From: Sphingosinicella sp.
GTDB taxonomy: Bacteria; Pseudomonadota; Alphaproteobacteria; Sphingomonadales; Sphingomonadaceae
DNA: 64,000 bases
Assembly (NCBI GenBank): GCA_013816585.1
Contig: JACDEE010000001.1
Span: forward strand, 325,001-389,000
Reading direction: 5' to 3'
Position 1 is the stretch's first letter; each line of letters starts with the position of its first letter. Below are positions 1 through 64,000 of this stretch, in pieces. The translations under genes were made by a program, and so were the position numbers. A model generated the notes under the pieces. That model made no database searches and was not told the origin of the DNA. It saw nothing but the letters and a program-made list of their open reading frames with translations.

Positions 1-23
1 GCGGGCGACGTCGCGCCCGCCGG

Positions 24-818
24 TCAAATGGAAAACTCGGTGACCAGGGGCACATGGTCCGACGGTCGGGTCCAGTTGCGGCACAATTCGTGGACATGAT
101 GGCCGGTGGCGAGCTTCGCGACATCGGGGGTCGCCCACATATGATCCAGCCTTCGGCCGCGGTCATTCCTGGTCCAGTCGGGCGACCGATAGCTCCACCA
201 GGTATGCAGCCGTCCCGGGGCCGGATGGAAATGCCGCCCCAGATCGACCCATTCGCCGCTATCCTGAAGCCGGGTGAGCGCTTCGACCTCGATCGGGGTG
301 TGGCTGACGACATTGATCAGCTGCTTGTGGCTCCACACGTCGCATTCGAGCGGGGCGACGTTGAAGTCGCCGACCAGGATGGTCGGGCGCCGGCACGTCT
401 CAGACCAGATTGTCATTCGTTCGATGAAATCGAGCTTCTGTCCGAATTTGGGGTTGACCGTCCGGTCCGGAATGTCGCCGCCGGCGGGTACATAGACGTT
501 TTCAAGCCGGATTCCGCATTCGAGCTGCACGCCCAGATGTCTCGCTTCGCCATTGGCCTGCCAGTCGAACCGGTCATCCTCGCGCATGGGCATCCGGCTG
601 ATGATCGCCACGCCATGATGCATGCGCTGCCCGCACAGCAGGATATGTTTGTAGCCCAGCCGGCGGAACATCGCGTCGGGGAAGTCGCCATCGATGACCT
701 TGGTTTCCTGCAGGCACAATATGTCGGGGCTTTCCTGCGTCAGGAATTGTTCGACGATATCGATCCGTGCGCGGACCGAATTGATATTCCAGGATGCTAT
801 CTTGAGCGTGGAGGACAT
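24..818 (-). CDS. xthA: Exodeoxyribonuclease III
   Basis: ORF with KIASWNINSVRAR, LQETK, GDFNVAP and SDHVPL motifs of the ExoIII/AP endonuclease family. Confidence 0.95.
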   Translation of the reverse strand: MSSTLKIASWNINSVRARIDIVEQFLTQESPDILCLQETKVIDGDFPDAMFRRLGYKHILLCGQRMHHGVAIISRMPMREDDRFDWQANGEARHLGVQLECGIRLENVYVPAGGDIPDRTVNPKFGQKLDFIERMTIWSETCRRPTILVGDFNVAPLECDVWSHKQLINVVSHTPIEVEALTRLQDSGEWVDLGRHFHPAPGRLHTWWSYRSPDWTRNDRGRRLDHMWATPDVAKLATGHHVHELCRNWTRPSDHVPLVTEFSI

Positions 819-1119
819 GAGCTAGCCTCTAATGGGCGCATTCCTGACTGTCGACATTGACCTTGCTGGGGCATGGTCGAGAGAAGTGAATTGGAGCCAT
901 TCATGATTAGGCCCCCGCTCCGGGGGCGTGGAGCGAGGGCCAACCAAGCGTTTGTTACGCGAGGCCAATCACGAAACCGATCCGGGCAACAGGGGGAAAC
1001 CCGACAGGAGGATTCGCGATTGTAGCCTTTCTATTATTCCTATCATCCTGTCCGAAGGATGAATGGGGCGGGTGTTTTTTCGGCGGTTTTCCGCCACAAA
1101 CCCGCCTTAATTGAACTGC

Positions 1120-1740
1120 CTATTTTTTGCGGGGGTCGACATAGCGGAACTGGCTGTCGGCGATCGCTACGTTGAACCTCTGGCCGGACAGCCTCACCGT
1201 GGTGCGGTTATTCTGGCTGTCTAGCATGGTCCAGCCCTGCAGCATCAAGCCTGCCGGAGCGCTGGCGACCTTGGCGAAGGCCATCGTGATGCGCCCGAAT
1301 TCGGGGCGGCGCGGATCGCGCGCCTCGACCAGCACCACCCGGGGGTCGGTATTGGGTACGACCTTGGCGAAGCGGGCGAGATCCTGGTTGGGGTTGAGCA
1401 ATACCGAAAGCGGCGAATTGCCGATCGGCCAGCTTTGCACCTGCTTCACCTGATAATCGACCATGGTCAGCGACTTGCCGTTTGCGACCACCAGCATCGG
1501 CACGTTCTTGCCGTACTGGAACCGGATCTTGCCCGGGCGCTTCAGGAAAAGCTGACCGTTCAGCGTCTGGCCGCGCCGGTCGGTCTGGGTGAAACTCGCG
1601 GTCATCGTGCCGACCGCGCGCAGATGCTGCTGCACCTGGGCAAGCTGCGGCGACTGGGCCTGCGCCGTCACCGGCGCCGGCACGAGGCCGGTCAGCATGA
1701 CGGGGGCTGCAACAAGGGCGAGCGCTGCGAAACGCTTCAT
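1120..1740 (-). CDS. lolA: Outer-membrane lipoprotein carrier protein LolA family
   Basis: Signal peptide from MKRFAALALVAAPVML; TASFTQTDRRGQTLNGQLFLKRPGKIRFQY is LolA-like; next to ftsK. The ORF opens at 1824 but Met at 1740 is the likely start. Confidence 0.9.
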   Translation of the reverse strand: MKRFAALALVAAPVMLTGLVPAPVTAQAQSPQLAQVQQHLRAVGTMTASFTQTDRRGQTLNGQLFLKRPGKIRFQYGKNVPMLVVANGKSLTMVDYQVKQVQSWPIGNSPLSVLLNPNQDLARFAKVVPNTDPRVVLVEARDPRRPEFGRITMAFAKVASAPAGLMLQGWTMLDSQNNRTTVRLSGQRFNVAIADSQFRYVDPRKK

Positions 1741-1829
1741 ATTTATCTCCGCTGATTGTTTGGACCGGGATATGAGGTTGCCGCTTTTAATGTCCACTGA
1801 ACCTGTCTGTTCCCTTAGGTTCATTTGCG

Positions 1830-4145
1830 TCAGATTGGGCGGCCTTCGGTATCGACCAGCACTTCGCGCCTTCCGACATGGTCGGGCGAGCTGACAATCC
1901 CGTCCTTTTCCATCCGCTCGATCAGCCGCGCGGCATTGTTATAGCCGATGCGCAACTGGCGCTGAATATAGCTGGTCGAGGCCTTCTGGCTTTCCGCGAC
2001 GGTCTGCACCGCCTTGCGATAGAGCTGGCTGTCGGCATCGTCCTCTCCGGTCGGCTGGCCTTCGAACATATAGCCGCCATCCTCGGGCTCCTCGGTCACC
2101 GCCTGATTATATTCGGGCGTGCCTTGCCCGCGCCAGTGATCGGCCACCGCGCGCACTTCCTCATCCGACACGAACGGCCCGTGGACGCGCACGATCTGCT
2201 TGCCGCCCGGCATGTACAGCATGTCGCCCTTGCCCAGCAGCTGCTCGGCGCCCTGCTCGCCAAGGATCGTGCGGCTGTCGATCTTGGACGTGACGGAAAA
2301 ACTGATCCGGGTCGGAAGGTTGGCCTTGATCACGCCGGTAATGACGTCGACCGAAGGCCGCTGCGTCGCCATGATCAGGTGGATGCCTGCCGCCCGCGCT
2401 TTCTGCGCCAAGCGCTGGATCAGGAATTCGACTTCCTTGCCGGCGGTCATCATCAGATCGGCCAGCTCGTCCACCACCACCACGATCTGCGGAAGCACTT
2501 CGAAATCGAGCTCTTCATTTTCGTAAAGCGGCTGTCCGGTGTCGGGATCGTAGCCGGTCTGCACCCGGCGGCCGAGCGGTTGCCCCTTGGCCTTGGCCTC
2601 GCGCACCTTGGCGTTGAAGCTGGAAAGTTGGCGGACGCCGACCGACGCCATCATCCGATAGCGTTCCTCCATCTGCTCGACTGTCCATTTGAGCGCTCGG
2701 ATCGCCTTGGCGGGTTCGGTCACCACCGGTGACAGCAAATGGGGGATGTCGTCATAGATGCTGAGCTCCAGCATCTTGGGATCGATCATGATCATCCTGC
2801 ACTGCTCGGGCGTCAGCCGGTAGAGCAATGAAAGGATCATGCAATTGAGGCCGACCGATTTGCCCGATCCGGTGGTTCCCGCGACCAGCAGATGCGGCAT
2901 CGGCGCCAGATCGGCGACCACCGGGTCGCCGGCAATATTCTTTCCCAGGATCAAGGGGAGTGAGGCCACCTGATCCTCGAACGCGTGGCTGGCCACCAGT
3001 TCGGACAGGGTCACCATCTCGCGCTTGGCGTTGGGAAGTTCGATTCCGATCACGCTGCGTCCGGGAATGGTGGCGACGCGGGCGGAAAGCGCGGACATGT
3101 TGCGCGCGATGTCGTCCGCAAGCTGGATCACCCGGCTCGCCTTGATCCCGCTTGCCGGCTCCAGTTCGTACATGGTGACGACCGGCCCGGGGCGGACCTC
3201 GACTATCTCGCCCTTGACCGAGAAATCATCCAGCACCGATTCGAGCAAGCGGGCATTCCGCTCAAGCGCTGCCTTGTCGAGCGCCACATTGACCTGCGGC
3301 GGCGGCGGGGTGAGCAAGTCGATCGTCGGCAGTACATAATTGTCGCCGAGCGCGAGCGACGGCTGGCGTTCGCGCGCCGGACGCTTGCCCTGATTGGGCT
3401 TGGCGCGGTCGGCGATGATCGTGCGGGCGGGCTGCGATTCGGTGATCAGCGTCCGGGCGGGCCGGTCCTCGGGCTCCTCCAGCGCATCCTCTTCATCGTC
3501 ATAGAGTGCCTGGCGCTCGGCCCTCTCGCGCCGACTGAACATCCATTTGCGCTCCTCGGGACGGAGGCCGAGGCCCAGATACCAGATGAGCAGGCCGGAA
3601 AGCCCCAACAGGGCGACCACCACCACCCGGAACGGCTCGGCGATGCTCGGCTCGCCAATCTGAGCAATGCCCAATTCGATGAGCCAGGCGATCCAGAGCC
3701 CGAAGGCGCCGCCCCAGCCGGCCGGAAGCCCGTTGACCGCGCCGCCGATCAGCAGGGCGATCGCGGTTCCCGTCAGAATGATTCCGAGCAATGTGAGCAG
3801 CAAGGCGCGCAGCCAACGGCCGACACGCGCACCCCGGGAAAGCCGCGCTGCCAGGACCAGGATCACAGGAACGATCAGGCCCGCGCCGGGCCCCCAGAGG
3901 GTCAGCAGCAGATCGGAAGAAAAGGCGCCGCCCGTGCCCATCCAATTGTTTACCGGGCCGGCAGCGGAAGTGTTGATCGCCGGGTCGCTCGGCCGATAGC
4001 TGACCAGGGCCAGCAAGCCGACGACCGACAGGATCGCAAGCGCCGCGCCGCCAAGCAGCGAGCCCGATCTCTTGACCCCTCGATTGAGGCCGTTCCGCCA
4101 CCCCGCCAGCTTGGCTGGCCGGTTCCGGCGCGTCGATGTTGCCAT
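1830..4145 (-). CDS. ftsK: DNA translocase FtsK/SpoIIIE
   Basis: N-terminal TM helices, Walker A GTTGSGKSVGLN, C-terminal gamma winged-helix domain (TSYIQRQLRIGYNNAARLIERME). Confidence 0.96.
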   Translation of the reverse strand: MATSTRRNRPAKLAGWRNGLNRGVKRSGSLLGGAALAILSVVGLLALVSYRPSDPAINTSAAGPVNNWMGTGGAFSSDLLLTLWGPGAGLIVPVILVLAARLSRGARVGRWLRALLLTLLGIILTGTAIALLIGGAVNGLPAGWGGAFGLWIAWLIELGIAQIGEPSIAEPFRVVVVALLGLSGLLIWYLGLGLRPEERKWMFSRRERAERQALYDDEEDALEEPEDRPARTLITESQPARTIIADRAKPNQGKRPARERQPSLALGDNYVLPTIDLLTPPPPQVNVALDKAALERNARLLESVLDDFSVKGEIVEVRPGPVVTMYELEPASGIKASRVIQLADDIARNMSALSARVATIPGRSVIGIELPNAKREMVTLSELVASHAFEDQVASLPLILGKNIAGDPVVADLAPMPHLLVAGTTGSGKSVGLNCMILSLLYRLTPEQCRMIMIDPKMLELSIYDDIPHLLSPVVTEPAKAIRALKWTVEQMEERYRMMASVGVRQLSSFNAKVREAKAKGQPLGRRVQTGYDPDTGQPLYENEELDFEVLPQIVVVVDELADLMMTAGKEVEFLIQRLAQKARAAGIHLIMATQRPSVDVITGVIKANLPTRISFSVTSKIDSRTILGEQGAEQLLGKGDMLYMPGGKQIVRVHGPFVSDEEVRAVADHWRGQGTPEYNQAVTEEPEDGGYMFEGQPTGEDDADSQLYRKAVQTVAESQKASTSYIQRQLRIGYNNAARLIERMEKDGIVSSPDHVGRREVLVDTEGRPI

Positions 4146-4292
4146 GACCCCGTGCCCTAAATGTTCCGCTTTGGCTTAATGCGCCCTGCCGGACTCCCCG
4201 GTCAAGCTTTTGGTCGGGCACAACCTTGGTCGCTCTGACCTTTGGTCTCTCTGGTGCTTGGCCTTGCACGCTGGCATCGCTAGGGTGGAAAA

Positions 4293-5513
4293 ATGGATCG
4301 CGCCGACGTCATCATCCTGGGGGGAGGCCTGGTCGGCCTGACTTTGGCCATCGCGCTCGACCGCCATGGGCTTTCCAGCATCGTCATCGATCCCGCCGAT
4401 CCGGAAAAGCAACTGGCGCCCGCTTATGACGGCCGCGCCACCGCGGTCGCCAGTGCATCCTATCGAATGCTGGAGGCGATCGGCGTGGCCGAACGGCTCG
4501 AAGGCGAAGGCTGCCCGATCCGCCAGATACGGGTCAGCGACGGGCTGGAGCCGGGCGGCTTGCTGTTCGATCCCGCCGAGGGTGACGATCCGCTGGGGAT
4601 GATGTTCGAAAATCGCCGGCTGCGCGGGGCGTTGCGCGATTGCGCGCTCGCGGCGAAAAACGTGACCTTGCTGATGCCGGGCCGGGCCGCCGAGGTGGGT
4701 CGCGACGGCAGCGGGGTCAGGATCGCGCTGGAGGATAGCCGGGTCGCCGCCGCGCCTTTGCTGATCGGCGCCGAGGGCCGCAATTCGCCCACGCGTCAGG
4801 CGGCGCAGATCCCACTCGCGCGCTGGAGCTACGACCATGTCGCGATCATCGCCACGGTCACGCATGAGAGGTCCCATGAAAATGTGGCCTATGAAATCTT
4901 CTATCCGGCGGGTCCGTTCGCTATCCTGCCGATGCTTTCCGCCGAGGAGCGTCTTTCGCGCTCGGCAATCGTCTGGTCGGTTTCGGCTAAGGATGCTCCC
5001 GCCATATTGGACCTTCCCGAGCGCGCCATGGCCGGAGAGATCGAAAAAAGGATGGGCGGATTCCTGGGGCATGTGTCGCTCGCCGGACCGCGCGCCAGCT
5101 ACCCGCTCGGCTTTCACCATGCCGCGACGATCACCGCCGAGCGCCTCGCTTTGGCGGGCGACGCCGCGCACGGCATTCATCCGATCGCGGGCCAGGGGCT
5201 CAACCTGGGGTTCCGCGACGCCGCGGCGCTGACCCAGGTGTTGGTGGAAGGCGCGCGGCTCGGCATGGATCTTGGCGATGCGCAATTGCTCGCTCGCTAT
5301 GAACGGTGGCGCAGTCTCGACACCTTCATGGTGGCCGCCTCCACCGATGCGCTGACCCGGCTTTACGGAATTCCGGGCCGCACGGCTTCCGCGGTTCGCC
5401 GCTTCGGGATGGGCGCGGTGCAAAGGATCGGGCCGTTGAAGAACCGGCTGATGGCCGAAGCGCGCGGCGAAACGGGCGACCTTCCCTTATTGCTGCGCGG
5501 TCTTCCTATTTAG
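4293..5513 (+). CDS. FAD-dependent ubiquinone-biosynthesis hydroxylase (UbiH/UbiF/COQ6 family)
   Basis: [18 protein letters not shown] dinucleotide-binding motif and [21 protein letters not shown] motif. Confidence 0.93.
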
Positions 5514-5695
5514 GCGTCCGGATTCAGCCGCCTTGCTTCCTCGACCAGCATGATCGCGGCGCCATCGCGGATCGGAAAGGCAAGGCCCGCCGTCTCCGAT
5601 ATCAACTCCTGAGCTTCTGCGTCGTAGCGCAGCGGCTTCCGCGTCACCGGGCAAACCAGCACTGACAGCAATTTTTCGTCGAGCGCGCGGTTCAT
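5510..5695 (-). CDS. Trm112 family protein
   Basis: [17 protein letters not shown] and [16 protein letters not shown]. Confidence 0.9.
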
Positions 5696-6321
5696 TGCAG
5701 CGTCTCGCTCCCGTCGGCGCCTCCCGGGATCATGCGTTGGAACTGCATGAACTGGACCAAAAGGTCGGCGCGGGCGGCAAGGTCCTCCGCTTCGAGCAGC
5801 GCCTGCTTCGATCCGACGTCCAGCGGCGCGATCTGGGCGATGCCGTTCACCAGCATCTCGTCGTCCAGGCGCGATACCGCATCCCAGTCGACCGAATAAC
5901 CGAGCGCATCGGCATAGCGGCGGGATTCGCGTTCCACGTCGGCCCGCTGGATGCTGGCCAGCGGTTCGGGGTCCGCTTCATCGGCAAAACCCCCGCGGTC
6001 GGCATCAACCATCCGATAGGGCTTCTCGTCTTCGACCTCGCGCTTGATCCGGAAGCGGCGAATTCCCTGCAGGACGATGTTGAAACGCCCGTCGTCCAGC
6101 TCTTCGTTACTGGATATCGTGCCAAGGCAGCCGATTTCGAACAGCTCCGGCGGCTCGACCCGATCGCGCGGCTGCACCATCGCGATCAACTTGTCTCCGG
6201 CCAGGGCGTCGCGCACCATGGCAACATAACGCGGCTCGAAGATATGCAGCGGCAATTGGGTCCGCGGGAACAGCAAGGCGCCCGCCAAAGGAAAAATCGG
6301 TACGCGCAGCAGCCTGCTCAT
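5692..6321 (-). CDS. LON peptidase substrate-binding domain protein
   Basis: [25 protein letters not shown] motif; likely start at Met 6321 within the ORF 5692..6459. Confidence 0.9.
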
Positions 6322-6340
6322 CGGGATTCGATGAAGAGCA

Positions 6341-7249
6341 TCAGGTGAACAGGATCGCGGACAGCCGTCGGCGTTGCGTCGACACCCACGGATCTTCCAG
6401 CCCGACCACTTCCAGCAATTGCAGCAGGCGCTTGCGCGCGGCGCCCTCGTTCCAGTCACGGTCGCGGGCGATGGTTTCGAACAATTGATCCGCGGCGCGT
6501 TCGCGGTCGGCGCCCATCAACGCCCCGGCTAGCTCATAGCGTGCCTCATGATCTTCGGGGTTGGCGGCGATACGGAGTTCGAATTCACTGGTATCGACGT
6601 CAGCCGGGACTGCAGTGGCCAGTTCCAGCGCCGAACGCGCGCGCGTAATGGCGGGATCATTGGCAAGGCTTTCGGGAATCGAATCGAGAAAACCCGTCGC
6701 TTCGTCCACCTGCCCGGCCGCGATCATGGCGCGCGCAAGACCGGAAAGCGCCTCGGCATTGGCCGGCGCCATTTCGACGATCTGCTGAAATATCCCGATC
6801 GCACGCTCGCCGTCGCCGCCCGCCAGCACTTCTTCGCCCATGGCGATCAACGGCTCGATCTCGGCCTCCAATTGCTGTTCTTCACCCTCGACCGGGATCT
6901 GCGCCAATATCTGGTCGAGCATGCGGGTAAGCTGCGCTTCGGTGCGGGCCGACGTCATGTCGGCGAGAAGCTGCCCCTGGAAAATGGCGTAGACGGTCGG
7001 GATGGACCGCACGCGAAACTGTGCGGCGATGACCTTGTTTTCATCGACGTTGACCTTGACCAGCTTGACGCCCTTGGCCGCATAATCGGCGGCGACTTTT
7101 TCCAGCAATGGGGTCAATTGCTTGCAGGGTCCGCACCATTCCGCCCAGAAATCGACAATCACCAGCGACGACATGCTGGGTTCGACCACTTCGGTCCGAA
7201 AACTTTCAAGCGCTTCCTTTTCAGCGGCACTCATGCCCAGGGTCGCCAC
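6341..7249 (-). CDS. Thioredoxin domain / TPR protein (YbbN/CnoX-like)
   Basis: FWAEWCGPCKQLTPLLEKVA motif followed by tetratricopeptide repeats. Confidence 0.92.
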   Translation of the reverse strand: MATLGMSAAEKEALESFRTEVVEPSMSSLVIVDFWAEWCGPCKQLTPLLEKVAADYAAKGVKLVKVNVDENKVIAAQFRVRSIPTVYAIFQGQLLADMTSARTEAQLTRMLDQILAQIPVEGEEQQLEAEIEPLIAMGEEVLAGGDGERAIGIFQQIVEMAPANAEALSGLARAMIAAGQVDEATGFLDSIPESLANDPAITRARSALELATAVPADVDTSEFELRIAANPEDHEARYELAGALMGADRERAADQLFETIARDRDWNEGAARKRLLQLLEVVGLEDPWVSTQRRRLSAILFT

Positions 7250-7403
7250 GTTTCACTCTCCAATATTTGCGGTCGGCAGCTCCCTATGTGGGATGGCGAA
7301 CCCATCTGCCAAGCCCGCCTTATGGGGGTTGCGGCCCCAAGGGCCCCATGCTAACCGCCCGCCACTTGATCGGCCGCTCGCAGTTTGCGGCACGATCCGC
7401 CGA

Positions 7404-7478
7404 GCGGGCGTAGCTCAGGGGTAGAGCACAACCTTGCCAAGGTTGGGGTCGAGGGTTCGAATCCCTTCGCCCGCTCCA
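7404..7478 (+). tRNA. tRNA-Gly (GCC), CCA encoded
   Basis: gcgggcg acceptor pairs with cgcccgc; anticodon arm caacc-ttGCCaa-ggttg; T-arm gagggttcgaatcccttc; terminal CCA. Confidence 0.96.
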
Positions 7479-7656
7479 GAATTTTAAACAAAATGGTGCA
7501 AACCAACCGATGGTTGGATTTTGCTGGTCATTGCCGCGGTCTCCTCCCCCGAAATCATCCACCTCAGTTCACCGCCATCCGGCCAGCTCGGATCCCCTTG
7601 CGTTTAGCGGATTGCTAACACCTCCGTTTTTGCTTCACGAGAGTTCACTATTAATC

Positions 7657-7682
7657 TATATAGTTTAGAGCGGAACTATATA
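7657..7682. promoter_or_regulatory. Inverted repeat abutting the start of the HTH gene (candidate autoregulatory operator)
   Basis: TATATAGTT-N8-AACTATATA, perfect 9-bp arms; the right arm touches the ATG at 7682. Confidence 0.6.
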
Positions 7683-8140
7683 TGAGAAGCGGCTTACTTC
7701 AGGGATATAACGTCCAAACGGTCGCGGCGCTCGCCGGGCTCACGCCGCCAATGGTGAATTACCTTTGTCGGCAAAAGCTGATACAGCCGAGTCTGTCCAA
7801 GCAGCGCGGCCGCGGTCGGCCGCTGAGCTACAGCTTCGGTGATATCGTCATGTTGCGAGTAATCGCTCGCCTTTTGAACTCTGGTGTCTCGGTTGAGCGT
7901 GTGCGGAAGGCGTTTACAGCGCTCCGCAAACACCATCCGGCCATAACACCGACCACTCTCCCGGCTCGCTACCTAATTACTGATGGGAAGAGTGTCTTTC
8001 TGTCGGACGGAAAGGCTCAACTCGAAGAGCTAGACGGGCGAGGCCAGATGTCCTTTGCATTCGTTTTAGAACTTTCCACGATTCGCGATGAAGTCTTGCA
8101 GGAGGCTAAAAAGCGCGAGCTACGATTGAGGAGTGCGTGA
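7682..8140 (+). CDS. MerR-type HTH transcriptional regulator
   Basis: YNVQTVAALAGLTPPMVNYLCRQKLIQPS N-terminal HTH plus RPLSYSFGDIVMLRVIARLLNSGVSVERVRKAF wing/helix region. Confidence 0.82.
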   Translation: MRSGLLQGYNVQTVAALAGLTPPMVNYLCRQKLIQPSLSKQRGRGRPLSYSFGDIVMLRVIARLLNSGVSVERVRKAFTALRKHHPAITPTTLPARYLITDGKSVFLSDGKAQLEELDGRGQMSFAFVLELSTIRDEVLQEAKKRELRLRSA

Positions 8141-8694
8141 TGGCGACGGCCGCGGTAGCAACAGGATTGGTGGAACGCCTTCCGATGGGCGAACTGATGG
8201 ACCGAATCCAGCTTGAGCAATTCAAGCACGATGAGCTTTATCATCGCGAGATTAGTCGCCTGACGACGCAGGCGAAGCTCAAGCATATGGCGCTTCACTT
8301 CGCGAAGTATGCGGGGAACCTCATGGAGTCTGGCGGCGATCATGCTGCATTCAAGCGGATCGTCACCGATGTTTTCGTGATTGCTACGTCAACCGCAAAT
8401 GCCTTGAACGTGCGCCTTGCAAATGAACTTACGGATGTTGCCGCTATCAGCATGGATTCGATGGCCGCAATGAGCGAAGCGCTTACGATCAATGCGGGCC
8501 GGATGGCGGCAGCTTGTGAGAAGCTAGACCATCTTGAGGACTATCCGTTCCGACCTGTCATCAAGGCGGCGGCGATTGAACTTCTGCGGGCATCTCTGAG
8601 CGTTTGCCTCAAGGAGGGCTGGGTGATTCAAGAACTCGTGTCGTGGCGACTACAGCCAATCAAAGAGAAGTCGATTTTCTACGGCAAGCTCTGA
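8137..8694 (+). CDS. Hypothetical all-alpha protein, possibly related to the MazG-like NTP pyrophosphohydrolase superfamily
   Basis: Starts at the stop of the HTH gene (gtgatg/tga overlap); predicted mostly helical; KLKHMALHFAKYAGNL and TDVFVIATSTANALNVRL resemble MazG-like helices, but a full ExxE motif is not evident. Confidence 0.6.
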   Translation: MMATAAVATGLVERLPMGELMDRIQLEQFKHDELYHREISRLTTQAKLKHMALHFAKYAGNLMESGGDHAAFKRIVTDVFVIATSTANALNVRLANELTDVAAISMDSMAAMSEALTINAGRMAAACEKLDHLEDYPFRPVIKAAAIELLRASLSVCLKEGWVIQELVSWRLQPIKEKSIFYGKL

Positions 8695-8696
8695 CC

Positions 8697-9542
8697 ATGG
8701 CATTCTGGAGCGGCGACAAACTCACCAACGCCATACCGGCGAAGAAGATCGTCGAGCCATTCTACCCAAAGCAGGTGGATTGCTCATCGTACACTCTCAC
8801 GTTGGGCGAGGAATACTTCATCACGCCCGATTACACCGTGCCAGTGCGGGAAAATACCACCAAGGCTCTAACCGAGTCTAAGCGTTGGGATCAGACGGTT
8901 CCTGTGGCCAAGCGGGTAATGGGCGGACCGCTTAACATCCCCGCTGGCCAATTCGCTTTTCTAATGACGGAGGAGGTGCTCAACATCCCTCCAAATGTGA
9001 TGGGATTTATATCTCTAAAGTCTAACGCCAAGTGGCGAGGTCTTATCAATGTGTCTGGATTTCACGTCGATCCGGGCTTCCAAGGAAAGCTGATTTATTC
9101 CGTCTACAACGCTGGTCCCTCACCGATCCAGTTGAAGCGCGGCCAAGATCTCTTCCTTCTCTGGCTGGCTGACCTCGACAGGAGCGCAACAACCGATTTC
9201 GCTAAACCTGGGAACGCTTCTCCTCTTTTGGAAATTCCTCCCCAGATGGTCACAGACGTCAACCGTCAGATTCACTCGCTTGGTCAGTTGTCCACTAAGC
9301 TTGCGTCGCTAGAAAGTAAGATCCAGTTCATATGGTGGGCGGGAGGGTTGATTGGCGCGCTAGCGGCAATCTCGCTCGGAGTATTGGCCCTCCGGCCGAG
9401 TTCCGAGACGCCAGCACCGACCGCACCGCCACCATCGGCAGCCCCGGCGCCACGGGTAGCGCCTCCGGCTCCCTCGCCACCAACACCGGGCGTAGCACCA
9501 ACCTCACTCCCAATCCCGCAGTTGAATCAGGCGACAGAGTGA
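8697..9542 (+). CDS. dCTP deaminase/dUTPase-fold protein with C-terminal transmembrane segment and Pro/Ala-rich tail
   Basis: VDCSSYTLTLGEEY, IPAGQFAFLMTEEVLNIPPNVMGFISLKS and GFHVDPGFQGKLIYSVYNAGPSPIQLKRGQ match the DCD/trimeric dUTPase fold; TM segment FIWWAGGLIGALAAISLGVLAL; ATG at 8697 follows the previous stop. Confidence 0.82.
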   Translation: MAFWSGDKLTNAIPAKKIVEPFYPKQVDCSSYTLTLGEEYFITPDYTVPVRENTTKALTESKRWDQTVPVAKRVMGGPLNIPAGQFAFLMTEEVLNIPPNVMGFISLKSNAKWRGLINVSGFHVDPGFQGKLIYSVYNAGPSPIQLKRGQDLFLLWLADLDRSATTDFAKPGNASPLLEIPPQMVTDVNRQIHSLGQLSTKLASLESKIQFIWWAGGLIGALAAISLGVLALRPSSETPAPTAPPPSAAPAPRVAPPAPSPPTPGVAPTSLPIPQLNQATE

Positions 9543-10051
9543 CCGCCAGTGGCCTGTTCCCGCATCTGAACGGCGCCATTCTTTCTGATTGCGAGCGTTA
9601 CCGCTACACGCTCACCCGAGAGTGGAATGGAAGTGACCCGCCGCTTACGTTCATCATGCTCAACCCTTCGACAGCGGATGCGACGGTGGATGACCGCACC
9701 ATCCGGCGTTGCATGGGCTTCGCCCAAGCCCGCGGCTTCGGCGGGCTTCGCGTAGTAAACCTCTTCGCCTTCCGATCCACCGACCCCGGAAACATGAAAG
9801 CGGAATCTCACCCCATAGGGCCGGACAACAACATGCATCTCCGCGCTGCCCTCATGACTGCCAACGAGGCCAACGCCCCTGTCATCGCTGCGTGGGGCGC
9901 CGATGGCGTTCATAGAGGCCGGGATGCAGAGGTGCGTGCGCTGGCAATGGAATGCGGCGTCACGCTCATGTGTCTTGGCGTGACCAAACATAGGCACCCG
10001 CGACATCCGCTCTATATTCGGGCCACTCAAAGGTTCGTCAGCCTGCCTTGA
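9539..10051 (+). CDS. DUF1643 domain-containing protein
   Basis: MLNPSTADATVDDRTIRRCMGFAQARGFGGLRVVNLFAFRSTDP is the DUF1643 signature; GTG start at 9539 overlaps the upstream TGA (GTGA). Confidence 0.88.
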   Translation: MTASGLFPHLNGAILSDCERYRYTLTREWNGSDPPLTFIMLNPSTADATVDDRTIRRCMGFAQARGFGGLRVVNLFAFRSTDPGNMKAESHPIGPDNNMHLRAALMTANEANAPVIAAWGADGVHRGRDAEVRALAMECGVTLMCLGVTKHRHPRHPLYIRATQRFVSLP

Positions 10052-10420
10052 GTGCATCCGGGAGGGCGCTCTCATTCGAAAAAATCGATCTCGCTGCGTC
10101 GGCCGCGCGGCCTTTTCGATATCGACATCGGGGAGCACGGTCACGGCCCGACGTTCGTGGCTAGTCGTCAACGAACTAGCCGGTCCCCTGTTCACCCCCC
10201 GTACCGCCCTCGCCAGCCCCGTCATAACGTTTATGGGAGCCCGGGGCATGGTGGCCGTCTTTTGCGGACAAGGTGGTACTCGGGGAGCATGGCCAGTCGC
10301 TTCGTCGGCCGCTTCTGATGCGAGGAAGCAAGCTCGCGCCGCTTCCGCGGCAATATAGAGCACCGCGCCGGGCAACCCGGGCGGCTGGTGCGTCGCAGCT
10401 TTGCAACCGCACCTTTGCGT

Positions 10421-10885
10421 CTAACCCGATCCCCGGCCCTTCCCGGCCAGCGCCTGCTTGGCGCACCGGACCAGATCGTCGGGGTCGAATGGCTTGGGGA
10501 CGAAATCCACAGCGCCGTTGTGGAAGGCGCTGACCGCGTCGCGTACCGATTTGCGGCTGGTCACCACGACCACGGGGATAAGCGCCAGATCAGGATCGTC
10601 GCGCATGTGGCGCAGCACTTCCTCGCCACTCGTGACGGGCATCACCATATCCAGCAACACGATCTGCGGGGGGCGCTCCCGAAGCCTGGCGATGGCAATA
10701 CTGCCATTGGCCGCCTGCATGACGTCAAACCCGCCCCGCTCCATATGCAGGGTCATCAGGTCCAGCGTCATTTCGTCGTCGTCGCAGATGAGGGCGAGAG
10801 GTTTGCCCGCATTTTCGGAGTCCCCGCCACCGTTCGAAACGGCGTCCGGCGCATCATCGCGATCAGCTTGGGGTTCGTCGCTCAT
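10421..10885 (-). CDS. Response regulator (CheY-like receiver domain)
   Basis: ALICDDDEMTLDLM, QIVLLDMVMPVTSGEEVLRHM, VVVVTSRKS and GAVDFVPKPFDPDDL. Confidence 0.92.
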   Translation of the reverse strand: MSDEPQADRDDAPDAVSNGGGDSENAGKPLALICDDDEMTLDLMTLHMERGGFDVMQAANGSIAIARLRERPPQIVLLDMVMPVTSGEEVLRHMRDDPDLALIPVVVVTSRKSVRDAVSAFHNGAVDFVPKPFDPDDLVRCAKQALAGKGRGSG

Positions 10886-11100
10886 GGATTGCCTTCAAGA
10901 CTTCATTCGCCTCTCGGAATAAGTGGCGTCATGAGCGTCGGCAACCCTCGGCGTGCCGCGAGGACAAAAAACATTGCCCGTGCAAGGACATCTGCCGGCG
11001 CGCGCAGGCAATATCCGCCGCCGATATGCTTTCCTTTGCCCCGCTTTCGGACAGTCTCTGAAAGGAAGAAGTGAAGGGCGCCGCTAGAGCAAAGGGTCCC

Positions 11101-11973
11101 CTAGAGGGAAGGTCTGGCGGCCTCAGGGGTCAGGCTGGCCGCCACGCGCGCGGCGCGCGGTTCAAGCAAGGCGGCGGTCTCAATCGTATCGAGCGCCCGG
11201 CGGGCGGCGACATAGCGACGCGCGGCGGCAACCCAGTCGACGGCATTGTCCCGTCCCGGCATCCTCAGCACTTCGGCCAGCGCGACATCGACCTGTCCCG
11301 ATTCGAGCCGGCGGGTGGCGCGGCGAAGCCGTTCGGCGGGCATGGTCGAAGGCGTCCCGGCCCTGCGGATGGTGACGAGACCGTCAAACTCGCTCTTGAA
11401 CGCGGTCCACCAATTCTGGTCGGGGGAGCCGCCGGTCAGATCGGGGCCGACCTCCAGCAGGCCTTCCTGCAATTCCTCCAAGGTCACCGGCTGGCGCGAG
11501 GCGGTGATGATCGTCGCGACGGCCTGGCGCTGCGTTTCGCCGAAGCGCTGGCGCAGCAGGCCTTCCATATAGCCGAGCGCCACACCGCGATCCAGCGCGC
11601 GGCGCGCGGCAAAGGCGACCAACAGCCCTTCGGCGCGGTCGGCATTACCCACCGCGGCGCGCGACTGGTCGTCAATTTCGGCGATGCGCTGTTCGAGCTG
11701 GTTCACACGGCGCTGCATTTCGGGATCGATCAACAGGGTCTGCTGTTCGCCGCTGCTGGTCACCGCCTGCATCGGGGCCGCTGGTTCAACCGGCGCAGGC
11801 ACGGGCGCCGCCGGAGGGTTGATGCCGATGAAGGAAGCGGCCGCGTCCCAACGGGTCAGCAGCCAGCCCATGGCGGCCAGGCCGAGCAGGAAGGCGAGCA
11901 GCGGAAGCAGCAACGCGGAAAGACGCCCCCGGCGATTTACATTGCTTCGCTCATAGGATCGAGAATCCGTCAT
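11101..11973 (-). CDS. Mitofilin/Mic60-like inner-membrane protein (COG4223 type)
   Basis: N-terminal TM helix (LSALLLPLLAFLLGLAAMGWLL), Pro/Ala-rich linker, coiled-coil and C-terminal helical domain; located just after hemC-hemD. Confidence 0.7.
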   Translation of the reverse strand: MTDSRSYERSNVNRRGRLSALLLPLLAFLLGLAAMGWLLTRWDAAASFIGINPPAAPVPAPVEPAAPMQAVTSSGEQQTLLIDPEMQRRVNQLEQRIAEIDDQSRAAVGNADRAEGLLVAFAARRALDRGVALGYMEGLLRQRFGETQRQAVATIITASRQPVTLEELQEGLLEVGPDLTGGSPDQNWWTAFKSEFDGLVTIRRAGTPSTMPAERLRRATRRLESGQVDVALAEVLRMPGRDNAVDWVAAARRYVAARRALDTIETAALLEPRAARVAASLTPEAARPSL

Positions 11974-11976
11974 CCG

Positions 11977-12681
11977 TCACTTTCCATACGATAGGCCGCC
12001 AGTCTGGCACAGGCTTGCGGCAAGCTCCAGCAAAGCATGGTCGCGAGCGACCGGGGCAATCGCGACACCCGCCCATCCCGCCCCGGCGGCAACGGCCGCG
12101 GCGGAGCTGATCGTGGCCAGGCTGATCGCTGAGCGTGGCAGGCCGGCCGCATCGACCAAGGCGGCAAAATGTTCGCCGGCCCGGGGCGAATGGATCAGCA
12201 CCAGGGCCCGGTCATCGATCGCGGCAGTCGCGCTGGCGGGAAGCTTCCCGATCGGAATCGAGGCGTACACGATCCTTTGCTCGATCTCGAACTGCGCTTT
12301 CAGCCGGGCATGGTCGCGGCCGCAAGGATGAAAGGCGGAAGCGACCCCATCCGCCGCCATGGTTTCGACCAGCGCCTGGCCGTCGGAATCTCCCGTCACC
12401 ACGTTCGCGAACCCCGCATCGCTCGCCGCCATCGCGCTGCTGTCGCCGACGGCATAACAGCGAAGGCCACGAAAGGCGCCAAGGCCGGGCCCGGCCTGTC
12501 GCGCCGCATTGGCGCTGGTCAGGATCAGCGCGTCGAATCGCGACGCGTCCGGCGCCTCCCACGCGACGGGCTCGATCCCGAACAAAGGCACGACCGTCGC
12601 TGACAGGTCCCGCTTGGCCGCGCGCCCGGCGGTCTCGGCGGCTCCCGGCTGGGGCCGTAGGATCAGGATATCAGGTTTCAC
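11977..12681 (-). CDS. hemD: Uroporphyrinogen-III synthase
   Basis: ILRPQPGAAETAG N-terminus, ALILTSANAARQAG, LIHSPRAGEHFAALV; likely GTG start at 12681 overlapping the end of hemC. Confidence 0.85.
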   Translation of the reverse strand: MKPDILILRPQPGAAETAGRAAKRDLSATVVPLFGIEPVAWEAPDASRFDALILTSANAARQAGPGLGAFRGLRCYAVGDSSAMAASDAGFANVVTGDSDGQALVETMAADGVASAFHPCGRDHARLKAQFEIEQRIVYASIPIGKLPASATAAIDDRALVLIHSPRAGEHFAALVDAAGLPRSAISLATISSAAAVAAGAGWAGVAIAPVARDHALLELAASLCQTGGLSYGK

Positions 12682-13588
12682 CGGAAAAAAGCGCCCGGAG
12701 AGCAGGCGAGGCCCGGCCCAGCAAGTCGCGGGCCAGCGCGCCGGGAGCATCCTGATCATTCTCCGCGAACTCGGCTTCGTTTCGAACCACTTCGCGCCCA
12801 TTCGCAGTCATAATCTCGGCCCGCAAGCGGATGCGACCGGACTCGATCGTCGCCAGTGCCGCCACCGCGGAATGGCAATCCCCGCCCAGACCCGCCAGTA
12901 ATCGGCGTTCGGCGAGGACGCAGACATGGGTCGGCTTATGATCGATCGCGCCAACCAGGGACATGATCTCCCTCATGTCGGCGCGGACTTCGATCCCGAT
13001 CGCGCCCTGCGAAGGCGCCGGCAGCATGTCTCGGATCAGCGCCCCGATATTTTCCATGCCCAACCGGTTGAGGCCGGCGGCCGCCAGCAAGGTAGCATCG
13101 GCCTCGCCGCGTTCCAGCTTGGCGAGGCGGGTCTGCACGTTGCCGCGAATGGGGACGATTTCGAGGTCCGGCCGACGGTTCAGCAATTGCGCGCTCCGCC
13201 GGGGGGAAGAGGTGCCGACCCTGGCGCCCATTGGCAGTTCAGCAAGGCTTTGCGCGCCGATCAGGCGGTCGCAGACATCTTCGCGGACCAGCATAGCCGC
13301 GATGACGAGTTCGGGCGGACGAATGGTTTCGACATCCTTCATCGAATGGACCGACATATCGGTGCGCCCATCCATCAGGCAGCGATCCAGCTCCTTGGTC
13401 CAGAGCGCCTTTCCGCCAACTTCCGAAAGCGGCCGATCCTGAATCCGGTCGCCGCTGGTCGTGATCGGGACGATCTCGATCCGCTCTTCGTCCCAGCCAT
13501 GGGCCGCGCGCAAGGCGGCGGCTACCATATGCGCCTGAGCCAAAGCGAGCGGCGAACCGCGAGTACCGATGCGAAGGGGCCGATCCAT
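12671..13588 (-). CDS. hemC: Porphobilinogen deaminase (hydroxymethylbilane synthase)
   Basis: [61 protein letters not shown]. Confidence 0.96.
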
Positions 13589-13632
13589 GCGGCGCTTGTG
13601 CTAGCGGCTTAGCATGGGGCAGGGAAGCTACG

Positions 13633-14667
13633 ATGAGCCTGATCCTGGGGATTGAATCGAGCTGCGATGAGACCGCGGCGGCGCTGGTGACCAGCGAGCG
13701 GCGTATCCTGGCGCACAAATTGGCCGGCCAGGAAGCCGCCCACCGCCCCTATGGCGGCGTGGTTCCCGAAATCGCCGCCCGCGCCCATGTCGAGATATTG
13801 CCGTCCCTGATCGAGGATGTGCTGGCCGAGGCCAATGTCGGGCTCGCCGATGTCGACGCAATCGCAGCCACGGCCGGTCCCGGCCTGATCGGAGGAGTGC
13901 TGGTCGGATTGGTGACCGCAAAGGGCCTGGCCATGGCGGCGGGCAAGCCGCTGATCGCGGTCAATCACCTTGAAGGTCATGCCTTGTCGCCGATGCTTTC
14001 CAAGCCGGACCTTGTCTTTCCCTACCTGTTGCTGCTGGTTTCGGGCGGCCATTGCCAATTGCTGCTGGTGGAAGATGTCGGCCGCTATCGCCGGATCGCC
14101 ACCACCATCGACGATGCGGCCGGCGAGGCCTTTGACAAGAGCGCCAAATTATTGGGGCTGGGCTTCCCGGGCGGCCCTGCGGTCGAGCGTGCAGCCGAAA
14201 CGGGCGATCCCAAGGCGGTTCCGCTGCCGCGGCCATTGATGGGATCGGACGAGCCCCATTTCTCCTTTGCCGGCCTTAAGAGCGCGGTGCTTCGCGCGCG
14301 CGATTCGGGTCGCTACCAGGCCAATGATATCGCAGCCTCGTTCCAGCAGGCGGTGGTCGATTGCCTGGTCGATCGGACCGCGCGAGCCCTGGCCACGGCC
14401 GATGGCGCGACCGCTTTGGTCGTCGCGGGCGGGGTTGCCGCCAATCAGAAGGTTCGCGCCGCGCTCACCGGTCTTGCTGCGGCTAACGGATTGCCGTTCA
14501 TCGCGCCCCCGCTCTGGCTCTGCACCGACAATGCGGCGATGATCGCCTGGGCCGGTGCGCTTCGTTTCGAACGGGGCCTGATCGACGGGCTCGACGCTCC
14601 GGCCCGGGCGCGCTGGCCGCTAGATCCGGATGCTGAAAAGGCGCGCGGCGCGGGGGTGAAGGCATGA
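13633..14667 (+). CDS. tsaD: tRNA N6-adenosine threonylcarbamoyltransferase
   Basis: [36 protein letters not shown]. Confidence 0.97.
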
Positions 14668-15647
14668 TCGAAAAGCTCGGAGTGATTGGCGGCGGGGCGT
14701 GGGGTACCGCATTGGCGCAAGTAGCGGCAGCCGGCGGACCCACGCTGCTCTGGGCACGCGAGTCCGAAGTGGTCGAATCGGTCAACGCGTCCCACGAGAA
14801 TAAGGTCTTTCTTCCTGGGATCGCCCTTAACTCCGCGATCGAGGCGACCTCAAACCTGACGGATCTCGATCAATGCGATGCCCTGCTGGTCGTTACTCCC
14901 GCGCAGCATATGCGCGCGGTGCTTTCTGGCCTGACCCGGACAGGAAAACCGCTCATCCTCTGTGCCAAGGGAATGGAGGAAGCGACCACCCGGCTGATGC
15001 ACGAAGTCGCGCAGGAAGAGCAGCCGGACGCGCCGATCGCAGTGCTTTCCGGGCCCACTTTCGCGCATGAAGTGGCCGGCGGGCTTCCTGCCGCGGTAAC
15101 GCTCGCGGTCGGGGATGAAAAAGTCGGCGAGGCGCTACGGGCCCGCATCGCCAGTCCCTTCTTCCGGCCCTATCTTTGCGACGATGTGGTGGGCGCGGAA
15201 ATTGGCGGGGCCGTCAAGAACGTGCTCGCCATTGCCTGCGGCGTGGTGGAGGGAAAACGCCTTGGCCTGAACGCCCGAGCGGCGCTCATCTCCCGCGGGT
15301 TTGCCGAAATGACCCGCTTCGGCGTCGCGCGCGGGGCTCGTTTCGAAACACTCGCCGGTCTGTCCGGGCTGGGCGACCTGGTTCTCACCTGTTCATCGAC
15401 CAGCTCGCGTAATTTCAGCCTGGGCAAGGGTCTCGGCGAAGGGCGCAAGGCGGATGAATTGTTGGCGGACCGCAAGACGGTCGCGGAAGGGGCCTTCACC
15501 GCCCCAGTGCTCAACCGCGCCGCCCGGGAGGCAGGCGTGGACATGCCGATCGTCGCCGCGGTCTGCGCTTTATTGGCGGGCGAAGCCTCGGTTGAAAAGG
15601 TCGTGGAGCGCCTGCTTGCCAGGCCCCTGAAATCCGAAGGCGGCTGA
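14664..15647 (+). CDS. gpsA: NAD(P)H-dependent glycerol-3-phosphate dehydrogenase
   Basis: [53 protein letters not shown]. Confidence 0.97.
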
Positions 15648-15752
15648 GGCCAGTTCACGCATGCCAGGGTTCCATACAACGCCCCCCACTTGCTCGGCGG
15701 AACGGCTCATTGGACTGGGTGAGCGGTTCGCTGAAGGTAAAGCGCAGCGGTA

Positions 15753-16856
15753 TTAAAATTCGAGACCCAGCTGCGGCGGGGTTGCCTGCCGCGGCGTGGT
15801 GCCGGCTTCGTCGGACAGGTTGGAAAGGCCGATTCCGAGCAGGCGGATGGACTTGGGCAGTGGCATCAAGCCCCGCAGCAGGGTGGATCCGATTTCGATG
15901 AATTCCGCACGACTTTGGACCAGATGGTCCAGCGACCTGGCGCGGGTGATGATCTGAAAATCGCGATATTTGACCTTCAGGTTTACCGTGCGGCCGGTGA
16001 GCCCCTTTCCTTCGATGCGCTTCCAGACGGTCTGGCTGATCCGCTCCAGCTCGATCAAAAGCGCAGCCTCGTCCGACAGATCTTCGAAGAACGTATCCTC
16101 CGCGCTGACCGATTTGTACGGGCGGTCGGCCTTGACCTGGCGGTGGCAGATGGCCCGGGCCAGATTGTAATAATATTCGCCCGAGCTTCCGAAATTGTGG
16201 GTCAGGAATTCAAGGCTCATCGAACGAAGATCGGCGCCGGTCTGGATGCCGAGGCGCGCCATCTTCTCGGCGGTCTTGGGCCCTATTCCGTGGAACCTCT
16301 TGACCGGAAGGATTGCCACGAACGCCTCGCCGCGCGCGGGCGTAACGACGCAAATGCCATCGGGTTTGTTCTGGTCCGACGCCAGTTTGGCGAGAAACTT
16401 GTTGTAGGAAACGCCGGCCGAGGCGGTAAGGCCGGTCTCCGCGCGGATGCGGGCGCGTATTTCCTCGGCGATCCGGGTAGCGACGCCGATCCCCTTCAGA
16501 TCCTCGGTCACGTCGAGATAGGCCTCGTCCAGGGAAAGCGGCTCAACATGGGGCGTATATTCGGCGAAGATCGCCCGGATCCGCTGTGACACCTCGCGAT
16601 AGGCCTCGAAGCGCGGCTTCACGAAAATCAGATCGGGGCAGCGGCGCCGCGCGGTGACCGACGGCATGGCCGAGCGAACGCCAAAGACTCGCGCCTCGTA
16701 GGAGGCCGCGGCGACCACGCCGCGGTGCATTCCCCCGACCGCCACGGGCTTTCCCTTGAGCTCCGGATTATCGCGCTGCTCGACGCTCGCATAAAAGGCA
16801 TCCATATCGATATGGATGATCTTGCGGGTCGGAAGGGGTGCGGCCGCGTCGTTCAC
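15753..16856 (-). CDS. dinB: DNA polymerase IV
   Basis: IIHIDMDAFYASVEQRDNPELKGKPVAVGG, SLDEAYLDVT, GVSYNKFLAKLAS. Confidence 0.97.
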   Translation of the reverse strand: MNDAAAPLPTRKIIHIDMDAFYASVEQRDNPELKGKPVAVGGMHRGVVAAASYEARVFGVRSAMPSVTARRRCPDLIFVKPRFEAYREVSQRIRAIFAEYTPHVEPLSLDEAYLDVTEDLKGIGVATRIAEEIRARIRAETGLTASAGVSYNKFLAKLASDQNKPDGICVVTPARGEAFVAILPVKRFHGIGPKTAEKMARLGIQTGADLRSMSLEFLTHNFGSSGEYYYNLARAICHRQVKADRPYKSVSAEDTFFEDLSDEAALLIELERISQTVWKRIEGKGLTGRTVNLKVKYRDFQIITRARSLDHLVQSRAEFIEIGSTLLRGLMPLPKSIRLLGIGLSNLSDEAGTTPRQATPPQLGLEF

Positions 16857-16974
16857 GGCTTGTTCCTATAGCTCCTTGTCTCGGCCCGCGAAAGTATGCT
16901 GGGGCCTTTACTTCGATCGCCCGGGCCAGCATTCGGGCGACGGCATTTGCCGACCTCACACGGAAGGTTCGATC

Positions 16975-17556
16975 TTGAAGCGCCTGGCAGTTTATTGCGG
17001 ATCGGCGTCCCCCGCCGACCCCATCTATATCGACACCGCGCGCGCGGTCGGCCGCGACCTGGCGGAGCGCGGCATCGGTATCGTCTACGGCGGCGGCCGC
17101 CTGGGCCTGATGGGCGCGGTGGCCGATGCCGCACTCGAAGCAGGCGGTGAAGTGATCGGAGTCATCCCCGAGGCCCTGGTCAATGCCGAGGTCGCGCATC
17201 GCGAGCTGACCGAGCTTCGCGTCGTTCAGAATATGCATGAACGCAAGGCGCTGTTCACCGATCTGTCCGACGGCTTCCTGACCATTCCGGGCGGCGTAGG
17301 AACGATGGACGAATTGTGGGAAGCCGTAAGCTGGTCGCAGCTTGGCTATCATGAAAAGCCGGTCGGCCTCCTCAATGTCGCGGCCTATTTCGACCATCTG
17401 GTCGCCTTTGCCGCGCATATGGCCGAAATAGGCTTCGTCCGCCCGCAGCATCGCAATATCCTGATCGTGGGCGACCGGCTGGATAGTCTACTGGACCGGA
17501 TGGAAAGCTATGAACCGCACCAGACGATCTTCCGCATGAAGGCCGAGGATCTTTAG
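16975..17556 (+). CDS. LOG family protein (TIGR00730; cytokinin riboside monophosphate phosphoribohydrolase-like)
   Basis: RLAVYCGSASPAD, VYGGGRLGLMGAVADAA, PGGVGTMDELWE; likely TTG start at 16975. Confidence 0.9.
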   Translation: MKRLAVYCGSASPADPIYIDTARAVGRDLAERGIGIVYGGGRLGLMGAVADAALEAGGEVIGVIPEALVNAEVAHRELTELRVVQNMHERKALFTDLSDGFLTIPGGVGTMDELWEAVSWSQLGYHEKPVGLLNVAAYFDHLVAFAAHMAEIGFVRPQHRNILIVGDRLDSLLDRMESYEPHQTIFRMKAEDL

Positions 17557-17629
17557 GCCGCCTTCCCATCCCCGCCGCCTTGTGCTTTAGGCGCGGCAAC
17601 ATCTTTGCTTTCAAAGGATTTCGATCCCC

Positions 17630-18829
17630 ATGAATATCCACGAATATCAGGCCAAGGAATTGCTCGCCAAGTTCGGCGTTCCCGTGCCCATCGGGTATGC
17701 GGCGATGAGCGTCGAGGAAGCGGTTGCCGCGGCCGGCAAGCTGCCCGGGCCGCTCTATGTCGTGAAATCGCAAATCCATGCCGGCGGACGCGGCAAGGGC
17801 AAGTTCAAGGAATTGGGTCCCGACGCCAAAGGCGGGGTACGGCTGGCGCGCAGCATGGACGAGGTTCGCGCCTCGGCGGACGATATGCTGGGCAACACCC
17901 TGGTCACGATCCAGACGGGCGCCGAGGGCAAGCAGGTTAACCGCCTCTACGTTACCGATGGCGTCGACATCGCCAGCGAATTCTACCTCGCTTATCTGGT
18001 TGATCGTTCGACCGGCCGGATCGCGATGGTGGTTTCCACCGAAGGCGGGATGGATATTGAACAGGTCGCGCACGACACGCCGGACAAGATCCAGACGATC
18101 CTGATCGATCCGGCTCAGGGCTTCCAGCCGCATCACGGCCGCGCGGTTGCTTTCGCCCTCGGGCTGCAAGGCGACCATAACAAGCAGGCGCAATCGATCG
18201 CGCGCAAATTATACGATGCCTTCATCGGCACCGATGCATCGCAGATCGAAATCAATCCGCTGGCGGTGACCGAGGACGGCCAATTGCTGGTGCTCGACGC
18301 CAAGGTCGGGTTCGATTCGAACGCAATGTACCGCCACATCGACATCGAGGCGCTTCGCGACGAGAGCGAAGAAGACCCGATGGAGGTCGAAGCCTCCAAA
18401 CATGATCTCGCCTATATCAAGCTGGACGGCGATATCGGCTGCATGGTCAATGGCGCGGGCCTCGCCATGGCGACGATGGACATCATCAAGCTGAACGGCG
18501 CCTTCCCGGCCAATTTCCTCGATGTCGGCGGGGGCGCCAGCAAGGAAAAGGTTACCGCCGCGTTCAAGATCATCCTGTCCGATCCGGCCGTGAAGGGCAT
18601 TTTGGTCAACATCTTCGGCGGGATCATGCGCTGCGACATCATTGCGGAGGGCATCATCGCTGCGGCCAAGGAGGTCAATCTGGACGTTCCCCTGGTGGTG
18701 CGCCTGGAAGGCACCAATGTCGAAGAAGGCAAGCGGATCCTGGCTGATAGCGGCCTTCCTATCGTGGCAGCGAACGATCTGGGCGATGCCGCCCGCAAGA
18801 TCGTCGCGCAGGTCAAGGATGCGGCTTGA
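17630..18829 (+). CDS. sucC: Succinate-CoA ligase (ADP-forming) beta subunit
   Basis: [55 protein letters not shown]. Confidence 0.97.
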
Positions 18830-18931
18830 CGTTAACGTAAGCACCGAGGCAAAGCCTCTTCAATCGCGTCCCAACGCTTTCCGGTTCGCTAGACAGACGG
18901 GCTGGAAGAATGGGCTGGAAGGAATGAAGCC

Positions 18932-19681
18932 ATGAAGCTGCTGGTCCCCGTCAAGCGGGTCATCGATTATAACGTCAAACCGAGGGTCAAGGCCGACGGC
19001 ACCGGCGTTGACCTGGCCAATGTCAAGATGAGCATGAACCCGTTCGATGAGATTGCGGTCGAAGAAGCCATTCGCCTGAAGGAAAAGGGCCTGGCGACTG
19101 AAATCGTCGCGGTTTCGATCGGCCCCGCCAAGGCGCAGGAAACGCTTCGGACCGCTTTGGCCATGGGCGCCGACCGGGCGATCCTGGTCCAGACGGACGC
19201 CGATGTGGAGCCGCTCGCAGTGGCCAAGCTGCTGCAGAAAATCGTCGAGGAAGAACAGCCGCAGCTGGTGATCCTCGGCAAGCAGGCGATCGACGACGAT
19301 TCGAACCAGACCGGGCAGATGCTGGGCGCCTTGCTCGGCTGGGGCCAGGGCACCTTTGCCTCTAAGGTCGAAGTGGACGGCCAGGCCGTCAGCGTGACTC
19401 GCGAAGTCGATGGCGGGCTGGAAACGGTGAAGCTCAACCTCCCGGCGATCGTCACCACCGATCTTCGCCTGAACGAGCCCCGTTATGCGTCGCTGCCCAA
19501 CATCATGAAGGCCAAGTCCAAGCTGTTGGCGCAAAAAACGCCGGAAGATTATGGCGTCGACATCGCGCCCCGGCTTTCGATCCTGAAAGTGGTCGAGCCT
19601 TCCAAGCGCCAGGCTGGCGTGAAGGTCGGGTCCGTGGACGAGCTGATCGACAAATTGCGTGAGACGGGAGTGGTGGGATGA
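18932..19681 (+). CDS. etfB: Electron transfer flavoprotein beta subunit
   Basis: [49 protein letters not shown]. Confidence 0.97.
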
Positions 19682-20607
19682 AGACGCTCGTTTGGGTCGA
19701 ACATGAAGAAGGTCAGCTGAAGGACGCGACGCTTTCCGCCGTCACCGCGGCATCCAAGCTGGGCGAAGTTCACCTATTGGTAGCCGGCCAGAATGTCGGC
19801 GACGTGGGTGCCCAGGCGGCAAAAATCGCTGGTGTCGGCAAGGTCCATGTCGCGGACGACGCGGCTTTTGCCCATGGCCTCGCGGAAAATGTCGCGCCCT
19901 TGATCGCCGGCCTGATGGACCATCATGACGCGTTCCTCGCGCCATCGACTACCACGGGCAAGAATATCGCACCGCGCGTGGCGGCCCTGCTGGATGTGAT
20001 GCAGATTTCCGACATCCTTTCGGTCGAGAGCGATGACACCTTCACGCGACCGATCTACGCCGGCAACGCTATCGCGACGGTCAAGTCGTCGGATTCGAAG
20101 AAGGTGATCACGGTCCGCGGCACGGCCTTCGAAAAGGCCGCCGCCGAGGGCGGTTCGGCGCAGGTCGAAGCCGTGAGCGGGACCGGCGACAAAGGTCTTT
20201 CCAGTTTCGTCGGGCAGGAAGTCGCGCATAGCGAGCGGCCGGAGCTGACTAGCGCCAACATCATCGTATCGGGCGGGCGGGCGCTTGGATCGTCGGAGCA
20301 ATTCCACGCTTTGATCGACCCGCTGGCGGACAAATTGGGCGCCGCCGTCGGCGCCTCGCGCGCGGCGGTGGATGCGGGCTATGCGCCCAACGATTATCAG
20401 GTCGGCCAGACCGGCAAGATCGTAGCACCCGGGATCTACATCGCGATCGGCATTTCCGGTGCGATCCAGCATCTGGCGGGCATGAAGGATTCCAAGGTGA
20501 TCGTGGCGATCAACAAGGATGAAGACGCCCCGATCTTCCAGGTGGCGGACATCGGCCTGGTCGGCGACCTGTTCAAGATCGTGCCCGAACTGACCGAGAA
20601 GCTTTAA
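19678..20607 (+). CDS. etfA: Electron transfer flavoprotein alpha subunit
   Basis: [50 protein letters not shown] overlap with etfB. Confidence 0.97.
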
Positions 20608-20611
20608 GGTA

Positions 20612-21904
20612 TCAGCGGCCGATCAGGTCGCTGGGAAGCGTAGGTTCCGACAATATGCGTTCGAAGGCGGCCCATCGCTCCTGCGGCGAGGCGCCGGCCC
20701 CTTCGACATGGTTGCGGACCATGTCCTGGCCCAGGCCGTAATTGATTACATAGCTTCGATATTGGTCGGTAAAATCGATCGACTGGCGGGCGCGGGCTTC
20801 CGACACCAGCTGATATTTGCGGGTGAGTTCGATCGCCTGCGGCCGGGTGATGCGGCCGTCGAGATAATCCCGGGCAATGGTGAAACGCGCTCCGGAAAGT
20901 TCGCGCATCGCGTCCAGCAGGACCAGATATTCGTCCGCCTCGGCGGTCGAAAGGTTCGCCAACGGATAAAGAACGGCCTTTTCATAGGCCAGCCGTTCGT
21001 GCCCCGGAAAGGCTAGATCGATCCCATAATTGGCCGATCCTTCGGCGATCAGGGATTGCGGCGAGTAAAGCGGGTACACGGTATATTCGATCCAGCCGCG
21101 CTCCTTCGCCAATTTCTGTTCCAGCAGCATGTTATAGGCGTGATGGCCCGGATAGCCTTCGTGGCAGCCCAGATCGACCGCGCGGCTGACCCGGATCGGC
21201 AAATCGGTGTTGATCTGGATGAGGCTGGTCGCATCGCCTTTATACCAATTATAGCCCGACCAGCTTTTGCCGGTGACGAATTCCATCGTGAAATTCTCGG
21301 GGCTCGGCAGCGCGATATGCTGGACCGTACGGCGCTTGCATTCAGCGATGGCCGCATCGAATACTGGTTTCAGCCGATCCTTTGGAATGATGAAGCGGTT
21401 CTGGAAGGCATCGACCCGGTCGGCCAGCGCGCCCTGGCCCGGCACCAGGTGATCGATCCGTGCCAATATGGGGTCGTAGGCGGTAAACGGCTTCAATTCG
21501 GGACGAACGCCGAACAGGCCTTCCGCCTCGTCCGCGAAGCTCAATCTCTCTCCGCCGAGCAACCTCAGCCGTGTCTGTGCCGCCTTCAATTGGGACAGGA
21601 GGAATATCTTGCGTACCTGTTCGCGCGCGTCGCGCGAGACGTCGATCGCGCGGGCGCGCGAGACCAGGCTGGCAGCCTCGTTGGCGAGTTCGTCCACCGA
21701 TCGCGGCGCGCTTTTGGCGGCTGCCTGCCATTCGGCGGGGCCGTAATAAGCATCGATATAGCCGGGCTCCCGCTCGCCTATCTCAAGCTGCATCTGCACA
21801 TAATCGGCGGCGACCTCATCAAGGCCGTCGCCCATCAAATTGGGCGAGACACAGGCCGTCAGCAACAAGGCGGCGCCGATCGCGATCAGCCGTTTAACGA
21901 GCAT
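20612..21904 (-). CDS. DUF885 family lipoprotein (putative metallopeptidase-like)
   Basis: Lipoprotein signal MLVKRLIAIGAALLLTAC; CHEGYPGHHAYNMLLEQ and EGSANYGIDLAFP motifs. Confidence 0.8.
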   Translation of the reverse strand: MLVKRLIAIGAALLLTACVSPNLMGDGLDEVAADYVQMQLEIGEREPGYIDAYYGPAEWQAAAKSAPRSVDELANEAASLVSRARAIDVSRDAREQVRKIFLLSQLKAAQTRLRLLGGERLSFADEAEGLFGVRPELKPFTAYDPILARIDHLVPGQGALADRVDAFQNRFIIPKDRLKPVFDAAIAECKRRTVQHIALPSPENFTMEFVTGKSWSGYNWYKGDATSLIQINTDLPIRVSRAVDLGCHEGYPGHHAYNMLLEQKLAKERGWIEYTVYPLYSPQSLIAEGSANYGIDLAFPGHERLAYEKAVLYPLANLSTAEADEYLVLLDAMRELSGARFTIARDYLDGRITRPQAIELTRKYQLVSEARARQSIDFTDQYRSYVINYGLGQDMVRNHVEGAGASPQERWAAFERILSEPTLPSDLIGR

Positions 21905-21905
21905 G

Positions 21906-23165
21906 TTATATTCTCTCCACATCGCCATCGGCCAGGATCTCGGCCCGTTGCAATTCTTCCTCTTCATGCTGAGATTCCAGCGGCGGGGCAATGCGCAGGA
22001 TCGCATATCCGGCGAGCGCCGAGGCAATCGAACCCAGCAGCACCCCCAATTTGGCCTCCTCCACCCATTCGGGGTTGGCCGGGAAAGCGAGCGCGCCGAT
22101 GAACAGGCTCATCGTGAAGCCGATGCCGCAGAGCAAGGAGACGCCGTAAATCTGGAGCCAGGTGGCGCCGCGCAGCCGGACGGCGAGCCCGAATTTCACC
22201 GCCAGATAGATAGCGCCGAAAATTCCGATCTGTTTGCCGATGAACAATCCCGCGGCGATCCCGAGCGGGAGTGGTGCGAAGAATTGGGCTGCGCCGATCC
22301 CTTCCAGGGTAACCCCGGCATTGGCGAAGCCGAACAGCGGAATGATGAGAAACCCGACCCAGGGGGAGAGTGCATGCTCGAGCCGGTGAAGCGGCGAATC
22401 CGGGGCATCCGGCGCGCCGGGGGTTTTTACCACGGGAATGACGAGTGCGGCGAGCACCCCGGCCACCGTCGCGTGCACGCCCGAAAGCAGGATTGCATAC
22501 CATAAGAAGGCGGCGCCGATCAGATAGACGGGCAGCGACCGCACGCCCCGCCTGTTGAGGCCGAACAAGAGAATCAGGATGGCGGCAGCGGCCGCGAGCG
22601 CGAGGAGGTCGATGTCGGCGGTATAGACCAGGGCGATGATCGCCACGGCGCCCATGTCGTCGACGATCGCGACCGTGGTCAGAAAGAGTTTCAGCGAAGT
22701 TGGCGCGCGCGAACCGAGCAGGGCCAGAACGCCAATGGCAAAGGCTATGTCGGTTGCCGCCGGTATCGCCCAGCCATTGGCCAGGCCAGGATCGGACCCA
22801 GCAGCAATCAGGTAAATGAAGGCCGGCGCGGCCATTCCCGCGGCGGCGGCAATGAAGGGAAGGCGCCGCTGCTTCGCGGTGACCAGCCGGCCGTCGACCA
22901 GCTCGCGCTTGATCTCCAGCCCGACCAGCAGGAAGAAAATCGCCATCAGCCCATCGTTGATCCACAAATGGGCGGTCATCGGCCCGATCCGCGGCGAGAG
23001 CGTCCCGCCAATCTCGGCATGAAGCCAATGATGATAGAGTTGGTGAAGCGGGCTGTTGGCGACGATCAGCGCCAATGCGGCGGCGCCCATCAGCAGGATG
23101 CCGCCCGCGGCTTCGCTGTTCAGGAGATGTCGGAGGGCGGAATCGGGTCGGGAGCTGGGTAACAT
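21906..23165 (-). CDS. nhaA: Na+/H+ antiporter NhaA
   Basis: AAGGILLMGAAALALIVANSP, FFLLVGLEIKREL, PAATDIAFAIGVLALLG, TVAIVDDMGAVAIIAL. Confidence 0.96.
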   Translation of the reverse strand: MLPSSRPDSALRHLLNSEAAGGILLMGAAALALIVANSPLHQLYHHWLHAEIGGTLSPRIGPMTAHLWINDGLMAIFFLLVGLEIKRELVDGRLVTAKQRRLPFIAAAAGMAAPAFIYLIAAGSDPGLANGWAIPAATDIAFAIGVLALLGSRAPTSLKLFLTTVAIVDDMGAVAIIALVYTADIDLLALAAAAAILILLFGLNRRGVRSLPVYLIGAAFLWYAILLSGVHATVAGVLAALVIPVVKTPGAPDAPDSPLHRLEHALSPWVGFLIIPLFGFANAGVTLEGIGAAQFFAPLPLGIAAGLFIGKQIGIFGAIYLAVKFGLAVRLRGATWLQIYGVSLLCGIGFTMSLFIGALAFPANPEWVEEAKLGVLLGSIASALAGYAILRIAPPLESQHEEEELQRAEILADGDVERI

Positions 23166-23226
23166 CCGGCTTGGTTTAGCGCCTGGCGCGCCAGGCGCAA
23201 ATCGCGCCGAGCGCCGGCTTTAGCGC

Positions 23227-23415
23227 TCAGGCGTTGTTGGCCATCATCGCGGTCAGGAAATATCCGAGGATGGCGACCGGTCCCAGCAGGAAAAGGGTCA
23301 GTGCGACCGCGATCAGGCGGACCCCCATGACGTCCATTCCAGTCCAGTTGGCGAACCCGGCGCAGACGCCGAGGATCTTTCCATTGCTTTTATCGGGTGC
23401 GTAGCGGCTGTTCAT
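23227..23415 (-). CDS. PspC domain-containing protein
   Basis: DKSNGKILGVCAGFANWTGMDVMGVRLIAVALTLFLLGPVAILGYFL; Met at 23415. Confidence 0.85.
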   Translation of the reverse strand: MNSRYAPDKSNGKILGVCAGFANWTGMDVMGVRLIAVALTLFLLGPVAILGYFLTAMMANNA

Positions 23416-23453
23416 GATCGATGTCCGAAATAAGGAGGGTGGAGGCCCGGCGA

Positions 23454-23567
23454 TCAGATGAACTGACCGACGGGACCTACGGCTGCGGAAACGAAGATCG
23501 TGCTGGCGACGAGAGCGCCGACGATGGAGACTGCGAACTGCTGCAGATTGGCGAAATTGAAGGTCAT
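23454..23567 (-). CDS. Small hydrophobic protein (37 aa), absent from the supplied ORF track
   Basis: Reading 23567->23454 on the minus strand gives MTFNFANLQQFAVSIVGALVASTIFVSAAVGPVGQFI*; sits upstream of and co-directional with the PspC gene. Confidence 0.6.
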   Translation of the reverse strand: MTFNFANLQQFAVSIVGALVASTIFVSAAVGPVGQFI

Positions 23568-23803
23568 TTTCTTGTTCCCTGAATTCGCCCCGGTTCATTC
23601 CGGGGTATGCCAGGGAGGTCTGCACGGCACGTGCCAAGTCCAGAAAATGTTGGAAAACCGTTGATTTTGGGCTGGCCGACTTAGCCAGGCACTACAGGGT
23701 CTGGCGGGAAATGCTAAGGTTCGGCGGGCATATTGGGATTCTGCGCCAACTTGAAGCTAGACGGTGGCGCACCTAATTCGATTCCAACGGAAAGAGGAAA
23801 GAA

Positions 23804-24082
23804 ATGGCTGAGGAAATGCTTTGTCCGGTCGACCGGACTCCTTTGGTGATGAGCGAGCGGCAGAATATCGAGATCGATTATTGTCCCACATGCCGCGGTG
23901 TCTGGCTCGACCGCGGCGAGCTCGACAAGATCATCGAGGGGAGCGAGGGCAGCAGTGCCGCCCAGGCCGCGCCCGAACGTCCCCGCGCCGATCATTCCAA
24001 CCCCTTCGGCGGCTATAGCCACGATCAGCGCCAGCCTTACAAAAAGCGCAAGAAGAGCTTCCTGGAAGAGATTTTCGACTGA
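23804..24082 (+). CDS. TFIIB-type zinc-finger domain protein
   Basis: MLCPVDRTPLVMSERQNIEIDYCPTCRGVWLDRGELDKII. Confidence 0.85.
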   Translation: MAEEMLCPVDRTPLVMSERQNIEIDYCPTCRGVWLDRGELDKIIEGSEGSSAAQAAPERPRADHSNPFGGYSHDQRQPYKKRKKSFLEEIFD

Positions 24083-24086
24083 TCCG

Positions 24087-24527
24087 ATGCCCGGGCGCCC
24101 GCTATTCACCATCGGCTATGAGGGCAAGACCATGGCCGAGTTCCTGGAAGAGCTCGAGGCGGTCAGGGTCGAGCGGGTGATCGATGTCCGCGCGGTGGCC
24201 GCCTCGCGCCGGCCCGGCTTCTCCAAGACCGCGCTCTCTGGCGCGCTTCGGGAAAAGGGCATCGACTATCTGCATCTAAGGTCGCTGGGAACGCCGGCGG
24301 CCGGGCGTCAGGCGGCGCGCCAGGGCCGCGTGGCAGAAATGCGCGACATCTATGCGGAGCAACTGGAAACTCCGGAGGCGGAGCTTGCCCTGGAGCAGGC
24401 CCTCGACGCCGCGACCGAGAAATTATCGGCCCTGCTTTGCTATGAGGCCGATGCTCCGGACTGCCACCGGTCGATGCTCGCGGATCGAATGGTTGGGAGA
24501 TTGAAATTCGAAATAGGCGATCTTTAA
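24087..24527 (+). CDS. DUF488 family protein
   Basis: LFTIGYEGKTMAEFLEEL, VIDVRAVAASRRPGFSK, LLCYEADAPDCHRSMLAD; ATG at 24087. Confidence 0.88.
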   Translation: MPGRPLFTIGYEGKTMAEFLEELEAVRVERVIDVRAVAASRRPGFSKTALSGALREKGIDYLHLRSLGTPAAGRQAARQGRVAEMRDIYAEQLETPEAELALEQALDAATEKLSALLCYEADAPDCHRSMLADRMVGRLKFEIGDL

Positions 24528-24540
24528 AAGGTCGCCAGGG

Positions 24541-25314
24541 TCAGCGGGGCCGCCGTTCCAGATACAGATAATGGTCGCTGAATTCCCCGGTCCGCTGCAA
24601 TTGATTCCAGTCCTGGATCACCACTTCATTGTTGCGGAAGCTCATCAGGCCCATTTCGCGCAATTGCTTCAACATCCGATTGACGTGCACCGCGGTCAGC
24701 CCTGAGGCATCGGCAATGTCGGCCTGGGTGATCGGTAGCCGGTAGGAAAAGCCGTCTGTAAGCCCGACCACGTTCAGCCGCACATAGAGTTCGCAGAAAA
24801 GATGCGAGATCCGCGACAGCGCCGATCTCCGCCCGACCGACAATATGCGTTCACGGTGGATCGCCGCGTCGAGCAAGGTCGAAAACCAGAGCATTCGCGC
24901 CAGATGCGGATGCTTTTCAGTAATGTCGCGGATCTTGTCATGCGGCGTCATCACCAGCCGGACGGGGGTCATCGATCCCACATTATGTTCCAGCTGCTTC
25001 AGCAGGAACGAATGCAGATCGAGGAAGTCGCCCGGGACATGAAGCTCCATCAACTGACGCTGGCCGTCGCTCAAATCCTTGTAGCGGCAGACAAAGCCTT
25101 CGACGAGCAGGGTGCATTCGCTGACGGTCACGCCCGCCTTCACGATCACCTTTGCCCGGGGCAATTCCTTGATCTCGCCGATAGAATCGCGGAGAATCTG
25201 CTCCTCTTCTTCCGAAAGAACGTCACGCGCCCTAAGCTTCAGGAGCAGCTCATGGAGCGGATCGCTCCCCGAGACCGTGTCCTTATTCGCCAAGGGGCCG
25301 GTCAACTTGGCCAT
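24541..25314 (-). CDS. Crp/Fnr family transcriptional regulator
   Basis: cNMP-binding-like N-terminal domain and PITQADIADASGLTAVHVNRMLKQLRE HTH. Confidence 0.88.
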   Translation of the reverse strand: MAKLTGPLANKDTVSGSDPLHELLLKLRARDVLSEEEEQILRDSIGEIKELPRAKVIVKAGVTVSECTLLVEGFVCRYKDLSDGQRQLMELHVPGDFLDLHSFLLKQLEHNVGSMTPVRLVMTPHDKIRDITEKHPHLARMLWFSTLLDAAIHRERILSVGRRSALSRISHLFCELYVRLNVVGLTDGFSYRLPITQADIADASGLTAVHVNRMLKQLREMGLMSFRNNEVVIQDWNQLQRTGEFSDHYLYLERRPR

Positions 25315-25642
25315 CCGGCCTCACCCCGGCCGCGGCCAGTTCGGCCTCGATTCTGCCCGACAGCCATAAGGCCCACATTTTGAAATCGGCCAGCAGGGAC
25401 CAACGCGGGTAGGTGAAGGTTGCCGGTCGATTATGTTCGATCGCGGCATGGCTCGCCCAGGCAAAGCCATAGCCCGCGACCGGCATGGCGAGCAGCAGCC
25501 AGAGATTGCCGGTCAGGAAGGCGACGACCGCCAGGAAGATCACCAGGCTGGTACCCGCATAATGGAAAGCGCGCGTCCGCGGCCGGGCATGCTCGCGCAG
25601 ATAGAAAGGCCAGAATTCCGCGAAGCTTTTATGCTTCCGCAT
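25283..25642 (-). CDS. DUF962/Mpo1-like membrane protein
   Basis: SFAEFWPFYLREHARPRTRAFHYAGT and FAWASHAAIEHNRPATF motifs. Confidence 0.83.
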   Translation of the reverse strand: MRKHKSFAEFWPFYLREHARPRTRAFHYAGTSLVIFLAVVAFLTGNLWLLLAMPVAGYGFAWASHAAIEHNRPATFTYPRWSLLADFKMWALWLSGRIEAELAAAGVRPDGQVDRPLGE

Positions 25643-26072
25643 CTATGCCATTTCCTTCCGAAACGACTTCATCGTCATCGACGCGATTCTTGATCAGATG
25701 GTTGGCAAGGAACCCGGCAATCAGCGGCAGGATGAGCGCCACGGCCTGCATCCATCCCGGCATCGGAAGCATCAGCACATTGACCAGCATATAGGCTTCG
25801 GTCAGCGCCGCGATCGTCCAGGCGGCCCACGGCCGGCCAATAATATGCTTTGCGACCAACGCGCCGACCAGACCGCCCCCGGCCCAGGAGACCACCCCAA
25901 GCAATTGGGCATTGGTGCCGAGCGACGAATAGGCGTCCCTGATGCCATCGACGCTGGACATGTCGACGGAGACGGGCGCGGGCGGGATCACGAGTCCGCC
26001 AATGAAGGCGATCAGCATCGCCGCCGCTATCGCGGCTACCAATCCCGCAACTATCCCCAGAAATCCGCGCAT
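25629..26072 (-). CDS. Hypothetical membrane protein
   Basis: 147-aa ORF with several TM segments; overlaps the DUF962 gene. Confidence 0.65.
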   Translation of the reverse strand: MRGFLGIVAGLVAAIAAAMLIAFIGGLVIPPAPVSVDMSSVDGIRDAYSSLGTNAQLLGVVSWAGGGLVGALVAKHIIGRPWAAWTIAALTEAYMLVNVLMLPMPGWMQAVALILPLIAGFLANHLIKNRVDDDEVVSEGNGIDAEA

Positions 26073-26138
26073 TTTCGTCTCCCCCTCATTGGCCCGAAGC
26101 GGCGCCTATAGCATGAATTGCCGCCATATATAGCATGG

Positions 26139-27002
26139 CTAGCTGCCCACGATCGTGCCTCCATTGGGGTGCAGCACCTGTCCGGACATGTAGCTTGAAT
26201 CCTCGCAAGCCAGGAACAGGAAGCTGGGCGCCACTTCATTGGGCTGTCCTGGCCTTCCCATCGGCGTATTCTTTCCGAATTCGGGAATCTTTTCGGGTGG
26301 CTGCCCGCCAAAGGGATTGAGCGGAGTCCAGATCGGGCCGGGCGCCACGGCGTTGACCCTGATGCCCTTGGCCACCAGACTTTCCGAAAGCGATCGGGTG
26401 AAGGCGGTGATGGCCCCCTTGGTCGACGAATAATCGAGCAATATGTCGGCCCCTTTATACATGGTGACCGAGGTGCAATTGACGATTGCGGCGCCCTTTT
26501 TCAAATGCGGGCGCGCGGCCTGCGTCATGAAGAACATTCCAAAGATATTGGTCTGGAAAGTGCGCTTGAGCTGTTCTTCGCTGATGTCGGTAATGTCCTC
26601 GTCCGGATGCTGTTCCCCGGCATTATTGACCAGGATATCGAGGCGGCCGAACGTGTCGATCATCTCGGCCACCGCGCGTTCGCAAAAAGCCTTGTCACCC
26701 ACGTCGCCGGCGATGGTGAGGGCCCGGCGGCCTTCCTTCTCGACTATCTCCTTCGTTTTGGCGGCGTCATCATGTTCGCACAAATAGAGGATCGCGATAT
26801 CGGCGCCCTCGCGGGCGTAGAGTGCGGCGACGGCCCGGCCGATGCCGCTATCGGCGCCGGTAATAAGGGCAATTTTGTCCTTCAGCCGCCCGGAGCCCGG
26901 ATAGATTGGGTGCCAGTCGGGCTTTGGCTCCAATTGGCTTTCATGACCGGGAAGCGCGTCCTCGTGGATCATGTCGACGGTTTCGGTGTCGTCCATCATC
27001 AC
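26139..27002 (-). CDS. SDR family oxidoreductase (YghA-like)
   Basis: KIALITGADSGIGRAVAALYAREGADIAI, LVNNAGEQ, YSSTKGAITAFTRSL. Confidence 0.92.
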   Translation of the reverse strand: MMMDDTETVDMIHEDALPGHESQLEPKPDWHPIYPGSGRLKDKIALITGADSGIGRAVAALYAREGADIAILYLCEHDDAAKTKEIVEKEGRRALTIAGDVGDKAFCERAVAEMIDTFGRLDILVNNAGEQHPDEDITDISEEQLKRTFQTNIFGMFFMTQAARPHLKKGAAIVNCTSVTMYKGADILLDYSSTKGAITAFTRSLSESLVAKGIRVNAVAPGPIWTPLNPFGGQPPEKIPEFGKNTPMGRPGQPNEVAPSFLFLACEDSSYMSGQVLHPNGGTIVGS

Positions 27003-27217
27003 TCCTTGGCCCCGACCCCTGCACCTTCCTCACCAAAGGCTTCGATCGTGGATTGGTCCTGCCGATCCCGGTCGGGTGCCTTTTCCGCCGGACTTTTGCC
27101 GTCGGGCCCGAGCCGGTCCGAGTTGCGGCTTCCGTCGCGGGGATCATCCGACATCTCGTTATTCTGATTCTGGGTGAGCTGGGTGGAATCGGGGTTGTGC
27201 AGGTTCTGCTTGCCCAT
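26999..27217 (-). CDS. Hypothetical small hydrophilic protein
   Basis: 72-aa ORF overlapping the SDR gene by 4 nt; rich in N/D/K/R, stress-protein-like composition. Confidence 0.6.
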   Translation of the reverse strand: MGKQNLHNPDSTQLTQNQNNEMSDDPRDGSRNSDRLGPDGKSPAEKAPDRDRQDQSTIEAFGEEGAGVGAKE

Positions 27218-27265
27218 TTTGCTTCTCCTTTAAATTTTCGGACGCCGGAGCGATCTTGCAAACAG

Positions 27266-27291
27266 AACTATTCCAGTCAGTTGGCAGTTCC
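27266..27291 (-). promoter_or_regulatory. EcfG-like (general stress response) promoter candidate
   Basis: On the minus strand: GGAAC-N17-AGTT, about 50 nt upstream of the start at 27217; one mismatch from the GGAAC-N16/17-CGTT consensus. Confidence 0.5.
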
Positions 27292-27435
27292 CCGCCGATC
27301 GCCGCCCGCCAGCCTTCGCCTCCGTTAGTCTCCCGTTCATCTTCTGTGCGCTCTTACCTGCTACAAGCGTTGCAGCATTGCTGCTGTACATCAGTACGAC
27401 AGCGATGCAGGAGAAGCGTGGATGGGGAGAAGATT

Positions 27436-29553
27436 ATGATGCGCCGGGCCGGCACGATACAGCGTGCTGACAGCAAGACATTCTGGATGGCCTCGGCCGG
27501 GCTACTGGCGCTTATGGCGTCTCCCGCGTCGGCGCAGGAAACCGGGGACGCGCCGCCGCCGGTACCGACCCTTCCCGCGGCCGTCGAAGGCGCAAAAAGC
27601 TACACTCCGGCCGATTTCGCCCGCTTCGCGCCTAAAACGGCCCGCGACATGCTAGCTCAGGTTCCGGGTTTCATCATCCGGCAGGCCGACGAGGAGCGCC
27701 GCGGCCTGGGTCAGGCCTCCGGCAATGTCCTGATCAACGGGGAGCGTTTTTCAGGCAAGTCGAACGATGTGCTGACCGAGCTCAGCCGCATCCCCGCAAC
27801 CGACGTCGTCAGGATCGATATCGTCGACGGAGCCACGCTCAACGTGCCGGGACTTTCCGGCCAGGTCGCCAACATCCTGGTCACCGCGCAGAAGAAAATG
27901 AGCGGGCAATTCGTGTGGCGACCCGAAGCAAGGCTGAAAAGACTGCCGCCACGGATGACCAACGGCCAGGCATCGCTCAGCGGATCATCGGGCAATTTCG
28001 ATTATACGATCGGATTCTCCAACGACAGCCGGGTGAACGGCAATGCAGGCCCGGAAATCGTGACCAACGGTGCCGGCACGATCATCGATCGCCGGGAGGA
28101 ACAGCTCGACGTGTTCCAGGAACAGCCCAAGATCAGCCTTGGCCTCAAGCATAAAAGCGATTCCGGAGCCGTGGCCAATTTGAACGCGGCCTATCAGATC
28201 TTCAACCTCGACGCCGACGAATTCTCCTATCGCAGCGGCCCCGGCCAGCCCGACCGCACGCGGCTTTTCCACGAGCAGGAGCGCGAATGGAATTACGAGC
28301 TGGGCGGCGATTATGAATTCGGGCTCGGCGGCGGGAGATTGAAGCTGATCGGCCTCAGGAAGTTCGAACACAGCCCCTATAGCCAGCAGATCGTCACTCG
28401 TTTCGCCGATGGCCGCCCCAATGTCGGCGACCGGTTCGAACAGACAGCGGACGAGACCGAGAGTATCGCTCGCGCCGAATATGGCTGGAAATCCGGGCCT
28501 GCCGACTGGCAGGTGGCTGTGGAGGGTGCCTATAACGTGCTCGACGTCGACAGCTCGTTGGCACGGTTGACCAATGAAGGCCTGTTCCAGCCGGTCGCGC
28601 TCGACAATGCCGTATCGACGGTGGATGAAAAGAGGGCGGAGGTTGCGGTCAGCTACGGACGTCCGCTGAGCCCAACGCTGACCCTGCAATCATCCCTTGG
28701 CGGCGAATATTCGAAGCTCAGCCAGTCCGGCGAATTCGGCAAGACCCGCATCTTCTACCGGCCCAAGGGCTTCGTGTCGCTGGCCTGGAAGGCCTCGCCC
28801 AAACTCGACCTCAGCGCCAAGATCGAGCGCGAAGTGGGCCAGCTCAATTTCTTCGATTTCGTAGCCTTCGTGAATGTCGGCGGTGGCTTCGGCAATGCCG
28901 GCAACCCGGAGCTGGTTCCGACGCAAAGCTGGAACGGCCAGGTCGAGGCGACCCGCAATCTCGGAGTCTATGGGACCGCGACCGCGCGCCTCTACGGGAA
29001 ATTATACGAGGACATCGTGGATGTGATTCCGATCGGGGAGAACGGCCAGGCGCCGGGCAATCTCGACAAGGCGACGATGTACGGGTTCTTCTGGTCCAGC
29101 ACGCTCAATCTTGACCCGTTCGGCGTGAAGGGGGCGAAGATCGATGCCGAGATGGATTTCCAGAAGAGCCGGATCGAGGATCAGCTAACCGGCGAATTCC
29201 GCCAGATCAACAACCGCCGATATCGGTACATTTCACTCAACTTTCGCCACGACATTCCGAAGACGGACTGGGCCTATGGCGCTTATTACGAGGAATTCGA
29301 GCAAGCCTGGGGCTATCGGCTCGACATCAAGGAACGGCCCTTCAACTCACCCGGGAGCGTGGGCATGTTCGTCGAGCACAAGAATTTGCTGGGCCTGACG
29401 GTCAAGGCGCGGGTCGACAATCTATTGGGTACGCAGGAGCAGTTCACGCGAACCTTCTATGATGGCCGCCGAACCAATCCTGTGTTGTTCAGCGAGTTCA
29501 GGGACCGGAATTACGGCCCCATATTGGGCCTGGAAATAAGCGGGAAATTCTAG
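27436..29553 (+). CDS. TonB-dependent receptor-like outer-membrane protein
   Basis: Plug-like segment (ARDMLAQVPGFIIRQ...GNVLINGERFSGKSND), long beta-rich domain, C-terminal Phe (LGLEISGKF); likely Met at 27436 with signal peptide. Confidence 0.83.
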   Translation: MMRRAGTIQRADSKTFWMASAGLLALMASPASAQETGDAPPPVPTLPAAVEGAKSYTPADFARFAPKTARDMLAQVPGFIIRQADEERRGLGQASGNVLINGERFSGKSNDVLTELSRIPATDVVRIDIVDGATLNVPGLSGQVANILVTAQKKMSGQFVWRPEARLKRLPPRMTNGQASLSGSSGNFDYTIGFSNDSRVNGNAGPEIVTNGAGTIIDRREEQLDVFQEQPKISLGLKHKSDSGAVANLNAAYQIFNLDADEFSYRSGPGQPDRTRLFHEQEREWNYELGGDYEFGLGGGRLKLIGLRKFEHSPYSQQIVTRFADGRPNVGDRFEQTADETESIARAEYGWKSGPADWQVAVEGAYNVLDVDSSLARLTNEGLFQPVALDNAVSTVDEKRAEVAVSYGRPLSPTLTLQSSLGGEYSKLSQSGEFGKTRIFYRPKGFVSLAWKASPKLDLSAKIEREVGQLNFFDFVAFVNVGGGFGNAGNPELVPTQSWNGQVEATRNLGVYGTATARLYGKLYEDIVDVIPIGENGQAPGNLDKATMYGFFWSSTLNLDPFGVKGAKIDAEMDFQKSRIEDQLTGEFRQINNRRYRYISLNFRHDIPKTDWAYGAYYEEFEQAWGYRLDIKERPFNSPGSVGMFVEHKNLLGLTVKARVDNLLGTQEQFTRTFYDGRRTNPVLFSEFRDRNYGPILGLEISGKF

Positions 29554-29585
29554 AGGCGGCTCGTTTTTACGGGCGAGGGTAGAGC

Positions 29586-29849
29586 TTACGGGCGGGGATA
29601 GAGCGCGGTTTCCGCCGGCTCGGGAAGACGCACGTCCGACGATCCAAGCTTCGCGGTCGAACCGCGTGCCACGCATTGTGCAACCACGACCGGGAAATCC
29701 ACGTCGGTAAAGCGGGCGAGCGCCATTTCCGTGGCGGCAGTGCAGGCGGCCTGGCTTTGATATTGCGTCTCGAGCAGTTGAACCTGCTGGCACGGGGCCT
29801 CGGCCTCGCCGCAACCCATTATGGCAATGAAGAAAAGTGATGCCGACAT
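29586..29849 (-). CDS. Hypothetical small secreted/lipoprotein
   Basis: Short N-terminal hydrophobic segment MSASLFFIAIMGCGEAEAPCQQVQLLETQYQSQAACTAATE. Confidence 0.6.
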   Translation of the reverse strand: MSASLFFIAIMGCGEAEAPCQQVQLLETQYQSQAACTAATEMALARFTDVDFPVVVAQCVARGSTAKLGSSDVRLPEPAETALYPRP

Positions 29850-29948
29850 GATCCGCTCCTTGGGCTACAAAACCGCTCACGAGCCTGTCCGTTCCCTTCG
29901 TTTCGGTTCCGTATTTGGAAAAGTCTGTCCAACCCCTATCTAAGGGGG

Positions 29949-31763
29949 ATGCCGCCCGAACCGATGACAGATAATCCTCACCCGGAGGCGGGCTGGTCGG
30001 CGCTCCGCCGCTTCCTCCCCTATCTATGGCCGGCGGGAGAGGCGGCGCTGAAGATTCGCGTCGTCGCCGCGATGGTGCTGGTGTTCATCGCCAAGGGCGC
30101 GACGCTCATCATGCCCTTTGCCTATAAGGCCGCGATCGACCGCATGGTGCCGGGAATGGAGCCGGCGGCCGGCCTCGCTATTGCGCTGGTCGCCGCTTAT
30201 GCCGGCGCCCGGTTTGCCGGAGTGCTGTTCGACAATCTGCGCAACGCGATTTTCGAGCGGGTCGGGCAGGACGCCGCCCGGCGGTTGGCGGAAAGCGTTT
30301 TCCGCCACGTCCATCAATTATCGCTGCGCTACCATCTGGAACGGCGAACCGGCGCACTGACCAAGATCGTCGAGCGCGGCACCAAGAGCATCGACATGAT
30401 GCTCTATTTCCTATTGTTCAACATCGCGCCGACGGTGATCGAACTGGCGGCGATCTGCATCATCTTCGGGGTCAAGTTCGGCGCTGGGCTGGTCGTTGCG
30501 ACCCTGGTCATGGTGGTCGTCTATATCGGCTTCACCCGTATCGTCACCGACTGGCGGTCGCGCCTTCGCCGCGAGCTGAACGAGATCGACAACCACGCCA
30601 TATCGAGAGCGGTGGATTCGCTGCTCAATTACGAAACCGTCAAATATTTCAACGCCGAAGACCGCGAGGCCGGGCGTTACGGGGCGGCGATGCGCGCTTT
30701 CGCCAATTCGTCGGTCAAGAACGAAACCTCGCTCGCCTGGCTAAATATCGGCCAGTCGCTGATAACCAATCTGATGATGGCCGGCGCGATGGGCTACACC
30801 GTGTGGGGCTGGAGCAAAGGCGAATTCACCACCGGCGACGTGGTGCTGGTCAACACCTTGCTGGCCCAGCTGTTTCGCCCGCTGGACATGCTCGGCTGGG
30901 TCTATCGCAACATCCGACAGGGCCTGATCGACATGGAACAGATGTTCGGCGTGGTGGATACCAAGGCCGAGGTGATCGACCAGGAGGACGCGCCGGATCT
31001 GCAGGTCACCCAGGGCCATGTCCGCTTTCACAATGTCGAATTCGGATACGAACCCTCCCGCGCGATCCTGAAAGGCATCGACCTCGACGTTCCGCCGGGC
31101 ACCATGCTCGCCGTGGTCGGGCCTTCTGGCGCGGGCAAGTCGACGCTATCGAGATTGTTGTTCCGTTTCTACGAACCCACTTCCGGCTCCATCACTATCG
31201 ACGGCCAGGATATTACGGCAGTCACCCAGAAAAGCCTTCGCGCGGCAATCGGCATCGTGCCGCAGGACAGCGTCCTTTTCAACGACAGCGTCGGCTACAA
31301 TATCGGCTATGGCCGCGAAGGCGCCGGCCAGCCCGAGATCGAGGATGCGGCGCGGGGCGCCGCGATCCACGATTTCATTGCCAGCCTGCCGGAAGGTTAT
31401 GAGGCGAAGGTCGGCGAGCGGGGCCTCAAGCTTTCGGGCGGCGAGAAGCAGCGCGTCGCGATCGCGCGGACGCTGCTGAAGGACCCGCCGATCCTGATCC
31501 TGGACGAAGCCACCAGCGCGCTAGACAGCCGGACCGAGGCGGCGATCCAGGAGACGCTCAAATCGGTCGAGCGCGGGCGAACCAGCATCGTCATCGCGCA
31601 CCGGCTTTCCACGATCATCGATGCCGACCAGATCGTGGTGCTGGACCAGGGCCGCGTCGCCGAGCGCGGCACGCACGCACAGTTACTGCGCAAACGCGGC
31701 CTGTACGCCGAAATGTGGACGCGCCAGCAAAGCGAACGTGAACGGGCCGAGGCGGCGGAATAA
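29949..31763 (+). CDS. ABC transporter, Atm1/HMT1-type exporter (fused permease-ATPase)
   Basis: ABC TM domain, Walker A VGPSGAGKSTLSRL, signature LSGGEKQRVAIARTLLKDPPILILDEATSALD; NYETVKYFNAE is Atm1-like. Confidence 0.93.
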   Translation: MPPEPMTDNPHPEAGWSALRRFLPYLWPAGEAALKIRVVAAMVLVFIAKGATLIMPFAYKAAIDRMVPGMEPAAGLAIALVAAYAGARFAGVLFDNLRNAIFERVGQDAARRLAESVFRHVHQLSLRYHLERRTGALTKIVERGTKSIDMMLYFLLFNIAPTVIELAAICIIFGVKFGAGLVVATLVMVVVYIGFTRIVTDWRSRLRRELNEIDNHAISRAVDSLLNYETVKYFNAEDREAGRYGAAMRAFANSSVKNETSLAWLNIGQSLITNLMMAGAMGYTVWGWSKGEFTTGDVVLVNTLLAQLFRPLDMLGWVYRNIRQGLIDMEQMFGVVDTKAEVIDQEDAPDLQVTQGHVRFHNVEFGYEPSRAILKGIDLDVPPGTMLAVVGPSGAGKSTLSRLLFRFYEPTSGSITIDGQDITAVTQKSLRAAIGIVPQDSVLFNDSVGYNIGYGREGAGQPEIEDAARGAAIHDFIASLPEGYEAKVGERGLKLSGGEKQRVAIARTLLKDPPILILDEATSALDSRTEAAIQETLKSVERGRTSIVIAHRLSTIIDADQIVVLDQGRVAERGTHAQLLRKRGLYAEMWTRQQSERERAEAAE

Positions 31764-31858
31764 TCGAACCGTCATTCGAACGGCGCTGGAATATCCGTCG
31801 CTTGTGCGTCACAAGGCGAAGGATTCCGGCGCTTTCCGCCACGACATTTTGAGTTTCA

Positions 31859-33619
31859 GTGACCGACCCCCTCCATATCCTTCAGACCGTTTTCGGATTC
31901 CAAAGCTTTCGCGGTGTCCAGCGCCAGGTGATCGACCGCGTGATGGCTGGCGAGAACAGCCTTGCGGTGATGCCGACCGGCGCGGGCAAGTCGCTTTGCT
32001 ATCAGGTGCCGGCACTGGCGCGGCCGGGCACCGCCCTCGTCATCTCCCCTTTGATCGCGCTGATGCACGATCAAATACGCGCGGCCAATGCGTTCGGGAT
32101 AAAGGCGGCGGCGCTGACCTCGGCCGACGACGACCGCGAGGAGACCATCGCCCGGCTGAAACGCGGCGAAATCGATCTGCTCTATGTAGCGCCCGAACGG
32201 GCCAGCGGCGACAGCTTCCGGCGGTTGCTGAGCCAGATTCCGCTGGCGCTGGTGGCGATAGACGAGGCGCATTGCGTTTCGGAATGGGGGCATGATTTCC
32301 GGCCTGACTACCGCCTGCTTCGCCCCTTGCTCGACGGGCTGGACGAGGTGCCTCGCCTGGCGCTGACCGCCACGGCCGACGCGCATACCCGCGCCGACAT
32401 ATTGGTGCAGCTCGGCATTCCCGCGGACGGCCTGATCCTGGCCGGTTTCGACCGGCCCAACATCCGCTATCATATCCGTCCGCGCGACGGGGTCGGAGCA
32501 CAGCTAAAGAGCTTGCTGGCGGAACATCCCGGACCCGGGATCATCTACGCCACAAGCCGCGACGCGACCGAGAAACTGGCGGCCGTATTGTCGCAGGGGG
32601 GACGCAGGGTGCTGCCCTACCATGCCGGGCTCGATCCCCGAATCCGCGCCGCCAACCAGGCGGCCTTCGTCGGAAGCGAGGACATGGTGATGGCAGCGAC
32701 TATCGCCTTTGGCATGGGCATCGACAAACCCGACGTGCGCTTCGTCGCGCATGCCGGTCTCCCCAAGTCGATCGAGGCTTATTATCAGGAAACCGGCCGT
32801 GCGGGCCGCGACGGAGAGCCGGCCCAGGCGCATCTGTTCTGGGGAGCGGAGGATTTCTCCCGAGCCCGGCGCCGAATCGCCGGCGAAGTCGAGGAAGGCC
32901 GTCAGCCGGGCGAGCGCGACCGGCTGAACGCGCTTGGCGCCCTGGTCGAGGCGGCTGGTTGCCGCCGGGCTATCCTGCTCCGCCATTTCGGCGAACAGCC
33001 CCCTGCCAGTTGCGGCAATTGCGACAATTGCCTTGCCCCGCCCGAAACCGTGGATGCGACAGAGATTGCGCGCAAATTGCTATCGGCTGCCTTCCGCACC
33101 GAAATGCGCTTTGGCCTCGGGCATCTGACCGATGTGCTGGCCGGGCGCGAAACCGACAAGATCCACAATTTCGGCCATCATCGGCTCAGCGTATTTGGAA
33201 TCGCCGATGAAGAGGAACTGGCGCTGATCAAGCCCGTGTCCCGGGCGCTGCTGGCGCGCGACGCCCTGCGCGCCGACGATTTTGGCGGGCTATCCTTTGG
33301 CCCTTCGGCCCGTTTGATCCTGAAGGGCGAAGAGCCGGTTGCGATCATGGTTCCGCCCAAAAAGGTCCGGCGTCGGCGTGGTGCCGCTGCCGACTATCCG
33401 CACGATCCGTTATTCGAAGCCCTGCGTGAACGGCGCCGCGACCTCGCCAAGGACGCCGGTGTCCCGCCTTATGTCATTTTCCACGACAGCACTTTGCGCG
33501 AAATGGCGGAGCTTAAGCCGACGACGCAGACCGCGCTTTCGCGCGTGTCGGGAGTCGGCGAGGCCAAGCTCGAAAAATACGGACAGGCCTTCGTCGAGAT
33601 CATCCAGGCCCACGCCTGA
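31859..33619 (+). CDS. recQ: ATP-dependent DNA helicase RecQ
   Basis: AVMPTGAGKSLCYQVPAL, AIDEAHCVSEWGHDFRPDY, RQC zinc-finger CGNCDNC, HRDC domain; GTG start. Confidence 0.96.
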   Translation: MTDPLHILQTVFGFQSFRGVQRQVIDRVMAGENSLAVMPTGAGKSLCYQVPALARPGTALVISPLIALMHDQIRAANAFGIKAAALTSADDDREETIARLKRGEIDLLYVAPERASGDSFRRLLSQIPLALVAIDEAHCVSEWGHDFRPDYRLLRPLLDGLDEVPRLALTATADAHTRADILVQLGIPADGLILAGFDRPNIRYHIRPRDGVGAQLKSLLAEHPGPGIIYATSRDATEKLAAVLSQGGRRVLPYHAGLDPRIRAANQAAFVGSEDMVMAATIAFGMGIDKPDVRFVAHAGLPKSIEAYYQETGRAGRDGEPAQAHLFWGAEDFSRARRRIAGEVEEGRQPGERDRLNALGALVEAAGCRRAILLRHFGEQPPASCGNCDNCLAPPETVDATEIARKLLSAAFRTEMRFGLGHLTDVLAGRETDKIHNFGHHRLSVFGIADEEELALIKPVSRALLARDALRADDFGGLSFGPSARLILKGEEPVAIMVPPKKVRRRRGAAADYPHDPLFEALRERRRDLAKDAGVPPYVIFHDSTLREMAELKPTTQTALSRVSGVGEAKLEKYGQAFVEIIQAHA

Positions 33620-33628
33620 ACGGGCACC

Positions 33629-35701
33629 TCAAAGAGAAAGCTTGGGATCGCCCTCGATCACGCGCTGTTCGAGCCTGGGACGCTCGCCCTTCTTCCATAG
33701 ACGAGCCCGGTGAGCGACCCGGTAGCGCAACGGGCCCCCATCCGGCGTCTCCGCGCGCGTGATCGGCCGAGGAATGCAAACGAATTCGGTTTCGATCGAG
33801 TCGCTCGACACGGTGACGGTCGAATAGCCATGTCCGCCCATGTCGATAAACGAGAGATGCGGCGAGAGATCGGGGTTGGACAAGGCACGGGCTTTTTCAA
33901 TGTCGCCCGACCGCGCATATTCCAGCGCGCTTTTCACTCCATGGTGGAGAGTGAGGTTGATATTGGCCTCGGGCTTGGCCTGCCCGGTACGGTTGGCGAG
34001 ATAGAGCGGCCTGATCGGATGATCCTTGGGAAAGGAATGCTCGACCGCCTCGAGCAATCCGGGCGCTGAGATCGATCCGGTAATGAAAGCGACCCCCACC
34101 GGTTCGAATGTCTTGGGCGGAAGCGCCCTGGCCGAGAGCCCGGCCCAGAAACTGTGCCGGTCACCGGACACGGTCGCAAAACCGGTTATTCCTTCGTCGC
34201 GGACCAGATCGTAAATTTCACCGCGTTCGCTGAAGGCGGCGCTATGATCGCCGCCGCCGAACCCGGCATAGCCCGCCCCCGGCCATTTCTTCGTGATCCC
34301 GTCCGGCAGGTTCTGCGGGTCCGCGCGCCAATCGAGCGTGCCCGATGAAGCTCCCCATATTTTCCAGGTCGCTTTGGATTTTTTAAGCCTGTCCTTGAAC
34401 CATGCCTTCTGTTTCGCGCCCAGGATCGCATAGGGCGCGCCGTCCTTTCGGAAATTGGCGACTTTGACTTCGCCGAACGCAATCTCCGCAGGCGGGTTGC
34501 CACCATTATAGGCCCGGCCCGCGTCCAAAATCTCCATCGCTTCCTCTGGATAGAAATCGGGGAATTCCCCGGCGGTCAGACCCGCCGTCTCGGGACGGCC
34601 GGTCTGTTCCTCCATCCGGTAGCTATGCTGGTCGGTAAGGATCATTTCGATATTGCGGCCATAGCGAAAGGCCCGATAGACGGTCAGGCTTCCGATCGCC
34701 GCCAGATTATTGGGTTCCTGCCCCAGCCCTTCATCGTCCAAGCGGGTGATCGGCGCGTTCCTGACCTTGGGGCCATCGAACCGGTCGAGCCCTGGCCCGG
34801 ATGCTTTGCGGATCCGGGCCGGCTGATATTCGAACCAGGCCTGGTTCGCCGCCACCCTCAGCTCCTGTGCGGGTTCGGCCGGGCCGCCGAGCTTCACATT
34901 GCTTTGCCAGCCCATCCAGGAGAATTCGTGATTGTCCCAGATGGCGACGAACGGAAAGCGCGCCCGTGCGTCCTGAATGTCGGGGTCGTGCAGATGGGCC
35001 TGATAGACGAACCGATAGCCTTCTATCGTCGTCGGCACATGGAAATTCCTGACCTTTCGTGCATCGGGAACCTTGCCGATATCGAAGATCGTCCGGTCGT
35101 AGTGGGTCTTCACTTCTTCAGGATATTGGACGACTTCGTAAATGAAATCGCCGAGGTGAAGCACGAAGCCGAGCCGATTTTCCGGGGCCGCGCGCTCATC
35201 CTCCCAGATCATCCGACGATAGGCGTTCTGCTTTCCTTCATTGACGCTCTGGCATGAAACGAACGCGAAGCGGACCGGGCGGGAATTATCTTCCGCCGGC
35301 GCGGTCATGGTACGACCGATGCGGCTTCCGTTCCCCTCTGCATCGGTGAAGCGATAATGATATATCCGGGCGGGCTTCAGGCCTCCGGCAAGTACGCGGA
35401 CGGTCCAGTCGGATTCGGCGAGCAAAGGGACGCGTGCCGTGGACACAACCTTGCCGAACGCTTCGTCCTCGGCAATTTCGACCAGCAACTCCGACCGGGT
35501 TTCGCCATTGCCCAAAGGCCTGCGGGTCCAGAGAATTACGCTGTCGGGATCTGGATCGCCCGAGGCCACGCCTTCGGGGAAAAGATCGCGCCGCTCTCGC
35601 CAACCGCTCCTGGAAGGAGCCGCCTGACCGGAGCTCCAGGCCAGGGTCGCGCCCAGCGCGGCGGCGGCCGCCATGAAGTGACGGCGATTCATCCGGTCCA
35701 T
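33629..35701 (-). CDS. phoD: PhoD-like alkaline phosphatase
   Basis: Tat-like signal MNRRHFMAAAAALGATLAWS; GVASGDPDPDSVILWTR; FVAIWDNHEF; SGDRHSFWAG. Confidence 0.93.
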   Translation of the reverse strand: MDRMNRRHFMAAAAALGATLAWSSGQAAPSRSGWRERRDLFPEGVASGDPDPDSVILWTRRPLGNGETRSELLVEIAEDEAFGKVVSTARVPLLAESDWTVRVLAGGLKPARIYHYRFTDAEGNGSRIGRTMTAPAEDNSRPVRFAFVSCQSVNEGKQNAYRRMIWEDERAAPENRLGFVLHLGDFIYEVVQYPEEVKTHYDRTIFDIGKVPDARKVRNFHVPTTIEGYRFVYQAHLHDPDIQDARARFPFVAIWDNHEFSWMGWQSNVKLGGPAEPAQELRVAANQAWFEYQPARIRKASGPGLDRFDGPKVRNAPITRLDDEGLGQEPNNLAAIGSLTVYRAFRYGRNIEMILTDQHSYRMEEQTGRPETAGLTAGEFPDFYPEEAMEILDAGRAYNGGNPPAEIAFGEVKVANFRKDGAPYAILGAKQKAWFKDRLKKSKATWKIWGASSGTLDWRADPQNLPDGITKKWPGAGYAGFGGGDHSAAFSERGEIYDLVRDEGITGFATVSGDRHSFWAGLSARALPPKTFEPVGVAFITGSISAPGLLEAVEHSFPKDHPIRPLYLANRTGQAKPEANINLTLHHGVKSALEYARSGDIEKARALSNPDLSPHLSFIDMGGHGYSTVTVSSDSIETEFVCIPRPITRAETPDGGPLRYRVAHRARLWKKGERPRLEQRVIEGDPKLSL

Positions 35702-35797
35702 GAAAAATCCCTTTCGCGCCCGGTGAAGAAGCTAACATCAAGGCATATGGCTATCAAAGAAACATGATCCGATTGGCGATCAGCAGAAAGCGCCTAA

Positions 35798-36226
35798 ATG
35801 CCCAATGTGCATTTGCGACAGCTAGACGAAGATATGCTTGTGGCCGGACAGCTTCAGCCGGCGGAGATTGAGGGGCTGGCGGGTCGCGTCGCCCTGATCG
35901 TCAACAATCGTCCTGACGGCGAACAGCCGGGCCAGCCGAGCAACGCCGAAATGGCGGCGGCGGCCGAAGCAGCGGGGATCGAATATCGCCATATCCCCAT
36001 CAGCGGCGGCTTTTCCGAGGCCCAGGTCGAGGAGATGGCCGGGCTGCTCGACGCAGCGAAAGGAACAGCTCTTGCCTTCTGTGCCTCCGGCACGCGCTCT
36101 ACATTCCTCTGGGCGCTGGCGCGCGCCAGCAAGGGCATTGACGGGCGTGAACTGACCGAAAAGGCCGCTGCGGTCGGATACGATTTGTCCCCGATCCGCC
36201 CTTATCTGAGCGGCTCCTGCGGCTGA
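35798..36226 (+). CDS. TIGR01244/DUF442 family sulfur transferase/phosphatase
   Basis: VAGQLQPAEIEGLA, VALIVNNRPDGEQPGQPS, LAFCASGTRSTFLWAL. Confidence 0.88.
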   Translation: MPNVHLRQLDEDMLVAGQLQPAEIEGLAGRVALIVNNRPDGEQPGQPSNAEMAAAAEAAGIEYRHIPISGGFSEAQVEEMAGLLDAAKGTALAFCASGTRSTFLWALARASKGIDGRELTEKAAAVGYDLSPIRPYLSGSCG

Positions 36227-36417
36227 TCGAGAATGGCCAGCGCCGCGTCGCGATCCTCCTCGGCGATCATCAAGCGGATCGGTATCAGCCCGCCCAGCCC
36301 TTCCCAGGACATTTCCATGTCGAACAGGAATGTTTCGATGCCGTCGGCGGCCAGCCGCGATCGCGCCACTCCGGCTTCGAAGCTGGAATAGAAACGGCCA
36401 AGTTCGACCAGCGCCAT
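36202..36417 (-). CDS. DUF2007 domain protein
   Basis: Short ORF with YSSFEAGVARSRLAADGIETFLFD...IRLMIAEEDRDAALAIL. Confidence 0.78.
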   Translation of the reverse strand: MALVELGRFYSSFEAGVARSRLAADGIETFLFDMEMSWEGLGGLIPIRLMIAEEDRDAALAILDQPQEPLR

Positions 36418-36953
36418 TACCAGGGAAACACGTCGCCCGCCGCAATCTCGTCCGGGCGCGGGGTGCGACCGAGCATCTGGTTGCGGTGGGGATAGCGCCC
36501 GAAACGTTCGATCACGGCCTGATGCTGGGTGGCGAAGCGCAGATATTCGGAGTCGCCGAGCGCGGTGAAGAGAGCGATCGAGCGGATTTGGTCTCGCCCA
36601 TCCTCGCTATGTTCGAAGGGCATGTAGAGGAAGGCGCGCCGGTCTTTGTCCATCCCGTCGTCATAACCGCGATCGATGGCGGCCCTGGCAATCGCAAGCG
36701 CCATATGATCGGTGGCAAAGCTTTTTGCATGCCCGCGAAACATATTGCGCGGAAGCTGGTCGAAAAGGACCACGGCGGCGGCCGCCTCGTCCGCCGAATG
36801 CAGGAAATCCTCGATCGGCCTTTGCTGCTGTTCTTCCCACAGTGCCAGGAATTGCTCTTTTACCTCGGCATCGAAATCGGTGTCGGCTTCCCACCATCGC
36901 GCCGGATCCTGGGCGAACCAGAAATTCAGGACCTCGGACGCCCAATCGCTCAC
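36417..36953 (-). CDS. DUF924 family protein
   Basis: SEVLNFWFAQDPARWWEAD; LFDQLPRNMFRGHAKSFATD; YMPFEHSED; likely GTG start at 36953. Confidence 0.9.
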   Translation of the reverse strand: MSDWASEVLNFWFAQDPARWWEADTDFDAEVKEQFLALWEEQQQRPIEDFLHSADEAAAAVVLFDQLPRNMFRGHAKSFATDHMALAIARAAIDRGYDDGMDKDRRAFLYMPFEHSEDGRDQIRSIALFTALGDSEYLRFATQHQAVIERFGRYPHRNQMLGRTPRPDEIAAGDVFPW

Positions 36954-38380
36954 GCGGCGGTGCCGCCGACCGTGAGACCCTCGATGAGCAAGGTGGGCTG
37001 CCCGACGCCGGCGGGGACGGACTGGCCGCCCTTGCCGCAAATGCCGACACCCTCGTCCAGGGCCATGTCGTTGCCCATCGCCGCCACCTTGGTGAGCACG
37101 GTCGGACCATCCCCGATCAGCGTCGCGCCCTTGATCGGGGCGGCCAATTTCCCATTCTCGATCTTATAGGCTTCGGTGCAGGAGAAGACGAACTTGCCGC
37201 TGGTAATGTCGACCTGGCCGCCGCCGAAGCTTTTCGCATAGATGCCGTTCTTCGCGCGGGCCAGGATCTCGCCTGGATCGTCCTTGCCGCCCAGCATGAA
37301 GGTGTTGGTCATTCGCGGCATCGGCGCGTGCGCGAAACTTTCGCGGCGGCCGTTGCCGGTCGGTTCGACCCCCATCAGGCGGGCGTTGAGCCGGTCCTGA
37401 ATATAGGCCTTCAATATGCCGTCCTCGATCAGCACGTTGCACTGGGTCGGCGTGCCTTCATCGTCGATGGTCAGCGACCCGCGCCGGGCGCCGATCGATC
37501 CGTCGTCGACCACGGTCACTCCGGGGGCGGCCACGCGTTCGCCGATCCGGCCCGAAAAGGCGGACGTTCCCTTGCGGTTGAAATCGCCCTCCAGGCCATG
37601 GCCGATCGCTTCGTGCAGCAAGACGCCGGGCCAGCCGGGGCCGAGCACGACGGTCATCTCGCCCGCCGGTGCGGCGACCGATTCGAGATTCACCAGGGCC
37701 TGCGCGAGCGCGATGTCGATCCCGCGGTTCCATGTTCCCGGCTTGAAAAAATCGTCATAGAGGTAGCGGCCGCCAAGACCGTGATAGCCGCTTTCGCGCC
37801 GGCCATTCTGTTCGACCACGATCGATATGTTGAGCCGCACCAGCGGGCGGATGTCGTGCGCCGCAAAGCCATCCGCGCGAAGGATGTCGATCACCGACCA
37901 CGACCCGGCGAGCGAGACGGACACCTGGACGATTCGCGGATCGCGCGCGCGCGCTTCGGCATCGATCTGCTGACAAAGGGCGACCTTTTTCGCGAACGGG
38001 ACCAGGCTCAGGGGATCGGCGTCGGTGTAGAGGCTGGCATTGGTCCGGCGCGGCGGCGCGGCGGGCGGCGATCTGGACGGATCGAGCACGGCCATCGTTT
38101 CGGCCGCCCGGCGGATGGCGCTTTCCGACAATTCATTGGCGTGGGCAAAGGCGGTCGTTTCGCCCGAAACCCCGCGAAGGCCGAAACCCGCCTGGGTGTT
38201 GAAATCGGCGGTCTTCAGCCGGCCGTCGTCGAATGTGAAGGCCTCGCTCGCAATATATTGGAGATAAAGTTCGCCATCGTCGCAACCGGCCAGCGCCTGC
38301 CGGGTCAGAAGTTGCGCCGCGTCCGGGGTGAGTCCGTCATCGCGATAGAGGAAGCGGCGGGGGTCTGAGAGGCTGTTCAT
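36950..38380 (-). CDS. tldD: Metalloprotease TldD
   Basis: LHEAIGHGLEGDFNRKG zinc-site motif; PRMTNTFMLGG. Confidence 0.95.
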   Translation of the reverse strand: MNSLSDPRRFLYRDDGLTPDAAQLLTRQALAGCDDGELYLQYIASEAFTFDDGRLKTADFNTQAGFGLRGVSGETTAFAHANELSESAIRRAAETMAVLDPSRSPPAAPPRRTNASLYTDADPLSLVPFAKKVALCQQIDAEARARDPRIVQVSVSLAGSWSVIDILRADGFAAHDIRPLVRLNISIVVEQNGRRESGYHGLGGRYLYDDFFKPGTWNRGIDIALAQALVNLESVAAPAGEMTVVLGPGWPGVLLHEAIGHGLEGDFNRKGTSAFSGRIGERVAAPGVTVVDDGSIGARRGSLTIDDEGTPTQCNVLIEDGILKAYIQDRLNARLMGVEPTGNGRRESFAHAPMPRMTNTFMLGGKDDPGEILARAKNGIYAKSFGGGQVDITSGKFVFSCTEAYKIENGKLAAPIKGATLIGDGPTVLTKVAAMGNDMALDEGVGICGKGGQSVPAGVGQPTLLIEGLTVGGTAA

Positions 38381-38398
38381 ACCAGCGATATAGGAGCC

Positions 38399-38605
38399 TT
38401 AGGCGCCGGTTGCACCCTGATCCGCAGGACCATTCTTCAGGATGAACCTTTTGTCGCAATAACCGCATTCGACGAAACCCGTCTCGTCGATCTGCAAATA
38501 GACTCGCGGATGGCCGAGCGCCGGCGAGGTTTCGGCGGCGCCGTCGCAGGCGACGCGCGGGATGGTGACGTAGCTGATCTCGGGTACGGAAGGATCGTCG
38601 TTCAT
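38399..38605 (-). CDS. Zinc-finger (zf-CHCC) domain protein
   Basis: VACDG...[25 protein letters not shown]. Confidence 0.85.
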
Positions 38606-38680
38606 GCGCTTGGCCCTTAGCGAAGGTCCCAAAGCCAGGCAATCTTTGCGCGCGAAGCTTTAGGGGCTAAGGCGCCCTGC

Positions 38681-39610
38681 ATGTCCGACGCCGCCATTTC
38701 GATCAACGCTCTCGAAAAAACCTATGCCGGCGGCAAACGCGCGCTGGAGGGTGTCAGCCTGGAAGTCCCGCGCGGACAGATTTTCGGGCTGCTGGGGCCG
38801 AACGGCGCCGGCAAGTCGACCCTGATCAACATTCTGGCCGGTATGGTCAACAAGACCAGCGGTACCGCTTCGATCTGGGGCTTCGATATCGACAAGCATC
38901 CGCGCAATGCCAAGGTCTCGATTGGAATCGTGCCGCAGGAAATATTGTTCGATCCCTTCTTCACTCCGGCTGAAACGCTCGATCAGCAGGCAGGATTATA
39001 CGGCGTACCCAAATCGCGGCGGCGGACGATGGAATTGCTCCGCGCGGTGCACCTGGAGGATAAGGCGCACGCTTATTCGCGGACCTTGTCCGGGGGCATG
39101 AAAAGGCGATTGCTGGTGGCCAAGGCGATGGTCCATTCGCCGCCCATATTGGTGCTCGACGAGCCGACCGCCGGCGTCGATATCGAACTTCGCCAGCAGC
39201 TCTGGTCCTATGTCCGCAGCCTCAATGCGCAGGGTGTGACGATCGTGCTCACCACCCATTATCTCGAAGAAGCCGAACAATTGTGCGATCGGATCGCGAT
39301 CATCAACCATGGCCGGCTGATCGCCAACGACACCACGCGCACGCTGGTTGGGATGGCGCAGGAAAAGGCGGTCGAAGTGACGGTCGACCGCGACATCGTC
39401 CAGGTGCCGGATGCTTCCTGTTTCGAAAAGATCGAACTCAAGGGCGACCGGACACTGGCCATCACCTACCGCAAGGATCGGGTGAATGCGGGCGAGGTGC
39501 TGGCCGCATTGCAGAAAGAGGGGCTCGGCATCGTCGACGTTTCCACCCGCGACGCCGATTTGGAGGACGTGTTCCTGAACCTGACCCGGGCCGCCAACGC
39601 CAATGGCTGA
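38681..39610 (+). CDS. ABC transporter ATP-binding protein
   Basis: LLGPNGAGKSTLINILAG, TLSGGMKRRLLVAKAMVHSPPILVLDEPTAGVD. Confidence 0.94.
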   Translation: MSDAAISINALEKTYAGGKRALEGVSLEVPRGQIFGLLGPNGAGKSTLINILAGMVNKTSGTASIWGFDIDKHPRNAKVSIGIVPQEILFDPFFTPAETLDQQAGLYGVPKSRRRTMELLRAVHLEDKAHAYSRTLSGGMKRRLLVAKAMVHSPPILVLDEPTAGVDIELRQQLWSYVRSLNAQGVTIVLTTHYLEEAEQLCDRIAIINHGRLIANDTTRTLVGMAQEKAVEVTVDRDIVQVPDASCFEKIELKGDRTLAITYRKDRVNAGEVLAALQKEGLGIVDVSTRDADLEDVFLNLTRAANANG

Positions 39611-41213
39611 TCACGCCTTCGACGTGATCGTCATCGGATCGGGAGCCGCGGGATTAAGCGCCGCGCTCAATCTCGATCCTCGCCTGAAGGTCGCGGTGCT
39701 GGCCAAGGGCGCGCTTTCCGACGGATCGACCGCCTGGGCGCAGGGTGGCATCGCGGCAGTACTGGACGTCGGCGACACGTTCGAAAGCCATATCGAAGAT
39801 ACGATGGTGGCCGGCGCAGGACTCAACAATCGCGCCACGGTGGAATTCGTGGTCGAAAATGCGCCTGCAGCGATCGAACGGCTGGCCGAACTTGGAGTGC
39901 CCTTCAACGAGGGCGAATCCGAACGCTGGCATCTGACCCGCGAAGGCGGCCACAGCCATCGCCGAATCGTCCATGTCGCCGACGCGACCGGCTGGGCGAT
40001 CCAGCAGGCGCTGGAAAAAGCCGCGCTGGGCCGGCCCAATATCACCTTGGTGCCCGACATGGTCGCGATCGACCTGGTGACCGGCCGCCATGCGGAAGGC
40101 GCGTCGGAGGAACGGCGCGTCTGGGGCGTCTACGCGGTCAGCCGCGAAACCGGCCGCGTATCGCTGCTGACCGGCCGGGCGACCATCCTGGCGACGGGCG
40201 GAGCGAGCCGCGCATGGCTCTATTCGACCAATCCGCGCGGAAGCACCGGTGACGGGATCGCCATGGCCTGGCGCGCGGGCTGCCGCGTTTCCAATATGGA
40301 ATTCAATCAGTTCCACCCGACCTGCCTCTACAACAGCAAGGTCAAGAATTTCCTGATCACCGAGGCGATGCGCGGCGAGGGCGCCAAGCTGAAGATCCCC
40401 GGCAACGGTCCGGGCGGCGGGCGGCGTTTCATGAAACGCTTCGATCCACGCGAAGAATTGGCGCCGCGCGACATCGTCGCCCGCGCGATCGATCATGAAC
40501 TAAAGCGCCTCGGCCTCGAACATGTCCATTTGGACATCAGCCACCAGGATTCCGAATTCATCCTCGCCCATTTTCCGACCATCGCCGAGCGGCTGGCGCA
40601 GCCGGACATCGGCATCGATATCACCAAGGAACCGATCCCGGTGGTTCCAGCCGCCCATTATACGTGCGGCGGCGTGGTGACGGACCTCGACGGAAGAACC
40701 GATATCGAGGGACTATATGCCGTAGGCGAAGTCACCCAGTCGGGACTCCATGGCGCCAATCGCCTGGCCTCCAATTCTGTGCTGGAATGCCTGGTATTCG
40801 GGCTGGCCGCCGCGCGCGACATCAACGACAAATGGGACAATATGCCGCCTCCGCCCGCCATCCGCCCCTGGGATGAAAGCCGGGTGACGCATAGCGACGA
40901 GGAGGTGGTGGTCCACCATAATTGGCGCGAGATACGCCGCTTCATGTGGGATTATGTGGGCATCGTCCGCACCACCAAAAGGCTGGAACGCGCGCTGCAC
41001 CGGGTGGAACTGCTGCGGCAGGAGACCGAGGAATATTACGGCCATTTCAGGGTGACGCCGGATCTGATCGAGCTTCGCAATCTGGTGGAGATTTCGGGAC
41101 TGATCGTGCGCTCGGCGCTCGCCCGCAAGGAAAGCCGCGGCCTCCATTATACGCTCGATTATCCCGACATGCTCCCAGAAGCGGTGGACACGATCCTCAC
41201 CCCCGGCGGCTGA
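39603..41213 (+). CDS. nadB: L-aspartate oxidase
   Basis: DVIVIGSGAAGLSAALNL, TAWAQGGIAAV, HYTCGGVVTDLDGRTDIEGLYAVGEV. Confidence 0.95.
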   Translation: MADHAFDVIVIGSGAAGLSAALNLDPRLKVAVLAKGALSDGSTAWAQGGIAAVLDVGDTFESHIEDTMVAGAGLNNRATVEFVVENAPAAIERLAELGVPFNEGESERWHLTREGGHSHRRIVHVADATGWAIQQALEKAALGRPNITLVPDMVAIDLVTGRHAEGASEERRVWGVYAVSRETGRVSLLTGRATILATGGASRAWLYSTNPRGSTGDGIAMAWRAGCRVSNMEFNQFHPTCLYNSKVKNFLITEAMRGEGAKLKIPGNGPGGGRRFMKRFDPREELAPRDIVARAIDHELKRLGLEHVHLDISHQDSEFILAHFPTIAERLAQPDIGIDITKEPIPVVPAAHYTCGGVVTDLDGRTDIEGLYAVGEVTQSGLHGANRLASNSVLECLVFGLAAARDINDKWDNMPPPPAIRPWDESRVTHSDEEVVVHHNWREIRRFMWDYVGIVRTTKRLERALHRVELLRQETEEYYGHFRVTPDLIELRNLVEISGLIVRSALARKESRGLHYTLDYPDMLPEAVDTILTPGG

Positions 41214-41222
41214 GCCGCCCGG

Positions 41223-42086
41223 TCAGGATGCGAGGAAGGATTTGACTTCCGCGGCGAACCGGGCCGGCTGATCGTACATGATCATATGCCCGCTTTCGCC
41301 AATCGGCCGAAGCTTTGCGCCCTTCGCCCCCGCAAAAGAGAGGCGGTAATTCTGTACGATCCTCGGATGTTCGGGCGTGCCCGATCCGGGTGTGGCGAAC
41401 AAAACCACCATCGGCGCCCTGATCCTGGGAAGATCGGGCGCGAGATCGGTTCGGGCCAGATCATGCGTCGCCCGTGCGACAACATCGGGGTCGCTTTGGC
41501 GGCCTGGCTGATCGGCACCGAACCGGCCTACCAGCCCGCCCAGCAATCGCCGACCCTCGGGCGAGGAGGCTAGCCGGTCGGCCAATGATCCGAGGCCCGA
41601 GGCGCTTCCCCCGAACAGGCCGGCCGGCTGGGGAAGCATGTCGACCACCATCAGCCGTCCGACTTTCTCCTGGTGACGCGCCGCGATCATCATCGCCAGG
41701 GTGCCGCCCATCGAATGCCCGATCAGCGCGGGCGCCTTCAATTTGTTCGCTGTGATGTAGCGCGCGATCTCGTCCGCTACCGGGCCGACGACCGGACCCG
41801 ACCCATTGGCGCCGGCCCTGGTACCGGCAAAGCCGTTCACCTGAATGAGATGATATCGGTATCCCGGGACCGCCGCGACCATCCCCCTCCAAATGTCGCG
41901 CGAAGCGGTGAGGCCAGGAATCAGGATCACGTCCGGGCCGCTGCCCTTCACGACCACCGAGATCCGGTTCGAATTGAAGCGTTCGGCCGCCTGCACCGGG
42001 GCATCATTTTGTCCCAGCGCCGGCATCTGGGCCAGCCCGAGCAGGGCGGCCGCGCCCAGGGATTGGATGAATCGGCTGCGTTTCAT
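41223..42086 (-). CDS. Alpha/beta hydrolase (secreted)
   Basis: Signal peptide MKRSRFIQSLGAAALLGLAQ; nucleophile elbow IGHSMGGTLAM; likely Met at 42086. Confidence 0.88.
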   Translation of the reverse strand: MKRSRFIQSLGAAALLGLAQMPALGQNDAPVQAAERFNSNRISVVVKGSGPDVILIPGLTASRDIWRGMVAAVPGYRYHLIQVNGFAGTRAGANGSGPVVGPVADEIARYITANKLKAPALIGHSMGGTLAMMIAARHQEKVGRLMVVDMLPQPAGLFGGSASGLGSLADRLASSPEGRRLLGGLVGRFGADQPGRQSDPDVVARATHDLARTDLAPDLPRIRAPMVVLFATPGSGTPEHPRIVQNYRLSFAGAKGAKLRPIGESGHMIMYDQPARFAAEVKSFLAS

Positions 42087-42198
42087 GCCCTTATCCTGTG
42101 GCGCGCGGCTTGAACCTGAGCTTACCGGGCAAAGTTCGCCGGCATGGCCCACACGGAATGTCGCCAAGCCATTCAAGCCTTGCTACACCCCCTTTTCC

Positions 42199-44964
42199 AT
42201 GACCGAACCCAAACATCTCTATCTCGTCGACGGCTCCAGCTATATCTTCCGGGCCTATCACCGGCTGCCGCCGCTCACCAACCGTCACGGCCTGAATGTC
42301 GGGGCGGTCTATGGCTATACGACGATGCTGTGGAAATTGGCCGACAGCCTGCACAAGGCGGATGGGCCGACCCACCTTGCGGTCATCTTCGACGCTTCGG
42401 CCAAGACCTTCCGCAACGACATGTACGATCAGTATAAGGCGCACCGGCCGCCGCCCCCGCCCGATCTGGTCCCGCAATTTCCGCTGATCCGCGACGCGAC
42501 CCGCGCTTTCTCGCTTCCCTGCATCGAGGAAATGGGGCTCGAGGCGGACGACATCATCGCCTGCTATTCCAAGGCCGCGCTTGCCGAAGGGTGGAAGGTC
42601 ACGATCGTGTCGTCGGACAAGGATTTGATGCAATTGATCGAGCCGGGGCTCGACATGCTCGACACGATGAACGACCGCCGTATCGATCGCGATTATGTGA
42701 TCGAGAAATTCGGGGTGCCGCCCGAGAAATTGGGCGAAGTGCTGGCCTTGATGGGCGACAGCGTCGACAACATCCCGGGCGTTCCCGGGGTGGGGCCCAA
42801 GACCGCGGCTTTGCTCATCCAGCAATATGGCGATCTGGAAACCGTGCTGGCCAATGCCGAAAGCATAGCCAAGCCCAAGCTTCGCCAGAATCTGATCGAA
42901 CATGCGGACAATGCCCGATTGTCGCGCGAACTGGTTCGGCTGGTGTGCGATTCGCCGCTTCCCGAACCGCTGGAAGATCTGGCGATGAAGGGCATCCCGC
43001 ACGATCCCTTGCGCGAATTTCTGGAAGAGCAGGGTTTCCGCTCGCTGATCGCCAAATTGAACGGCACTTCGGCGACACAGGCACCTTCGGATTCTGTGGT
43101 GCCGGTTCAGGCCGAGGTCCGTCCCGAGCCCAAGATCGACCGCTCCGCCTACCAGATGATCGTGGACGAAGCCGCGCTGGACGAATGGGTGGCCGAAGGC
43201 TTTACCAAAGGGCGCATTGCGCTCGATACCGAAACCGATTCTGTGGATTGCGTCAGCGCCAAGCTGGTCGGGATCAGCCTTGCCACCGAATGCGGCAAGG
43301 CCTGTTACATCCCGCTCGAACATGGCGGGCACGATCTGCTGAGCGAACGGCCGCCGCAGCTTCCCGCCGATCTGGTGCTGGCCCGGTTGAGGCCACTGCT
43401 GGAAGATCCGGCGACGCTCAAGATAGGACATAATTTCAAATTCGACTGGGTCGTTCTGGACAAGAGGGGGATCAAGGTCGCGCCGCTGGACGATACATTG
43501 GTCATGAGCTTCGATCTCGATGCCGGGGGCCTCGCCAGTCATTCGATGGACGATCTGGCCAGGAAGCATCTCGATCATGACTGCCTGACCTTCAAGGAAT
43601 TGTGCGGCACGGGGCAAAAGCAGATCAGTTTCGACCAGGTGCCGCTGGACCGGGCTACCGAATATGCGGCCGAGGATGCGGACGTGACCCTGCGCTTGTG
43701 GACTCGTTTCAGGGCGAGGATGCCGCACGAACGAGTGACCCGCGTGTATGAGATGGTGGACCGGCCTTTGGTGCCGGTGATCGCGGGAATGGAGCGCGAC
43801 GGAGTCAAGGTAGACCGCGAGGAATTGCGAAAGCTTTCGTCCGAATTTTCCGACGCGATTGCGGGGCTGGAGGAGCGGATTTGCGGCGAGGCCGGGTGCC
43901 GGTTCACCATCGGTAGCCCCAAGCAATTGGGGGACATATTGTTCGACAAGATGCAGCTGAAGGGCGGCCGCAAGGGCAAGTCCGGAATCTGGTCGACCGA
44001 TGTCACCGAATTGGAACGGCTGGCCAAGGATCGCGTGCCGATCGCGCAGCTGGTGCTCGACTGGCGGCAACTGACCAAGCTCAAGACCACCTATACCGAC
44101 GCGCTGCAGGAACAGATTAACAAGGATACGGGCCGCGTCCATACCAGCTACAGCCTGTCGGGCGCCCAGACCGGGCGGCTTTCCTCAACCGATCCCAATT
44201 TGCAGAATATCCCGATCCGCACCGAATTGGGCCGCCGCATCCGCGACGCCTTCATCGCCGAACCGGGCCATGTGATCCTGGCCGCCGATTATAGCCAGAT
44301 CGAGCTTCGGCTGGCCGCCCATATGGCCGACGTGCCCCAGCTTCGCGATGCCTTTGCGCAAGGCGCCGATATTCACAATATGACCGCGCTCGAATTGTTC
44401 GGCGAGGTCAATCGCGACACGCGCGCCAGCGCCAAGACGATCAACTTCGCGATCCTCTATGGAATATCGCGCTGGGGCCTGGCCGGGCGGCTGGGCGTGA
44501 CGGCGGACGAAGCGCAGGCGATCATCGACCGCTATTTCGAACGCTTCCCGGGGATCAGCCATTATATCGGCGACACGCTCACCAGGGCGCGGGACCTTGG
44601 CTACACAACCACCTTGTTCGGCCGCAAAACGCATTTCCCGCGCATCAAGAGCAAGATCCAGCATGAGCGCCAGGGCGCCGAGCGGGCCGCGGTGAATGCA
44701 CCGATCCAGGGGACCAGCGCCGACATCATCAAACGCGCCATGGCCCGCATGAGACCCGCGCTGGAAGCCGAGGGCCTTGGCGCCACGAGGATGCTGATGC
44801 AGGTGCATGACGAACTGGTGTTCGAAGTGCCGGAGGCCGATGTGGAAAGGGCCAGCGAAGTCATCCGCCGCGTCATGGAAAACGCCGCGACGCCGTTTGT
44901 CACCCTGACCGTGCCCCTGGGCGTGGAGATCGGCACCGGCGCGAATTGGGGCGCCGCTCATTGA
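42199..44964 (+). CDS. polA: DNA polymerase I
   Basis: YLVDGSSYIFRAYHRLP (5' nuclease domain), IALDTETDS (3'-5' exo-like), AADYSQIELRLAAH and LMQVHDELVFEVPE (polymerase domain). Confidence 0.97.
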   Translation: MTEPKHLYLVDGSSYIFRAYHRLPPLTNRHGLNVGAVYGYTTMLWKLADSLHKADGPTHLAVIFDASAKTFRNDMYDQYKAHRPPPPPDLVPQFPLIRDATRAFSLPCIEEMGLEADDIIACYSKAALAEGWKVTIVSSDKDLMQLIEPGLDMLDTMNDRRIDRDYVIEKFGVPPEKLGEVLALMGDSVDNIPGVPGVGPKTAALLIQQYGDLETVLANAESIAKPKLRQNLIEHADNARLSRELVRLVCDSPLPEPLEDLAMKGIPHDPLREFLEEQGFRSLIAKLNGTSATQAPSDSVVPVQAEVRPEPKIDRSAYQMIVDEAALDEWVAEGFTKGRIALDTETDSVDCVSAKLVGISLATECGKACYIPLEHGGHDLLSERPPQLPADLVLARLRPLLEDPATLKIGHNFKFDWVVLDKRGIKVAPLDDTLVMSFDLDAGGLASHSMDDLARKHLDHDCLTFKELCGTGQKQISFDQVPLDRATEYAAEDADVTLRLWTRFRARMPHERVTRVYEMVDRPLVPVIAGMERDGVKVDREELRKLSSEFSDAIAGLEERICGEAGCRFTIGSPKQLGDILFDKMQLKGGRKGKSGIWSTDVTELERLAKDRVPIAQLVLDWRQLTKLKTTYTDALQEQINKDTGRVHTSYSLSGAQTGRLSSTDPNLQNIPIRTELGRRIRDAFIAEPGHVILAADYSQIELRLAAHMADVPQLRDAFAQGADIHNMTALELFGEVNRDTRASAKTINFAILYGISRWGLAGRLGVTADEAQAIIDRYFERFPGISHYIGDTLTRARDLGYTTTLFGRKTHFPRIKSKIQHERQGAERAAVNAPIQGTSADIIKRAMARMRPALEAEGLGATRMLMQVHDELVFEVPEADVERASEVIRRVMENAATPFVTLTVPLGVEIGTGANWGAAH

Positions 44965-46493
44965 GCAATGCCGCGTCCGATAGCGGCGATGATATCGCGG
45001 CGCTGGCGCGTGGAGGGCGAACCAATTTCTTCGGCTTCCTGCTTCGGCTGGCAGCCAGGCTTCCCTTCCTTCTTATCGCCGGCCGCATCTATGGAGCCGA
45101 GGCGCTCGGCCGTTTCGCTTATGCCATCCTGATTGTCGAATTTTCGGCGCAGCTTGCGACCCTGGGCCTGAAGCGGGGCCTCGCGCAGCAACTCACGACC
45201 ACCGACAAGCCGCATGTCTGCGTGGTGTGGGACGCAATGCTGGTCGCGTTCCTCGCTTCGGCCGTGGCGACCACATTGCTCGCCCTCTTTCCCCAGGCGA
45301 TGTTCCCCAACAGCCCGGTGCGGGGTTTTGAATGGCTGCTGCCTCTGATCGTCTTCGCCATAGCGGGCTCCGACGTGGCGCTCGCGGCGCTCGCCTATCG
45401 CCGCAACATTCGCGCCACCGTCACCGCGCGCGCCATCATCGAGCCCTGGACGATCAGCATCGCGGCCTTCGCTTTGTCTTACCTCTCATCGCGCGACGGT
45501 TTGATCCTGGCCTATGTCCTGTCGATGGTCGCCGCGCTCAGCGCCTCGCTCTGGCCTTTGTTCAAAACCTATGGAATCCCGCACGGCTGGCGGCCCGAGC
45601 CCGGAGTGCTTTGGGCCCTCGCCCGCCGCAATACGCCGCTCGCCGCGGCCGACGCGATCGAATGGGGATCGCGCCGGATCGACATCGCGATATTGGGATT
45701 GTTTTTCTCGCCCGCCGTGGTCGGCGTCTATTATGTCGCCCAGCAGGTGGCGTCGCTCGCGCAAAAATTGAAAACAAGCTTCGATCCGATCCTGGGTCCG
45801 GTCATCACCCAGAAACTGGCCGAAGGCGACAAGAAGGCGGTCGCCGCCCAGGTTCGCCAGGTGGGTTTCTGGATCATTGCGGCGCAAATGGGCGTAGCGC
45901 TGGCGCTCGGCATTCCGGGCGAAGCTGTTATGGGCCTGGTCGGCGCAGCCTTTATCGGTGGGACGGGGGCGCTTGCCTTTCTGCTGGGTGCCGAAGCGGT
46001 CGCCGCGACCGCCGCGGTTTCCGAATCTGCCCTCGTTTATGTCGCACGGCATCGCAACCTGATGATCTCCACCTTCATGGTCGTGGTGCAGGCGAGCCTG
46101 TCGGTGGCCTTCATCCTCGGCATGCGCTCGCTCCATTTGCCAACAACCTATCAGGCGGCGGGCCCGGCCATGGCCCTGATGCTGTCGCTCGGAATGGCCT
46201 CGATCCTCAAGGCCCGGTTGCTGTGCCGGATCCTGGATGCGCCGGTTCAAGGGTGGCGGTGGTCGCTCATCTGGGCCGCGGGCGCTGCCCTTGCGGTTGG
46301 CCAACTGGTCGTTTTGCTGCCAAGGCGCTTTGAATTCCTCGAACTGATCGTCGGCATTCCGGCGATCCTGACCGCGTTCGGGATCGTCCTTTGGAAATTC
46401 GGCTTCACCCATGAGGACCGGATTCTGTTCCGAAGGAAGAAGGGCGAGCAACCAACGCTTCCGCCCCCCCCCGGGGCCTTGCCGCCGGCCTGA
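44946..46493 (+). CDS. Polysaccharide/oligosaccharide flippase-like membrane protein
   Basis: Multiple TM helices, MATE/Wzx-like N-terminus; alternative start at 44961 overlapping the polA stop. Confidence 0.8.
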
Positions 46494-46508
46494 GATCGGC
46501 CCCGAAAA

Positions 46509-48098
46509 TCAATGCCGGAAGTGGCGCATTCCGGTGAAGACCATCGCCAGGCCCGCTTCGTCCGCCGCGGCGATCACTTCCTCGTCGCGGATCGACCCGC
46601 CGGGCTGGATGACCGCGCTGGCGCCCGCCTCGACCGCGGCTAACAGCCCGTCGGCAAAGGGGAAGAATGCGTCGGAAGCGACCGCCGATCCGATCGTGCG
46701 CGCTTCCGCCCAACCGGCCTTTTCCGCCGCGTCCCGGGCTTTCCACGCGGCGATACGGGCGGATTCGAGCCGGTTCATCTGCCCGGCGCCGATCCCTGAA
46801 ATGATCCCGTCTTTGGCATAGACGATGGCATTGGATTTCACATGCTTGGCTACGGTCCAGGCGAACAGGCAATCGTCCAGTTCCTGGGACGTCGGCTGCC
46901 TTTTGGTCACGACCTTCAAATCCTCGCGCCCGATCCGGCCATTGTCGCGGGTCTGCACCAGATAGCCGCCGGCGATCGACTTCAGCGAGAAGCCGCCGCG
47001 CGCGGGATCGGGCAATGTTCCGGTCAGCAGGAGCCGCAAATTCTTCTTTTTGGCGAAAAGCGCGCGGGCCTCTTCGTCGGCGTCGGGGGCGATCACGACC
47101 TCGGTAAAGATCTGCGTCATCGCTTCGGCGGCCTCGCCGGTGAGCGTTCCATTGACCGCGATGATCCCGCCAAATGCGGATACGGTGTCACAAGCGAAGG
47201 CGCCATTATAGGCGTCGAGCAGGCTTTCCCCCCTGGCGACGCCGCAGGGATTGGCATGTTTGACGATGACGCAGGCGGGGCCGGAGTCGCGGAATTCGGC
47301 GACCAGTTCGAGCGCCGCATCGGCATCGTTATAATTATTGTAGCTGAGTTCCTTGCCCTGCACCTGCCGCGCCTGGGCGATGCCCTGCGCATGCGGTCCT
47401 GCGGGAAGATAGAGCGCCGCTTTCTGGTGCGGGTTCTCGCCGTAACGCAATTCCTCGCGCTTGTTCATGATCGCCGGCAGCATGTCGGGAAAAAGCTGCC
47501 CCTGATCCGAGAAGGAGAACCAGGAGGAGATCATCGAATCATAGGCAGCCGTCGCGGCGAACGCCTTGGCCGCGAGCCGCTTGCGAAATTCATAGGGCGT
47601 TGCGCCGCCATTGGCGTCGAGCGCGGCGATGAGTTCGGAATAATCGGAAGGATCGGTGACGATCGCGACGAACCCATGATTCTTGGCCGCCGACCGGACC
47701 ATGGAAGGGCCGCCAATGTCGATATTTTCGATAATTTCGTCTCGCCGGGCGCCGCGCGCCACGGTTTGTTCGAACGGATATAGGTTCACCACGACGAGGT
47801 CGATCGCGCCGATATCATGTTCGCGCATCGATCCGGCATGACCTTTATCATCGCGCAGCGCGAGCAGGCCGCCATGAATCTTGGGGTGAAGGGTCTTGAC
47901 CCGGCCGTCCATCATTTCGGGAAAGCCGGTGACTTCGCTGACGTCCAGCACGTGCAGCCCCGCTTCGCGCAGGGCCCTGGCGGTGCCGCCGGTCGATACG
48001 AGCTCGACATTGTGCCGCACGAGCGCCTGCCCCAGTTCGACGAGGCCGCTCTTGTCCGACACCGACAGCAATGCGCGGGCGATTTTCACCTGATCCAT
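46509..48098 (-). CDS. purH: Bifunctional AICAR transformylase/IMP cyclohydrolase
   Basis: [46 protein letters not shown]; Met at 48098. Confidence 0.96.
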
Positions 48099-48117
48099 TC
48101 TGAACTTGATTCCCTGA

Positions 48118-49860
48118 TTAGCCGGCGCGTTTGAGTGACCAGGCGACCGCCGCGCCGTCGGCGGCGATTTCGCCCGAAATGACGAGCTGCTGGGTCCCGT
48201 GAGGGCGGCCCGCACCGTCTATCCACAGACTTTCCTCGCTGGACAAGATCCCGCCGCGGCAGCGGAACTGCCAGACCGATCCGCCGCGGATGCGGAGCAG
48301 GGCGCCCTGTCCGTCGGCCGTGTTGGTGATCTCTACCGACGGGCCCAAATGGAAACGGATTGCGAAGCTTTTGACCTCGGCGCGCTTTCGCCGGCCGCGC
48401 CGCTCGATCATGTCCTCGCCCTTGAGCTCAAGCCCCCCGCCGACCAGCTCGAGCTGGCGTCGATGGACCAGGCCAAAGCGGCGGACATAGCCGTCATGAC
48501 TGGCCTCAATCCGGCTCGATCCGCCGAATTCGTCGCGGGAAAGCTCAACCTCTGACACGCCCTTGCCCAGCGTCCCATCATCGTGGATCGCGGTCGAATT
48601 GCGGTCGCCCAAGGTCAAGGTGGAATGGGCCGCGGTGGTCCTCAGCGCCTGGACGATGGCCGCGGGAAGCCCCGCCGCCGCCTCGCCCGCGCCGCCGCAA
48701 TTGACGATCAGCCGGTCGGTCCCGTCGCTCATTTCGAATGCCAGAGTGGAGGCGCAGCCGCCCTTGATCGCGCGGGTGGGCGGCGGCGGCGCGGCATCGA
48801 TCACTACTACGCTGTTCTTGGCGATCAGCCGGTGATAGCCCCAGCCGCGTGGCTGGCGGAGCGGGCGGACCTCGATCGCGGCGGCCTCGACCGCGGCAGC
48901 GATCCGGCGGCGGGAAAGCATGTTGCCGCCCTGCCAATTGCCGAGGGCTCCGTCCCCCAGAGTGACCGCAAGCAAGGCTGCGGCGGCGCGAACCAGTGCA
49001 TCGGCTATTTCCTCCGGGACCTCGCGGCGGCCGGCATAATAAGTGGCGCGAAGCTGGCTGAGCAGTTCAACCAAAGCGAGCTGCTCGACCGGCGAACGAC
49101 TGACCAGGCCGCCATCTTCGTGCAGCGCCTCGCCGAGCGAACGGATCAGGCCGGCCTCGCCCTTGCCCATTCTCGCCGGTCCGCCCTGAATCACCAGGGC
49201 CGAGACGATGACCCCGACCCAGGCGGTTATGCGGGCGAGGCCGGGAGCTGCCCGGTCGGCGCCGCGATCGAGGTGGCGCGAGCCGCGCGCCAGCGCATTC
49301 AATACGGCCGAACGATAAACGAGGTCCCGGCTCGAAAGGATGTAGGGCGCATAGGCTGCCCAGAACAGGATGCGGCGCCCCCAAAGGTCCGCGCGCCAGG
49401 CGCGCTCGTTCACCTGCCCCCCACATTGTTCGAGCCAGTGGCGGACCATATGTTCGGCGAGCTCCGATCCCCGTTCCCGCGTCGCGGCCGCGCCCAGGTC
49501 GCGAAGCCAGGCGAAGCTTTGCAGATAATCGGAAAGGTCGGGCGACAGGTCGCCCTTGAGGAAATCGATCTTGGCCAGGTCGACCGTGACGCCGCCGCGT
49601 TCGATCCGGCCGGCCAGGATCGCCTCGCCGGCGGCCTTGTCGCCTGCGACCGGATCCTTGGGAACGGTCAGCAACTTCAGCGGAAAGCGGCCGCGAAGCC
49701 GCATGCTATGAAAGGGAGTCCGCCAGGTCAGGCGATGGAGGCGATAGGAAAGCCGCTCGGCCAGCGAAATTCCCCGGTCGTCGCCCGCCCGGATCAGCCG
49801 CTTGCCCGGTTCGATCTCCTCTCCGCCGCCGGGAGCCTCGATCCGCTCGAGCAGGCTCAT
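48118..49860 (-). CDS. Heparinase II/III family protein
   Basis: Helical N-terminal domain and beta-rich C-terminal half (LIVNCGGAG...[14 protein letters not shown]...[16 protein letters not shown]); Met at 49860. Confidence 0.85.
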
Positions 49861-50519
49861 TGCCCCCGAAGCGCCTTGATATTGTCGGCGTAGCGCGAAG
49901 GCCCGCCGGTGAAGGTGGCGGTCCCGGCCACCAGGACGTCGGCGCCGGCGTCGATCGCGCGGCGGCAATTGGACGCGTCGATGCCGCCATCCACTTCAAG
50001 GTCGATCGCCTTGCCGACCTTGTCGATCTGCTTGCGGATCGCCTCCACCTTACGCAGCTGGCTGTCGATGAAGCTTTGCCCGCCAAAGCCAGGATTGACG
50101 CTCATCACCAGGACGAGGTCGATCTCTTCCAGCACATAATCGAGCATCTTGGCGGGGGTGGCGGGGTTGAGCGAGACGCCGGCTTTCTTGCCCAGCGACT
50201 TGATCGTCTGGATTGTGCGGTGAAGGTGCGGGCCCGCTTCCGGATGGACGGTGATGATGTCGGCGCCGCATTCGGCAAAGGCGGCCAGAAAGGCCTCGAC
50301 CGGCGAGATCATCAGATGGACGTCGAAGGTCCGCGCGGTATGGGGCCGAAGCGCCTTCACCACGCCGGGTCCGATGGTGAGGTTGGGCACGAAATGGCCG
50401 TCCATCACATCGATATGGATCCAGTCGGCCCCAGCCTCGTCGATCGCGCGAACCTCTTCGCCGAGCCGCGCGAAATCGGCGGAGAGGATAGAGGGGGCGA
50501 TCCGGACGGGCTGTTGCAT
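49857..50519 (-). CDS. rpe: Ribulose-phosphate 3-epimerase
   Basis: [50 protein letters not shown]. Confidence 0.97.
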
Positions 50520-50580
50520 GGTGAAGGAGTAACCCTCCGAGTCGCGCGGAGCAAGGAAGGCGGGAAGTTATCCCCCGGTT

Positions 50581-50601
50581 AATTCGTCCCCCGGACGAAT
50601 T
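50581..50601 (-). terminator. Hairpin at the end of the RsmB-type gene (terminator-like)
   Basis: AATTCGTCC-CCC-GGACGAATT, perfect 9-bp stem overlapping the stop codon region; no clear U-tract. Confidence 0.4.
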
Positions 50602-51815
50602 TAACTTCGAGTCATCCTGGCGATAAAGAAGCCGTCGGCGCCGCCTTTGCCCGCCAATGCGTCGGGAAGGATGCGCAATTCCCCGGTTTCGCGCGGAAGC
50701 ATTCCGGTCGCCACTTCGCCCGCCGCAATAGGGTCGATCCGGAAATCGGGCCGGGACGCGAGAAAGGCGTCCAGCACCTGTTCGCCTTCTTCGGGCTCTA
50801 ATGAGCAGACCGAATAGACCAGCATTCCTCCAGGCTTTACCCAGTCGGCGACCCGCGCCAGCATCGCCTTTTGCCCCGCCGAAAGGTCGGCGATGGCGCG
50901 CGGTCGGACGCGGTGAAGCACGTCGGGATGGCGGCGGAAGATGCCGGTCGCCGAACAGGGCGCGTCGAGCAGGACCACATCCACCGGGCTTTTCGGCTGC
51001 CATTTCATGACGTCGGCCGTCTGAACCTTTGCCTTGAGGCCGGTGCGCTTCAGATTTTCTGCCAGCCGTTCGAGCCGGCTTTGCGAAGAATCGACCGCGG
51101 TCACGTCAAAGCCAGCCGAAGCCAGCTGCATCGTTTTGCCGCCCGGCGCGGCGCAAAGGTCGAGCGCGGTGCGGCCCTTGCCGGGACCCAGCAGGCGCGC
51201 CGGGATCGAGGCGCTGATATCCTGCACCCACCAATGGCCCTCGCCATATCCGGCGAGACTCGCCACGGCGACGCCGCGCTCCAGCCGCAAATGGCCGGGC
51301 ATCAGGCTGGTTCCGGCAAGGCCCTCGGGCGGATCCTGCGAGGCGAAGGTGAGATCGAGCGGTGGCGGGACGGCGAGCGCGGCGGCCGCCTCTTCCACTA
51401 TTTCGCCGCCCCAGGCCTTTTCCCAGCGGGAAGCTACATAGCCGGGCAGACTGGGCAGTTCGGGGAGCGTCGCCTTGCTCTTGGTAACCGCGCTGAAAAC
51501 GCCATGGACCAGTCGGCGCGGGCCGCCATCGACCAGGGGAAGCACGGTCGAAATGGCAGCATGGTGCGGCGTATCCATCGCCAGTGCCTGGACCAAAGCG
51601 ATGCGGAGCGCGGAACGCGCCTTTGAATCATCGGGCAGGGGCTTGTGGGTGGCGCCATCGATCAGCGCGTCCAGATCGGCAAGCCGCCGCAAGGTCTCGG
51701 CGGCGATCGCATGGGCAAAGGCGCGGTCGTCCGGCCGGTCCAGTTCGCGCGCCGCGGTATCGAGGGCGGCTTCCAGCGGCAGGCCCTTGCGCAATACGGC
51801 ATCGAGCAGGCGCAT
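50601..51815 (-). CDS. RsmB/NOP family 16S rRNA (cytosine-C5)-methyltransferase
   Basis: NusB-like N-terminal domain; DLCAAPGGKTMQLA; LLDAPCSATGIFRRHPDV. Confidence 0.93.
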   Translation of the reverse strand: MRLLDAVLRKGLPLEAALDTAARELDRPDDRAFAHAIAAETLRRLADLDALIDGATHKPLPDDSKARSALRIALVQALAMDTPHHAAISTVLPLVDGGPRRLVHGVFSAVTKSKATLPELPSLPGYVASRWEKAWGGEIVEEAAAALAVPPPLDLTFASQDPPEGLAGTSLMPGHLRLERGVAVASLAGYGEGHWWVQDISASIPARLLGPGKGRTALDLCAAPGGKTMQLASAGFDVTAVDSSQSRLERLAENLKRTGLKAKVQTADVMKWQPKSPVDVVLLDAPCSATGIFRRHPDVLHRVRPRAIADLSAGQKAMLARVADWVKPGGMLVYSVCSLEPEEGEQVLDAFLASRPDFRIDPIAAGEVATGMLPRETGELRILPDALAGKGGADGFFIARMTRS

Positions 51816-51963
51816 CGCGGCGCGGCGGGAAGCAGTACCGATCGGATCGTTCGCGCTCAGTTTCTGTTCCAGTCAGGCCAATGTTCAGGAGGATTCATCT
51901 TGCGCGCAGGGCCTACACGCCCGAAATGAAGGATGATATCCCTCCCACGCGAATGAAAATCTC

Positions 51964-52134
51964 ATGGCAACCGAGCGCCCGCCGCATGTGAAGCCCCCCA
52001 GGCATCTTTCCAAAAGCCCACTCGTGCCCCAGCCGGACACCCCGAGCGAAGGCGAGGAACATGGCGGCCCTAAAGGACGCGAGCCCACGCGCTATGGCGA
52101 CTGGGAAAATAACGGCATTTGCTGGGATTTCTGA
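51964..52134 (+). CDS. DUF1674 / SDHAF4-like small protein (56 aa), absent from the supplied ORF track
   Basis: Translates to MATERPPHVKPPRHLSKSPLVPQPDTPSEGEEHGGPKGREPTRYGDWENNGICWDF*; the PTRYGDWE-NGI-WDF C-terminus is the DUF1674 signature. Confidence 0.87.
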   Translation: MATERPPHVKPPRHLSKSPLVPQPDTPSEGEEHGGPKGREPTRYGDWENNGICWDF

Positions 52135-52188
52135 AACTCCCGGCAATTGCCGCTGTAGTTTCGCCGGCCTTCCCGCCCGCTGCGCTTG

Positions 52189-52716
52189 TTATCCTAAGAG
52201 ATCCAGCTGTCTGCGTACCAAGGGCCAGCGGCCAAGTACGACATGTTTGGTCTTTCCCAGAAAGCTGTGGATGAGGACGAGCTCTTTAGCGTCCCACGAA
52301 AATTGTGGGCTCGGCTTTATGAAAGGGTGGCGATCATAATAAGCCAAGGTGATATGCGGGTTACAATGCCACCCGTCGCGCAGGACGTTTTTCATCGCCA
52401 TGGCCCTGGCGATCTCCCGGTGCAGGTCGGCAAGGCCGTGCGCTGCCTTGCTCGGCGTCAAGGCGATGGTCGCCCCGCTTCCTGAAAGCCGATCGAACGA
52501 AACATGGCCTTGCTCGGCCTCTATCGACCCTCCGATTGTGAGGAGCTGATCGGTCAATTGCGGGTCATGTGCAGGATAATCGTTGGTGATGCCCAGCGTC
52601 ACATGAAGCCGTCCGTCGGCGACCAGGGTGCCGCCACAGTCCAACCCGTCGCGCAGCAAGCCGACCTGGCGAGCGACCGCCGCGGGAGGAAGAATGCAAA
52701 AAATAGCGATGACCAT
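52189..52716 (-). CDS. 2H phosphoesterase / 2'-5' RNA ligase-like protein
   Basis: Two HxT motifs (LHVTLGI and PHITLAYY) spaced as in the 2H superfamily. Confidence 0.78.
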   Translation of the reverse strand: MVIAIFCILPPAAVARQVGLLRDGLDCGGTLVADGRLHVTLGITNDYPAHDPQLTDQLLTIGGSIEAEQGHVSFDRLSGSGATIALTPSKAAHGLADLHREIARAMAMKNVLRDGWHCNPHITLAYYDRHPFIKPSPQFSWDAKELVLIHSFLGKTKHVVLGRWPLVRRQLDLLG

Positions 52717-52859
52717 AAGGCATATGACTGACTCCGAATCGAGATGATGTTCCTGCTATGTTCTTATCAAACCGAAGAGTCGAATCGGCCCTAATGCGTG
52801 GAAAGGATTGCGCGCTGTTTCCGCTTCCGCGCGCCGCGTGAAGCGAGTAGAGCATGGGC

Positions 52860-54871
<2,012 letters not shown>

Positions 54872-54995
54872 CCACGGTTCGCCGGTCGGCGTCGCTCAGG
54901 CTTTCGAGCGGGACCCTCCGATAATGCAGAAAGCGAGCATCCCGGCGTTCCCGGCCGCAGGCGCTAGTTTGACACGGGTTCAGTCGGCACATATG

Positions 54996-55021
54996 CACAT
55001 ATAAAGATATCTTTATATGTG
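54996..55021. promoter_or_regulatory. Perfect 26-bp palindrome, candidate operator
   Basis: CACATATAAAGATATCTTTATATGTG is identical to its reverse complement; ends 12 nt before the ATG at 55034. Confidence 0.8.
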
Positions 55022-55033
55022 AGGTATAAGAAG

Positions 55034-55660
55034 ATGTTCGACCTTGGTGCCGCCGCTTTGTTTCTTCTCGCGGCGATCATGCTGCTGGGGTCGCCTGGGC
55101 CCGGGATCGCCGCCCTGATCGCGGTCGGACGGTCGCGCGGGTTTGCTGGGGGGCTCAATTATTTCTGGGGACTGCAGGCCGGTCTCGCCATGGCGGCCGG
55201 TATCAGCGCCGCGGGGCTCTTCTCGGTCGTTCAGGCCTGGCCACTGGCGAATGTGGCGATGATGAGCGCGGCGATCCTGTATCTGATCTGGCTTGCCTGG
55301 CAGATCGCGTTCGCGCCGATCAGCGGCGAGCCGGGGAAAGACCAAGGCGGCCGCGCAGAGGCGAGTATATCCGCAACGGCGGGCGGGGGCTTCCTGCTCG
55401 GGATTACCAATCCCAAATCCTATCTCGCCTTCATCGCGCTGTTCGCTTCGTATCTGATCGTGCCGTCCAATGGCCAAGCCGACATGGCCCTCAAATGGTC
55501 AGCATGCGTGATCGTGATGATCCTGGTCGATCTCGTCTGGCTTTGGCTTGGCGTAGTGATCGGGCGCGCGAATCTGACGCCGACGGCCGAGCGCGCGCTT
55601 AATCTCGTCATGGGCGGCACGATCCTGGTCACCGCCTTGCTGTCATGGGTACAATTCTGA
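55034..55660 (+). CDS. LysE family translocator
   Basis: Multiple TM helices; SPGPGIAALIAVGRSRGFAGGL and GITNPKSYLAFIALFASY motifs. Confidence 0.9.
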   Translation: MFDLGAAALFLLAAIMLLGSPGPGIAALIAVGRSRGFAGGLNYFWGLQAGLAMAAGISAAGLFSVVQAWPLANVAMMSAAILYLIWLAWQIAFAPISGEPGKDQGGRAEASISATAGGGFLLGITNPKSYLAFIALFASYLIVPSNGQADMALKWSACVIVMILVDLVWLWLGVVIGRANLTPTAERALNLVMGGTILVTALLSWVQF

Positions 55661-55734
55661 TTGGGCTTGCCGGCTTGAAGGCGGCCGGGGTTTTGTCGAA
55701 ATCCGGCGCGGGGAAGTTCAAGGAGTTATTCTGC

Positions 55735-56133
55735 ATGAAGCAATCCCTATCCCACATCGCCCTCGTAGTGCGCGACTATGACGAGGCGATCGCCTGGTTC
55801 ACGCAGAAGCTGCATTTCACCCTGGTCGAGGACACTTACCAGCCCGAACAGGACAAACGATGGGTGGTCGTGGCACCGCCGGGATCCGCCGGCACCGCGA
55901 TCCTGCTCGCCCGCGCTTCGAAGCCCGAGCAGGAGCCGTTTATCGGCAATCAGGCCGGCGGACGGGTGTTCCTGTTCCTGACCACTGACGATTTCCTGCG
56001 GGATTATGAAAAGATGATCGCGGCCGGGGTCCGTTTCATCCGCGAGCCGATGGAAGCGCCCTATGGGACTGTTGCTTTATTCGAGGATCTGTACGGTAAT
56101 CTATGGGATCTGGTGCAACTCGCCGGGCGCTGA
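55735..56133 (+). CDS. VOC family (glyoxalase-like) protein
   Basis: LSHIALVVRDYDEAIAWFTQKL; FIREPMEAPYGTVALFEDLYGNLWDLVQ. Confidence 0.92.
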   Translation: MKQSLSHIALVVRDYDEAIAWFTQKLHFTLVEDTYQPEQDKRWVVVAPPGSAGTAILLARASKPEQEPFIGNQAGGRVFLFLTTDDFLRDYEKMIAAGVRFIREPMEAPYGTVALFEDLYGNLWDLVQLAGR

Positions 56134-56206
56134 CGCGAGTCGTCCGCCTTTCACGCCTTTCGCGCTGGGCCAATCTTTGGCATCGAGGCGCTTTGGGAGG
56201 TTTTAT

Positions 56207-56554
56207 ATGTTCAAGCTTGATTGTCACTGCGGGGCCGTTTCGCTCACCGTTCATGCGGAGCTCCCTACCGAAGCTATGTCCTGCAATTGTTCGCATTGTC
56301 GGCGAAAGGGATTGTTGCTGGCCTTTTATCCGCGCGAGCAGGTGACGCTCGACAAGGGAGAAGAGGCGCTCGCCGGCTATGATTTCAACAAACGCGAGAT
56401 ACATCATAGATTTTGCTCGACCTGCGGCTGCCAGCCCTTTGCCGAAGGCAAAATGCCGGACGGTTCGCCAACCCGCGCGATCAACCTGCGCTGTGCGCCC
56501 GATGTCGATCTGGACACGATCAAATTGAACAAGTTCGACGGCGCGAGCAGCTGA
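56207..56554 (+). CDS. GFA family protein (glutathione-dependent formaldehyde-activating-like)
   Basis: LDCHCGAVSLTV, CNCSHCRRKG, HHRFCSTCGCQPF; ATG at 56207. Confidence 0.92.
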   Translation: MFKLDCHCGAVSLTVHAELPTEAMSCNCSHCRRKGLLLAFYPREQVTLDKGEEALAGYDFNKREIHHRFCSTCGCQPFAEGKMPDGSPTRAINLRCAPDVDLDTIKLNKFDGASS

Positions 56555-56577
56555 GCCTGGCGGCGAGCACTCCTATC

Positions 56578-57090
56578 ATGAGACAGATGCCCGACCCTTT
56601 TCTCTACGACTTCAGACCCGTCACATCGGACGACCTTCCACTGCTCCGCTCGTGGCGCGCGCGGCCTCATGTGGTCGAATATTGGGGCCCGCCCGAGGTC
56701 GGGGATGCCGAGGAATCGCTGGCTGACCCTAGGATCGCGATGTGGATCGTCTCGCATCCTTCGGCCGGGCCATCGCGCCCCATTGCCTATGCGCAGGATT
56801 ATTCGCCGCACGATTGGGAGGGGCATCATTTCGCCTATCTGCCGGCCGGATCGCGGGGAATAGACCAATATATCGGCGAACCGGATCTGATCGGCATCGG
56901 ACACGGAAGTGCCTTCGTCCAGGCCCATTGCGCCCGCCTTTTCTCCGGCGGGGCGCGGGCGGTCGGCACCGATCCCCATCCCCGCAATCTGCGCGCGCGA
57001 AGGGCCTATGAGAAAGCCGGCTTCACCGAAGCTTCGGGCCCAGTGGATACCCTGTGGGGCCGCGCGATCCTGATGGAAAATCGGCGCTGA
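56578..57090 (+). CDS. GNAT acetyltransferase, AAC(6')-like
   Basis: FRPVTSDDLPLLRSWRARPHVVEYWG; GSRGIDQYIGEPDLIGIGHGSAFVQA; GTDPHPRNLRARRAYEKAGF. Confidence 0.85.
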   Translation: MRQMPDPFLYDFRPVTSDDLPLLRSWRARPHVVEYWGPPEVGDAEESLADPRIAMWIVSHPSAGPSRPIAYAQDYSPHDWEGHHFAYLPAGSRGIDQYIGEPDLIGIGHGSAFVQAHCARLFSGGARAVGTDPHPRNLRARRAYEKAGFTEASGPVDTLWGRAILMENRR

Positions 57091-57105
57091 CCCCGGAGTG
57101 CCCGT

Positions 57106-57816
57106 CTATTTGGCTGCCAATGCGAAGTCCGCATGGACCTGAACCTGGCTGGCATTCATTCCCGGTCTGAGTGGCGGTGCGGCAACTTGAGGAGCCGCAG
57201 CGGCGCTTTCCGTCACAGCGTCGTAATAAGGGCTGGGTCCCTGTTCCATGCCGGTGTCGCGTATCGCCAGGACGCGCGCGACCTTCATGCCCGCCGCTTC
57301 GGCATAGGTATCCGCTCGGGCCCGCGCCGCTTTATAGGCCTGCGCATAAGCGGACCTGTTGGCAGCCTCCGGATCTGCAACGGCCATATTGGGACCCGAA
57401 AGCACATTGGCTCCGGCCTCGGTTGTAGCGGCGATGGCCGCGCCCGCTTTGTCGATATCGCGCATCCGCACCTCGACCATATTATTGGCCTGGAAGCGCC
57501 CCTTGTCAGCGCCGTAATCGATCCGCGACAAGGTGATCTGCCGGGTCTGCACATCGTCGCGCTTGACCCCCAGCGCTTCCAGCGCCGCGATGACCTTGTT
57601 CATCGCTTCATTATTACCGGCGCTGGCCGCCGCCGCGCTGCCCGCGATCGTCTGAACCCCCGCGGTGAAGCGCGCCTCGTCCGGGCGCGTATCCGCGCGG
57701 CCCGAGGCCATGACCTGAAGCAGGACTTCGTCGCGCCCGACACCGCGAGGATCAGGCTCCTGTGTGCAGCCAGCGAGTACCCCGACCAGAAGGATCACCA
57801 TTAATTGCCGGCGCAT
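57106..57816 (-). CDS. SIMPL (DUF541) domain lipoprotein
   Basis: Lipobox LLVGVLAGC; ASGRADTRPDEARFTAGVQT; LEALGVKRDDVQTRQITLS. Confidence 0.88.
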   Translation of the reverse strand: MRRQLMVILLVGVLAGCTQEPDPRGVGRDEVLLQVMASGRADTRPDEARFTAGVQTIAGSAAAASAGNNEAMNKVIAALEALGVKRDDVQTRQITLSRIDYGADKGRFQANNMVEVRMRDIDKAGAAIAATTEAGANVLSGPNMAVADPEAANRSAYAQAYKAARARADTYAEAAGMKVARVLAIRDTGMEQGPSPYYDAVTESAAAAPQVAAPPLRPGMNASQVQVHADFALAAK

Positions 57817-57914
57817 ATTCTTCTCCTATCGGTCAATCCGCGAAGAGTGCCATGTTACATTATATCAGGCAAGCGGGTTCCGCCTTTTCAGTCCTATTTT
57901 AGGCACCTCGGCGC

Positions 57915-58637
57915 TTAGCCCGCCGATTCCGGCAGCCGCCAGTCGATCGGCTTCAGGCCCCGCTCCTTCAAAAAGGCGTTGGCTTTGGAGAAATGCTTGC
58001 AGCCAAAAAAGCCGGTATGCGCGGACAAAGGCGAAGGATGAGGCGCCTTCAGCACCAGATGGCGGCCGCCTTTGTCGATGCTGTCGACGAACGCGGCCTT
58101 CTTCTGCGCGTGGCTGCCCCACAACATGAAGATGACTGGATCCGGCCGGTTATTGACCAGGCGGATCACGGCATCGGTGAAACGCTCCCACCCGCGGCCC
58201 TGGTGCGAAGCCGCCTGGCCCATTTCGACCGTCAGCACCGAATTCAGCAGCAACACGCCTTGCCGGGCCCAATGGTCGAGGAAGCCGTGCCGAGCGCGGG
58301 GGACTCTCAGGTCGCTTTCAAGCTCCTTGTAGATGTTGACCAGCGAAGGCGGCGGTCGGACGCCTGGCCGAACCGAGAAGCACAGGCCATGCGCCTGGCC
58401 CTGACCATGATAAGGATCCTGCCCCAATATGACGACGCGAACCTCGTCCAGCGGAGTGAGATCGAGCGCTCGAAACCAGTCATTGCCCTTCGGGAAAATG
58501 CTTTTCCCGGCCTCTTTCTCGGCCGCTAGAAAGGCCTTAAGGGCGTGCATATAGGGGCTGTCGAATTCAGGCTTTAATGGTTCCAGCCAGCTTGGGTGAA
58601 GCCTGACATTGCCTTCCGCCTTCGGCCCCTCCGTCAT
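57915..58637 (-). CDS. ung: Uracil-DNA glycosylase
   Basis: [56 protein letters not shown]. Confidence 0.96.
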
Positions 58638-59038
58638 CGGCCCGTGCCGGATCCTGCGCGGTAGCGGATGGCCCGGCCATCGGCGGCGATCAGCGAGAGG
58701 CTGCCGTCGCGATAGAGACTATAGCCCTGGGCATTTTCCAGGATCGAAACATAGGTATTTTCCTGCTGCATGATTGCGGGCTCGCAGCCACGCTCGGTTC
58801 TGGAAATTCCCTCGATCGCGATGCGCTGGTCGGGCAGCATGCGGACGCTTCCGGAATAATCATTGCAGCCCGTGCTGCCGCTGACCCGTCCCGCGTTCAA
58901 CTGCAATGTGGGAATAACCGAACCGATGATCGGGGCGCCGTTCACATCGGCCGCCTGCCACATTCTATCGGTTACCTGCCGTCCACCTGTCGTGCCACAG
59001 CCACTCAGCAGCAGCATCGCCGCCATGATCGCTCGCAT
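58634..59038 (-). CDS. META/HslJ domain lipoprotein
   Basis: Lipobox [22 protein letters not shown] and TERGC motifs; overlaps ung by 4 nt. Confidence 0.82.
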
Positions 59039-59149
59039 CTTTATATTCCCTTGCCTGGTCATACCGCCCATCTGTCACGCGACACCGGTCCTGATGCAAG
59101 GCTTCGTTCCGCCTTCCGCCCTGGCCGATAAGGCGCTAGCGTCCGGCCC

Positions 59150-60061
59150 GTGGACATCTATCTGCCCATTGCCGGCCTTTCCGTAAACGCCCTGACCATC
59201 ATCGCGATCGGCGGTCTGGTGGGCTTGCTCACGGGCATGCTGGGCGTCGGCGGCGGCTTCCTCACCACCCCGATCCTCATTTTCTACGGAATCCCGCCCG
59301 CCGTGGCGGTGGCCTCCGCGACCACCCAGATCACCGGCACCAGCGTTTCGGCGGTGCTCGCCCATCGCCGCCGCAAGGGCGTGGATTACCGGATGGGCGC
59401 GGTGATCATTGCCGGCGGCTTGGTCGGTTCCCTGGTGGGGGGCGGCCTGTTCCGGCTGCTTCAGCAGGGGGGGCAGATCGATACGGTGATCGCGCTTCTC
59501 TATGTCATTCTGCTGGGAAGCGTCGGCCTGTTGATGGCAAAGGAATCAGCGGCGGCGCTCGGCATCGTCAAGCTTCCCGAGGCCAGGAAGGCGGCGCGAC
59601 GGCACAATCCGCTGATAGCGATGCTGCCCATGCGCTGGCGTTTCTATCGCTCGGGCCTGTATATTTCCCCGCTCGCGCCTTTGCTGCTGGGCTTTGTGAC
59701 CGGCATGCTGACCGTATTGCTGGGCGTCGGTGGCGGCTTCATCGTGGTGCCCGCGATGATCTATCTGCTGGGAATGTCCGCCCAGGTGGTGGTCGGCACT
59801 TCCCTCCTCCAGATCCTGTTCGTGACCGCGGCTACGACCCTGGTTCATGCGACCACCACCAAGTCGGTCGATATCGTGCTGGCCATATTGCTGCTTTTGG
59901 GGAGCGTCATCGGCGCCCAGGTCGGCGCGCGCCTTACGCAGAGCGTCAAACCCGAACTGCTCCGGCTCTTTTTGGCCATCGTCGTGCTCGCGGTCGCCTT
60001 CCGGATGGCGCTGGGCCTCGGTTGGCGTCCCGAGGAAATCTATACGGTGCAATATCTGTGA
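59150..60061 (+). CDS. Sulfite exporter TauE/SafE family (TSUP) permease
   Basis: GLLTGMLGVGGGFLTTPILIFYGIPP and LTVLLGVGGGFIVVPAMIYLLG repeats; GTG start. Confidence 0.92.
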   Translation: MDIYLPIAGLSVNALTIIAIGGLVGLLTGMLGVGGGFLTTPILIFYGIPPAVAVASATTQITGTSVSAVLAHRRRKGVDYRMGAVIIAGGLVGSLVGGGLFRLLQQGGQIDTVIALLYVILLGSVGLLMAKESAAALGIVKLPEARKAARRHNPLIAMLPMRWRFYRSGLYISPLAPLLLGFVTGMLTVLLGVGGGFIVVPAMIYLLGMSAQVVVGTSLLQILFVTAATTLVHATTTKSVDIVLAILLLLGSVIGAQVGARLTQSVKPELLRLFLAIVVLAVAFRMALGLGWRPEEIYTVQYL

Positions 60062-60819
60062 GGAAGTTGCGCGCCATCATCCTCCTCGCAAGTCTACCAG
60101 TCATGCTCGCACAGGCCGAACCGAAGCTGGTCCCCGACGTGTCGCAGCGCGAAATCGAAATTCGCTATTCCTTCACCGGCGCCGAATTGCTGCTGTTCGG
60201 CGCGATCCTCTATCCGGGCGGCAGAATACCGACCGGCCAGGCCGACATTGCGGTGGTGGTGAAGGGTCCGACCGAACCGATCGTGGTGCGCGAAAAGCAG
60301 AAAGTCGCCGGCATCTGGATGAATGTCGAAAGCGCCCGCTTTCGATCGGCGCCGGCCTTCTACGCGGTCGCTTCGTCGCGACCTTTGGCCGAACTAATTG
60401 ATGAGCGTATGGCCTCTATCTATGAACTGGGCCTTGGAAATCTGCAATTGTCGCCTGGAACCGGTGCCCCGGTCGATGTCCAGCAACGCTTCGAAGCGGG
60501 CCTGCTCGATCTAAGACGGCGGTCGGCGCTTTATGTCGAAAATCCCAAAGGCGTCGAGATCAGCGAAGGGGTGCTCTACCGCGCCCGCGTTCGTATTCCC
60601 GCACGAGTGCCGGTCGGCACTTATACCGCCGAAACCTTCCTGATCCAGGACGGGCGCGTGGTGGCGGGCGAGGTGCGCGAGATCAAAATCCATAAATTGG
60701 GGTTCGAACGCTTCGTCGCGATGGCGGCGGAACGCTGGTCGCTCGCTTATGGTATGGTGGCGGTCGCGATTTCGATATTGCTCGGCTGGGGTGGAAGCGC
60801 GATCTACCGCCGCCGCTGA
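60058..60819 (+). CDS. TIGR02186 family membrane protein
   Basis: Signal peptide, IEIRYSFTGAELLLFGAI, C-terminal TM; GTGA overlap with the TauE gene. Confidence 0.85.
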   Translation: MRKLRAIILLASLPVMLAQAEPKLVPDVSQREIEIRYSFTGAELLLFGAILYPGGRIPTGQADIAVVVKGPTEPIVVREKQKVAGIWMNVESARFRSAPAFYAVASSRPLAELIDERMASIYELGLGNLQLSPGTGAPVDVQQRFEAGLLDLRRRSALYVENPKGVEISEGVLYRARVRIPARVPVGTYTAETFLIQDGRVVAGEVREIKIHKLGFERFVAMAAERWSLAYGMVAVAISILLGWGGSAIYRRR

Positions 60820-60914
60820 CCTCGCAGCTGCGAAAGATCGGGCTACGCAAAGCACTTGTTTACCCCTTTAGGTTAACGCCGTTCGCAAGATCAAGCGAGA
60901 GGCCGTTAACAGCC

Positions 60915-62603
60915 ATGACCGATATCAATATGCATAGCATCCCTGAGGCAAGCGAAGGGCAGACCTTCGTCCCGGCCCAGGAACCGGCCAAGCGGGCCGC
61001 CCGGACGCTCGCGCCGATCGGCAAGGTGATCGAGATTAGCGGGGGCGGAGCGCGTCTGGAGATCGAAGGTGCCCGCTTGCGCGAACTTGCGTCGGATGCC
61101 GACCCGAGCGTCGCCATGTCCGGCCAGGTCGGCAGCCAGATCAAGCTGCAAGCAGGCAAACGCTGGATCCTCGCCAATGTCCGCACGCTACGCGTGGAGG
61201 ACGCCGGCGGTAACATGATCGTCGCCGAAATCGACTTCCTGGGTGAAGGCGACGAATGCACGACCACCGGTAAGCTCGTTGATTTCAAGCGAGGCATTAC
61301 GGGCTATCCCATTCCAGGCGATAAGGTCTTTCCGGTGGAGGGCGACGATCTGAAGCAGATGTTCGCCGCCCATGAGCGCGCGCATATCGAGATCGGCACC
61401 GTCTACCCGACCAAGGACGTGCGCGGCGCGCTCTATATCGACGCGATGCTCGGCAAGCATTTCGCTCTTCTGGGTTCGACCGGTACCGGCAAGTCGACCT
61501 CCGCGGCACTGATCATGCACCGAATCTGCGAAATGGCCCCCGAAGGGCATATCGTGATGATTGATCCGCACGGCGAATATTCGGCGGCCTTCAAGGGCTA
61601 TGGCGAATTGTTCAACGTCGACAATCTCGCCATGCCCTATTGGCTGATGAATTTCGAAGAGCATTGCGAAGTGATCCTGACTTCCAGCGGCGCCGATCGT
61701 CAGGCCGATGCCGATATCCTCGCCAAATGCCTGCTCGCCGCCCGCACCAGGAATCGCGTGGCCGAGGGCCTGACCAAGCTGACGGTGGATTCGCCCGTTC
61801 CCTATCTGATGTCGGACCTGACCAATGCCATTTCGAATGAAATGGGCTTGCTCAACAAGGCGACCGACACCGCTCCCTTCATGCGCCTCAAGTCCAAGCT
61901 GGATGAGCTGAAATCCGATCCGCGCTACAGCTTCATGTTTTCCGGGATGCTGGTGGCGGACAGTATGGCGGGTTTCATCGGGAAGATTTTCCGGATGCCC
62001 GCCAACGGCAAGCCGATCTCGATCGTCGACGTTTCGGGCGTCCCCTCCGACATCACTTCGGTAGTGGTCGCGGTGCTTTCGCGACTGGTGTTCGATTATG
62101 CGATCTGGTCGCGCAGCGAAGTGCAAAAACCGGTGCTGCTGGTCTGCGAGGAAGCGCATCGCTACGTGCCCGCCGACAAGACCTCCGGCGGACAGGCGGC
62201 GCGCAAAATCCTGGAACGGATCGCCAAGGAAGGCCGTAAATATGGTGTTTCGCTGGGTCTCATCACGCAGCGCCCATCCGATCTTGCGGAAGGCGTCCTG
62301 TCGCAATGCGGCACGATCATCGCGATGCGCCTCAACAACGAACGCGATCAGGCCTTCGTCAAATCGGCCATGCCCGAAGGCGCGCGAGGGTTCCTCGACG
62401 TCATTCCGGCGCTTCGCAACCGCGAATGCATCGTGTGCGGCGAGGGCGTGTCGATCCCGATCCGGGTTGCCTTCGACGATCTGGAGCGAGACCGCCGCCC
62501 TGCCTCGTCCGATCCTCTCTTCTCCGAACTTTGGAGGCAAAGCGGCGATGAAGAGGCGATGATCGGCCGCGTCATCAAGAGGTGGCGCAGCCAGAGCGGA
62601 TAA
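60915..62603 (+). CDS. HerA-like (DUF87) ATPase
   Basis: Walker A GSTGTGKSTSAALIMHRI; MIDPHGEYSAAF; LLVCEEAHRYVP; LGLITQRPSDLAEGVLSQCGTIIAMRLNNERDQ. Confidence 0.92.
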   Translation: MTDINMHSIPEASEGQTFVPAQEPAKRAARTLAPIGKVIEISGGGARLEIEGARLRELASDADPSVAMSGQVGSQIKLQAGKRWILANVRTLRVEDAGGNMIVAEIDFLGEGDECTTTGKLVDFKRGITGYPIPGDKVFPVEGDDLKQMFAAHERAHIEIGTVYPTKDVRGALYIDAMLGKHFALLGSTGTGKSTSAALIMHRICEMAPEGHIVMIDPHGEYSAAFKGYGELFNVDNLAMPYWLMNFEEHCEVILTSSGADRQADADILAKCLLAARTRNRVAEGLTKLTVDSPVPYLMSDLTNAISNEMGLLNKATDTAPFMRLKSKLDELKSDPRYSFMFSGMLVADSMAGFIGKIFRMPANGKPISIVDVSGVPSDITSVVVAVLSRLVFDYAIWSRSEVQKPVLLVCEEAHRYVPADKTSGGQAARKILERIAKEGRKYGVSLGLITQRPSDLAEGVLSQCGTIIAMRLNNERDQAFVKSAMPEGARGFLDVIPALRNRECIVCGEGVSIPIRVAFDDLERDRRPASSDPLFSELWRQSGDEEAMIGRVIKRWRSQSG

Positions 62604-62730
62604 ACGGTAGCCGCCGGCCTGGCGGGGGAGCCGAGCCGCGGAAATGCGCGAGTCTGGCTTCGGACGAATTATAACTTATAGGACTGCCCATGAATGCCGG
62701 CCTTAGAAACCGGTCAATTAGGGGAATCTG

Positions 62731-64000
62731 ATGCGCATCGCGGTAATTGGGACCGGCTATGTGGGGCTGGTCTCGGGGGCCTGCTTCTCGGATTTTGGTC
62801 ACCACGTGACCTGCGTCGACAAGGACGACGCAAAGATCGACGCCCTCCACCGGGGCGTCATGCCGATTTTCGAGCCCGGGCTGGACCAGCTGGTCGAGCG
62901 CAACGTCAAAGGCGGCCGGCTCGCCTTCACGACAGATCTTCCGGCTGCCGTGGCTGATGCCGAAGCGATCTTTATCGCGGTCGGCACGCCTTCGCGCCGC
63001 GGCGACGGCCATGCCGATCTAAGCTATGTCTATGGCGCGTCGGAGGAAGTGGCGGCGGCGCTGAAAGGACCGGCCGCGATCATCACCAAATCCACCGTTC
63101 CGGTCGGGACAGGCGACGAGGTCGAACGCATCATCCGGGAAATCGCTCCGCGGGCAAAAGCGTGGGTCGTATCCAACCCCGAATTCCTGCGCGAAGGTGC
63201 CGCGATCGAGGATTTCAAGCGACCGGACCGGATCGTGATCGGCACCGAAGACCCTGAAGCCGCCGAGATCATGCGCGAAATATACCGCCCGCTCTATCTG
63301 GGCAAGGCGCCCTTGCTCTTCACCAGCCGGCGGACGGCCGAGCTGATCAAATATGCAGCCAATGCCTTCCTCGCGACCAAGATCACCTTCATCAACGAAA
63401 TCGCCAATCTGTGCGAAGCCGTGGGAGCGGATGTGCAGGATGTGAGCCAGGGTATCGGCCTCGATAAACGGATCGGGTCCAAGTTCCTGCACGCCGGGCC
63501 TGGCTATGGCGGGTCCTGTTTTCCCAAAGATACCCTCGCGTTGCTGAAGACGGCGGAGGATTTTCTGGCGCCCCTGCGGATCGTCGAGGCGGTCGTATCG
63601 GTAAATGATGCGCGCAAACGGGCCATGGGGCGCAAGGTAATCCAGGCAATGGGCGGCGAAGTGAGGGGGATGACGGTCGCTTTGCTCGGCCTGACCTTCA
63701 AACCAAATACCGACGACATGCGCGATGCGCCTTCGATCAGCATCGTCCAGGCGCTCCAAGATGCCGGGGCCAATGTCCGGGGCTATGATCCGGAGGGAAT
63801 GGACCAGGCGCGGCCGTTGCTGCCCGGCGTCGAATTTTGCGACAGTCCCTATGAAGCGGCCAGGGATGCGGATGCGGCGGTGCTGGTTACCGAATGGGAC
63901 GTGTTGCGGGCGCTTGATCTCCACCGGCTCGCCGGCGGAATGAAGCAGAAGATCCTGGTCGATCTTCGCAATATATATCGCGCCGAGGACGCGAAAGCCG
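62731..64000 (+). CDS. ugd: UDP-glucose 6-dehydrogenase (truncated by window edge)
   Basis: MRIAVIGTGYVGLVSGACFSDFGH; GPGYGGSCFPKDTLALL; no stop before 64000. Confidence 0.94.
   Translation, partial: MRIAVIGTGYVGLVSGACFSDFGHHVTCVDKDDAKIDALHRGVMPIFEPGLDQLVERNVKGGRLAFTTDLPAAVADAEAIFIAVGTPSRRGDGHADLSYVYGASEEVAAALKGPAAIITKSTVPVGTGDEVERIIREIAPRAKAWVVSNPEFLREGAAIEDFKRPDRIVIGTEDPEAAEIMREIYRPLYLGKAPLLFTSRRTAELIKYAANAFLATKITFINEIANLCEAVGADVQDVSQGIGLDKRIGSKFLHAGPGYGGSCFPKDTLALLKTAEDFLAPLRIVEAVVSVNDARKRAMGRKVIQAMGGEVRGMTVALLGLTFKPNTDDMRDAPSISIVQALQDAGANVRGYDPEGMDQARPLLPGVEFCDSPYEAARDADAAVLVTEWDVLRALDLHRLAGGMKQKILVDLRNIYRAEDAKA

Follow-up and report, generated by a model that had tools for sequence, protein, structure and literature searches.

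A compact, putatively mobile cassette beside tRNA-Gly in Sphingosinicella sp. joins a helical His/Asp-rich protein to a predicted membrane-anchored DCD-fold protein and DUF1643

The window, by which we mean the whole 64,000-nucleotide stretch of Sphingosinicella sp. DNA that was analysed, contains four co-directional genes (g1 to g4) that overlap or nearly touch, 3' of a tRNA-Gly(GCC) gene and a 9-bp dyad. The features are as follows.

7404..7478, + strand: tRNA-Gly(GCC), placed by ARAGORN; edge of an integration hotspot
7657..7682 (arms 7657-7665 and 7674-7682), no strand: perfect dyad with 9-bp arms, TATATAGTT-N8-AACTATATA, directly at the start codon of g1
7682..8140, + strand: g1, MerR-family regulator, 152 aa (Pfam MerR_1)
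8140..8694, + strand: g2, all-helical protein, 184 aa, Pfam-less, core partner of g3 (alignment, AF2 model)
8697..9542, + strand: g3, DCD/dUTPase-fold domain with a predicted C-terminal membrane helix (Pfam DCD, alignment, PDB profile matches, hydropathy)
9539..10051, + strand: g4, DUF1643 protein, 170 aa (Pfam DUF1643, AF2 model, tree)
10421..10885, - strand: receiver-domain gene, in the same variable interval as the cassette

The g2 ATG at 8140 overlaps the g1 stop codon (TGATG), with a GTG at 8137 as an alternative start; g2 and g3 are 2 nt apart, and g3 and g4 overlap in GTGA. The original prediction, made from the letters alone, had described four joined genes just 3' of tRNA-Gly(GCC), AT-richer than their surroundings, and each of these points is borne out by the ORF coordinates, the placement of the tRNA and the base composition. 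The GC contents of g1, g2, g3 and g4 are 0.556, 0.546, 0.561 and 0.612 versus 0.62-0.69 for the flanking genes, and GC3 is 0.61-0.69 versus 0.73-0.80. The flanks are also as described, with housekeeping genes on both sides (thioredoxin and TPR upstream, receiver domain downstream). The receiver-domain gene has native GC, lies on the opposite strand and is probably outside the cassette proper.

The conserved core of the cassette is the pair g2 + g3. Sixteen distinct loci, in Alphaproteobacteria, Gammaproteobacteria (Acinetobacter) and Acidimicrobiia, have g2 as the gene immediately before g3. Four of 387 evenly sampled alphaproteobacterial genomes contain g3 and three contain g2, each time next to g3; at the remaining g3 locus (L151) MazG takes the place of g2. 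Viruses hardly carry the pair: g2 has no match in 50,697 phage records and is found at only two loci among 2.9 million viral contigs, which led us to reject a phage origin of the whole cassette. At both viral loci (L059, 5956-7140, and L060) g2 is intact and g3 gives way after ∼ 45 residues to unrelated sequence, Mu-like on visual inspection; a phage has probably inserted in, or become joined to, a host g3 gene.

g3 is recognized by Pfam DCD (66 bits, 4e-18), and its closest PDB profile matches are dCTP deaminases (8.5e-24). The DCD/dUTPase-fold domain (about residues 5-160) is followed by a linker, a membrane helix at about residues 214-232 and a Pro/Ala-rich tail. The C-terminal hydrophobic helix is predicted in 23 of 24 homologues, in agreement with the membrane-anchored DCD-fold protein originally proposed; the exception (L054) ends early. 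Broken copies of g3 occur: in L054 (7598-8200) an internal stop is reported, and in L055 (7572-8425) the gene is split into two frames. Like the dCTP deaminase/DCD family (PF22769, TIGR02274), g3 has the DCD fold and a nucleoside hairpin with a conserved Asp; this hairpin, GL[IV]N[VI]SGFHVD, is invariant in 24/24 homologues save at two conservative positions. It differs from that family in having lost the catalytic Glu, the motif-2 Ser and the second Arg, in its TIGR02274 (dCTP deaminase equivalog) score of 73.2 bits, below the cut-off of 92.8, and in its C-terminal membrane helix. In alignments to 4xjc, 19 of the 24 homologues, the window copy included, have Ser at the position of the deaminase Glu and the other five have Ala, LIYSVYNA standing where 4xjc has ITLELFNA. 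The motif-2 Ser position varies among them (S9 A11 T3 F1), and the motif-2 Arg position, which precedes it, is basic (K/R) in 24/24. Nor does g3 resemble a complete trimeric dUTPase: its PF00692 score (12.6 bits) is below the cut-off of 22, and the linker and membrane helix replace the C-terminal motif 5 region.

This residue pattern fits a pseudo-enzyme that binds a ligand and is anchored in the membrane, although g3 may retain some dUTPase-like activity despite the loss of deaminase residues. The proposal that the cassette 'senses or depletes nucleotides' is thereby narrowed: since the deaminase catalytic residues are lost, the reading shifts toward sensing and depletion loses ground. Anti-phage dCTP deaminase systems (DCD/AvcD reports) work by dCTP depletion. 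The g3 cassette shares their pyrimidine deoxynucleotide theme. It is nonetheless unlikely that g3 depletes dCTP, as it has neither the deaminase catalytic residues nor a PADLOC match. In the PADLOC search g2, g3 and g4 had no match at E ≤ 1 and the sole cassette match was a weak one of the g1 MerR domain to mad1, consistent with the earlier remark that the gene set was not recognized as a named system.

The AF2 model of g2 is all-helical (pLDDT 82, pTM 0.82) and gave no significant PDB fold match with Foldseek. Alignment identified nine invariant residues, H30, D31, H35, H49, H53, K56, D77, D130 and H131, a His/Asp/Lys set that resembles a metal or catalytic site. g2 had been tentatively labelled MazG-like, and the searches do not support this label: Pfam gave no MazG-type match for any of 14 g2 members, the fold search was negative and hhalign against the MazG of sister loci returned a probability of 5.7%. 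Assignment as an all-alpha NTP pyrophosphatase is likewise not supported; g2 has His/Asp in place of the Glu motifs ExxE...ExxD. Among the g3 loci one has both g2 and MazG, 15 have g2 only, eight MazG only and six neither. The two are thus near-exclusive (g2 versus MazG/MazG_C, Fisher p = 0.004 with loci treated as independent of kinship), which suggests replacement rather than homology.

That g4 is a DUF1643 protein, as originally named, is confirmed by Pfam PF07799 (148.9 bits against a cut-off of 22.5, 1e-43). DUF1643 adjoins g3 in six loci, on the same strand in the window, L031 and L040 and convergently in L049, L050 and L152. In the family as a whole it occurs in 18 of 251 genomes and is the immediate neighbour of g3 in three of these 18. 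In the DUF1643 tree the cassette copies are not monophyletic: those of the window and L031 lie among viral sequences, those of L040, L049 and L050 are grouped with host copies nested inside, and that of L152 stands apart on a long branch with uncertain placement. DUF1643 has joined g3 on at least two separate occasions (starred branches), probably in three separate events, and this repeated recruitment argues for a functional link. Together with the conserved g2-g3 pair it shows that the cassette is not a chance array of ORFs. The AF2 model of DUF1643 (pLDDT 92) was compared with the PDB, and the UDG 5gn2 had the highest probability among the best 50 matches (prob 0.96, E 0.019, TMq 0.43). Profile comparison with family-4 UDGs and rhizobial UDGs was negative. 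A UDG-like fold is therefore suggestive, a lead and not a result. DUF1643 is abundant in viral contigs and is a mainly phage-borne family; it is also carried by an ISL3-family element and by SCC elements (PMC13231603, PMC10821479), in one SCC element near a uracil-DNA-glycosylase inhibitor (PMC10821479).

g1 scores 35 bits with Pfam MerR_1 (cut-off 21.6, 1.6e-8), which upholds its identification as a MerR-HTH protein. A perfect 9-bp dyad appeared in 0.55% of Markov resamples (212 bp), and we take that at 7657..7682, which the original prediction did not mention, as a candidate MerR operator. Co-occurrence of all four genes in other genomes had been named as the check on the original prediction, and it stands for three of them: g2 + g3 form a widespread pair that DUF1643 repeatedly accompanies, but no MerR gene was found in any other g2/g3 locus examined. 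MerR was accordingly rejected as a conserved member. The nearest relatives (L031, L049, L050 and L152) fill the first-gene slot with an unrelated protein of ∼ 110-130 aa that has no Pfam match and is RHH-like by eye. The nearest plasmid relative of the g1 MerR (41% identical) heads an operon on a Bradyrhizobium quebecense plasmid (L260, 4001-6989) that continues with a 146-aa protein and a 462-aa HExxH-type protein (HEVGH) and ends in a DCD gene. In this DCD gene the catalytic Glu is intact and a membrane helix is not obvious, and the operon differs from the g3 cassette. A DCD-ending operon behind a g1-related MerR was not present in two actinobacterial plasmid relatives or one Mycobacterium relative, making L260 a single case.

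The distribution and position of the cassette support the proposed horizontal acquisition. Six same-genus genomes of the family sample lack g3, and in one of these six (L176) the tRNA-Gly lies ∼ 80 bp from the next conserved gene, an empty site with neither cassette nor receiver gene. A position fixed across relatives with normal composition is thus not what we found: the site can be empty and the GC is low. A Sphingorhabdus MAG (L031), with a g3 70% identical to that of the window, carries its cassette at the same tRNA-Gly, as does L152, from a different alphaproteobacterial family, where the thioredoxin-TPR/Lon-like synteny is also the same; in L050 the cassette adjoins tRNA-Arg. After tRNA-Gly(gcc) every same-genus genome has its own, unrelated genes (L178-L185, ∼ 0.1-8 kb), which marks the interval as a general variable hotspot. 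In L180 the tRNA 3' end occurs a second time there. An integrase/att model for the window was rejected, as the tRNA 3' end is not repeated before the downstream gene and the interval contains no integrase. Several genomes have the minimal cassette in the chromosome, and relatives of it are frequent on plasmids.

These relatives are larger. On rhizobial, roseobacter and other plasmids g3 is accompanied variously by UDG, MazG + MazG_C, an XRE regulator, ImmA/I42 (M78), the helical domain of 5-hmdU DNA kinase (HMUDK_hel), ACPS, a C1 peptidase or a TS-like protein; the TS-like, after_C1 and AcpS labels coincide on one ORF in some loci, and we rely on the Pfam-checked ones only. On haloarchaeal plasmids g2 is found with HMUDK, TS-like, ImmA and C1 genes. 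The nucleotide-centred context that had been proposed is therefore recovered in the relatives, as is the proximity to known defence genes: a type I RM system with a GajA/AriA-like ATPase, AbiEii with a type IIG enzyme, a ThsB TIR and Shedu lie beside some of them. In Natronomonas gomsonensis (plasmid; L256, 4102-6530) the genes behind g2 encode a SLATT-like 2TM protein (DUF4231) and a TIR protein of ThsB type, and the set adjoins a 5-hmdU kinase-like gene. The SLATT-like protein and TIR here occupy the place of g3 behind g2. SLATT-type 2TM effectors are, as g3, small membrane proteins, but g3 differs in having one predicted helix and a nucleotide-binding-fold domain and has no sequence relation to them.

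DefensePredictor reports anti-phage activity for systems with thymidylate synthase and 5-hydroxymethyluracil kinase (PMC13092281) and predicts systems with aGPT-PPlase, MazG, MazG-C, dUTPase and UDG (PMC13092281, citing Burroughs et al., 2015). The g3-family islands share UDG, HMUDK and MazG_C with these predicted nucleotide-modification defence systems (aGPT-PPlase/HMUDK, MazG + MazG_C, dUTPase, UDG), a comparison by component names in which 'dUTPase' is the label of PMC13092281 and may differ from g3. They are also alike in their nucleotide/DNA-base theme, mobility and defence neighbours, and the islands carry TS-like, ImmA and C1 genes as well. The window copy differs, having no HMUDK, UDG, MazG_C, TS, ImmA or C1 peptidase; a scan of a 15-kb window segment for HMUDK, UDG and MazG_C beside g3 gave none, only g2, g3 and g4. 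We found no published description of the minimal regulator-g2-g3-DUF1643 form.

We conclude that the cassette is probably a real, conserved and mobile nucleotide-centred module. The basis is the core pair, the predicted membrane anchor, the lost deaminase residues, the repeated pairing with DUF1643, the swapped regulators, the sporadic spread at tRNA sites and on plasmids and the larger relatives with DNA-base and nucleotide enzymes. That the window copy is a compact mobile variant of the predicted nucleotide-centred conflict systems, most likely anti-phage ones, is our preferred reading, at about even odds. Counting against it are the position among housekeeping genes and not in a defence island, the missing PADLOC matches of g2 to g4 and the MerR gene, found in no other g2/g3 locus; DUF1643 is mainly phage-borne, and a counter-defence or metabolic role fits this too. 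As a working model, we speculate that g3 would trimerize in the manner of DCD proteins at the inner membrane, facing the cytoplasm, and bind a pyrimidine deoxynucleotide via the invariant hairpin. The ligand is a guess; plausible candidates are nucleotides that are abnormal or made by phages, for instance dUTP or hydroxymethyl-dUTP. Binding would alter the membrane part of g3 or its partners, the effector step again being a guess. In the cytosol the His/Asp-rich g2 would partner g3, whether as an adaptor or as a metal-dependent nucleotide enzyme. DUF1643 would act on a base or nucleotide in the slot held elsewhere by UDG or 5-hmdU DNA kinase, and MerR would control expression from the dyad promoter. 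This receptor mechanism for g3 in particular is tentative. Equally doubtful is the broader idea that the dead DCD/dUTPase fold serves anti-phage systems as a general membrane nucleotide receptor or effector with interchangeable base enzymes (UDG, 5-hmdU DNA kinase, DUF1643), and that DUF1643 is a new base-acting, possibly UDG-like, family recruited from phages. The cassette would be a minimal (2.4 kb), testable form of the predicted nucleotide-modification defence islands, a large class of unexplained mechanism. Its two-gene core of helical His/Asp protein and membrane DCD pseudo-enzyme could be the sensor, and it offers a functional lead for DUF1643, a phage-common family without known function.

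The same genes could instead keep house for the nucleotide pool or for uracil in DNA and together lower misincorporation: g3 would be a membrane-bound enzyme of dUTPase type, g2 would hydrolyse nucleotides in a housecleaning role and DUF1643 would be a base enzyme of the repair kind. The match of the DCD fold and the HVD-motif Asp to the dUTPase/DCD nucleoside site, the UDG or MazG genes in g3 loci and the glycosylase inhibitor near DUF1643 in the SCC element are consistent with such a role; the variable motif-2 Ser position, the replaced C-terminal motif region, and a sporadic mobile spread with partner swapping that would be atypical of it, make it unlikely. Plasmid location and the abundance of DUF1643 in viral contigs and on ISL3-family and SCC elements would also be expected of a cassette that shields plasmids or phages, and not the host, from host restriction or glycosylases. 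This we consider quite improbable, given the near absence of g2/g3 from viruses, the resemblance of both viral g2 loci to host genes interrupted by phage DNA and the chromosomal location of the minimal form in several genomes.

A role in DNA hypermodification, by which the host would synthesize a modified pyrimidine or insert it into its DNA, is suggested by relatives with TS-like, 5-hmdU DNA kinase and 'base hypermodification' genes, but the window cassette has no TS or kinase and its g3 has lost the deaminase Glu, and the chance of such a role appears slight. A toxin-antitoxin-like arrangement, in which one of g2 to g4 is toxic and is neutralized by the regulator or a neighbour, had been part of the original prediction. 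The tight gene overlap, putative autoregulation and g3 membrane helix would suit it, as would a CcdA/CcdB-like pair, recognized from sequence, upstream of g2 in L032. However, no evidence for a toxin-antitoxin pair was obtained: the regulator is MerR in the window and the unrelated small protein in the nearest relatives, and g2 or g3 is found without a fixed partner. We give this reading very little weight.

Between DUF1643 and the receiver gene the window holds short repeats of the TCGCTGCGTCGGCCGC-type and TCGGGGAGCA-type (10091-10312). A UDG-superfamily gene (PF03167, 9e-19), unrelated to the cassette, lies at 57966-58454 on the - strand of the window (G000:C32:382966-383454).
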